Below, piece by piece: positions 1-38,303 of a DNA stretch of 38,303 nt. The DNA lies in the IMG/VR virus record IMGVR_UViG_3300032523_000021, positions 1-38,303 of that record. The stretch is one strand, 5' to 3'. The notes under the pieces were generated by a model that saw nothing but the letters and a program-made list of their open reading frames with translations, ran no database searches and was not told the DNA's origin. The stretch is from a virus. The position numbers were made by a program, and so were the translations under genes. Every line of letters begins with the position of its first letter. Position 1 is the stretch's first letter.

Positions 1-597
1 CCTACAGTCTCGGCCCCTTACGGTCTAAAGCCTGTAAACCTAATAGGTGGACAGGTATTTGCGGGTTCAACCCGTCTGATGGAAATTGCAAGTGGTTATG
101 CCACTAGCATTTTTTATGGTGATTTGGTAAAACGTGTTGCGGCAGGAACAATTGAGAAGGATGCCGGCACAGCAACTGCCACTCCGTCTGGTATTTTCTT
201 GGGTGTTCAGTTTACCAATGGTTCAACTGGTCAAGTCCAGCAACAGCAATTTTATCCAGCGAGTCAGTCTATCAAGGCTGGCACAAAGATATTTGCAGTT
301 GTTGCAGATGATCCTGATACGCTGTTCCAAGTGGCAGTAGTTTCTAGCGGAACGACTATTACTGGTGTCGGTATTTCCTCTATTGGGAATAACGCCGAGT
401 TGGTTCAGAACGCCGGTTCATCAACCACTGGTAATTCAGCAGTGGCTATTTTGGCAGCGACTGCTACAACCATTACTTTGCCTATTCGTATCATTGATGT
501 AGTTCGGGACACCGCAACTGCTACTGATAACTTTCCTGAAGTTATTGTCAAGATCAATGCGACTATGCATCAGTACAACAACGCCACTGGCATATAA
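1..597 (+). CDS. Phage head structural protein, 5'-truncated (decoration or capsid-accessory type)
   Basis: The reading frame is open from the first base (it reads PTVSAPYGLKPVNLIGGQ and continues), so the gene begins upstream of the window. An internal ATG at 79 would cut off the conserved-looking PYGLKPVNLIGG segment and is unlikely to be the true start. The visible 198 residues are Gly/Ala/Thr-rich, beta-prone and lack membrane segments. The gene ends 12 bases before the major capsid protein gene and is probably co-transcribed with it. A small protein directly before the capsid gene is often a decoration, scaffold-related or head structural protein, and the composition fits a virion protein. 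The exact role is inferred from position only. Confidence 0.7.
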   Translation, partial: PTVSAPYGLKPVNLIGGQVFAGSTRLMEIASGYATSIFYGDLVKRVAAGTIEKDAGTATATPSGIFLGVQFTNGSTGQVQQQQFYPASQSIKAGTKIFAVVADDPDTLFQVAVVSSGTTITGVGISSIGNNAELVQNAGSSTTGNSAVAILAATATTITLPIRIIDVVRDTATATDNFPEVIVKINATMHQYNNATGI

Positions 598-609
598 GGA
601 GCGTAAATC

Positions 610-1521
610 ATGGCTATTTCACGCGCACAACTACTTAAAGAACTGCTCCCCGGTCTAAACGCATTGTTTGGTTTAGAGTACGCACAGTACGGCGAAGAGC
701 ATAAAGAGATCTACGAAACAGAGACATCTGAGCGTAGCTTTGAAGAAGAGACGAAACTGTCAGGTTTCTCTGCTGCTCCTGTCAAAAACGAGGGTTCTGC
801 CATCGCTTATGACAATGCGCAGGAAGCGTTTACGGCTCGTTACAACCACGAAACCATTGCTTTGGGCTTTAGCTTGACTGAAGAAGCTATCGAAGATAAC
901 TTGTATGACTCACTGTCTGCTCGTTACACCAAAGGTCTGGCTCGTGCTATGGCTTACACCAAGCAAGTTAAAGCTGCTGCCATCTTAAACAACGGCTTCA
1001 CAGGCGGTGTTTATGCTGGTGGTGACGGTGTGGCTTTGTTCAGCACATCACACCCCCTGATCTCTGGTGGTGTAAACAGTAACACTCCAGCTACCGCCGC
1101 TGATTTGAATGAAACATCGTTGGAAAACGCTGTTATTCAAATCGCTGCTTGGACAGATGAGCGTGGTTTACTGATTGCTTCTAAACCTAGTAAGTTGGTG
1201 GTTCCACCTGCACTGCAGTTTACGGCAACTCGTTTGCTTGAGACTGAATTGCGTGTGTCTACTGCTGACAACGACATCAATGCGTTGAAGAACAATGGAT
1301 CAATCCCCGGTGGTTACACAATTAACCACTACCTGACTGATACCAATGCTTGGTTCCTATGCACCGACGTGCCTAACGGCATGAAGCACTTCATCCGTAC
1401 ACCGCTGTCTAACAGCATGGACGGTGACTTCGATACAGGTAACGTCCGTTACAAGTCTCGTGAGCGTTACAGCTTTGGCTTCTCAGACCCTCTGGGTATG
1501 TTTGGTTCACCTGGCGCTTAA
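610..1521 (+). CDS. Major capsid protein (putative)
   Basis: This 303-residue protein follows an AAGGAGCG ribosome-binding site. It has an acidic N-terminal part (GEEHKEIYETETSERSFEEE) followed by an alpha/beta body with a SLTEEAIEDNLYDSLSARYT segment and a long run about assigning residues and asparagine-rich loops. Length and pattern resemble the Mu gpT-like/HK97-fold major capsid proteins that I know from aquatic phages. No protease or scaffold gene is visible beside it, though either could lie upstream. A strong hairpin terminator directly follows the stop codon, as expected for a very highly expressed capsid gene. The family call is from recalled pattern plus position; a structure prediction showing the HK97 fold would settle it. 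Confidence 0.8.
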   Translation: MAISRAQLLKELLPGLNALFGLEYAQYGEEHKEIYETETSERSFEEETKLSGFSAAPVKNEGSAIAYDNAQEAFTARYNHETIALGFSLTEEAIEDNLYDSLSARYTKGLARAMAYTKQVKAAAILNNGFTGGVYAGGDGVALFSTSHPLISGGVNSNTPATAADLNETSLENAVIQIAAWTDERGLLIASKPSKLVVPPALQFTATRLLETELRVSTADNDINALKNNGSIPGGYTINHYLTDTNAWFLCTDVPNGMKHFIRTPLSNSMDGDFDTGNVRYKSRERYSFGFSDPLGMFGSPGA

Positions 1522-1538
1522 TATTTCTTAGGAAATAT
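1521..1538 (+). other. Small hairpin directly after the capsid stop codon
   Basis: ATATTTC (1521-1527) and GAAATAT (1532-1538) are a perfect 7-bp inverted repeat around a TTAG loop. It starts on the last base of the capsid stop codon and sits two bases before the GC-rich terminator stem. It may help 3'-end stability of the capsid mRNA. Confidence 0.4.
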
Positions 1539-1540
1539 AT

Positions 1541-1570
1541 GAAAAGGGGGCTTGCGTCCCCTTTTCTTTT
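1541..1570 (+). terminator. Rho-independent terminator after the capsid gene
   Basis: GAAAAGGGG (1541-1549) pairs perfectly with CCCCTTTTC (1558-1566) around an 8-base loop. A T-rich tail TTTTGTTG follows from 1567. Since more virion genes follow on the same strand, it is either a partial terminator that sets capsid excess over downstream proteins, or the end of one unit with a new promoter immediately after. Confidence 0.85.
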
Positions 1571-1580
1571 GTTGTATATT
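1552..1580 (+). promoter_or_regulatory. Candidate sigma70-type promoter overlapping the terminator
   Basis: TTGCGT (1552-1557) and TATATT (1575-1580) are spaced by 17 bases. The -10 box matches TATAAT at five of six positions; the -35 box matches only TTG well. The -35 lies in the terminator loop. A start would be expected near 1587, giving a leader of about 83 bases that carries the hairpins described next. This is a consensus match only and may be chance in a T-rich terminator tail. Confidence 0.35.
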
Positions 1581-1589
1581 GACTTTATT

Positions 1590-1645
1590 CCGGGCTTATC
1601 CGGTGCATTAGACAGTCCCGGCTGACGACATACAGACTGATGCAC
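1590..1645 (+). promoter_or_regulatory. Structured leader upstream of the 1670 gene
   Basis: Two nested structures can be drawn. CCGG (1590-1593) can pair with CCGG (1600-1603) around a 6-base loop. GTGCAT (1603-1608) plus CAGTC (1613-1617) can pair with GACTG (1635-1639) plus ATGCAC (1640-1645), leaving a TAGA bulge (1609-1612) and a 17-base loop. The 11 bp of pairing are perfect apart from the bulge. The structure ends about 15 bases before the ribosome-binding site AAGGAA. It may act as an mRNA stabiliser or translation control element. No known riboswitch family is recognised. Confidence 0.45.
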
Positions 1646-1669
1646 TTAACTTGTATGTAAGGAACCATC

Positions 1670-2098
1670 ATGGCACGTACTACGTTCTCCGGCCCAGTCG
1701 TATCTCAAAACGGCTTCATTACCGACCACACTCCCGGATCTGCAAACGCAGTAAACGCAACGGCTACAGCTACTGCGGCGCAAGTTGCAACGGGCTACAT
1801 CACTTCTACTTCAGCCGCCGCTACAGTCATCACTTTGCCAACTGGCACTCTGTTGGGAGCCGCTTTAGCCGCTACTCAAGGAACTGTGTTTGATTTGTTC
1901 ATTGACAACACCGCTGGTGCATCGACTGTGACTATTGCTGTAGCTACAAACGGTGTTTTGTCTACTGGCGCTGTTGATGCTGCTGCTGCCGCAGGTACTT
2001 TTGGTGACTTGACTGTTGCCTCTGGCGCAACAGGCTTAGCCCGTTTCACCATCATGTTCTCAAGTGCAACAGCATACGCGTTCACACGCACTGCTTAA
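1670..2098 (+). CDS. Virion decoration-like protein
   Basis: This 142-residue protein is rich in Ala, Thr, Val and Gly and has almost no charged residues after the first 15. It has a repeating pattern of beta-strands (VITLPTGTLLGA, VFDLFIDNTAG, VTIAVATNG, LARFTIMFSS) typical of small jelly-roll or beta-sandwich capsid decoration or tail proteins. It starts with a good AAGGAACC ribosome-binding site behind the structured leader. Composition and place right after the capsid gene suggest a decoration protein. I do not recognise a named family, and a tail-fibre-associated role is possible. Confidence 0.55.
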   Translation: MARTTFSGPVVSQNGFITDHTPGSANAVNATATATAAQVATGYITSTSAAATVITLPTGTLLGAALAATQGTVFDLFIDNTAGASTVTIAVATNGVLSTGAVDAAAAAGTFGDLTVASGATGLARFTIMFSSATAYAFTRTA

Positions 2099-2114
2099 TT
2101 AGGAGCATCAAATC

Positions 2115-2393
2115 ATGATGCAAACAGACGTAAAAAGTACAGCTGCAGCTGCTAACGCTACCACTACAATTTTTGGTGGCCCTGCCCGTATCAAAGGTTT
2201 GACTATCAGCTACCCATCAGGTGGAACAGTTATTCTCAATGATGGTACAGGCGGAACTGCTAGGTTTTCCTTTACTGCGCCAGCCGCAATTGGATCAATC
2301 TATGTTGCAATCCCTGGAGAAGGCATTAGGTGCGATATAAACATTTCAGCAGTTTGCGCCGCATCTACCACCGCAGTGGTGTTCTATGGCTAA
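2115..2393 (+). CDS. Small virion protein, unknown family
   Basis: This 92-residue protein begins at the ATG after TTAGGAGCATCAAATC; the next codon is also ATG (2118), so either could be used. The segments ARIKGLTISYPSGGTVILND and SIYVAIPGEGIRCDI suggest a small beta-barrel or sandwich. It is uncharged and Gly/Ala/Thr-rich like the preceding decoration-like protein. It overlaps the next gene by 8 bases, implying translational coupling. It probably belongs to the head decoration set. Function is inferred from position. Confidence 0.5.
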   Translation: MMQTDVKSTAAAANATTTIFGGPARIKGLTISYPSGGTVILNDGTGGTARFSFTAPAAIGSIYVAIPGEGIRCDINISAVCAASTTAVVFYG

Positions 2394-2631
2394 GTCCCCC
2401 GCATGGCAGAGGAAAGAAGGCAAGTCCGAGAAGGGCGGCTTGAACGCCAAAGGCCGAGCCTCCGCAAAAGCGCAAGGTATGAACTTGAAACGTCCCCAGC
2501 CGGAAGGCGGCTCTCGCAAAGACTCGTTCTGTGCGCGGATGGGCGGGATGAAAAAGAAGCTGACGAGCGCAAAGACAGCCAACGATCCAGATTCAAGGAT
2601 CAACAAAGCTCTTAGAGCTTGGAACTGCTAG
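2386..2631 (+). CDS. Small basic protein, DUF6321-like
   Basis: This 81-residue, strongly basic protein starts AKSPAWQRKEGK and continues with GGLNAKGRASAKAQG and a central SFCARMGGMKKK. The W-x-R-K-E-G-K plus GGLNxKGR pattern matches what I recall as the DUF6321 family, widespread in marine and freshwater phages and of unknown function. No membrane segment is present. Its start lies 8 bases inside the upstream gene. The composition suggests nucleic-acid contact or an internal capsid role, but nothing proves it. Confidence 0.65.
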   Translation: MAKSPAWQRKEGKSEKGGLNAKGRASAKAQGMNLKRPQPEGGSRKDSFCARMGGMKKKLTSAKTANDPDSRINKALRAWNC

Positions 2632-2640
2632 GAGTAAAGT

Positions 2641-3117
2641 ATGGCAGATGAAACTGATAAACCAGAACGCTATCTTATTCGGGATAGAAAAACTGGCACT
2701 TATAAAAATTATGAAGGGTATTCAACCGCTTCTAGAGCTAGAAATGCCGTAGATAAACTTGATAATGCTTATGGGGCATATAGGTACGAAGTAGTTCCGC
2801 ATAGTAAAGCTACAGAGGGATCATTTGAAAACCCTAAAAAAAATCTAGCAGGAAAATTAGGTGTTGCCGCAACCTTAACTGGAGCAGCAGCGGCAGCTAA
2901 AGCAGGGGAATACGGGGAAGCTGTAAACAAAGCAACAGATTTATTTGTTCCACCTTTTGCTGAATCTCGTGCAACTCAAGAAGGGCATGATGAAGAATTA
3001 GCTCAACGCAGAACTAAACCGCCCACAATTGACAAAGCTCGTGGTGGTAAAGTTTCAACTTCATCCCGTGGAGATGGGATTGCTCAGCGCGGTAAGACAA
3101 GAGGTCGGATGGTATGA
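2641..3117 (+). CDS. Hypothetical protein with RGKTRG-type C-terminal tail
   Basis: This 158-residue protein has three parts. The N-terminal 60 residues (RYLIRDRKTGTYKNYEGY and on) look like a small alpha/beta unit. The middle is an Ala-rich hydrophobic stretch near residues 70-90 (LGVAATLTGAAAAAKAG) that might be a weak membrane or coiled segment. The C-terminal tail reads GGKVSTSSRGDGIAQRGKTRG. A very similar tail ends the 3736 protein. The start follows AGGAGTAAAGT, a good ribosome-binding site. The stop overlaps the next start as ATGA. Function unknown. Confidence 0.6.
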   Translation: MADETDKPERYLIRDRKTGTYKNYEGYSTASRARNAVDKLDNAYGAYRYEVVPHSKATEGSFENPKKNLAGKLGVAATLTGAAAAAKAGEYGEAVNKATDLFVPPFAESRATQEGHDEELAQRRTKPPTIDKARGGKVSTSSRGDGIAQRGKTRGRMV

Positions 3118-3320
3118 ACCAAGAAAACGTTGAAACTTTAAAAAATGTAGCAGACGGTGTAGCCGCTGTTACGGCTATTGGTACGGTAATGCAAATGCTT
3201 CCTGCGTTTGCCGCACTATTTACAATTGTGTGGACAGGTATGCGTATCGCTGAGATGATTGCGGGTAAACCTTTTGCTAAAATAATTCGTCAAAAGAAAA
3301 ACAATGCCATCGACGAGTAA
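3114..3320 (+). CDS. Small membrane protein (holin-like?)
   Basis: This 68-residue protein has a hydrophobic segment at about residues 14-50 (VAAVTAIGTVMQMLPAFAAL then FTIVWTGMRIAEMI), enough for one long or two short membrane helices. A basic C-terminal tail follows (KIIRQKKN). The LPxxAALFTIVWTxxRI pattern is reminiscent of small phage holin-like proteins, but it sits among head genes, far from the endolysin at 13555, which has its own holin candidate. It could be a virion membrane-contact protein. It is coupled at both ends: ATGA with the upstream gene and a 17-base overlap with the next. Confidence 0.5.
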   Translation: MNQENVETLKNVADGVAAVTAIGTVMQMLPAFAALFTIVWTGMRIAEMIAGKPFAKIIRQKKNNAIDE

Positions 3321-3723
3321 AAAACAACACAATTTCATGGCAGCGGTGGCTAATAACCCATCTTTTGCTAAGAAAGCAGGCGTCCCACAGTCCGTGGGCA
3401 AAGAGTTCAACGATGCCGATAAAGGCAAAACTTTTAAAAGAGGTGGTGATATGGCTTCAAGTATGGGTAAACCTGTGATGAAAAAAGGTATGAGCATGGC
3501 TAAAGACGGCATGAAACGTCCTACGCCTATGGCTGATACATCTATGGGCGGTATGGGTGGTATGGGCATGAAAAAAGGCGGCATGCCTATGAAGATGAAA
3601 GACGGCAAAAAAGTGCCTATCTTTATGAATAAAGGTGGTGGCATGGCTAAAGGTGGCGGCATTGAGTCCAAGGGTAAAACCAAAGGCAAGATGATCACTA
3701 TGAAGCACGGCGGCAAAGCCTAA
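3304..3723 (+). CDS. Basic Met/Gly/Lys-rich small virion-cluster protein
   Basis: This 139-residue protein has a conserved-looking head: KKQHNFMAAVANNPSFAKK, then PQSVGKEFNDADKGK. A low-complexity region follows with many GGM, KKG and GMGG units (roughly residues 45-120) and about two dozen methionines. It ends KGGGIESKGKTKGK and then KHGGKA, related to the tails of neighbouring small proteins. The head motif is one I recall from many aquatic phages, always without known function. The charge suggests binding to nucleic acid or an acidic virion surface. The extreme Met content is odd. Confidence 0.6.
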   Translation: MPSTSKKQHNFMAAVANNPSFAKKAGVPQSVGKEFNDADKGKTFKRGGDMASSMGKPVMKKGMSMAKDGMKRPTPMADTSMGGMGGMGMKKGGMPMKMKDGKKVPIFMNKGGGMAKGGGIESKGKTKGKMITMKHGGKA

Positions 3724-3735
3724 TAAGGAGCTAAT

Positions 3736-3963
3736 ATGGCTGATTACAATGCTGGCGCAGGGCGAGGCAAGCAGGGCGGCCCTACAGCTAAAGAACTTGC
3801 TGATTACGAGCGTAAACAAGACGCTGGTATTTACACTGTTGAAAAAGGTAAGCCTCCACAGGATAAAGACGGCGCATCCGTCCCTATGAAGAAACTATCT
3901 AAAGGTGGTTCAGCTTCTAGTCGCGCTGATGGCTGCGCCGTTCGCGGAAAGACAAAGGCTTAA
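3736..3963 (+). CDS. Small hypothetical protein with RGKTK tail
   Basis: This 75-residue protein opens with a Gly-rich ADYNAGAGRGKQGG segment, continues through a charged helix-prone region (KELADYERKQDAG) and ends KGGSASSRADGCAVRGKTKA. That tail closely matches the tail of the 2641 protein (SSRxDGxAxRGKT), although the bodies differ. The start follows AAGGAGCTAAT. It is part of the small basic protein cluster between capsid and neck genes. Function unknown. Confidence 0.6.
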   Translation: MADYNAGAGRGKQGGPTAKELADYERKQDAGIYTVEKGKPPQDKDGASVPMKKLSKGGSASSRADGCAVRGKTKA

Positions 3964-3965
3964 TT

Positions 3966-4253
3966 ATGAGAGCAAGCCGTGGCATGGGTGACATTTCCCC
4001 TTCTAAAATGCCCAAAGGCGTTAAGAAAGCCCGGCGGGACGACACTGACTTTACCCAGTATAAAGAGGGTGGGAAAGTAAAATCTAAAGTAAACGAGGCG
4101 GGTAACTACACCAAGCCTAGTTTACGTAAACGGATTTTCAACAGCGTAAAAGCTGCGGCAATTGTTGGTACGGGCGCAGGTCAGTGGAGTGCAAGAAAAG
4201 CGCAGGTTATGGCTAAACGGTATAAAGCCGCAGGTGGTGGCTACCGTGATTAA
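3966..4253 (+). CDS. Small basic protein of the capsid-neck interval
   Basis: This 95-residue protein starts RASRGMGDISPSKMPKG. Its basic C-terminal half contains NEAGNYTKPSLRKRIFN and WSARKAQVMAKRYKAAGGGY. The RGMGDI...KMPK start and GQWSARKAQ...YKAAGGGY end form a recognisable pattern that I recall from freshwater and marine phage genomes, always annotated as hypothetical. There are no membrane segments. It lies 2 bases after the preceding stop and its end overlaps the next gene by 8 bases. A DNA-binding or internal head role is plausible from charge, but not shown. Confidence 0.6.
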   Translation: MRASRGMGDISPSKMPKGVKKARRDDTDFTQYKEGGKVKSKVNEAGNYTKPSLRKRIFNSVKAAAIVGTGAGQWSARKAQVMAKRYKAAGGGYRD

Positions 4254-4482
4254 AGCCCCACAGCAATCCCTGAAAAACTGGGGCAAACAAGATTGGACAA
4301 CCAAAAGTGGTAAAAAATCTTCTGACACTGGTGAACGATATCTTCCAAAAGCTGCGATCAAAAGTCTCAGCTCTAGTGAGTACGCTGCGACGACCAAAGC
4401 CAAGCGAGCCGGAAAAGCCGCCGGCAAACAATTCGTAGCTCAACCTAAAACAATTGCAAAGAAAACGGCAGGATTTAGATAA
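4246..4482 (+). CDS. Small basic protein, DUF5872-like
   Basis: The true start is most likely GTG at 4246, preceded by AGGTGGTGG, rather than an earlier in-frame ATG that would run deep inside the previous gene. The resulting 78-residue protein contains SLKNWGKQDWTTKSGK, TGERYLPKAAIKSLSSSEYA, and a basic tail GKQFVAQPKTIAKKTAGF. I recall this arrangement (LKxWxxQxWxTKSGK...GERYLP...ALSSSEYAATxRAKRxG) as DUF5872 or close to it, common in phages of aquatic bacteria and cyanobacteria and of unknown function. The stop overlaps the next start by one base. Confidence 0.65.
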   Translation: MIKAPQQSLKNWGKQDWTTKSGKKSSDTGERYLPKAAIKSLSSSEYAATTKAKRAGKAAGKQFVAQPKTIAKKTAGFR

Positions 4483-5420
4483 TGGCTAGCACTTCAGGAA
4501 CCTCCGCATTTAACCTAGACTTTAACGATATCGTTGAAGAAGCGTATGAGCGGGCGGGTATTGAGGTTCGTACTGGCTATGAGTTTCGTACCGCACGCCG
4601 GTCCTTCAATATGCTTACGATTGAATGGGCTAACCGTGGCATCAATTTATGGACTATTGAGCAAGGCCAATTCGTAATGAACACTGGGCAGGGCGTCTAT
4701 GCTTTGCCTAATACTACGATTGATCTGTTGGATCAAGTTATCCGTACACAGGCGACTACGATCAACCAGATCGATATCAACATTAGCCGCATCTCTGAAT
4801 CAACGTGGTCAACGCTGCCAAACAAGTTGGCCCAAGGCCGTCCTATTCAGATGTGGATTAACCGGCAATCCAACCAAAGCTATTTGTCTACGGCAACTGT
4901 AGCGGCAACGGTAGCGGCAACAGACACGACTATTACTCTTAGTTCTACTACAAACCTACCCGCAACAGGATTTATCACAATTGATTCAGAAACAATCTTC
5001 TACGCTAACGTCAGCGGTAATCAACTACTTAATTGTTATCGTGGTCAGTACAATGGCAGCACTAATACAACTGCCGCATCTCACGCAATTAGCGCTACCG
5101 TAACGGTTAATAACCTCACGTGTGTGAACGTGTGGCCTACGCCCAATGCCCCTGGGGATCAATATGTGTTTGTCTACTGGCGCATGCGCCGCATGCAAGA
5201 CGCTGGCAACGGCGTTAACGTGCAAGACATCCCATTCCGGCTAATTCCATGCGTAGTGGCTGGTCTAGCCTATTATGTTGGTTCTAAGCGCGCTGACGTG
5301 CCTATGGAGCGTATTATGATGCTTAAAGCGGCTTATGAAGAACAGTGGACGTTAGCGTCGCAGGAAGACCGCGAGAAGGCCCCTGCTCGTTATGTTCCAA
5401 GACAGTCGTTCTACAGGTGA
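4482..5420 (+). CDS. Head-tail connector protein, P22 gp4-like (putative), with inserted beta module
   Basis: This 312-residue protein has a conserved N-terminal block (DFNDIVEEAYERAGIEVRTG, RTARRSFNMLTIEWANRGINLW) and a conserved C-terminal block (FVYWRMRRMQDAG, IPFRLIPCVVAGLAYYV, EEQWTLASQEDREKAPARYV). That pattern resembles the tail accessory/head-completion factor of short-tailed phages (P22 gp4 type), which bridges portal and tail. Between them, about residues 138-210, lies a Thr/Ser-rich module with ITIDSETIFYANVSGN and a CYRGQYNGSTNTTAASH-type strand. This looks like a separate beta module inserted into the loop. Name from recalled pattern and gene order; moderately sure. Confidence 0.65.
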   Translation: MASTSGTSAFNLDFNDIVEEAYERAGIEVRTGYEFRTARRSFNMLTIEWANRGINLWTIEQGQFVMNTGQGVYALPNTTIDLLDQVIRTQATTINQIDINISRISESTWSTLPNKLAQGRPIQMWINRQSNQSYLSTATVAATVAATDTTITLSSTTNLPATGFITIDSETIFYANVSGNQLLNCYRGQYNGSTNTTAASHAISATVTVNNLTCVNVWPTPNAPGDQYVFVYWRMRRMQDAGNGVNVQDIPFRLIPCVVAGLAYYVGSKRADVPMERIMMLKAAYEEQWTLASQEDREKAPARYVPRQSFYR

Positions 5421-5423
5421 TGT

Positions 5424-5846
5424 ATGTCAAGTAGATACGCTTCAGGCAAAAATAGTATTGCAGAGTGCGATAGGTGTGGTCAGCGGTACATGCTTAAAAA
5501 CCTGAAGAAAGAAATTATTAAGACACGCTTGTTCAACATAAAAGTGTGTCCTGAGTGTTGGGACCCTGATCAACCTCAACTACAGTTGGGTATGTACCCC
5601 GTGGATGATCCACAAGCTGTACGAGAGCCGCGTCCTGATGTAAGCTATACACAGTCGGGAACTAGCGGATTGCAGATTATATTAACTAACAGTACAGCTC
5701 CTGATGGGTTTGGATATCCAGAGGGCGGTAGCAGGGTGTTTCAATGGGGCTGGTATCCGGTTGGCGGAGCTAGTAATTTTGATGTGGCATTGACTCCAAA
5801 CTACTTGGTGGCAACGACAAATGTTGGTACAGTAACAATATCTTAG
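5424..5846 (+). CDS. Zinc-ribbon virion-associated protein
   Basis: This 140-residue protein has an N-terminal treble-clef or ribbon motif: CDRCGQRY at residues 15-22 and CPECWDPDQPQLQLG at about 42-56, giving CxxC...CxxC for one zinc ion. The PQLQLG...DPQAVREPRPD segment after it is a pattern I recall in phage proteins placed between connector genes. The C-terminal 70 residues form a beta-rich module (TSGLQIILTN, RVFQWGWYPVGGA). The location between two neck proteins suggests a small structural or assembly role. Confidence 0.6.
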   Translation: MSSRYASGKNSIAECDRCGQRYMLKNLKKEIIKTRLFNIKVCPECWDPDQPQLQLGMYPVDDPQAVREPRPDVSYTQSGTSGLQIILTNSTAPDGFGYPEGGSRVFQWGWYPVGGASNFDVALTPNYLVATTNVGTVTIS

Positions 5847-5855
5847 GAGCTTAAA

Positions 5856-6029
5856 ATGAATGATATGAAACAGGATAAAAAAATGGTGGCTGGTGCTGTA
5901 CATAAGCACGAAAAAAAGCTGCATCCCGGCAAGCCTATGACTAAATTAGCCAAAGGTGGCAAGACCAACGCTAACATGAAGGCTATGGGTCGTGGTCTGG
6001 CTAAAGTTGCTAATCAAAAGCGAGGTTAA
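5856..6029 (+). CDS. 57-residue basic protein
   Basis: A short frame begins at the ATG after TTAGGAGCTTAAA and codes for 57 residues with about 17 Lys/Arg. It contains HKHEKKLHPGKPMTKLAKGG and MKAMGRGLAKVANQKRG. The KLAKGG and MGRxLAKxxNQ strings recall the small basic proteins repeatedly found in this part of related phages. The ribosome-binding site, tight spacing (10 bases after the previous stop, 2 bases before the next start) and composition shared with neighbours all support a real gene. Function unknown. Confidence 0.6.
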   Translation: MNDMKQDKKMVAGAVHKHEKKLHPGKPMTKLAKGGKTNANMKAMGRGLAKVANQKRG

Positions 6030-6031
6030 TT

Positions 6032-6289
6032 ATGGCCACGTTCAGCAAAAAAGTAATGGGCAAAGAAGTTGGTGATGCCAAGGTCTATGCGCCTCCACAC
6101 ACTATGACGGGCAAGCCTGTTAAAGCTGTTTCTAATTCTCGCCCTGACCGAAGCGATGCGTCTACAGTCAATATGTCTGTTGCTGGCATTAACCGCAGGT
6201 CAGCACCAGAAGCTAAAACAACTGGTATCGTTACCCGTGGTAACGGCGCGGCAACTAAAGGCACAATTGCTAGAGGCCCGATGGCATGA
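6032..6289 (+). CDS. Small hypothetical protein with RGNGAATKG tail
   Basis: This 85-residue basic protein starts ATFSKKVMGKEVGDAKVYAP and ends with TRGNGAATKGTIARGPMA. The tail RGxGAATKGxxxRGPM is one I recall from many small aquatic phage proteins. The body has TGKPVKAVSNSRPDRSDAST and no membrane segment. It starts 2 bases after the upstream stop and overlaps the next gene as ATGA. It belongs to the same cluster of small basic proteins between capsid and tail. Confidence 0.6.
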   Translation: MATFSKKVMGKEVGDAKVYAPPHTMTGKPVKAVSNSRPDRSDASTVNMSVAGINRRSAPEAKTTGIVTRGNGAATKGTIARGPMA

Positions 6290-7212
6290 ATTACACCGAA
6301 CTCAGTAGCGCTATTCAAGCGTATACAGAGAACACGGAGACAAACTTCGTGGCGGAGATTCCTGTCTTTGTGATGCAGACTGAGCAACGTATTTATAACT
6401 CGGTGCAGTTTCCTTCGATTCGCAAAAACGTAACAAGTACTGTTGCAATAAACACAAAGTATTTGGACTGCCCCCTTGACTTCTTAGCCGTGTATTCTAT
6501 GGCGGTTGTTGACAGTAATGGCAACTATGAATACTTGCTTAACAAAGACGTTAACTTTATTCGTCAATCGTACCCTAACCCAACAACAGATGTAGGTATT
6601 CCCAAGTACTACGCACTATTTGGCCCAACGGTATTAAATTCTGTAGTCTATGACGAACTCTCGTTTATATTAGGACCAACAGCCGACGCAAGTTACAGCG
6701 TTGAGCTGCACTATTACCACTACCCCGAGTCAATTGTGCAAAGCCCTGTTGCTACTCTTGGCGCAATTACTGGCGGTAGCGCATATACGGCGGGTACTTA
6801 CTTTAATGTGCCCTTGACTGGCGGTACAGGTAGCGGAGCGTTAGCAACAATTACTGTTTCTGGCGGTGCGGTAACAGCTGTAACTATCACAAATGGCGGT
6901 TTGCAATATACGGCTGGTGGGTCTTTGTCAGCCGCCGCTACAAATATTGGTGGGACAGGTTCTGGCTTTTCAGTGTTAATTAGTACTGTAACTAACTCTG
7001 ATGGAAGATCATGGCTGGGCGATAACTTTGACACGGTGTTGTTGTACGGCTCATTGGTTGAGGCTTACACCTACATGAAGGGCGAGGCCGACATGATGGC
7101 GTTATACAACGGTAAATATAAAGAAGCGCTTGCATTGGCCAAACGTCTTGGTGATGGTATGGAGCGTCAAGATGCTTACCGTTCTGGACAATTTAGACAG
7201 GCGGTGACCTGA
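6286..7212 (+). CDS. Neck/tail adaptor protein (putative) with inserted Gly-rich beta module
   Basis: This 308-residue protein has conserved-looking outer blocks: TEQRIYNSVQFPSIRKN, YLDCPLDFLAVYSMAVV, LSFILGPTADASYSVELHYY at the N side, and DNFDTVLLYGSLVEAYTYMK, YKEALALAKRLGDGMERQ at the C side. This fits the adaptor or tail-tubular type proteins of short-tailed phages. Residues about 157-235 form a separate module with GGSAYTAGTYFNVPLTGGTG, GSGALATITVSGGAVTAVTI and TNGGLQYTAGG. It is a Gly/Thr-rich beta repeat that I recall as an insert in various phage structural proteins. The role is inferred from position and pattern. Confidence 0.6.
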   Translation: MNYTELSSAIQAYTENTETNFVAEIPVFVMQTEQRIYNSVQFPSIRKNVTSTVAINTKYLDCPLDFLAVYSMAVVDSNGNYEYLLNKDVNFIRQSYPNPTTDVGIPKYYALFGPTVLNSVVYDELSFILGPTADASYSVELHYYHYPESIVQSPVATLGAITGGSAYTAGTYFNVPLTGGTGSGALATITVSGGAVTAVTITNGGLQYTAGGSLSAAATNIGGTGSGFSVLISTVTNSDGRSWLGDNFDTVLLYGSLVEAYTYMKGEADMMALYNGKYKEALALAKRLGDGMERQDAYRSGQFRQAVT

Positions 7213-7631
7213 TGGCTATTGCTCAAACCCAGACCACAAGTTTTAAGGCAGAGCTTTATCAAGGCATACATGACTTGACAACTGATGTTATTAAGATTGC
7301 TCTGTATACGGCTAGTGCAGATTTAAACGAAACAACAACGGCGTACAGCGCAGCTAATGAAGTAGCTAATACAGGCACTTACGTTGCTGGTGGGGCAACA
7401 TTAACACCCATTACGGTATCGTCTTCTGGATACACAGCTTTTGTAGGTTTTCCCAATATCTCATGGACGGGCGTTATTACGGCTCGTGGTGCTTTGATCT
7501 ATAACTCTAGTCAAGGTAACAAATCTATTGCCGTTTTAGACTTTGGTTCTGACAAAATATCTACTGTTACATTTACAATCACAATGCCAGCCAACACCGC
7601 TACGGCGGCTCTTATTAGGAGTTCAAATTGA
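7212..7631 (+). CDS. Virion structural protein, paralogue A
   Basis: This 139-residue protein contains SFKAELYQGIHDLTTDVIKI, ALYTASADLNETTTAYSA, GALIYNSSQGNKSIAVLDFG and ends TFTITMPANTATAALIR. The FKxELxxGxHDxxTDxIKIALYT...GALIYNSSxxN...LDFGS pattern is very common in phages of aquatic bacteria and is usually labelled virion structural or tail-associated. It shares layout and closing motif with the 7826 protein, so the two are paralogues. The start overlaps the upstream stop and follows a weak GGCGGTGACCTG context. Confidence 0.65.
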   Translation: MAIAQTQTTSFKAELYQGIHDLTTDVIKIALYTASADLNETTTAYSAANEVANTGTYVAGGATLTPITVSSSGYTAFVGFPNISWTGVITARGALIYNSSQGNKSIAVLDFGSDKISTVTFTITMPANTATAALIRSSN

Positions 7632-7816
7632 TTACCACAACCAAAGGTGATATGGACGAATCATTGCTTGAAAAGCGTGAAGGTTCATTAGATAATAACA
7701 ACGAAACAACCACATGGGTGGAGTATTGGTTGGATGGCGAGCTGGTGCATCGATCAGCCCATGTCGCCCTAAAGCAAGCACCCATCATTGCTGTTGAAGC
7801 AGCATCTTTTACATAA
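7628..7816 (+). CDS. 62-residue hypothetical protein with TTG start
   Basis: The start is chosen as TTG at 7628 because AGGAG (7617-7621) lies six bases before it. The next ATG (7652) has no such site and would remove the ITTTKGDMDESL start. The protein is acidic and contains DESLLEKREGSLDNNNETTT and WVEYWLDGELVHRSAHVALK. I recall this WxEYxxxGELVHRSxHVxLK pattern from small phage proteins next to virion structural genes. It overlaps the upstream stop by 4 bases and sits between two paralogous structural genes. Function unknown. Confidence 0.55.
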   Translation: MITTTKGDMDESLLEKREGSLDNNNETTTWVEYWLDGELVHRSAHVALKQAPIIAVEAASFT

Positions 7817-7825
7817 GGAAACATC

Positions 7826-8311
7826 ATGGCAAATACTCAAGCAATGTGTACTTCGTTCCTAGGCGAAATTCTCACTGCAACACACAATTTTGGAACTGCT
7901 CCTGTTCGCGCAGTTACAACTCCCGACGTTTTTAAAGCGGCTCTGTATTTAACTTCTGCTACGGTAAACGCGAGTACTACAGCGTACAGCGCTACTAGTG
8001 AAGTGTCGGGTACTGGTTATACCGCTGGTGGTGTGACAATTACAGGTTCACCTGCATGGAATGCTCCAACTGCTACTAATACCTCTACAACCGCTGGCAC
8101 TGCATTTACAACGCCTACGGCTTCAATTACATACACAACCGTAACTTTGGGAACGGCGTTTGACTCAGTGTTGATTTATAACTCTACTCAGAGTAATAAG
8201 GCTGTTAGCGTACACACCTTTGGTTCTCAAACAATTACCGCTGGTACATTTACATTGACTATGCCTGCCAATACCACTGCTGCTGCGTTGTTGCGTATCG
8301 CTACAACCTGA
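7826..8311 (+). CDS. Virion structural protein, paralogue B
   Basis: This 161-residue protein has the same layout as the 7212 protein: an FKAALYLTSATVNASTTAYS block, SVLIYNSTQSNKAVSVHTFG near the end, and a closing TFTLTMPANTTAAALLRIA. An N-terminal extension (TQAMCTSFLGEILTATHNFG) and a Thr-rich middle (TNTSTTAGTAFTTPTASITY) set it apart. The start follows TAAGGAAACATC, a good ribosome-binding site. The pair likely arose by duplication and may form different layers or rings of the tail or capsid surface. Confidence 0.6.
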   Translation: MANTQAMCTSFLGEILTATHNFGTAPVRAVTTPDVFKAALYLTSATVNASTTAYSATSEVSGTGYTAGGVTITGSPAWNAPTATNTSTTAGTAFTTPTASITYTTVTLGTAFDSVLIYNSTQSNKAVSVHTFGSQTITAGTFTLTMPANTTAAALLRIATT

Positions 8312-8320
8312 AAGTAGTGT

Positions 8321-9127
8321 ATGGCTCTCGGGTGGGGCGATAATGCGTGGGGTGACTATGGTTGGGGCGGCGCAATTCCTGTTACAGGTAATGAAGCTGT
8401 TTCAACTATTGGCGCGGTCACGTCCATCGTTTCTGTAACAATTACGGGTGTAAACGCTTCAGGAGCAGTTGGTACAGTTGTTCAAAGTCAATCAATCTCT
8501 AAGATTGGTAATTTAGCAACTGCGTTGGCTGGCACGGTTGAGGCTTCTGTTACGGTTGCTTTGACAGGTGTTAGTGCAGTTGGTTTAATTGGATCTAGCT
8601 GGGGCCAAGGAGCTTGGGGCGATAATCCATGGGGCGGCTCTAGTTTAGGTTTTGCTGAAGAATACAGCAGTGCAGGTGTTAATGCTGTTGGCGCTGTAGG
8701 TAGCGTCACTGTTGCTGAACGTTTTATTGCTATAACAGGTGTTAGCGCTTCTGGCGTAGCAGGTACAGTAGCTGGTTTATACGCTATGGAGTTAACAGGC
8801 GTTGGAAGTGTAGGCAATGTAGGTACAGTTGGAGTTGCAAATACTCTTGGTTTAACTGGCAATGAGGCTTTTGGTCAAGTAAACCAGATTATTGTGCCGC
8901 TAAACTCCAACCAAGCGTTGGCTTCTGTTGGGACTGTAGCCCATGTGATAACTGTAGAATTGACTGGCGTATCCGCTTCAAGCGCTATAGGGACTATGGG
9001 AGTGATCAGGACACATAGTTTGACAGGTAATTTGGCAAGAGGCAGTGCTGGAAATTTGGTAGCTGTTTACTGGAAATTAATTGATGACAACCAGTCAACA
9101 ATTTGGCAAAATATAAACACTTCGTAA
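8321..9127 (+). CDS. Repeat-rich virion or tail protein (20-residue repeats)
   Basis: This 268-residue protein opens with a Trp/Gly motif GWGDNAWGDYGWGG, echoed near residues 90-101 as SSWGQGAWGDNPWGGSSLG. Most of the rest is a degenerate 20-residue tandem repeat with core TGVxASGAVGTV, for example ITGVNASGAVGTV, LTGVSAVGLIG, ITGVSASGVAGTV, LTGVGSVGNVGTV and LTGVSASSAIGTM. Such short regular repeats suggest a beta-solenoid or stacked beta-strand fibre. The last 20 residues (YWKLIDDNQSTIWQNINTS) differ and may be a cap. The ribosome-binding site is weak. A fibre or surface-repeat role is inferred. Confidence 0.6.
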   Translation: MALGWGDNAWGDYGWGGAIPVTGNEAVSTIGAVTSIVSVTITGVNASGAVGTVVQSQSISKIGNLATALAGTVEASVTVALTGVSAVGLIGSSWGQGAWGDNPWGGSSLGFAEEYSSAGVNAVGAVGSVTVAERFIAITGVSASGVAGTVAGLYAMELTGVGSVGNVGTVGVANTLGLTGNEAFGQVNQIIVPLNSNQALASVGTVAHVITVELTGVSASSAIGTMGVIRTHSLTGNLARGSAGNLVAVYWKLIDDNQSTIWQNINTS

Positions 9128-9136
9128 GGAACGAAC

Positions 9137-10015
9137 ATGGCAGCGACAACAACTCTTTTGGGCTTAGTTACCCCCACACAGGGAACGCTCTCTGGTACGT
9201 GGGGCGACACAGTCAACTACGGTATTTCTGACTACCTTGATATTGCCATTGCGGGTACATTATCTTTTGCGGGTGATGGCGCTATTACTTTGGCAAATAC
9301 CACGGGTAGCTCGTCAGGAAACGCAATAGTTTCTACCACAGCTCAGTACATGGTGATTCGTATCACCGGCACACAAACTGTTACCAAAGTTATCACAGGC
9401 CCAAGCTACAGCAAGCTGTACATGGTAGATCACGCAGGCGCTACCAGCGCGGTAACCTTTAAAGCTTCCGGTCAATCCGGTGTGTCGATTGCTGTAGGTG
9501 AAAAAGCGTTTGTCTATTACAACGGCACAGATTATGTCAAAGTTTCTAGTATTGGTGCGACGGGTATTCTTGGCCCCGCTGGTGGCGGCACAGGCGTAGC
9601 AAACAATGCAGCCAGCACGCTGGCTATCTCGGGAGCTTTTGCAACTACGTTAACTGTTACTGGCACTACAGGTGTTACGTTGCCAACTTCTGGTTCATTG
9701 GGCTACCTCAATATACCGCAGTCTGGCTCCGCTAAAACTACTAGCTACACACTTGCTGTAGGTGATATTGGTGAATTTATTGAAGTTGGTGCAAGCGGAT
9801 CAATTGTAGTTCCTAACTCAACTTTTGCTGCTGGTGATGCGGTTGTTATTTTTAACAACACTTCGGGCGCAATTACACTAACCATGTCAATTACCACTGC
9901 GTATATTGGCGGCACTGATGCGGATGTAGCAACTATTTCTTTAGCAACACGCGGCCTTTGCAATGTGTTGTTTATTTCTGGTACTGTTTGTGTTGTGACA
10001 GGAAACGTATCGTGA
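9137..10015 (+). CDS. Tail fibre-like protein
   Basis: This 292-residue protein starts with TLLGLVTPTQGTLSGTWGDT and VNYGISDYLDIAIAGT, a pattern I recall at the start of many phage fibre or structural proteins (TPxxGxLSGTWGxxVN). The central part has KASGQSGVSIAVGEKAFVYY and a Gly-rich hinge ILGPAGGGTGVANNA. The C-terminal 90 residues are beta-rich and end in TISLATRGLCNVLFISGT and VVTGNVS. It starts after TAAGGAACGAAC and its stop overlaps the next GTG start. Likely part of the host-recognition apparatus; the receptor is unknown. Confidence 0.6.
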   Translation: MAATTTLLGLVTPTQGTLSGTWGDTVNYGISDYLDIAIAGTLSFAGDGAITLANTTGSSSGNAIVSTTAQYMVIRITGTQTVTKVITGPSYSKLYMVDHAGATSAVTFKASGQSGVSIAVGEKAFVYYNGTDYVKVSSIGATGILGPAGGGTGVANNAASTLAISGAFATTLTVTGTTGVTLPTSGSLGYLNIPQSGSAKTTSYTLAVGDIGEFIEVGASGSIVVPNSTFAAGDAVVIFNNTSGAITLTMSITTAYIGGTDADVATISLATRGLCNVLFISGTVCVVTGNVS

Positions 10016-11505
10016 GCGGGATACTGCTTGCTTCTGTTGGGAACAGCTACGGCGCTGCTCCAGTTAACACTGTGGCTCCGGCGGTCACAGGTACAGCTAC
10101 CGTTGGTCAAACTCTTTCAACAACTGACGGTACATGGACAGGCGCACCAGCGCCTACATTTGCATATCAATGGCAACGTTCAGCCGTAAATATTGGCGGC
10201 GCAACTTCTAGCACGTATGTACTTGTTGCAGCAGACTACGCCAATACAATTCGTTGCGTGGTCACGGCAACCAATACACTCGCACCTTCTGGTGTTTCAG
10301 CTAATTCCAACTCTACAGCTTCTGTGGCGGGTAATGCCCCTGCCAATACTGTTGCGCCAGCCGTTACAGGTACAGCAACTGTTGGACAAACTTTAAGCTC
10401 CACCACAGGTACATGGACAGGAGTACCAACACCAACATTTACGTTTCAGTGGCAACGTTCAGCCTCAAATATCGGAGGCGCAACTTCTAGTACTTATGTG
10501 CTGGTTGACGCTGACGCTGCTAATACGATTCGTTGTGTGGTGACTGCGACTAACGCCGTATCTGCCGTAAGTGCAAACTCAAATTCAACAGCTTCTGTAG
10601 CGGCTACAGTTCCCGGCGCACCAACAATTGGCACGGCTACACAAACAGGTGCAACCACAGCAACTGTGGTGTTTACGCAACCATCAAGCAATGGCGGCGC
10701 TACGATTACGTCATACACAGCAACATCTTCGCCCGGCGGCGGTACAGGCACATTGAGTCAAGCAGGTTCTGGAACAATTAACGTGACTGGGCTTTCAGGT
10801 GGAACCTCATACACGTTTACTGTAACTGCAACAAACTCCGCTGGAACAAGCGCTGCAAGTGGAGCAAGTAACTCAATTACTACACCGCTTGCTATTGGTC
10901 AAGCTCTTGGTGGAGGATTTTATGCGGGGCAAATATCTACATCTGCTAATGGGGTAGCAACACATAATTTAATTGTTTCAAATACTGTTACCGGACAGGC
11001 GTATGGACAGGCGTGGGGAATATACGGAAATACTACAGGAGCTGTCAGTCCTATCAATGGCGCAGCAAATACAACGATACTAGCTGGATTAGGAGCAGCA
11101 TATGTCGCCGCTACTTTTTGTGAAAATTTATCGTCTGGGGGTTTTACAGACTGGTATTTACCTGCTCCAAAAGAACTTAATACTATTTACTATTTTTTAA
11201 AACCCGGCACACAATTAAATGCTCTTGGTTATGGAGCAAATATTTATGCAGTGTTGCCACAACCTATCAATACAAACAATACTGCCGTAGACCCCGCGCA
11301 AACGTCGGCTACAAACTTTAGAACTGGGGCGTCAAGTCAAGAATTTCTCCTAACCGGCGGTTACTCGGGTGCGTACTGGACTAGCTCAGACAATGGCAGC
11401 GCATTAGGGGCAGACTGCGGGGGTTTTGTAGATGGTCAGCCAATTGGTTTGCCAAAGAACTATCCGCTGGTATTTACTCGCGCTATAAGAAAGGTGGCGG
11501 TATGA
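10012..11505 (+). CDS. Tail/adhesin protein: two Ig-like domains, FnIII and DUF1566-like C-terminal domain
   Basis: The start is taken as GTG at 10012, eight bases after AGGA, overlapping the upstream TGA, instead of an ATG at 9958 buried in the previous gene. The protein has 497 residues. Two Ig-like repeats (about 16-107 and 108-197) share NTVAPAVTGTATVGQTLS, YQWQRSA or FQWQRSA, and NTIRCVVTATN. A fibronectin type III-like domain follows (about 198-293, GAPTIGTATQTGATTATVVF and SYTFTVTATNSAGTS). The C-terminal 190 residues have GGFTDWYLPAPKELNTIYYF and AYWTSSDNGS, as in DUF1566-type C-type-lectin-like domains, and end RAIRKVAV. This is a plausible receptor-binding protein. Confidence 0.7.
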   Translation: MSGILLASVGNSYGAAPVNTVAPAVTGTATVGQTLSTTDGTWTGAPAPTFAYQWQRSAVNIGGATSSTYVLVAADYANTIRCVVTATNTLAPSGVSANSNSTASVAGNAPANTVAPAVTGTATVGQTLSSTTGTWTGVPTPTFTFQWQRSASNIGGATSSTYVLVDADAANTIRCVVTATNAVSAVSANSNSTASVAATVPGAPTIGTATQTGATTATVVFTQPSSNGGATITSYTATSSPGGGTGTLSQAGSGTINVTGLSGGTSYTFTVTATNSAGTSAASGASNSITTPLAIGQALGGGFYAGQISTSANGVATHNLIVSNTVTGQAYGQAWGIYGNTTGAVSPINGAANTTILAGLGAAYVAATFCENLSSGGFTDWYLPAPKELNTIYYFLKPGTQLNALGYGANIYAVLPQPINTNNTAVDPAQTSATNFRTGASSQEFLLTGGYSGAYWTSSDNGSALGADCGGFVDGQPIGLPKNYPLVFTRAIRKVAV

Positions 11506-11933
11506 TCTATTTATCAATTACTCAAATTGATGCGGTTACGGGTATCCTTTGCACAGTAGAGCCAATGCGAACTGGGCCAGCATACCCACAGATTAAAAAC
11601 TGCAATATGATTTGGTGCAACAAGTCAACTTGGCCTATAGCTACAACCCCCGAGGGTATCCTTACACGAGCTCCATTGTTCTTTGGCACTTGCGATGATG
11701 ACTCAATTATCAACATTCCCGGCGTTATAGCAACTTATACGGCTGAAGAGTACCAAACATTAAAAACGGCAGAATATCAAGCTCGTAAACCATATCCAAG
11801 TTGGGTTGGTAATGAAGAAACAATGACTTGGGCCGCTCCCGTGCTTACACCAACCGATAATGAACATTGGTATTACTGGGATGAGCCGAGTCTTTCTTGG
11901 ATTGGTAAAACAAAAGTGGAGCATTTACCATAA
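11502..11933 (+). CDS. Tail-associated accessory protein (putative)
   Basis: This 143-residue protein overlaps the adhesin gene as ATGA. It has MIYLSITQIDAVTGILCT and a C-terminal part with YQARKPYPSWVGNEETMTW and HWYYWDEPSLSWI. The YPSWVxNxxTxxWxxP...YxWDExxxxW layout is one I recall from proteins next to phage tail fibres and resembles the Trp-rich tails of fibre-assembly chaperones. It could be a fibre chaperone or a minor tail component. Its final codons CCA TAA coincide with the probable start of the cupin gene. Confidence 0.5.
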   Translation: MIYLSITQIDAVTGILCTVEPMRTGPAYPQIKNCNMIWCNKSTWPIATTPEGILTRAPLFFGTCDDDSIINIPGVIATYTAEEYQTLKTAEYQARKPYPSWVGNEETMTWAAPVLTPTDNEHWYYWDEPSLSWIGKTKVEHLP

Positions 11934-12304
11934 AAACTTTTGAACTTGGTTACTTTGGCAACATATGGGTCAGGCAAAATGTGCTTGAATTAACAGGTGA
12001 GGCGCATGATGGTCACGAGCATAAGTTTGACCATGTGACTTTATTGGTATCGGGTAAGGTAAGCGTTGAATTGGCTGGTAGTGATGCCAAAGAATTTACA
12101 GCGCCTACATTTATTGTTATTAGAAAAGAACACAAACACAAGATAACTGCGCTGATAGACGGTACGGTTTATTACTGCGTTTTTGCGCTTCGAGATTTGA
12201 ATGGTGAAGTGATGGAAATATTTGGCCCACAGCACGATCCTGAATCATCAGGCGGCAGAAACGAAGGCTACTGGGAAAACATTAAAAAGCTAGAGAGCAC
12301 TTAA
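11930..12304 (+). CDS. Cupin-fold protein, probable non-AUG (ATA) start
   Basis: The frame has no ATG, GTG or TTG between the in-frame stop at 11906 and a GTG at 11981. The segment KTFELGYFGNIWVRQNVLEL encoded before and at that GTG looks like genuine cupin sequence. ATA at 11930 lies eight bases after GTGGAG and overlaps the upstream TAA as ATAA, which would be ATGA if one G had become A. From there the protein has 124 residues; from GTG 11981 it has 107. Cupin features are GEAHDGHEHKFDHVTLLVSG (His metal ligands), TFIVIRKEHKHKIT and YYCVFALRD. The ligand or reaction is unknown. The start is uncertain, the family fairly sure. Confidence 0.6.
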   Translation: MKTFELGYFGNIWVRQNVLELTGEAHDGHEHKFDHVTLLVSGKVSVELAGSDAKEFTAPTFIVIRKEHKHKITALIDGTVYYCVFALRDLNGEVMEIFGPQHDPESSGGRNEGYWENIKKLEST

Positions 12305-12305
12305 C

Positions 12306-12401
12306 ATGTGGGACTGGGCCGAGGCAATCATTGCGGCGGCCTGTATAGCGGCCTTCGTGATCTTTGGCACGTACATGATTGCATGGGGCGGGACATGGTA
12401 A
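12306..12401 (+). CDS. 31-residue single-pass membrane peptide
   Basis: ATG 12306 to TAA 12401 encodes MWDWAEAIIAAACIAAFVIF plus GTYMIAWGGTW. Residues about 7-27 form one strongly hydrophobic helix. It starts 1 base after the cupin stop and ends just before the next ATG, so it is read as a coupled unit. I recall very similar tiny proteins upstream of lysis genes in freshwater phages. A membrane role in lysis (holin helper or antiholin) is plausible but unproven. The ribosome-binding site is weak, so translational coupling is likely. Confidence 0.5.
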   Translation: MWDWAEAIIAAACIAAFVIFGTYMIAWGGTW

Positions 12402-12557
12402 ATGCGCTGTCTTTTGATGCTCTTTTTGGTGTTTCTACCGGGAGCATCCACCCAAGACAGGAAGACTGAGTACCGCTGTGTGCGGTGGGCGTGGACGGGT
12501 GATGTTTATAACCGCAAAGTAGTATGCCTTGAGTGGCAAAAGGTTGAACGGAAATGA
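12402..12557 (+). CDS. 51-residue secreted small protein
   Basis: ATG 12402 directly follows the previous TAA and the frame ends at TGA 12557, overlapping the next ATG. The N-terminal RCLLMLFLVFLPGAST stretch is a signal peptide with a likely cleavage near Ala-Ser-Thr; there is no lipobox. The mature part (TEYRCVRWAWTGDVYNRKVV then CLEWQKVERK) is basic and has two cysteines that could form a disulfide in the periplasm. Place and export signal fit a lysis-related periplasmic factor, but it does not match Rz1. Function unknown. Confidence 0.5.
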   Translation: MRCLLMLFLVFLPGASTQDRKTEYRCVRWAWTGDVYNRKVVCLEWQKVERK

Positions 12558-13051
12558 TTGATCCTCTAACAGCCCTAGCAGGTTTGACAAGCGCCATATC
12601 GCTTGTTAAGAAAGCGGCAAAGGTGGCAAACGACCTAGGTGGCCTAGGCGTGATGGTTGCGCGTATGTTTGACGCTAAGAGCGTTGCGACCAAAGCGATG
12701 GTTGATGCAAAGCGGTCAGGCAACAAGTCTAACTTTGCGCTGGCAATGCAGATAGAAAATGCGCTGATGCAGACCGCCAAGCTGGAGGCTCAGTTGCAAC
12801 TCTTGTATATGCAGACAGGAAATATTGACGTTTGGAATAAGATCAAAGCACGAGCGGCTGAGATGGATGCCGAAGATGCCTACCTTGCTAAACAGTCAAA
12901 AGCAGAGGATAAGAAGCGTAAAGCCAAAGCGCAGAGTGAGGCTGAACTGGCGGCTGGGATTACAGCGGTTGCTTTTTTGTTGATGATGCTGGCTTTTGGT
13001 TTGTATGAGTTGATGGAGTTTTGTCAGCAAACAAAGAGATGTGGCAGGTAA
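12554..13051 (+). CDS. Membrane-anchored protein of the lysis region
   Basis: This 165-residue protein has an N-terminal amphipathic part (DPLTALAGLTSAISLVKKAA), a long helical and charged middle (about residues 60-130, with AMQIENALMQTAKLEAQLQL) likely to form a coiled coil, and a C-terminal membrane helix at about 133-155 (GITAVAFLLMMLAFGLYELM). The M-I/M-DP-x-TALA start and this layout are ones I recall in small phage membrane proteins of unknown role near holins. It could be an inner-membrane spanin-like protein turned the other way, or a virion protein. It overlaps the upstream stop as ATGA. Confidence 0.5.
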   Translation: MIDPLTALAGLTSAISLVKKAAKVANDLGGLGVMVARMFDAKSVATKAMVDAKRSGNKSNFALAMQIENALMQTAKLEAQLQLLYMQTGNIDVWNKIKARAAEMDAEDAYLAKQSKAEDKKRKAKAQSEAELAAGITAVAFLLMMLAFGLYELMEFCQQTKRCGR

Positions 13052-13063
13052 CTAGGAGTAACT

Positions 13064-13558
13064 ATGTTTGAATTACTTGGCGGTGGTGTTATAGGTTCAG
13101 TGCTTGGCGGCGTGTTCAGGCTTGCCCCTGAAGTTTTAAAATATTTTGACAAGAAGAATGAGCGTTTACACGAGCTTAGTATGTTTGCTCGGCAGTGCGA
13201 ACTAGAGACATTGCGCGGTCAGCAGAAGTTGGCTGAGATTGGCGCACAACGTGAAGCCGCTATTGACGTAGGCGTAATGGATGCGTTTCAGTCTGCCATA
13301 GAACAACAAGCCACAATGGTCAAAGCCGCTGGTGGTTGGGCGGCTAGTCTGTCTGCTTCTGTCAGGCCAGTCGTAACTTACTGGGTTCTGTTTGTATGGA
13401 GCTTTATCCACGTATGGTTTGCATGGAACGCATGGATTACTGGCGCTCCTCCCGTGGAAGTGTTCAAGATAATGATGTCGCCTGACTTCTCAGCACTGCT
13501 GGCTGGGACAATAAATTTCTGGTTCCTTGACCGTACATTGGCTAAGCGTGGGCTATGA
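13064..13558 (+). CDS. Holin-type protein (three-TM, GTA-holin-like)
   Basis: This 164-residue protein has an N-terminal Gly-rich hydrophobic segment (GGGVIGSVLGGVFRLAPEVL), a charged helical middle (LHELSMFARQCELETLRGQQ), and two C-terminal hydrophobic helices (VTYWVLFVWSFIHVWFAW, FSALLAGTINFWFLDRTLA). The SVRPVVTY motif before the first C-terminal helix fits the family of three-TM holins (PF11351 type) as I recall it. It lies right before and overlaps the endolysin gene, supporting a pore-forming role that lets the endolysin reach the cell wall. The ribosome-binding site is TAGGAGTAACT. Confidence 0.65.
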   Translation: MFELLGGGVIGSVLGGVFRLAPEVLKYFDKKNERLHELSMFARQCELETLRGQQKLAEIGAQREAAIDVGVMDAFQSAIEQQATMVKAAGGWAASLSASVRPVVTYWVLFVWSFIHVWFAWNAWITGAPPVEVFKIMMSPDFSALLAGTINFWFLDRTLAKRGL

Positions 13559-13998
13559 ACCTAGAACTAGCCGCAGAGATGTGTAAACGGTTTGAGGGCT
13601 TTCGCTCCAAGCCGTATCTTTGCCCTGCTAACGTAGCCACGATCGGTTTTGGAAGCACCTACTACGCCAATGGAACAAGGGTCACGCTCCAAGACCCGCC
13701 AATGAGTCAGGAAGAGGCTCACGTCCTTTTGATGATTGAGCTTGAGCATACGTATCTGCCCGGTGTTCTGCGTAACTGCCCCATTCTTGCCACTGATGAA
13801 AAGAAGTGCAACGCCATCGTGGATTTTGCTTTTAATTTGGGCACTGGACGCTTGCAAACATCTACGTTAAAGAGGAAAATCAATGCCAATGATTGGGAAG
13901 GCGCAAAAGAACAACTGATGCTCTGGACTAAAGGTGGCGGTAAGGTACTGCCGGGACTGTTAAAACGCCGTAAGGCTGAGTGCGCACTACTGGATTAA
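13555..13998 (+). CDS. Endolysin, GH24 lysozyme (muramidase)
   Basis: This 147-residue protein matches the T4/P22-type lysozyme fold: KRFEGFRSKPYLCPANVATI then GFGST near the N-terminus, and AIVDFAFNLGTGRLQTSTL and KRRKAECALL towards the end. The catalytic triad by spacing E-8-x-5-T is Glu14, Cys23 and Thr29. Thus the usual Asp is a Cys, a variant known from other phage lysozymes. It has no signal peptide or SAR helix, so it should accumulate in the cytoplasm until the upstream holin opens the membrane. It would cleave the peptidoglycan NAM-NAG bond. It overlaps the holin gene by 4 bases. Confidence 0.85.
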   Translation: MNLELAAEMCKRFEGFRSKPYLCPANVATIGFGSTYYANGTRVTLQDPPMSQEEAHVLLMIELEHTYLPGVLRNCPILATDEKKCNAIVDFAFNLGTGRLQTSTLKRKINANDWEGAKEQLMLWTKGGGKVLPGLLKRRKAECALLD

Positions 13999-14001
13999 CC
14001 G

Positions 14002-16125
14002 ATGCCATTATCTAAGATTCTATTTAAGCCGGGCGTCAATAAAGAAAACACCCGCTACACCACCGAGGGAGGCTGGTTTGACGCCGACAAGGTACGCTTT
14101 CGTCAGGGTAATCCCGAAGTAATTGGTGGCTGGCAACCTTTTTCTGCTGCTACGTTTCAAGGTGTATGTCGTTCATTGTGGAACTGGGTAACGCTTGGTG
14201 GCAATAATTTAGTTGGTGTTGGCACAAACCTCAAGTTCTATATTAACCAAGGCGGTCTTTATTACGACATTACGCCTATCCGCGCAACAAGCACAATTAA
14301 TAACAACCCGTTTGTCTTAACCGCTTCAACAACCGTTACTGTGACAGATACAAATCATGGCGCGTTGACAGGAGATTTTGTAACTTTTAGCGGTGCTGTA
14401 GCTATTGGAAGTGGTGGCACAAACGTTACGGCTACAGTGCTTAACCAAGAGTTTCAAGTTACTGTATTGACAGCTAACACGTACACGATTGTAATTTCTG
14501 TGACGCCAAATGCTACGGCTATTGCCGGTTCCCCCGGCGGCGGTGCTTCTGTTGTAGCTACATATCAAATTGGTGTTGGCCCTGCGATTCCTGTCCCGCT
14601 TCTTGGTTGGGGCGCTGGTACTTGGGGTGAGTCGGGTACAACATGGGGTAATGGCGGAACATCTATATCAGCCCTACGTTTGTGGAACCAAATTAACTAC
14701 GGTCAAGATTTAGTGTACGGCCCCCGCACAGGCGGTATTTATTATTGGGAAGCAAACAACACTGTTACTACCCGTGGTGTATTACTTAATACACTTGGCG
14801 GTAATGTATCTTTTACCAACGCTTCCCCTACAGTAGTTACAGCTACAGAGGCTTACACAGAAGGTGCGGCGCTTCAGTTTGCTGCTACTACATTTTTACC
14901 TATAAACGTTTCCGCCGCTACAACATATTACGCATATAACGTAAATGGCTTAACTTTTAATTTACTTGACGCAGCGGGGGCAGAAGTTAATACAGCTTCC
15001 ACAGGTACAGGTGTGTATATTTCTTTAATTGTGGATGTACCAACAGTACAAAATAATCTTACAGTATCAGATACTTCACGTTTTGTAATTACGTTTGGTA
15101 GTAATGATTACGGTTCAAACGTGCTTGACCCTATGTTAATTCGTTGGTCAGCGCAAGACAGTATTTACAATTGGACGCCGAACATTACAAACCAAGCGGG
15201 TAGCATTCGGGTATCTCATGGCTCTGAGATTATTGCCACGGTTCAAACCCGGCAAGAAATTGTAGTGTTTACTGACTCAGCTATATATTCACTTCAATAC
15301 CTTGGTCCTCCTTACGTCTGGGTTCCGCAACTTCTTGGCGACAACATCTCTATCATGAGTCCTAACGCGGCTGTGATTGCTTCAGGCGTTGTGTACTGGA
15401 TGGGCGTGGATAAATTTTACGTCTACGATGGTCGTGTTAACACGTTACCTTGCGATTTACGCCGCCACGTATTTCAAGATTTAAACCAAGATCAATCACT
15501 ACAAGTGTTTGCTGGAACAAGCGAAGGCTTCAATGAGATCTGGTGGTTCTACTGCTCGGCTAATAGTACTGCAGTGGACAGATACGTTATTTACAACTAT
15601 CTTGAAAAAATCTGGTACTACGGCACTATGTCACGTACAGCGTGGTTGGATTCTGGTTTGCAAACTGTTCCTATTGCAGCAAACTACGTTACTGCTACGC
15701 TCACGGGTAACTTGATTAACCATGAGACAGGGTTGAACGACAATACAACCGGCACTGCTGTTGCAATTGATGCTTATATTGGATCGTCTGAGTTTGACAT
15801 TGGTGATGGTCATAACTTTGGTTTTGTGTGGCGTGTCTTACCTGACTTGACTTTTGGAAATGCTACTAACACCCCTACTGCCGTTCCTCCACAGGTAACC
15901 ATGACACTGTACGGTCTAACTAATTCTGGCTCCGGAACTACAAGTAGCGCTGATGGTACTGTTGTAAAGGGTAGTACGTATGTCATTACCGAAGAGTTTA
16001 CGGGGCAGATCTTTACCCGTATGCGTGGTCGTCAGATGATTTTTAAAATTGGCTCTAATCAAATTAATACGACATGGCAACTAGGCTCGCCCCGTATTGA
16101 CATCCGTGCTGATGGTAGGAGATAA
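14002..16125 (+). CDS. Tail tube/hub protein, P22 gp10-like or T7 gp12-like (putative), with inserted modules
   Basis: This 707-residue protein starts MPLSKILFKPGVNKENTRYT with EGGWFDADKVRFRQGNPEVI, followed by WNWVTLGGNNLVGVGTNLKF. Later blocks ISIMSPNAAVIASGVVYWMG, DKFYVYDGRVNTLPC, EIWWFYCSANS and GRQMIFKIGS recur in a family of large beta-propeller-like tail proteins of short-tailed phages. Two Thr/Val-rich stretches look inserted: about 110-190 (VTVTDTNHGALTGDFVTFSG) and about 255-345 (SPTVVTATEAYTEG, YYAYNVNGLTFNLLDAAG). The start is 3 bases after the endolysin stop. The homology call rests on pattern and on the neck genes present. Confidence 0.65.
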   Translation: MPLSKILFKPGVNKENTRYTTEGGWFDADKVRFRQGNPEVIGGWQPFSAATFQGVCRSLWNWVTLGGNNLVGVGTNLKFYINQGGLYYDITPIRATSTINNNPFVLTASTTVTVTDTNHGALTGDFVTFSGAVAIGSGGTNVTATVLNQEFQVTVLTANTYTIVISVTPNATAIAGSPGGGASVVATYQIGVGPAIPVPLLGWGAGTWGESGTTWGNGGTSISALRLWNQINYGQDLVYGPRTGGIYYWEANNTVTTRGVLLNTLGGNVSFTNASPTVVTATEAYTEGAALQFAATTFLPINVSAATTYYAYNVNGLTFNLLDAAGAEVNTASTGTGVYISLIVDVPTVQNNLTVSDTSRFVITFGSNDYGSNVLDPMLIRWSAQDSIYNWTPNITNQAGSIRVSHGSEIIATVQTRQEIVVFTDSAIYSLQYLGPPYVWVPQLLGDNISIMSPNAAVIASGVVYWMGVDKFYVYDGRVNTLPCDLRRHVFQDLNQDQSLQVFAGTSEGFNEIWWFYCSANSTAVDRYVIYNYLEKIWYYGTMSRTAWLDSGLQTVPIAANYVTATLTGNLINHETGLNDNTTGTAVAIDAYIGSSEFDIGDGHNFGFVWRVLPDLTFGNATNTPTAVPPQVTMTLYGLTNSGSGTTSSADGTVVKGSTYVITEEFTGQIFTRMRGRQMIFKIGSNQINTTWQLGSPRIDIRADGRR

Positions 16126-16128
16126 CTT

Positions 16129-16401
16129 GTGGCTGAACTAAGCGCAACTCCCCCAAGCCTACCGTTGCCCCCTGACGAGTACGAGAGCCGTTACTTTAGT
16201 CAACTAAACAACATTCTGCGTCTGTACTTTAATCAGTTAAACAACCCCGGTGATATGGGCGGGGCAACGCTAAATTTAAATTTAAACACGCTGCCAACTG
16301 ATGCCGACTTTGCTAATTTAAGGTTAGGTGATGTTTACAGAGATACACAAGACGGCGTACAAGATGGTAGCCAAATGCTTCGCATAAAGACCTCAACGTG
16401 A
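16129..16401 (+). CDS. Small phage protein with Pro-rich start (GTG)
   Basis: GTG at 16129 follows AGGAG with seven bases between and gives 90 residues. The protein reads SATPPSLPLPPDEYESRYFS then QLNNILRLYFNQLNNPGDM and LGDVYRDTQDGVQDGSQMLR. The PPxEYxxxYFxQLNNxLRLYFNQL motif is one I recall immediately after the large tail protein in many freshwater and marine phages. No function is assigned. It probably forms a helical bundle with virion partners. It is 3 bases downstream of the tail gene, in the same operon. Confidence 0.55.
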   Translation: MAELSATPPSLPLPPDEYESRYFSQLNNILRLYFNQLNNPGDMGGATLNLNLNTLPTDADFANLRLGDVYRDTQDGVQDGSQMLRIKTST

Positions 16402-16433
16402 TATTATTAACTAGCCTTAACTAAAGTAACGCC

Positions 16434-16784
16434 ATGGACATTGAAGCTATTAGTAATAACCCTAAGTACAAGAAAATTGATCTTGACTATGTAGAGTTTG
16501 TCGAAGTAGACGACATATGGGTCCGCGCCTATACGATTCCAAAGTCTAAGACTGTTTTATCTCAGCATGTTCATACTCACCCACATGTGACGTTGATATC
16601 GCATGGTGCTGTGGAAGTTTGGCAAGATGATGAGACTATGGGGCGGTTTGATGCCCCTGCTGTTATCACGATTCCTGCGGGCAAGAAGCACGCATTCATG
16701 GCGCTGACAGATGATGTGGCGTTGTGCTGTTTACATAACCTTCGCGGCACGGGTTTAGAGTCGCCAGAAATTAAGGAGTTTTAA
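16434..16784 (+). CDS. Second cupin-fold protein
   Basis: This 116-residue single-domain cupin has HVHTHPHVTLISHGAVEVW (residues 45-63), with His45, His47, His49 and His51, and ITIPAGKKHAF with His86, matching cupin motifs 1 and 2 (His-x-His and P-x-G-x-x-H). Metal binding is expected. It could be an isomerase, a dioxygenase relative or a pure sugar-binding jelly roll; the short length gives no substrate clue. The start ATG at 16434 has no clear ribosome-binding site. A second, distinct cupin lies at 11930. Both are among virion genes, suggesting a structural or glycan-related role. Confidence 0.65.
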   Translation: MDIEAISNNPKYKKIDLDYVEFVEVDDIWVRAYTIPKSKTVLSQHVHTHPHVTLISHGAVEVWQDDETMGRFDAPAVITIPAGKKHAFMALTDDVALCCLHNLRGTGLESPEIKEF

Positions 16785-16785
16785 T

Positions 16786-18456
16786 ATGCCATTTATGTTT
16801 GCCGCTTTTGAAGCCGCTGCTGTTGCTGAAGCCGCTGCTATTGCTGAAGCCGCTGCTATTGCTGAAGCCGCTGCTGTTGCTGAAGCCGCTGCTGTTGCTG
16901 AAGCCGCACAAGTTGCGGAGGCTGCTCAAGCCGCCCAAGCTGCGCAGGCTGCTCAAGCCGCCCAAGCTGCTCAAACCACTACAGCTGGCATTATGGAGGT
17001 TGGTGGGGCTACCGCAAATCCTTTGACTCTTACACCAGAAGCAGTTCAAAACGCTGCTATGAATTCTGGCGTGCCGCCACCCGCGCCACCCGCGCCACAG
17101 TTTGTTAACAATCCGCAAGGAATACCAGCTAATGTTACTACTTCTCCTGTAGCTAACTTTCAACCAACACCCGGTTTTGAAGGCATTACTTCTGGCCCTC
17201 AAGGCGCTGACCCTAACTTTTTTAATCAATCCGCTACTGTAGCTCCCGGTCCAGGCCCATTACCTAACCCACAGTATCAATTAAACGCTCCTACTGGCGG
17301 ACAAAGTATGCGTCTCGGCTCTAGCCTAGAAAGTAGTTTAACTGCCCCCCAAATGACTTCTGTTTTACAGCCTCCTTCAGGGCTTGAGGCTGGATTTGAT
17401 AAAGCTTTAAAGTTTGCTGAAAAGAATCCTTTTACTGCAATGACAGGCGCATACATGGGCGCTAGTGCTCTTGGTCTTTTGAATCCTTCTGGCGCTACGT
17501 TTAACAATACGCCTTACGATGGCCCTCTGTCAAAATACAAACTGTCGCCTAATTTTCAAGCAGGTAATGCTAACCCTGCAAACTTTCAATATGATCCGTC
17601 TATAAATAGACGCTACGCTGGTGGCGGTATCTTAGATGCTATGGGTGGTAGTGGCAGTGGCGGTATTTCCGCTAATGGAAATATAGATTTGCATATTCCA
17701 ATTGGGTTTGGCAATAACAATAACAACGCTGGCGGCTATCAAAGTGTGGGGGCTAGCAACATGAGTCCTAGCGCAACTAATAATTTTGCCCCTCAACAGA
17801 TGCTTGGAACTAACAATAACATCGATGTAGGCGGTAATGAAAGTATACCTAGCTATGCTAGGGGCGGCAGTCTTTCTGACTCTATTGAGAGCTATCAAAA
17901 GATGTTAGGTGGTCAGCCACAAGCAGCTCCTACAAAATCTCCTGACGTAGGTATCTACTACGACCAAGACCCTGATACCCGCTATCAAGATGCGTTAACT
18001 GCCGCACAGATTCGTCAAGCCAAAGTTAACAAACGCGCTAATATGCAGCTGCCCGGACCTAAGCGTCCTACGCCTATGGGACAGTTAAACTTAAAACCTA
18101 TTGGCTCGGCTGCCACTGCTTCCGAATCAAGTCTTGATCCTGAAACAGCTAAGCACGGCGGCATCATGCACTCTAGCTTGGGTGGTTATGCTGCTGGCGG
18201 AAACCCACGACTACTCAAAGGCCCTGGTGACGGTATGTCGGACAACATTCCTGCAACTATTAACGGACGCCAACCTGCTCGACTTGCAGATGGCGAGTTT
18301 GTAATCCCAGCTGATGTGGTGTCACATCTGGGCAACGGCTCTACGGAAGCTGGCGCTAAACAACTTCATGCAATGATGAACAAGGTACGCAGTGCGCGTA
18401 CTGGTAACTCTAAACAGGGCAAACAGATTAAACCGCAAAAATACATGCCTAAATGA
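16786..18456 (+). CDS. Large virion protein with Ala-rich repeat N-terminus
   Basis: This 556-residue protein begins with PFMFAAFEAAAVAEAAAIAE and runs as Ala/Glu/Gln repeats to about residue 64, encoded by a DNA minisatellite. The middle is Asn/Gly/Pro-rich and disordered, broken by motifs RRYAGGGILDAMGGS, SYARGGSLSDSI and AKHGGIMHSSLGGYAAGG. The C-terminal 100 residues look conserved: GPGDGMSDNIPATINGRQPA, LADGEFVIPADVVSHLGNGS and AKQLHAMMNKVRSARTG. I recall that GDGMSDxIPATIxG...EFVVPADVVSHLGNGS domain from many marine phages, in internal or tail-lumen proteins. It is probably ejected or lines the virion. The start follows AAGGAGTTTTAAT. Confidence 0.6.
   Translation: MPFMFAAFEAAAVAEAAAIAEAAAIAEAAAVAEAAAVAEAAQVAEAAQAAQAAQAAQAAQAAQTTTAGIMEVGGATANPLTLTPEAVQNAAMNSGVPPPAPPAPQFVNNPQGIPANVTTSPVANFQPTPGFEGITSGPQGADPNFFNQSATVAPGPGPLPNPQYQLNAPTGGQSMRLGSSLESSLTAPQMTSVLQPPSGLEAGFDKALKFAEKNPFTAMTGAYMGASALGLLNPSGATFNNTPYDGPLSKYKLSPNFQAGNANPANFQYDPSINRRYAGGGILDAMGGSGSGGISANGNIDLHIPIGFGNNNNNAGGYQSVGASNMSPSATNNFAPQQMLGTNNNIDVGGNESIPSYARGGSLSDSIESYQKMLGGQPQAAPTKSPDVGIYYDQDPDTRYQDALTAAQIRQAKVNKRANMQLPGPKRPTPMGQLNLKPIGSAATASESSLDPETAKHGGIMHSSLGGYAAGGNPRLLKGPGDGMSDNIPATINGRQPARLADGEFVIPADVVSHLGNGSTEAGAKQLHAMMNKVRSARTGNSKQGKQIKPQKYMPK
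16810..16974 (+). repeat. Coding minisatellite, 18-bp and 27-bp tandem units
   Basis: Five near-identical 18-base units GAAGCCGCTGCTRTTGCT run from 16810 to 16899, differing only at the R position (Val or Ile codon), followed by a diverged copy at 16900-16917. Two 27-base units then follow at 16921-16947 and 16948-16974, differing at two bases. Both keep the reading frame, encoding EAAAVA and AAQAAQAAQ. Copy number changes by slippage would lengthen or shorten the helical N-terminus without breaking the gene. Confidence 0.9.
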
Positions 18457-18908
18457 ACAACGAAGGCAAATTAGAGTGGTTTGGGGGCAATCAAGATGCG
18501 CTGAATGCGTTTCGCATGTTTGTAGATTTATCGCATTTATGGGACGACCTTGTTGACAAAGACAAAGAAGCTACTGAAGACGAAATCAATAACGCGTTTT
18601 TAATCTGCTTAGTTTATTTGCCGGCTAACCCGTTCTATCGTAGTATTCAAGAGCAGATTTTGCCGATGTGGTTGACTGTTGTTTCTGCCTATCAAACGGC
18701 TAATAAATTTGAGCGTGAAAAAGACGCACACGGAATTGAGATAGCGCACGGCCTTAGGTATGCGGCAGGGAATATTGTGGCTTACATGGTGTATGTTTGT
18801 GTAGGCCCCGAGAAAGCAAAAGAGTTTCTTCCAGACATGTGGAAAAACATATTTTTTGAACGGTACGACGATTACCGCAAGGAGCATTTAGATGTTGATT
18901 CCAAGTAA
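18453..18908 (+). CDS. Helical hypothetical phage protein
   Basis: This 151-residue protein reads KLEWFGGNQDALNAFRMFVD, SHLWDDLVDKDKEATEDEIN, LVYLPANPFYRSIQEQ and GLRYAAGNIVAYMVYVCVG. It is predicted mostly alpha-helical with several Trp residues. I recall the same WFxGxxDAxxFxxxxxxxxxxWDDLIDxDxxxxxxxINxxFxxxLVxLPxNPFY pattern from phages with giant internal virion proteins, where it always lies between the structural genes. Function unknown; an assembly chaperone or a small internal head protein are options. Overlaps upstream and downstream genes (ATGA; 17 bases). Confidence 0.55.
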   Translation: MNNEGKLEWFGGNQDALNAFRMFVDLSHLWDDLVDKDKEATEDEINNAFLICLVYLPANPFYRSIQEQILPMWLTVVSAYQTANKFEREKDAHGIEIAHGLRYAAGNIVAYMVYVCVGPEKAKEFLPDMWKNIFFERYDDYRKEHLDVDSK

Positions 18909-21900
18909 ATTTAATGGCTATCAAAAAGACGGTACTCGGCTACTTCATATTAGTATGGGTGGCGGCGGAGGCGGTCCAACTCAAACTACATCGACTGTAA
19001 CGAATTCAAACATCCCCGACTATGCAAAAGGGTATGTTGAGAACATGCTTGGCACAACTCAAGAACAGTTGTTTCAAGGAACTCGCGGCCCAGATGTAAC
19101 AAATCCAGAAACAGGTGAAGTTACACAAGGCATATTTAATATAGAAGGATTTAAACCATATCAAGCATATGGCGGTACATACGATCAAAACAAAACACTA
19201 GCTGACGGAAAGCCTAATCCTAATTATGGCAAAGAACTTTCATATGATCCAACCAAAGGCATTGCTGGATTTACTCCTGACCAATTAGCAACGCAGCAAG
19301 GCATCATGGGACTGCAAGTTCCCGCAGAGTTTCGCACTGCTGGTATGGGGATGCAGAGCGTATACGACGACATGAAGACAAATGCGTATACAGCCCCTAC
19401 AAACTTAGGCTATACCGCAGAAGACGCAACTGCAGCAACTGCTGGAACATCACAAAACGCTGTAGGTAGCGGCTATACATCATCCAGTGCAGGGAGTCAG
19501 GGCTACACCAGCAGAGATGCTACTAGCCAAGGTTATACATCTTCCGACGCCGCTGCTATTAAAGCTGAAGCAGCTAGATTAGGTGTTGCGCCTGAAGCTA
19601 TTGCTTCGCAGTTTAAAGGCCCGCAAGATATAGCTAGCACTAATGTAAGTTCTGGTTCTCCATTAACTGCATTTCAAATGCAAGCAGCGCAATCTAACTA
19701 TGCGCCTGGTTTAAGTCAGTATAGTATGGGCGCTGCGCCTACTGTAGCAACAAAAAGTTTTACAGATAGGAGTACTGCAGAGTCGTACATGTCTCCGTAC
19801 ATGCAGCGAGTTGTTGATGCTCAGCAACAAGAAGCGCAACGCGAATCGGATATTGCAGGTCAAGCGCAACAAGCACAAGCCGCGCGTTCCGGTGCGTTTG
19901 GTGGTAGTCGTGACTCAATCATGCGTGCTGAAGCTGCCCGTAATTTAGCTACGCAAAAAGGCAATATTCAAGCTCAAGGATTGCAAAGCGCTTTCCAACA
20001 AGCCCAACAGCAATTTAATGCAGAGCAAGGTATTGGCCTGCAAGGTCAGGTTGCTAACCAGCAAGCTGGTTTAACGGTTGGTCAACAGAATCTTGGCGCA
20101 CAACTTGGTATTCAGCAGTTAGGTACGCAAACAGGCACGCAGATTGCCCTTGCTAATTTATCTAATACACAACAAGCAGCGGTGCAGAATCAAGCAGCAA
20201 GCTTACAAGCGCAAGGCATGACTTCAGCTCAAGCATTGCAAGCAGCATTGGCTAATCAGTCATCTGGATTGCAAGCAGCTCAAGCTAATCAAGGCATGGC
20301 ATTTAATACTGCGGCACAAAATGCACAGTTGGCTCAACAAACTGCTTTGGCTAATCAGTCAATGAAAGGTCAATACGGACTTACGCAAGGTCAGCTTGAT
20401 CAAGCTGCAAACATGCAAACTTCTTCGCAAGCGCAAAACGCAGCGTTGGCAAATGCAGCGGCAAAAAGTGCGGCGTCACAGTTTGGGGCTGGAGCAGCTA
20501 ATCAAGCTCAACTTGCAAACGCAGCGGCATTTAATCAAGCAGGACAGTTTGGAGCTAACGCAGCCAACACAGCCGCATTGCAAAATGCAGCGGCAGCCAG
20601 TCAAGCATCACAATTTGGGGCAGCGGCTGGTAATCAGGCATCTCTTGCTAATCAATCAGCATCTAACCAGATGGCGCAGTACAACGCTGGGCTTGGTCAA
20701 CAAACTGCCCTTGCTAATCAAGCTGCAGCTAATCAAGCCGCTCAATTTGGTGCGGGTCAAAATCTTACTTCAGCGCAAACAGAAGCTCAATATGACTTAG
20801 CAGGAAATGCTCTTCAGCTCCAAGCAGCTAATCAGTACGCTGGGTTAGGACAACAACAACTTGCAGCGCAGCAAGGCATTCTTGGTATGCAAAGTACAGT
20901 TGGTGCTCAGCAGCAGGCGTTAGATCAAGCAGCTAAGAATCAAGCCGTTCAAGATTACGCTAACGCACAGCAGTACCCCCTTATGCAGTTGGGCACAATG
21001 TCTAACATGCTCCGTGGCCTGCCAATGCAAGCGTCTACAACTAATCAATACGCTGCGTCGCCTAACCCACTGTCTCAAGCAGTTGGAACGATTGGTGCTG
21101 GCGCGTCTATCTATAACGCTACAAAACCTGGTGGCGCTGCGGGCGGCCTCCCTAGTGAGTTTAAATACGCAAAGGGCGGTATAGCTTCTGTCCCTAGCTA
21201 CGACATGGGTGGTGAAGTTGAAGAACAACTTGAGAGCATGGACGAGAAAGGGTTACAGGCTCAAGCTAGAGAATCTTCTAGCCCATCTATTCGTAGAATA
21301 GCTCAGCGTTTGCTTCGTGAGCGTCAGATGGGTAAGCCGTCACAAGGCACAGGTCCCATGGGCGTTCAGTATCAAGCTGCTCAACCTCAGATGCCTGCTA
21401 TGCGTAGTGGTGGCATTATTGCTTTTGCTGCTGGTGATCGCGTATATGGTGGCCCTTCTACGGAAAATGACCCCCAAAATGAAGAAGATGCTAGGATTGG
21501 CATGCAACAGCGTCTTGATCAACCCGCTCCAACTACGGGCGGTATCATGGGCGCAACTGCTCTTCCTGCAACGCCTATTCCCGCAGGCCCTTCACCTGAT
21601 GTTGTTAAAGAAGCTACTCGTCAACGTGATATTTATTCGGCTCAAGCAGCTAGACCAACTTCAGAGTTGTTAAAAGATATTCAAGCTGAGCGTGAAGTTT
21701 TGGGTGTTGGTGAAAATAAAGCGCGTGATGAGTTACGTTCGCAACAGATGGCTGAGCGCGCTAACATGAAAGATGAACAAGAGCGTCAACGCTATATGCG
21801 CTTGGCTGAGTTCTTTGCTTCATGGGGGTCAACTCCTGGCCCAGTACTTGTCGCTGGTATGAGCGCGTTAAAGCAAGCAATACCTGGAATTATCACTGAC

Positions 21901-22857
21901 GAAAAAGATGCTAAAAAAGCTCGTAGAGAAGCCGACAAGATTATTTACGATATTGATGAAGCAACTCGTCTTGAGAAGCTTGGCATGATTGATAAAGCTA
22001 CAGCGCTTAAAGAAAAAGCTGCGGGTCACGCTCAAGACTTTAATAAACAACTACTTACATTCCAGTCTCAACGCGAAAGCGACAAGAGAGCGCTTGAACA
22101 AACAACTATGACTACAGAAGCGCAAAGAGACGTAGCTAATATAAATGCTAAATCTCAAAGTGGCTACAACGCACAACGTGCCAAAGAAGCGGAGTATCGC
22201 AACATTGAAGTATCTTTGAACGCCGCTCTTAGACAAAAAGCGGATATTGAAAAAGATATTGAAGCAACAAGAAGTAGGCCGCCAAAAGGTTCTCCTCTTG
22301 CTAAAGCCATGGATACAGCCAATTTATACAACAGTTTACTTTCAAAGAGTGGTGACGATCCGTCTAAACTGGACGCTATTACTAGAAAAAATGGAGAACA
22401 AGCGTTAGTAACTATTAAGAAATTTGAAGATAACTCAAAACGACGTTTACAAGATGCTGAAGATCGAGTTAAAACGTTTGAAAATCTATTTGATACTGCC
22501 GGTCGTGGTTCTAAATCTGGGGCAAAATCTTCTGCGGCTAAAGATGATCCGTTTGAAATCAACGACATATTAAAACAAGAGCCACCTGCTTCAGCTGCGT
22601 CAGCAAATGCTCCTACAGGTGGGACTACAAAATTAGCAAACAAGCCTACTAAAACAACCGCAGAAGTGCCGACCAATTCACTAGCGTCTAACCCTTACCG
22701 TGAAATAGGACGAGGTAGAACAGGTGTTGATCAAGGCGCGCTTCAAAGAGATTTACAGGAATATAATGAGCTAAAAGATAGCAAATTATCAGTAGCGGCA
22801 GGCCGTAGGTTATACTTAGAGAAGAAACTCCGTGCTGCTGGTGCCCTAGAAGATTAA
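18892..22857 (+). CDS. Giant internal virion/ejection protein I, Gln/Ala/Asn-rich
   Basis: This protein has 1321 residues from ATG 18892, which has AAGGAG seven bases upstream; ATG 18955 before GGGGGGPTQTTSTVTNSN is an alternative, since that segment looks like the usual family start. After an N-terminal part with GYTSSSAGSQGYTSRDATSQ repeats comes a block typical of ejection-type proteins in aquatic phages: YMSPYMQRVVDAQQQEAQRE, RSGAFGGSRDSIMRAEAARN. Residues about 380-680 are degenerate repeats such as ANQAAQFGAGAANQAQLAN and ALANQSS. YPLMQLGTMSNMLRGLPMQA follows, then Lys/Glu-rich coiled-coil-prone helices. Repeats imply a fibrous or tube-forming protein that enters the host with DNA. Confidence 0.6.
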   Translation: MLIPSKFNGYQKDGTRLLHISMGGGGGGPTQTTSTVTNSNIPDYAKGYVENMLGTTQEQLFQGTRGPDVTNPETGEVTQGIFNIEGFKPYQAYGGTYDQNKTLADGKPNPNYGKELSYDPTKGIAGFTPDQLATQQGIMGLQVPAEFRTAGMGMQSVYDDMKTNAYTAPTNLGYTAEDATAATAGTSQNAVGSGYTSSSAGSQGYTSRDATSQGYTSSDAAAIKAEAARLGVAPEAIASQFKGPQDIASTNVSSGSPLTAFQMQAAQSNYAPGLSQYSMGAAPTVATKSFTDRSTAESYMSPYMQRVVDAQQQEAQRESDIAGQAQQAQAARSGAFGGSRDSIMRAEAARNLATQKGNIQAQGLQSAFQQAQQQFNAEQGIGLQGQVANQQAGLTVGQQNLGAQLGIQQLGTQTGTQIALANLSNTQQAAVQNQAASLQAQGMTSAQALQAALANQSSGLQAAQANQGMAFNTAAQNAQLAQQTALANQSMKGQYGLTQGQLDQAANMQTSSQAQNAALANAAAKSAASQFGAGAANQAQLANAAAFNQAGQFGANAANTAALQNAAAASQASQFGAAAGNQASLANQSASNQMAQYNAGLGQQTALANQAAANQAAQFGAGQNLTSAQTEAQYDLAGNALQLQAANQYAGLGQQQLAAQQGILGMQSTVGAQQQALDQAAKNQAVQDYANAQQYPLMQLGTMSNMLRGLPMQASTTNQYAASPNPLSQAVGTIGAGASIYNATKPGGAAGGLPSEFKYAKGGIASVPSYDMGGEVEEQLESMDEKGLQAQARESSSPSIRRIAQRLLRERQMGKPSQGTGPMGVQYQAAQPQMPAMRSGGIIAFAAGDRVYGGPSTENDPQNEEDARIGMQQRLDQPAPTTGGIMGATALPATPIPAGPSPDVVKEATRQRDIYSAQAARPTSELLKDIQAEREVLGVGENKARDELRSQQMAERANMKDEQERQRYMRLAEFFASWGSTPGPVLVAGMSALKQAIPGIITDEKDAKKARREADKIIYDIDEATRLEKLGMIDKATALKEKAAGHAQDFNKQLLTFQSQRESDKRALEQTTMTTEAQRDVANINAKSQSGYNAQRAKEAEYRNIEVSLNAALRQKADIEKDIEATRSRPPKGSPLAKAMDTANLYNSLLSKSGDDPSKLDAITRKNGEQALVTIKKFEDNSKRRLQDAEDRVKTFENLFDTAGRGSKSGAKSSAAKDDPFEINDILKQEPPASAASANAPTGGTTKLANKPTKTTAEVPTNSLASNPYREIGRGRTGVDQGALQRDLQEYNELKDSKLSVAAGRRLYLEKKLRAAGALED
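19960..20850 (+). repeat. Degenerate Gln/Asn/Ala coding repeats
   Basis: The coding DNA here repeats short strings such as GCTAATCAAGC, CAAGCAGC and CAGTTTGG(G/A)GC many times, encoding units like ANQAxQFGAxAANxAxLxN. Units diverge and differ in length, so the array looks old and drifting. It spans the Ala/Gln/Asn-rich middle of the giant protein I. Boundaries are approximate. Confidence 0.6.
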
Positions 22858-22867
22858 AGGCTTCGTC

Positions 22868-25800
22868 ATGAATATCGAAGAATTTCGCCAGAAGTTTCCT
22901 CAATACAACGAGTATGACGATACCCAACTTGCAAACGCACTCTATAAAAAACACTACGCAGATAAACTAGAGTTTGGTGAGTTTGCTCAAAGGATTGGGT
23001 ACGTTGCGCCCGAAGCGGTAGCTCCTAAAACGCCCGTTGCATCGCCTCCTAGTGAGTCATTTCCGTTACTTCGTCAAGCTGCTGACGTCCCACTTAAAGT
23101 TGGCGCTGGTGTAGTCACTGGTGTGCGCATGATTGCCGATGCGTTTGGTGCAGATACAGGCGTAGGTCAAAGTCTGCGTGGCGTAGAAAACTATATTGCT
23201 GATCTATACAGCGCGCAGTCTAAGAAAGACAGCCAAGAGATTGGCCGCATCATGAAAGAGGCTGAAGACAAGGGCGCGCTTGATCAAGTGCTGGCTGGTG
23301 TTAAAGCTTTTTCTGTTGCTCCAGTTGACATGCTGTCAAATGCTTTAGGCACTGCAGCGCCTGCAATTGCTGCGGGTTTAGCTACTACGTTAGGTGGTGC
23401 GCCCGCACTAGCAGCAACGGCTGCAAGACTTGGTGTCGGTGCAATAATGGGTTCAGGGACAGTTAAGGGCGCTATCTATGACGCAACCAAGGACGCCTTA
23501 AAAGAAAACACTAATCTTTCTGACAAAGAAATTGAAGTTCGTGCTGTTGCTGCCCAAGAGTATGGCGGGCAAAATTTAGATCAGATTTTGATAGGCGCGG
23601 GTCTAGGCGCGTTTGGTTCTGCAACGGCTGTTGAGCCAATGCTTGCGCGTCAATTAGCTAGAGGCATAGCATCTAAAGAATCTGTTAAAGTAGCTATTAA
23701 AGAAGCCTCCAAAAAAGAAACTGCCACTGCCGCTGAACGTGGCATGATTAAACAAGGCGCTATCACAGGTGGTAAGGAGTTTGCTACTGAATTTCCTCAA
23801 GGCGCTCAAGAACAATTGGCGCAAAATATTGCACTGCAACGTGAGGGCTTTGATGTTCCTACGATGCGCGGCGTGGTTGGTCAAGGTACGTTAGAGGGTG
23901 TTGCTGGTCTAGGCTTGGGCGCAGTTACAGGAGGCCGAGAAGCAGCCGCAGCTACGCGTGAACTTGCTGGTGAAAAAATATCGGGGCAAACTGGAGAACA
24001 ACAGAAGACAAGTGACGAAGCGTTAAAAGATGCGTTCACACCCGCAAAAGATTTAGCGCTTAAAGCCGGAAAAGGTTTTAGTCAAGAAGCTGCTGATCTG
24101 CTTATGCCCGCTTCAACTGCGGCGGGGCAAGCATTAGTTGAAGGTGTAACTCGCCCTGACATTACTGATATTCCTCCTCCTGCCGACGAAACTAAAACTA
24201 AAACTAAAAAAGCCGAACGTGTCAAACCAGAGGACGTAACGCCTGAGACTATTCAGAAAGCACAGGACTACGTTGCAAAAATTGAAGCTGGAGAGAAACC
24301 AACTCAAATTGAAGTTAATTCACTTGCAAAAGAATTGGGTGTCAAACTACCGTTTGAAATTAAATCTAACGTAGCTAAGTTAAATATTATTAAACAACAC
24401 CTTGCAGAACAAGGAGCACTAAATGTTGCAGGAACTAACATCAACACAGGTAGAGCAGGCGCTGGAGTGGCTACACTCACCGACCAAAATCAGACCACCG
24501 CAGGAGCTGTTGGATCTGAATCCCGTGGAGTGGTATCTACTGGAACAAATGCTGGGCCAGATTTGGATAGAACAAAGCAGCAGCCCTTTACATTAAATGC
24601 TGGAGCACAAAGCGTAATTATTAGCAATCTTGATCAAGGCGCAACTGTTGATCAAGTTCGTTCGTTGTTTCCCGCTACAGGTGAATTAGCTAATGAAGTC
24701 TTTACGTTTGCGGCTACATACAATCTTGCTTCTGAAAAACTTAAGACAGGTAGTTCACCAGAAGAAGTACTAGCTGTGTTTGGAAACGAACCAGCTACGC
24801 TTGCAGCTATTAATAAATTCTCACCTCAAGGAACCACAAGTGGCACTACGACCCCTGAAGCCAAGCAAACAACGGCGCAAGGACAAACGAAACCAGCAGC
24901 CGGAACAGTAAGCCTTGGCGATATATCACCAGAACTTCAAGACCAAGTTTTAACTCGTCAAAATGATATTTACGACATGGAGTCTGAAGGCGCAAACCAA
25001 GCCAAGATTGCAGCCGCTTATAAAGGTCTTAACATCTTAGAAGAAAGTCTTGGGCTAGAGATAACCAAACCTTCTACGCTTAGCGCTAAGAAAGACACTA
25101 GATTTGTTGACGCCGCAAAAAGAATTACTGGTGAAGGCAAGCAAGTTGGCGCAGTTGAGCAGAATCTTACCCCTGCATATGAGGGTCAAGATTTAGAAGG
25201 GGCTATGAAGCTTGGCGAAAAGTACGAGAGTGAAGCTGAAGCAGAGCGTGATCGCGCATATAAAGAATCTCTTGGTAAAGGTGAAGCTACATACCGTGCT
25301 GAGCAAGATCGAAAACTATCAGAAGATGAAAAAGCTCTTGGGTTAGAGCCAACAAAATCTGGTTCTATTTCTCAAGAAAACCGAGACAACTACGACAAAG
25401 CTCGGGAAGAGTTTCCTGATTTACCGGAATGGCGCAAATTAGATTCAGTAGACAAAGACGTTTACTTTGAGAATATTCGCTATGGCAACATGCAAGAGCA
25501 TCGTCAAGCCGCGCAGGCATTAATTACCTATCTAAAAGAAACAGGTGGTCGTGACAAAGGTTACGGGCAAGGTACTACAAATGCTGGCGACCAGCGAGCC
25601 ATTAAAAACTACGAAGACAATCGAGCTACTTCTTCTAAGTTGTTTAATGTTCAATTCCCTCGTTGGGGCGATTTGTCGGAAACAGCTAAAGATATATTCC
25701 TTGGTGAGTTAGGCAAAGGCACGGGGCGCACAATGAATCTTGCTGGCGCACAGCAAGACGTAGCGTTTGCAAAAGTTGGTGAAGCGCTAAAGATAGAACA

Positions 25801-28800
25801 AAGCGATGCGTCTAGCGTACAGAAACAAAGAGAACTTGACAACATTAAAAAGCGTCAAGAAGAAGTCCAAAAAGAAGCTGAAAAAAATAAAGCCGAGCTT
25901 GATAAGTTGCGCTCTGATTTTAATCGTCTTGTAGCATCTGGCGTGCCCGGCACGTATCTGCCTAGCAACATAATTCAAATGGTCAGGGGCAATGATTTGC
26001 CAGGTGTTTTGCAGTACTTAAGAGATAAGTACGAGACACATTCTGCAAAAGACAAAATATTTAAAGCAGTTGCGCAAGCGTTATTTCAAATGAAGTTGAA
26101 TACAAAGATTCGGTATGCCGATTCTTTGTCTAATGGAGACTTAGCGCAGTACGACCCTGTTTCAGATACTATTTTTGTTACGGCGCAAGGCATGACTGCT
26201 TCTACCGTACTGCATGAAATTGTTCACGCTGCAACGGCTAAGATTGTTAACCTATATACAACTGGTCAATTTAAATTATTGACTGAAGCGCAGATCCGGG
26301 CCGTTGAGCATCTTAATGATTTGATGTATGAAACCGCTGGAAGACTTGCGGCTAGACATCCTGAAGCTTATGAAGTTGTAGGCAAAGACTCTGAAGGTAA
26401 TCCTCGCTATAGCTTGATGGAGTTTTTAGCCTATGCGTTAACTAAAGATACGATGCAGATTGATTTGGCTACGCTTCAGCCTAAAAAATCAAATGCAATA
26501 GAGAGACTGTTGCTGCCTAAAGGGTCGGTAGTTACAAACCTCCCAGAATCAAAAAGTATGTGGTCTGAGTTTGGTCGAACTATTGCAGAAATTATTGGGC
26601 TAAGCAAGGTTTACTTCCGCAAAAATAAAGTACGTGAAGACGCGCCATACAACTACTTGCTAGAGATTGCTTCGTCATTTAATGAGATTCTTGCCAAGCC
26701 TACAGAGCCAATCTTCTTGAGTCGTCTTTCTGCAAAAGTTGCTACAGATAAGGTAGAGCCAAGGGGATTAGACCCTGACGCAAAAGAAACCGCATTAAGC
26801 GAAAAAGAAAACCCGACTAGGCGGTCAAAGACTCTTTATAAAACAGTTACTACTCGCCAAGGTTGGAGAACGATTGCTAAAAACGTTCAAGACAGAGGGT
26901 ACTTCTCACGCAGTTTATTTATTAAACAAGACAGGGCTGGAAACATTGAACGTGATAAAACCAAAGGTGCTGACAACTGGGATGAAGAAAATAATTTATC
27001 TGTTGGCAAAGCCAAAAATTATGTAACTGCAGAGCTTCAAAAACCAATGGATGACTTGCGCACTACGTTTCAAGCATATTTAAAAGCGTCTGGTTACAAG
27101 TTTGAACAGGCTATGAATCTGCTACAACAAATTTCAGAGATGCGGCATGAGCCAGAACGTCGCCACGTCAACTGGGTGCTTGGCGTACCTCTGAGTACAA
27201 AACAAGATTTGATGCACAACGGCAAACCAATTAGTGCGGCGCAGCGTCGTATTGATATATTAGGTGATCCGCGCACAGGCAAAGAAGGCCTTATCCACAA
27301 AGTAGAATTGACTAAAGCGCAACAAACAGCGCTATTTCAAGAGTTAGAAATACTTGCTAAAGCGCCAAAAGATGGTGGTCATGCAGACCCGCTTGGCGAC
27401 ACGCCTCGCGCTGAAAGCTACGAGAAGATTAAAAAGAAGTACGATGAACAAGGCTCTAAAGCAATAGGATATTCTATTGATGAAAACAACTACATACACA
27501 ACGCATTAGGCTTAGAAAAGGTCGACATTGATAAGCGTTTAGAAGACTACAAAAACATTCCTGTTGAGCAGCGTGAGTTAATTGAGCAAATGTTTGCTCA
27601 AGCTAAAATTATTAGCGATGCCACAATGAAGATGGACAAGATTGGGAACTACTGGTCAACTCCTGTGTCTAATCTTGTAGGCATGTACAACTATCAAAGT
27701 TACATGCCGTTCAAAGGTATCTCTAAAACACTTATAGATGACATGAGTGACTTAAACAGCGAAGTAAATGGCGCTGAGATGCAAGACACGCCTCATGCCG
27801 CAGATGGTCGCTTTACCCCTGCTGACAATCCTTTTCTGCGGTTACTTAACGACGCCTATCGTTCAGCAGCGCGAGCTGGTAGAAAAGACTATACGTTGGC
27901 AATTAGGAACGCGGTTTTAAAAGGTTTAATACCGGGTGAGATAGTAGACACAATTGAATTTGCGCAACGCAACATAGCAAACTTGGCTAAATATAAAGGC
28001 GCTAATAGCACATACCTTTTTCATTACAACGAAAATGGCTCAATTGACATCATCAAGATCAATGATTTAAACGTCTTGCGTGCGTTGCGTTATTCATTTC
28101 GTGATGCAAGCCCAATGCTTGAGATGGCTAACGCTGTAACTGGTTTCTTTGGTGCGCAGCACACTCGGTTTAACTATAACTTTGCACCGCTTAACTTTGT
28201 GCGTGACGCATTGACCAACGCTTGGAACATTGGCGCTAGTCGTCAACTTGGCCCAGCCAAAGCGCTTTCATATATTGCTAACATATCTACTCAGGTTGCA
28301 AAAAACGGTTTGGGTAAAGCAATGGAAGTTGCGCTCTTGCATGAGAAAGGCGATCCAGCAAGCATGCGTATTTTGGAGCAACGAGCAAAAAACGATCCAT
28401 ATACACGTGATTTGTTAGAGTACATACGCGTTGGTGGTAAGACTGTGTACATGGAAGGTTTTTCTTTAAGTTCAAACCTTCAGGCGCTAAATAAAGGATT
28501 AAATCAGTCGCGCATTGTTGCTACTTATGAAGGCTTTACACGCCTAATTGATAGCTGGAACAACATGTTTGAATTTAGCAGTCGCGCTGTAGCCTATAGC
28601 ATGTACAAAAAAGTAGCGCTAGAAAAAAATATTGCTAACGGTATGTCTAATAAACGTGGCCCTGAAGAACAAATGTCTCCTGCAGAAGAAGCTGCAGCGA
28701 CGGAAGCCGCAGCGTTTGTTAAAAACCTTGCTAACTTTGAAAAAGTTGGTGAGTATGGTCGTGAGCTTGGCGCGGCATACATGTTTATCCGTCCATCCGC

Positions 28801-30004
28801 TACTGGCGCGGTGCGCGCCATTGAAGCTGTTCTCCCTGCATTCACTACTGAAGCGCAAGAGCGCGCAGATATGCCGCCACAAATTGCCAAAGATGAGGCA
28901 GCGGCGGAAAGGTACATGGAGAGCTTTAGACAAGACCGTAAAAACGCGCAGCGCATGATCACTGCTTTGATTGGCGGCGGCATGTTCCTGTGGACAATGT
29001 CTATGTTAATGTCACCTGACGATGAGTGGGAACGTAACTCTACTAGAAGTGACAACATGCAACAGTGGACCAGGTTTGCTAGGTTTCACATCCCTAATGA
29101 AGTTTCTGAGCAATTAGGTTTGGGTAAAGACGTTGTATTCCAAATTCCTTGGGGTTTTGGTCTTGGCGCTTTTGCTTCCATTGGGGCACAAATCTGCGGT
29201 ATAGGGTTTGGCAACACAACGTTTCAAGAAGGTATGGGCAACATCGTGTCTAGCATTCTTGCTGACTCGTTCTTACCGCTGCCTATCTCTAAGATTGAAG
29301 TAACAGAGTCTCCAATGAAATGGGCGGTTGACTCCATCATGCCTACTGTGTTCCGTCCTGTTGTTGAATATTTAATGAATACAAATGGCGTGGGGCAAGC
29401 CATCAACAGTGCAACTACCCGTCGTCTTGGCGAAGCGTTTACTGGCGGTGATCGTATTCCAGAGGTGTACAAAACACTTTCAAAAGATATGTACCGCCAA
29501 AGTCTTGGTGCAATCGACATGAGTCCTAACACGCTGTATTTCTTCACGAACAGTTATTTAGACGGCATATCTAAAATGTTCTTGGAACTGCCATACAGTC
29601 TTACCGATCTTGCTCAAGGTGAAAAAACGTTTAATCCCAAGACAGACGTACCATTGTTTGGCTCATTCTTTGGCGCTAAGACCAACGTTGATTCACGAGA
29701 GTATGGCAAAATGGAAGTCAAGATTAAAGAAATGAGCCAACGGCTTACTACTCTGGAAGCTGACAGTCCTGAGCTATATGCTGAGTACATCAGCAAAAAT
29801 CCGCTTGTGCCAAGGATTGTAGACATCTATCAAGAACGCCAAGGCGATCTTAATGAGTTGCGGCAAAAGGCAGCTCAGCTTCGTAACATGAAATACCTCA
29901 GTCCAAAAGACCGTGACAGCTTATTAAAGATAACCACCATGGAGCAAAATTTCTTAAAGCACATGATGACGGAAGACTTCAAAGCATACGGGCTAGAGCG
30001 TTAA
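22868..30004 (+). CDS. Giant polyvalent virion protein II with HExxH metallopeptidase core
   Basis: This is the largest gene, 2378 residues. The N-terminus (NIEEFRQKFPQYNEYDDTQL) and a following FAQRIGYVAPE linker match the start of large polyvalent phage proteins. Ala/Gly hydrophobic stretches near 145-185 suggest membrane contact. Near residues 1112-1123 is TVLHEIVHAATA, with His1116, Glu1117 and His1120 as a zinc metallopeptidase motif; SLMEFLAYAL places Glu1185 as the probable third ligand (gluzincin type). The C-terminal third has RFNYNFAPLNFVRDALTNAW, a phage polyvalent-protein signature (LPD38-like as I recall), and a hydrophobic helix ITALIGGGMFLWTMSMLMS. It likely enters the host at infection. 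Its stop overlaps that of the opposite-strand gene. Confidence 0.65.
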   Translation: MNIEEFRQKFPQYNEYDDTQLANALYKKHYADKLEFGEFAQRIGYVAPEAVAPKTPVASPPSESFPLLRQAADVPLKVGAGVVTGVRMIADAFGADTGVGQSLRGVENYIADLYSAQSKKDSQEIGRIMKEAEDKGALDQVLAGVKAFSVAPVDMLSNALGTAAPAIAAGLATTLGGAPALAATAARLGVGAIMGSGTVKGAIYDATKDALKENTNLSDKEIEVRAVAAQEYGGQNLDQILIGAGLGAFGSATAVEPMLARQLARGIASKESVKVAIKEASKKETATAAERGMIKQGAITGGKEFATEFPQGAQEQLAQNIALQREGFDVPTMRGVVGQGTLEGVAGLGLGAVTGGREAAAATRELAGEKISGQTGEQQKTSDEALKDAFTPAKDLALKAGKGFSQEAADLLMPASTAAGQALVEGVTRPDITDIPPPADETKTKTKKAERVKPEDVTPETIQKAQDYVAKIEAGEKPTQIEVNSLAKELGVKLPFEIKSNVAKLNIIKQHLAEQGALNVAGTNINTGRAGAGVATLTDQNQTTAGAVGSESRGVVSTGTNAGPDLDRTKQQPFTLNAGAQSVIISNLDQGATVDQVRSLFPATGELANEVFTFAATYNLASEKLKTGSSPEEVLAVFGNEPATLAAINKFSPQGTTSGTTTPEAKQTTAQGQTKPAAGTVSLGDISPELQDQVLTRQNDIYDMESEGANQAKIAAAYKGLNILEESLGLEITKPSTLSAKKDTRFVDAAKRITGEGKQVGAVEQNLTPAYEGQDLEGAMKLGEKYESEAEAERDRAYKESLGKGEATYRAEQDRKLSEDEKALGLEPTKSGSISQENRDNYDKAREEFPDLPEWRKLDSVDKDVYFENIRYGNMQEHRQAAQALITYLKETGGRDKGYGQGTTNAGDQRAIKNYEDNRATSSKLFNVQFPRWGDLSETAKDIFLGELGKGTGRTMNLAGAQQDVAFAKVGEALKIEQSDASSVQKQRELDNIKKRQEEVQKEAEKNKAELDKLRSDFNRLVASGVPGTYLPSNIIQMVRGNDLPGVLQYLRDKYETHSAKDKIFKAVAQALFQMKLNTKIRYADSLSNGDLAQYDPVSDTIFVTAQGMTASTVLHEIVHAATAKIVNLYTTGQFKLLTEAQIRAVEHLNDLMYETAGRLAARHPEAYEVVGKDSEGNPRYSLMEFLAYALTKDTMQIDLATLQPKKSNAIERLLLPKGSVVTNLPESKSMWSEFGRTIAEIIGLSKVYFRKNKVREDAPYNYLLEIASSFNEILAKPTEPIFLSRLSAKVATDKVEPRGLDPDAKETALSEKENPTRRSKTLYKTVTTRQGWRTIAKNVQDRGYFSRSLFIKQDRAGNIERDKTKGADNWDEENNLSVGKAKNYVTAELQKPMDDLRTTFQAYLKASGYKFEQAMNLLQQISEMRHEPERRHVNWVLGVPLSTKQDLMHNGKPISAAQRRIDILGDPRTGKEGLIHKVELTKAQQTALFQELEILAKAPKDGGHADPLGDTPRAESYEKIKKKYDEQGSKAIGYSIDENNYIHNALGLEKVDIDKRLEDYKNIPVEQRELIEQMFAQAKIISDATMKMDKIGNYWSTPVSNLVGMYNYQSYMPFKGISKTLIDDMSDLNSEVNGAEMQDTPHAADGRFTPADNPFLRLLNDAYRSAARAGRKDYTLAIRNAVLKGLIPGEIVDTIEFAQRNIANLAKYKGANSTYLFHYNENGSIDIIKINDLNVLRALRYSFRDASPMLEMANAVTGFFGAQHTRFNYNFAPLNFVRDALTNAWNIGASRQLGPAKALSYIANISTQVAKNGLGKAMEVALLHEKGDPASMRILEQRAKNDPYTRDLLEYIRVGGKTVYMEGFSLSSNLQALNKGLNQSRIVATYEGFTRLIDSWNNMFEFSSRAVAYSMYKKVALEKNIANGMSNKRGPEEQMSPAEEAAATEAAAFVKNLANFEKVGEYGRELGAAYMFIRPSATGAVRAIEAVLPAFTTEAQERADMPPQIAKDEAAAERYMESFRQDRKNAQRMITALIGGGMFLWTMSMLMSPDDEWERNSTRSDNMQQWTRFARFHIPNEVSEQLGLGKDVVFQIPWGFGLGAFASIGAQICGIGFGNTTFQEGMGNIVSSILADSFLPLPISKIEVTESPMKWAVDSIMPTVFRPVVEYLMNTNGVGQAINSATTRRLGEAFTGGDRIPEVYKTLSKDMYRQSLGAIDMSPNTLYFFTNSYLDGISKMFLELPYSLTDLAQGEKTFNPKTDVPLFGSFFGAKTNVDSREYGKMEVKIKEMSQRLTTLEADSPELYAEYISKNPLVPRIVDIYQERQGDLNELRQKAAQLRNMKYLSPKDRDSLLKITTMEQNFLKHMMTEDFKAYGLER

Positions 30005-30207
30005 CGGATACGCCAAGCGCGGACTCCAAGGTGATCGTCTTTGTGCGTGACATAGCACTTGACTCTTACCTCGGCGCGCTTGGCTCCACTTTCTAGAGCG
30101 TAGATTATCTCGGCAGGGCGCAAGGTGGGGATAAAAAAACTCTCCCCCACCGCCATTGCATCAAACGGAAAGATCCACTCCGGTTCTTTGATATCACTTG
30201 GATTCAT
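30001..30207 (-). CDS. Small conserved phage protein of the early block
   Basis: ATG at 30207 is preferred over ATG 30267, because the conserved-looking part starts there: NPSDIKEPEWIFPFDAMAVG with ESFFIPTLRPAEIIYALESG and a tail VTHKDDHLGVRAWRIR. This gives 68 residues. The IFPFDxMxVGxSFFxPTLRP...GVRAWR pattern is one I recall in many phages of aquatic bacteria; it resembles small nucleic-acid or replisome-linked proteins with no fixed function. It overlaps the end of the primase-helicase gene by 14 bases and ends convergently with the giant protein gene. Confidence 0.5.
   Translation of the reverse strand: MNPSDIKEPEWIFPFDAMAVGESFFIPTLRPAEIIYALESGAKRAEVRVKCYVTHKDDHLGVRAWRIR
30012..30084. 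repeat. Perfect 10-bp inverted repeat just beyond the convergent stops
   Basis: GCCAAGCGCG (30012-30021) and CGCGCTTGGC (30075-30084) are exact reverse complements separated by 53 bases. They lie inside the 3' end of the small minus-strand gene (encoding AKRA and the RAWR region) and 8 bases past the plus-strand stop. An RNA from either strand could fold here. There is no U-run, so it is not a standard terminator. Confidence 0.4.
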
Positions 30208-33049
30208 CAAACAATTCACTTGGAATCTGTGTCTTGAACCAATAGAGATATGCAGGGTCAACGCCAATTGCTGACTTCCACCCAGTAGTGAGGCGTCCCT
30301 TCTTATCGTCTACAAGAATCTTCTTCTCACGCATATCAAACTCAAACTCACGTAAGCTAACCTGACGCTCCGCAAGAAACTTCTTGAACTCAGTCTTAGA
30401 TACTTGCAAGAGACCTTCTTCACTGACGATACGCCCTACAAGCTGGCCCCTGGGTTCCATAGTTACCTTGCCATCTTTAAGCACAAGTATGTTGCCCATG
30501 TTCTTATTGATAAAGTCGCCAAGCAGAGATGGGTAGTCTGTGCGGTTAACCTTTACAACCTTGTCCCTGATCTCAATCATTGCCAGCACAGTATGGTGAT
30601 AGATGCGTTCAAGGTCGTAGCCCGTGACGTTGTGTTGATTTGCAATACTGCCGCCACCAAACGCTGCGCCAACTAAGTTTTGATAGAAGCGGTACTCAGC
30701 GTATGAACCAAAGTCTTTTTGAAACCTTTCATCCCAAGCAGCGATGTGGTCAAGCACATAGTTGTCACCACCACGCAGGACTTCCTTGATGTACATCGGG
30801 CCAGCATGCCCATAGTTGTAGCGAAACGCATCAAATATGTATATACCCATCCTGCTATCTTGCTTGAGTAGTTCTGGTCTATGAATTAGAAACTCAATTA
30901 AACGAGCTGCTTCACCATCGGGACTGGCCTTCAAAGAGTCGAGCTTACCGTAGACAGAGTGATTGTTAGTTAGCATAGCAATTAGCGATGCAGACATCTC
31001 ATACTCCCGCTCAGCGTTGACTGAACCTTGCATACGAATCTTAGCTTTGCCTTGTGACACGTCATGGATAAACTTGCCCAAGTCTTTAGCTTCTTTATCG
31101 CCTACCTCATCAAGTCCAAACATTATGCTGTGCAAACCTAGATAGCGGCCTGTTAAACCGTTGTCGGTAGCTCCCACTACACTCAAGTCTTTAGGATGCC
31201 CAAAGATGCTTAAACCCGCGTACATAGCGCCGGTCTTGGCATTGCCAGAGCGCCCAGTAAGGCTCACAGTCACGCCTGAAGTTGACGTATATGGCATCAA
31301 TGGAGAACCAAACCCACACATAGATGCAAAGGCATGCAACTCAAACTCTGGCTTGTTCAAGTAGTCCATCGACTCACGCCAACGCGCAAACGTACCAGCT
31401 TGTGTCAGGTGTTTAGATAGGCCACGAACAAATGGTGATGATGGCGCGTCAAGAACTTCACCTGATCGCGTGTACTCTTTCTTGCCGATAACAAAACTAC
31501 GGTTGTCCCAGTTGGAGTTGTCAGATGTACGCTCTTCTGTCCATCCCATTTGCATGCGCATCTGTAGCGCCTTGTCAGTTGTCTGGAGGTACTGCCCCCA
31601 TTTGATGATGTAGTTCATAAGATGTTGGTCATGTATTGATGCAAACAATACGCCATTGCTGGTCGTGATTGCTTTAAACGCTTCCTTGGCATAGACGCTT
31701 TTCATTGGAAGCAAGAAGTCACGATATCCGTCGTGAGGTAGCTCATAGCGCATTTGCAAGCACTCGCCATCATGCGGGCTGATCATGCGTGTCAGTGGGT
31801 ACAGATCGCTTGAGAGAATTAGTACAGGATCGTCTTGATACTTAGCGCCCTTCTTATCTACTTTGGCTGGGGGCACAAAGTAGATTCCTCCGTTTTCTCC
31901 TCTGACGTAGGGGTAGAGGTACTGGGGGAAATCAGGAACCTTTTGGGTATTCGGGACTTCCCAAACTGCGTCCTCTTTATTTGTCGCGGGGGCGGGTTTG
32001 AATTGTTTGCCCAACACAATTGGACTTGTGATCTTTCCTCTGTGTTGACATCCGTCGCATCGCTCTGAATAGTTACTGATGAACCACTCGCAGGTTCTCG
32101 GAGCAGGAAAGCGGCTGGCCTTATCTTCTGTATCTTCATAGTTGTATCTCGGGTCTGGGTTGGATAACTCATGGATAGCAGTCTTGCCATCATCACAAAA
32201 CTTAGCGATGGATAAACCTGCAAACCACAACGGTTCTTCTAACGCGGCAGCGTTCTCACAGATGTATTTAATCTGAGCGCATCCACCTTCATCATCAACA
32301 CTCTTTTGCGCCAACACCTCAAATGATTTTGCAAAGTTGTCTAGCTTAAGAATCGCTTTAGTGTCTTCGTCAATACCCTTGGGAATGCTTGCAAGAATAT
32401 CTTCTGTATCAAGCTCCTCTTGAGTCTGTGGGACTACGGATACTGTTGGCGTAACGCCAAAGAAGTCTTTGAACTCGCTCCAGCTATAGACGTGAATCTC
32501 ATCACTGACAACTGACGTTGGCTCTGGTGGATCAAACTTGTGGTTGAACGTCTCAGGTGCGCGCATGATACGAGCGGCATCTGCTGTGACTACTGGGTCA
32601 ATAGATATATGCTGAAGGCATAGCGCTTTGAATTTCTCAGCGGCTAGCTTCCATTCATCTTTGGGAATATCCTCGTCCATGATCCAGTAGGCGTGAACCC
32701 CGCCACCTGAGTCAATTACCACTGGGTCAGGTAGCCCAGTCTCCCCAATTAGTTTATAGAGCGCTGTGTGTGCGTCGCCCTTTGATTGATAGTCCTTCTT
32801 TGCACCAACATCTAAGTCAATGAAGAACGACCGCATGAAGAGGCAGTCTTCTGCTTTTCTGCTGTATCCGTCAAACGTCCCAAGTGCAACGAATGTGTTT
32901 AACTGTTTTGATTTGAACTTCTCAATTTGTTCAAATACGCCGTCAAGTGTCTCTGCAAATTTGTTTGAAACTTTTTTGTCAGTCCCAATGCTTGTTATGC
33001 AATAGACACCCTGCGTAGGCAATGCTTTCTCGTAGAATTGTTTTAACAT
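30194..33049 (-). CDS. Primase-helicase: AEP primase N-terminus plus DUF927-type ATPase
   Basis: This 951-residue protein carries an archaeo-eukaryotic primase-like N-terminus: FFIDLDVG at 75-82 (Asp78, Asp80 catalytic metal ligands) and SGGGVHAYW at 114-122 (His119). A cysteine cluster with TCEWFISNYSERCDGCQHRG lies near residues 325-345. The C-terminal half contains a Walker A-like SLTGRSGNAKTGA at about 595-605 and a Walker B-like IMFGLDEVGD, matching DUF927 helicase-type ATPases. It should prime and unwind DNA at the phage replication fork. It is transcribed leftwards after an HTH gene, with a hairpin before its start. No strong ribosome-binding site is visible. Confidence 0.85.
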   Translation of the reverse strand: MLKQFYEKALPTQGVYCITSIGTDKKVSNKFAETLDGVFEQIEKFKSKQLNTFVALGTFDGYSRKAEDCLFMRSFFIDLDVGAKKDYQSKGDAHTALYKLIGETGLPDPVVIDSGGGVHAYWIMDEDIPKDEWKLAAEKFKALCLQHISIDPVVTADAARIMRAPETFNHKFDPPEPTSVVSDEIHVYSWSEFKDFFGVTPTVSVVPQTQEELDTEDILASIPKGIDEDTKAILKLDNFAKSFEVLAQKSVDDEGGCAQIKYICENAAALEEPLWFAGLSIAKFCDDGKTAIHELSNPDPRYNYEDTEDKASRFPAPRTCEWFISNYSERCDGCQHRGKITSPIVLGKQFKPAPATNKEDAVWEVPNTQKVPDFPQYLYPYVRGENGGIYFVPPAKVDKKGAKYQDDPVLILSSDLYPLTRMISPHDGECLQMRYELPHDGYRDFLLPMKSVYAKEAFKAITTSNGVLFASIHDQHLMNYIIKWGQYLQTTDKALQMRMQMGWTEERTSDNSNWDNRSFVIGKKEYTRSGEVLDAPSSPFVRGLSKHLTQAGTFARWRESMDYLNKPEFELHAFASMCGFGSPLMPYTSTSGVTVSLTGRSGNAKTGAMYAGLSIFGHPKDLSVVGATDNGLTGRYLGLHSIMFGLDEVGDKEAKDLGKFIHDVSQGKAKIRMQGSVNAEREYEMSASLIAMLTNNHSVYGKLDSLKASPDGEAARLIEFLIHRPELLKQDSRMGIYIFDAFRYNYGHAGPMYIKEVLRGGDNYVLDHIAAWDERFQKDFGSYAEYRFYQNLVGAAFGGGSIANQHNVTGYDLERIYHHTVLAMIEIRDKVVKVNRTDYPSLLGDFINKNMGNILVLKDGKVTMEPRGQLVGRIVSEEGLLQVSKTEFKKFLAERQVSLREFEFDMREKKILVDDKKGRLTTGWKSAIGVDPAYLYWFKTQIPSELFDESK

Positions 33050-33064
33050 GTCTCGCCAGAGTTG

Positions 33065-33088
33065 AAAAGAGCGGAACTATGCCCGCTC
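33065..33088 (-). terminator. Terminator or attenuator hairpin before the primase gene
   Basis: On the minus strand GAGCGG (33088-33083) pairs with CCGCTC (33074-33069) around an 8-base loop and is followed by TTTTC. The stem has 6 perfect GC-rich pairs. It ends only about 16 bases before the primase-helicase ATG, so it would stop or slow transcription from the HTH gene, or occlude the ribosome site. It has no T-run on the plus strand. Confidence 0.55.
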
Positions 33089-33165
33089 GGTAAATGGGTG
33101 GGGGTACTAACTGCTCGTCCACAAGCTTTCAAAAAGTTTAAAGCAGCTTTCCCCCCGATTTTTAT

Positions 33166-33480
33166 TTAGTCAAATTTTCTCCCGACCATATCTTCAAGGT
33201 AGTTTTTAGCCATTGCAGTATTCTTCGCTGGAAGAAGTCCCTTGGCGGTGTCACTCTCAATCAGGTCAGTCAGTGTCTCAACCTTAACAAGGTTGTTGTG
33301 GCGCAAAGGTTTGCCACGGAACCAACTGAAGACCGTCATGCGAGTTACCTCTAACGCATTGGCTACATACTTTGCGGGGAGATTTGCATTCACGCAAGCG
33401 AGTGCCAATGCAATGCCAGCCCTGTTGGGGTTAGCCTTGTGCAACTCAATCAAAAAAGCTTCGCTATATGTCCGTGACAT
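33166..33480 (-). CDS. Helix-turn-helix DNA-binding protein
   Basis: This 104-residue protein contains LPAKYVANALEVTRMTVFSW followed by FRGK, a typical HTH pattern (residues about 34-57), where the LEVTRMTVFSWFRG part would be the recognition helix. The start RTYSEAFLIELHKANPNRAG and the tail GLLPAKNTAMAKNYLEDMVG are regions I recall in small HTH proteins of aquatic phage replication modules. It probably regulates early or late transcription or assists origin binding. The start follows AAGGAACAGGA. The gap to the primase-helicase holds a hairpin terminator, so this gene may end its own transcript. Confidence 0.65.
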   Translation of the reverse strand: MSRTYSEAFLIELHKANPNRAGIALALACVNANLPAKYVANALEVTRMTVFSWFRGKPLRHNNLVKVETLTDLIESDTAKGLLPAKNTAMAKNYLEDMVGRKFD

Positions 33481-33489
33481 TCCTGTTCC

Positions 33490-34347
33490 TTATTTCTTAG
33501 ACCACTTTTTCACCACGTCTGAAATGTCTTTTTCTTCAGATGCGGCAGCTTTTTTAGACTCAACCTTGACGGGTGGTGATTCGTCTTCAACGATTTCGTT
33601 GCGGTGGCTAGGCACTTCAACCTCGCCTGTGCTATCCACTTGGAAGACGTTCATCTTGATAGCAGACTCAGCGGCTGAACTCTTAGCTTGATTTGCAATG
33701 ATCTGCAAATCTTCATCAGGAACTTTGCCAGCTGGTGAGAACACAACCTTTGGCGTAGGAGATTTTGTATCGAAAGCCATCTTAGTGATCACCCGGCCAG
33801 CGCTAACATTGTTCGACGCCAAATGTTGAATGTATGGACGAAACGGAAAGCGACCATTGTCTTCCTTACCAAATGATGACGTAGCAGGCAACACCAACTG
33901 CATCACATCACCTGATGGGTCTTTAGGCAAGACCACTGCTGTACGCCATGACAAGCGGCAAGCTGTACCTGTACCGCCTTGACCCGAACCCTTGACGGAC
34001 TTAGAGCAGTCTAGGCATGTGGTAGCGCAGGGAGTCTTGACATCTGCGTCAGGTTTCTCTGAGTCAGTAGACCAGCACACTGGGCTGACCTTTTGACCTT
34101 CTACATATGTTGCGTCGTAGAACATGCGGGAGGCTTTGTGAGCCATCTTGACAAAGATCACTTCCATGTGGCGGTCTTCAATAGCACCGATTTCTTTGCC
34201 ACCAGAATACTTACGAAATACACCACCTTTGATGGAGATTCGTTTGTTACCTTGACGAGCGCCACCTGCAACGGCAAGTGTGTCTTCATCTAAACCAGCG
34301 ATAGGGGTCATTGCACCGCTGAACATTGTTGCGAGATCGTTACTCAT
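33490..34347 (-). CDS. ssDNA-binding-like protein with cysteine cluster (putative)
   Basis: This 285-residue protein has a beta-rich core with KRISIKGGVFRKYSGGKEIG and HMEVIFVKMAHKASRMFYDA, a cysteine set PVCWSTDSEKPD...TPCATTCLDCSKS...ACRLSW (four to five Cys, possible zinc site, about residues 110-155), and a C-terminal tail rich in Glu, Lys and Ser (DESPPVKVESKKAAASEEKD) ending DVVKKWSKK. An OB-like core with a charged disordered tail fits phage ssDNA-binding proteins. The gene lies between the HTH and helicase genes and has a good AGGAAAA ribosome-binding site. I am only moderately sure; it may be another recombination mediator. Confidence 0.5.
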   Translation of the reverse strand: MSNDLATMFSGAMTPIAGLDEDTLAVAGGARQGNKRISIKGGVFRKYSGGKEIGAIEDRHMEVIFVKMAHKASRMFYDATYVEGQKVSPVCWSTDSEKPDADVKTPCATTCLDCSKSVKGSGQGGTGTACRLSWRTAVVLPKDPSGDVMQLVLPATSSFGKEDNGRFPFRPYIQHLASNNVSAGRVITKMAFDTKSPTPKVVFSPAGKVPDEDLQIIANQAKSSAAESAIKMNVFQVDSTGEVEVPSHRNEIVEDESPPVKVESKKAAASEEKDISDVVKKWSKK

Positions 34348-34374
34348 GATAATTTTCCTGTTACTAAATTGAAC

Positions 34375-34785
34375 TTAATTAGAGGGTTTGCGCACGACAA
34401 TCGTGAACTCCCTCATCACATTCACACCGGGCGGCAGACCTTCGTCTTTGTGCTCAGCCATGAACTCCTTGAAATTGCCCTGATGGATACGACGTTCCAG
34501 CAAGTCAATTGCCTCGTTGTCTAGAACAAACTTCTTAAAGTTGTCCCAGTCATTTGTAGTGAATCGTTCCTTGAGAGACCGAATCACTGTGCCACTTTCG
34601 GTGCGGATACTACTTGCGTTTGTATCGTTGCACACTGTCAGCATGGATTGCTCAAGCAGTTTCATCTCCTGCTCTAGCTCACCATCTTCTACTTCCCAAC
34701 CAGACTTGAGTTTCTCACGCTCAGTTCTTATTGTCAAGTATATCTTTACTAAATCATCAAGATTTAACTCAGTAGTTTCACTCAT
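34375..34785 (-). CDS. Hypothetical replication-module protein
   Basis: This 136-residue protein has a long N-terminal helical part (LDDLVKIYLTIRTEREKLKS then EVEDGELEQEMKLLEQSMLT), probably a coiled coil. A compact part follows: SSIRTESGTVIRSLKERFTT, DWDNFKKFVLDNEAIDLLER and RIHQGNFKEFMAEHKDEGLP. The SIRTxxGTVxR...DWxxFxxFVxxxxAxDLLExRIHQGN pattern is one I recall in many phages beside SNF2 helicases. No enzymatic motif is visible. Layout recalls Gam-like nuclease-inhibitor proteins but the match is weak. It overlaps the helicase stop as ATGA. Confidence 0.5.
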   Translation of the reverse strand: MSETTELNLDDLVKIYLTIRTEREKLKSGWEVEDGELEQEMKLLEQSMLTVCNDTNASSIRTESGTVIRSLKERFTTNDWDNFKKFVLDNEAIDLLERRIHQGNFKEFMAEHKDEGLPPGVNVMREFTIVVRKPSN

Positions 34786-36338
34786 ATCCCTAACTCCTCT
34801 TTGTACAGATCAACCAATCTTTCATGCGAATCTACCTTGCCTTGCAACATCTGATAGACCTTGCGTTCAGCTTCAGAGCCTTGCAGATGGACAACTGTCA
34901 TGCTGTTCTTCTGACCGACTCGGTCGATACGCGCTATGCACTGCAGGTATGTCTCGACGCTCATAACGGGAGACCAAAACACAACTGTGTCTGCGGCAGT
35001 TAACGTGACGCCATGCGATGCGGCTTGTGGTTGAATAACTAAAACTCTTGGATCAGTTTGTGTTTGGAATCGGTTGATGATCTCAGACCGCTCCCTTGCA
35101 GGTACATCTCCGTTAATAACTTCATTGGCTACTCCTTGTGAACTTAAATGACGTGCTACTAGTACGATGGTGTGCCGGAACGGGACAAACACAATCACCT
35201 TGTGCTGTGTCTCATCTAACACCTCCATCAGCGCATTCAGGCGTGGTGACACGTCAAACTCCACCACCTCCTTTGTGTCGGTATAGATTGCTCCACCCGA
35301 CAACTGCAACAACTTACTCAGCTTGGCTGCCGCGTTAACAGCACTGATCTGCTCACCCGCTGCTTCTATCAGCAGTTGGTTCTTTAACTCACGGTAATAT
35401 CTATTCACCTGGGGACTTAGTGGCACTTCACGGGTCTGGTACACCAACTCAGGCAGGTCTAAGCAATCTGCCTTCTCAAAGCGTATAGCGGGCTGTAGAG
35501 CGCTGAATACTTCTTGTTGAGCAATAGCCCTTGGTATCCATTTAAACTTGCTGATGGGCTGCATAACCTTGTCTCTCCAAGCCGTAAAGTACTTGGGTAC
35601 ACCAGCGGGGTTGACTAGCTTTGCTAAGCCGAACGCATCCAGTGGAGACTGCGAGGCGGGTGTGCCTGTCATCATCCATAAGCGGGTCGAAGGGGTGATC
35701 AATTTAGCCAAGGTCTTCCAACGTTTTGTCGATACTGTTTTATATGCGTTGGCTTCATCAATAACAATTAGGTCAAACCCTACTTTACTAATATTTTCTT
35801 GAACTATTCCTACACCATCGAAGTTGATGATGACAAATTCATACTCTCCGTTGATGATCTTCTTGCGCTTGGATGCGTCTCCGTAGGCTACGCCGACCGT
35901 TCTGTGCATGGCAGTTTTAAAGATGTCAGCTTGCCAAGCGGAGTACATGATGGACAAGGGACAGACGACTAGGACTCGTTTGACTATCCCCAACTGCATC
36001 AGGTAGTCTGCCGCCCAAATGACTGAGGAGGTCTTACCTGTGCCAGCTTCGTTGAAACAGAAACAGCGGTCTCTTAGGGAGAGAAACGACGATGTAACTT
36101 TTTGGTGAGCGAATGGTTGGTACATTCCGGGCCAGTTGTACTCTTTGAGCATTGGGTTAGGAGCATCTCCATAGACGCGCACTAGCCGTTGCATCTCGGG
36201 TACGCCCCAGTACACCGCTACCTCTGCTGTTGTGCCATTGTCTTTCAGCACCTCGCATCGGTCTATATGTCCTACGAGAAATTGCAACTCGCTAGACGGA
36301 ATTACCATGTGGACAACTGTGTCCTGTACTACATTCAT
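34782..36338 (-). CDS. SNF2-family DNA helicase/translocase
   Basis: This 518-residue protein has all main superfamily 2 motifs. They are Walker A NEAGTGKTSS (residues 96-105), motif II DEAN (194-197, in place of DEAH), motif III MTGTPASQ (223-230), IVFVPFRHT in the second RecA lobe, and motif VI CIARIDRVGQKN near residues 475-485. The N-terminal 75 residues (ELQFLVGHIDRCEVLKDNG...) are not shared with the core. It would translocate on dsDNA to remodel or unwind forks or nucleoprotein. It is placed between the HNH-like and unknown genes, and its start follows TAAGGAATAGT. Confidence 0.85.
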   Translation of the reverse strand: MNVVQDTVVHMVIPSSELQFLVGHIDRCEVLKDNGTTAEVAVYWGVPEMQRLVRVYGDAPNPMLKEYNWPGMYQPFAHQKVTSSFLSLRDRCFCFNEAGTGKTSSVIWAADYLMQLGIVKRVLVVCPLSIMYSAWQADIFKTAMHRTVGVAYGDASKRKKIINGEYEFVIINFDGVGIVQENISKVGFDLIVIDEANAYKTVSTKRWKTLAKLITPSTRLWMMTGTPASQSPLDAFGLAKLVNPAGVPKYFTAWRDKVMQPISKFKWIPRAIAQQEVFSALQPAIRFEKADCLDLPELVYQTREVPLSPQVNRYYRELKNQLLIEAAGEQISAVNAAAKLSKLLQLSGGAIYTDTKEVVEFDVSPRLNALMEVLDETQHKVIVFVPFRHTIVLVARHLSSQGVANEVINGDVPARERSEIINRFQTQTDPRVLVIQPQAASHGVTLTAADTVVFWSPVMSVETYLQCIARIDRVGQKNSMTVVHLQGSEAERKVYQMLQGKVDSHERLVDLYKEELGI

Positions 36339-36514
36339 ACTATTCCTTACTGTGTTAAAACGTAGCCCCTTACGGGGGCAAGTCGGTCAAGCCTGTCGTG
36401 TTGAAAGGAGAGGGAGATCTAACACCGCTTAACTGACATGGTTATAAAAGGGGCAAGCAACTGCAAGATCAACGACACCCCCCAAGCCTACTCACTCATG
36501 CCTAACAGTAGAGA
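36339..36514 (-). promoter_or_regulatory. Intergenic region with hairpin, candidate promoter, no gene
   Basis: This 176-base gap on the minus strand between the HNH-like gene and the helicase holds GCCCC (36379-36375) pairing with GGGGC (36369-36365) around a 5-base loop, followed by TACGTTTT. It is a weak terminator or attenuator in front of the helicase. Farther upstream, TTGATC (36472-36467) and TATAAC (36446-36441) could be a poorly spaced promoter (20 bases). Only frames of a few codons exist here. Confidence 0.35.
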
Positions 36515-36826
36515 TTACTTCTTACGTTCCTTCTTGCTAGTCTCTGATACCAAGTTACCTTGAGAGTCGCGTTTGAACGAACGATTCTTTGCCACGCTTT
36601 GAATGCGCAGACCATTCTTGTTAGAGCCGCCTTTGTCGAGGGCTTTAACGTGGGATACATCTTTACCTTCACGCTTATCGGCTTTGCCGTTGCCGTTGGC
36701 GTCAGACCCTGTTTTGTCAATAGAACGACGCCCACGCTGACGCTCCATGCGACGCTCGTGTTCACCACGGGATTTCTCTTGCTCGTATTCTTTTTTGTAA
36801 GGGCGGGGTTTATTGACGTAAGCCAT
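36515..36826 (-). CDS. HNH-like nuclease-type protein (putative)
   Basis: ATG at 36826, one base overlapping the upstream stop (TAATG) and behind AAGGAAAGAT, is preferred to ATG 36874; it gives 103 residues. The protein is very basic: RPYKKEYEQEKSRGEHERRM, DKTGSDANGNGKADKREGKD, then VSHVKALDKGGSNKNGLRIQ and SVAKNRSFKR. The pattern DVSHxxALxxGGSNxxGLRxxSxxxNRS resembles a degenerate HNH motif (DxxHxxPxxxGGxxxxxNL...NRS) known from cyanophage and freshwater phage proteins. It could cut DNA or act as a nucleic-acid-binding relative. It lies between nuclease and helicase genes. Confidence 0.5.
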   Translation of the reverse strand: MAYVNKPRPYKKEYEQEKSRGEHERRMERQRGRRSIDKTGSDANGNGKADKREGKDVSHVKALDKGGSNKNGLRIQSVAKNRSFKRDSQGNLVSETSKKERKK

Positions 36827-37479
36827 TATCTTTCCTTGTGATGGGGGCAAGTGTTCACAGGACACCAGCCGCATAGAGGCGTTGGGTTAGGGTTCCAAAC
36901 ATCGTTTGTATACGATGCATCCATTCTACTCAAGTCAGGGTAGAATGCGTCCCACAGTTGTGAAATGTCTTCCCTAGAATATTCTTCAGTCATAAAACTG
37001 TTATGCACTACGAAGAGTAAACCCGCCTTGATTCGTTCAATCTGTGGGTAATGGGCAAACGCCATGAGCGCCATCAGCCTTAACTGTTTTGGCTCAGGGT
37101 ACTTGTTGCTTCCCGTCTTGTAGTCAACGATGAACGCAGTGTCTCCGTCAATGATCATCAAGTCTACGACGCCCCGCACCCAGTAGCCCTTGCCGTACTC
37201 ACATGCCTTACCTTCAGCATCAAGTGCCATCCTCTGCTCGGGGTATCGAGTTCCCTCAATCTCCATGAGCGTGTCAAGCACAGGTTTGAACTGCTGGTAG
37301 TTCTTGGCAAGGGGCGTACCTTCCCCAACGTAGTTTTCACAAGCCTTGTGTACCTCATTGCCGTAGTTCATTTGCGCGGTCGGCTTAATGTAGAAGCGCT
37401 TAAGTACCTTGATTTCTTGGTACTGCTTGGGGCAGTTGATGTACTGCTTGTAGGACGAGAAAGACCATGTGAAGCTCAT
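36826..37479 (-). CDS. Cas4/RecB-like PD-(D/E)XK nuclease with candidate Fe-S cysteines
   Basis: This 217-residue protein carries the RecB-family motifs in order: YGNEVHKAC with His44 (GxxxH-like), GVVDLMIID with Asp106, FIVDYKTGS with Asp119 and Lys121, and PKQLRLMAL with Gln132. Cys16 (INCPKQY) together with Cys203, Cys206 and Cys211 (CGWCPVNTC) gives the one-plus-three arrangement that binds a 4Fe-4S cluster in Cas4 and AddB. It likely degrades or trims DNA ends as an exonuclease in phage replication, recombination or host DNA breakdown. It overlaps the 51-residue upstream gene by 4 bases. No CRISPR genes are nearby. Confidence 0.8.
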   Translation of the reverse strand: MSFTWSFSSYKQYINCPKQYQEIKVLKRFYIKPTAQMNYGNEVHKACENYVGEGTPLAKNYQQFKPVLDTLMEIEGTRYPEQRMALDAEGKACEYGKGYWVRGVVDLMIIDGDTAFIVDYKTGSNKYPEPKQLRLMALMAFAHYPQIERIKAGLLFVVHNSFMTEEYSREDISQLWDAFYPDLSRMDASYTNDVWNPNPTPLCGWCPVNTCPHHKER

Positions 37480-37631
37480 TTTTTCATATCCCGTATAAAT
37501 GCGGCAATACTTGCCATAGTGTCTGCTTCAAAGACTTTCATCTTGTCAATCTCAAGGGCTACTTCTTCTAAGACTTTATTACGTTCCTCGCGTGGGTTAA
37601 CGTATTCTTGGATGTCATCGTCATCGTTCAT
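37476..37631 (-). CDS. 51-residue acidic small protein
   Basis: ATG at 37631 overlaps the stop of the upstream gene as ATGA and is preceded by AGGAGAAG. The frame ends at TGA 37476, overlapping the nuclease start. The protein is helical and acidic at its start (NDDDDIQEYVNPREERNKVL) and then reads EEVALEIDKMKVFEADTMA. No family is recognised. Tight coupling on both sides supports that it is expressed. Confidence 0.55.
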   Translation of the reverse strand: MNDDDDIQEYVNPREERNKVLEEVALEIDKMKVFEADTMASIAAFIRDMKK

Positions 37632-37867
37632 GTGTTCTTCTCCTTGAGCTTGGCCTCAATTAGACGGATGTCATCCCATCCGACCGTCGATGTTTCAGGC
37701 CACATCTCAATGATGTCCTTATTCGTCAGCCCTACCCATTCGCGTTGTGGTGCAACATAGCCAACCACTTTAGGGTTGTGCGCAATCTGTGGGTTTAGGC
37801 GGTCAAACATCTTCTTGCCGAGTTCATAGAACTCTTTGTCTTTACCTGTGCTATTGTCTTTAGTCAT
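37628..37867 (-). CDS. 79-residue hypothetical phage protein
   Basis: The protein reads DKEFYELGKKMFDRLNPQIA, VVGYVAPQREWVGLTNKDII and EMWPETSTVGWDDIRLIEAK. The W-x-GLTxxDIxE motif with FYELG appears in small phage proteins I recall as hypothetical. It is mixed helical with no membrane or catalytic pattern. It starts after CGGAGCAGAG, overlaps the zinc-ribbon gene by 4 bases upstream, and overlaps the 51-residue gene downstream. Confidence 0.5.
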   Translation of the reverse strand: MTKDNSTGKDKEFYELGKKMFDRLNPQIAHNPKVVGYVAPQREWVGLTNKDIIEMWPETSTVGWDDIRLIEAKLKEKNT

Positions 37868-38055
37868 CTCTGCTCCGATGGTACGAATTTAAAAGCCTTG
37901 TTTGCATTGATAAGCCCATAGGGGCTGGCGGTAAAGCTGTGACCCTTGTAGCAGTCATAGCAGTATTGCGTTGGGGACTTGATGTCGCACTTGCACTTGC
38001 GGCAGAACTTCCACGGCTTACGCTTAATGGCTTTTTCTCTTTGTTCGGGTGTCAT
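37864..38055 (-). CDS. Small zinc-ribbon protein
   Basis: This 63-residue basic protein carries [20 protein letters not shown] with CYKGH, that is CxxC followed by C and CxxC, suggesting one zinc ribbon (residues about 18-36). The tail [20 protein letters not shown] contains no other motif. Small zinc ribbons in early phage operons often bind DNA or RNA or modulate RNA polymerase. It lies directly beside an alpha-CTD-like gene (4-base overlap), so a joint role in transcription is possible. It starts after GAGGGGGCGAGC. Confidence 0.55.
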
Positions 38056-38285
38056 GCTCGCCCCCTCAACTTCAAGCCACGAGCTTCCAACTGTTCAATG
38101 ATTTCTCTTAGGCTTTTGCGTCCCAAATTTGGAGTCTTAAGCAAGCGTTGCTCGGTGCACCCAAGTAACTGCGTGACTGTGTAGATTTCTTCTGCTTTTA
38201 AACAATGCGCAGTTCTTACAGTTAATTCAAGCAGTTCAATACCATCAACAGAAACTGCTTCTTTTAATGCCCATTCATCAAGCAC
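38052..38285 (-). CDS. RNA polymerase alpha C-terminal domain-like protein, stand-alone
   Basis: Seventy-seven residues from GTG 38285; the frame stays open to the window edge (LLSRQA precedes), so the start may lie farther upstream. The body reads [40 protein letters not shown] and [19 protein letters not shown], a clear match to bacterial alpha-CTD (ELTVRSANCLKAE...[16 protein letters not shown]). Of the DNA/factor contact residues, Arg265 (here 24), Cys269 (28), Gly296 (55), Lys298 (57) and Ser299 (58) are kept, while Asn268 is His27. The dimerising N-terminal domain of alpha is absent. It is the first gene visible in the minus-strand operon, suggesting early action on host transcription. 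Confidence 0.8.
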
Positions 38286-38303
38286 CGCCTGTCTGCTTAA
38301 AAG

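Follow-up and report, generated by a model that had tools for sequence, protein, structure and literature searches.

The window is the whole 38.3-kb linear virus record, and its genes follow a podovirus-like order: a capsid protein (610), small head proteins, neck/adaptor proteins (4482 and 6286), tail and lysis genes, and replication genes. The first-pass annotation had described a cluster of small, mostly basic proteins between capsid and neck. The open reading frames were found where it had placed them, and seven of the small proteins have a pI of 9.6-10.8, the exceptions being 2115 (7.8) and 3114 (8.1). The genes and C-terminal peptides of this region are listed in Table 1. The window capsid protein is 72% identical to the gpT-like protein of MinM2. 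The 4162 reading frame probably has its true start internally, near position 4246. By synteny, w3966 is the conserved right border of the tailed genes; its possible homology to the YPSAYA module of cyanophage GC119 and DSL-LC04 was discarded, as a shuffled control scored higher. Residues 8-51 of the 2641-3117 product (RDRKTGTYKNYEGYSTASRARNAVDKLDNAYGAYRY) gave a weak match to Pseudomonas phage Boevelstad (52% over 42 aa, E 0.01).

Table 1. Genes and C-terminal peptides mapped in the head region of the window.
Feature	Position	Strand	Evidence
Major capsid protein (303 aa), bounding the cluster upstream	610..1521	+	phrog_371 major head protein, E 1.8e-23
Likely cement/decoration protein	1670..2098	+	Position, and N-terminus TTFSGPV as in the annotated cement protein of DSL-LC04
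DUF6321 protein, no tail, ends RAWNC	2386..2631	+	PF19846, 63.3 bits (cutoff 28.5)
Basic protein with tail, 158 aa	2641..3117	+	Tail profile, E 6.9e-10
Tail ARGGKVSTSSRGDGIAQRGKTRGRMV of the 2641 protein, exact C-terminus	3037..3114	+	Tail profile
139-aa protein: gp165.1-like N-terminal three-helix module, disordered middle, tail variant	3304..3723	+	phrog_16759, E 1.6e-22
Tail variant AKGGGIESKGKTKGKMITMKHGGKA of the 3304 protein	3646..3720	+	Profile-profile comparison with the tail, E 2.5e-10
Basic protein with tail, 75 aa, truncated end GKTKA	3736..3963	+	Tail profile, E 2.3e-10
Tail of the 3736 protein, ends GGSASSRADGCAVRGKTKA	3889..3960	+	Tail profile
Basic untailed protein w3966, 95 aa	3966..4253	+	phrog_17747, E 1.1e-25; synteny
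Basic untailed protein	4162..4482	+	phrog_14910, residues 30-106 only
Neck/adaptor protein, downstream border	4482..5420	+	Place and N-terminus as in the DSL-LC04 adaptor; conserved synteny
57-aa protein with HKHE..KLAKGG module, end MGRGLAKVANQKRG	5856..6029	+	Separate shared module
Conserved basic protein, 85 aa, ends RGNGAATKGTIARGPMA	6032..6289	+	Different tail (profile-profile comparison)

Five C-termini in the region had been proposed to be alike. Three of them, those of the 2641, 3736 and 3304 proteins, belong to one motif, with the consensus KKGGxVSSASKRADG[I/C]AxRGKT[K/R]G[R/K][M/I][V/C/I]-COOH. The 2641 and 3736 tails match a single profile of 27 columns, which among the loci listed matched 320 ORFs and no reversed ORF, and the 3304 end (GGGIESKGKTKGKMI) is homologous to it by profile-profile comparison (probability 96.8%). 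The other two do not belong. RGNGAATKG at 6032 was rejected (probability 1.9% over 7 columns) and is the conserved C-terminus of a single orthologous family, and KLAKGG at 5856 is part of a different shared module, HKHExxxHxGxPMTKLAKGG, which in other genomes is followed either by the tail or by another end, MGRNLAKxANQKRG.

The tail is anchored at the C-terminus: among the matches listed, all 184 ORFs bearing its core stop within 17 residues past it, 156 of them exactly 3 residues after. In the w5856 slot of other genomes, a minority class of 17 small proteins has the motif at the N-terminus. Such genes, for example L168:5772-5960 and L240:11926-12114, start with SADGIAKKGKTxGK and carry a different C-terminal element, MGRNLAKIANQKRG. 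A cysteine occupies either the DG(C)A site or the last position of the tail, almost never both (65/26/2/60, Fisher 5.5e-6), and the tails of L002-L121 have one cysteine at most; DUF6321 and gp165.1-type proteins also tend toward a terminal cysteine. The fixed C-terminal position and the cysteine pattern, together with the terminal cysteines of those other proteins, speak for a processing or stability signal, whether for prohead protease cleavage, as a degron or anti-degron, or for cysteine-dependent attachment. We nevertheless regard such a signal as improbable, since 60 of the 153 distinct tails have neither cysteine site occupied, the consensus lacks an L/I-x-E prohead protease site and the motif is also N-terminal in some proteins.

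The tail is modular, one peptide being carried by many different bodies. After removal of the tail, single-linkage clustering of the matches listed gave 82 clusters with phmmer alone (268 bodies) and 100 when blastp was added (300 bodies), counts in which remote kinship may be missed because the bodies are short and of low complexity. An alignment of 95 tailed representatives had a mean column identity of 8%, with a sharp consensus only at the end. Similarly, the best 80 loci in a search with the 2641 protein included one whole-body relative, the others being chiefly tail-end matches.

DUF6321 gives a view of the junction: 69 relatives of the window protein end at RAWNC and 17 run straight into the tail, which is cleanly appended after an intact domain. 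Other phages have the domain as well, in 507 records. By parsimony, the DUF6321 tree requires 10 gains or losses of the tail, of which well-supported branches force only 1, so multiple origins of the tail on this domain are not proven. A tailed DUF6321 in S-CAM3, hinted at by a tblastn extension, was dropped, as the annotated protein ends WNC. The structure model of DUF6321 is weak (pLDDT 68, pTM 0.37). We also observed a natural fusion of a phiKZ gp165.1-like module to DUF6321 (L237:8421-8804), with DUF6321 in the tail's place.

It is the peptide that is selected. Among tails that share a locus, 66 pairs were compared: the codons of invariant residues are different in 36-74% of comparisons, where each phage's own codon usage predicts 47-78%, and none of the pairs is identical in DNA. 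With synonymous codons near saturation and no DNA-identical pair, the tail is neither a DNA element nor a recent copy, and the near-saturation of copies within a genome points to selection on the peptide. Between orthologous bodies, the tail is the better conserved part (median identity 75%, against 51% for the body), although some of the tail identity is imposed by the pattern with which the tails were selected. These data bear on the reading that the tailed genes arose by duplication and divergence, or by shuffling of modules at a recombination hot spot, with the tail mainly a relic or recombination target. Modules do move in this region, as seen from the HKHE-KLAKGG module preceding different ends and from the L237 fusion. 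Even so, we hold this reading to be unlikely: the peptide is conserved despite synonymous near-saturation, the bodies have no detectable similarity, and the tail is also found on DUF6321, a domain present in those 507 records of other phages. Shuffling may spread the tag, yet it leaves the conservation of the tail unexplained.

The check proposed in the first-pass annotation, whether the motif is restricted to one genome region and one phage group, came out in favour of its reading in a motif search, as far as sampled. The search used a DNA pattern for ADGxAxRGKT(K/R/Q)G that did not ask for its position in the protein. It found at least 120 loci in 2.9 million viral contigs, but only two contigs among bacterial and archaeal genomes totalling 257 Gb. 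One of these two, L125, bears other marker genes of the tail-bearing phage group; the other, L126, has a bare tail at the contig end adjoining a membrane-protein-like reading frame and is probably a chimera. No Pfam, PHROG or PDB profile covering the tail was found, nor was the tail found among PDB chains; it is nearly absent from cellular genomes and from these databases. A tblastn search of phage and plasmid collections with the tail as sole query gave no match, a result that low-complexity masking may affect. Our literature search found no paper on the tail, and neither an isolate carrying it nor virion proteomics was found. Individual tailed proteins are probably already in databases as hypothetical proteins.

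The conserved gene order is capsid, cement-like protein, DUF6321, variable tailed genes, w3966, neck, w5424, w5856, w6032 and second neck, and in each of 17 longer contigs all tails fall in a single cluster. To avoid selection bias, 80 phages were chosen by capsid protein alone, and the whole interval was available for 32 phages (31 fetched plus the window). In these, a profile match was found in 30/32 and a tail core at a C-terminus in 31/32. The core ends 70 of their 309 capsid-neck genes, none of the 233 genes up to and including the capsid, and 2 of the 269 from the neck onward. Based on these counts, and on the presence of marker genes of the tail-bearing group in 116 of 122 tail-bearing loci among the matches listed, the tail belongs, within the sampling, to a single head-gene slot of a single phage group.

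Relatives that share the capsid lie outside this group. The capsid protein is 56-72% identical in MinM2, DSL-LC04, 023Pt_psg01, HTVC023P-type pelagiphages and roseophage CRP-901, and no tail was seen in the capsid-neck proteins read from them, nor in a profile search of the 023Pt_psg01 and DSL-LC04 genomes. The DSL-LC04 slot holds small basic proteins, one of them a distant DUF6321. These capsid-sharing relatives, tail-free in the stretches read, indicate that the tail is an invention within a larger capsid-sharing group and is dispensable for this capsid type. The MinM2, Pag-Yong1 and Pra-JY27 records (OQ594354.1, OL906435.1 and PP438419.1) are all 65014 bp long with identical match scores and different hosts listed, and are probably the same phage.

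At a median length of 102 residues, the tailed bodies are hydrophilic, have a pI of 9.4, compared with 5.6 in genes without the tail, and show no TM-like segment. When 95 of the tailed proteins were scanned against Pfam, PHROG and PADLOC, only the gp165.1 module, DUF6496 and weak matches came up. At capsid-selected loci, a start resembling MKKxKRYxEGG was seen in 10/58 tailed and 3/1003 untailed proteins (e.g. L163:2865-3296 and L221:7535-7942).

One of the modules on tailed proteins is classed in PHROG as 'virion structural protein'. The N-terminus of the 3304 protein is 79% identical over 42 aa to PHIKZ165.1 (tblastn), and the same 40-residue helical module is found in phiKZ-like phage proteins and in 121Q gp51, annotated as structural (phrog_16759, phrog_22033). 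Unlike the 3304 protein, phiKZ gp165.1 has only 58 residues and no tail. The AlphaFold model of the 3304 protein has a pLDDT of 75-89 for residues 1-40 and mostly 41-57 beyond residue 40; the module is thus predicted with good confidence as three helices and the tail as disordered. The fold had no match in the PDB, and its BFVD matches had E values of 3e-4 to 4e-3. As for DUF6321 (PF19846), the domain stands alone in the window, with an extra tail in some relatives, whereas in T4-like cyanophages it ends the longer T4-GC119 protein. Some records annotate T4-GC119 as structural, while Sullivan et al. 2010 (PMC3037559) term it hypothetical, and we therefore did not count it as a proven virion protein. 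GC119 (L155-L160, cyanophages) resembles a chain of small basic segments with DUF6321 last, perhaps a polyprotein of head proteins.

The tail could simply bind nucleic acid, in which case the basic proteins would compact or shield packaged DNA, or work on DNA or RNA of the phage, with no sorting involved. The tail is Lys/Arg/Gly-rich and the bodies are basic, as such a role would have it. However, the fixed D, G, A and T positions and the I/C and M/V choices imply a specificity far beyond charge, a single copy sits at one terminus, and other basic proteins of the cluster have no tail. Conserved D, G and T, clean addition to a domain and the position bias argue against both plain DNA binding and mere paralogy, and we consider nucleic-acid binding as the sole role to be rather unlikely.

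We give about an even chance to the tail being a C-terminal docking tag, by which small basic proteins, for the most part disordered, are recruited to a partner in head assembly. The first-pass annotation had suggested an address signal. With two of its five tails set aside, that suggestion is a better fit than coincidence, paralogy or an element at the DNA level, as the motif is confined, as far as sampled, to one region and one phage group and is nearly absent from cellular genomes, Pfam, PHROGs and PDB. From the gene context and the anatomy of the tail we infer the partner, head packaging, ejection and cargo role as follows. A Gly-rich linker would join the tail to the variable, small, basic and mostly disordered bodies, and the conserved RADGxAxRGKTKG segment would bind one common partner during head assembly, with the scaffold or the inside of the capsid as the likeliest candidates. 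In this way a variety of cargo proteins would enter the prohead. They would be ejected along with the DNA and turn over fast in an arms race with the host.

The scaffold is a candidate partner. An acidic motif, [I/V]E[I/V]E[I/V]xDDTPxxDR, is present at its N-terminus in the tail-bearing phages, in strict form in 36/55 and in looser form in nearly all others (e.g. L139:4916-5893 and L145:14904-15848). The motif was absent from the six tail-free relatives aligned, a correlation of motif and tail that spans one clade boundary. A related acidic motif, IEIEIEDPExV, was observed at portal N-termini (L139:1831-4359).

If the tail is an address tag, a search with one motif would yield candidates for injected proteins across an abundant phage group, and some 80-100 hypothetical families would become candidate host-takeover or counter-defence proteins. 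It would also offer a short peptide with which foreign proteins could be loaded into phage heads, and the use of a sequence code for head filling by non-T4 phages would become testable. The fuller picture is of a phage-encoded C-terminal cargo-loading code: a single peptide that works on almost any small protein would direct a changing assortment of dozens of protein families to the heads of an abundant phage group, as yet uncultured, for injection into the host. This is possible, with a chance somewhat short of even. There is a fair chance that no C-terminal code of this sort has been known from a phage before.

The proposed docking of the tail on a single partner in head assembly draws on an anatomy that matches two known systems, encapsulins and T4. 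Encapsulin cargo-loading peptides are hydrophobic, and the tail has no resemblance to them. They are usually C-terminal and sometimes N-terminal, and direct unrelated cargo whose genes adjoin that of an HK97-type shell (PMC7355545). Like them, the tail is terminal and found on different proteins encoded beside the shell gene. The encapsulin peptide, however, has about 10 residues and fits a hydrophobic luminal pocket, whereas the tail is strongly basic and K/R/G-rich, belongs to a tailed phage and serves many putative cargo families.

In T4, a short terminal peptide is common to small basic proteins with unrelated, fast-changing bodies; this capsid targeting sequence (CTS) shows affinity for the core of the prohead and is sufficient for packaging, and the internal proteins, once ejected, can counter restriction (PMC9026906). 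The tail is likewise common to several small basic proteins with unrelated bodies, and the linker, fixed peptide, variable basic bodies and head-gene slot all have their likeness in T4. The CTS of IPI, IPII and IPIII is N-terminal, about 10 residues long and cleaved by gp21. In contrast, the tail has 16-27 residues, no sequence relation to the CTS and no protease site of the L/I-x-E type, and lies near the C-terminus in 184/184 pattern-selected ORFs, the N-terminal version being that of the 17 w5856-slot proteins. The two are analogous, not homologous, and by this analogy the tail may work like the T4 CTS without being one.
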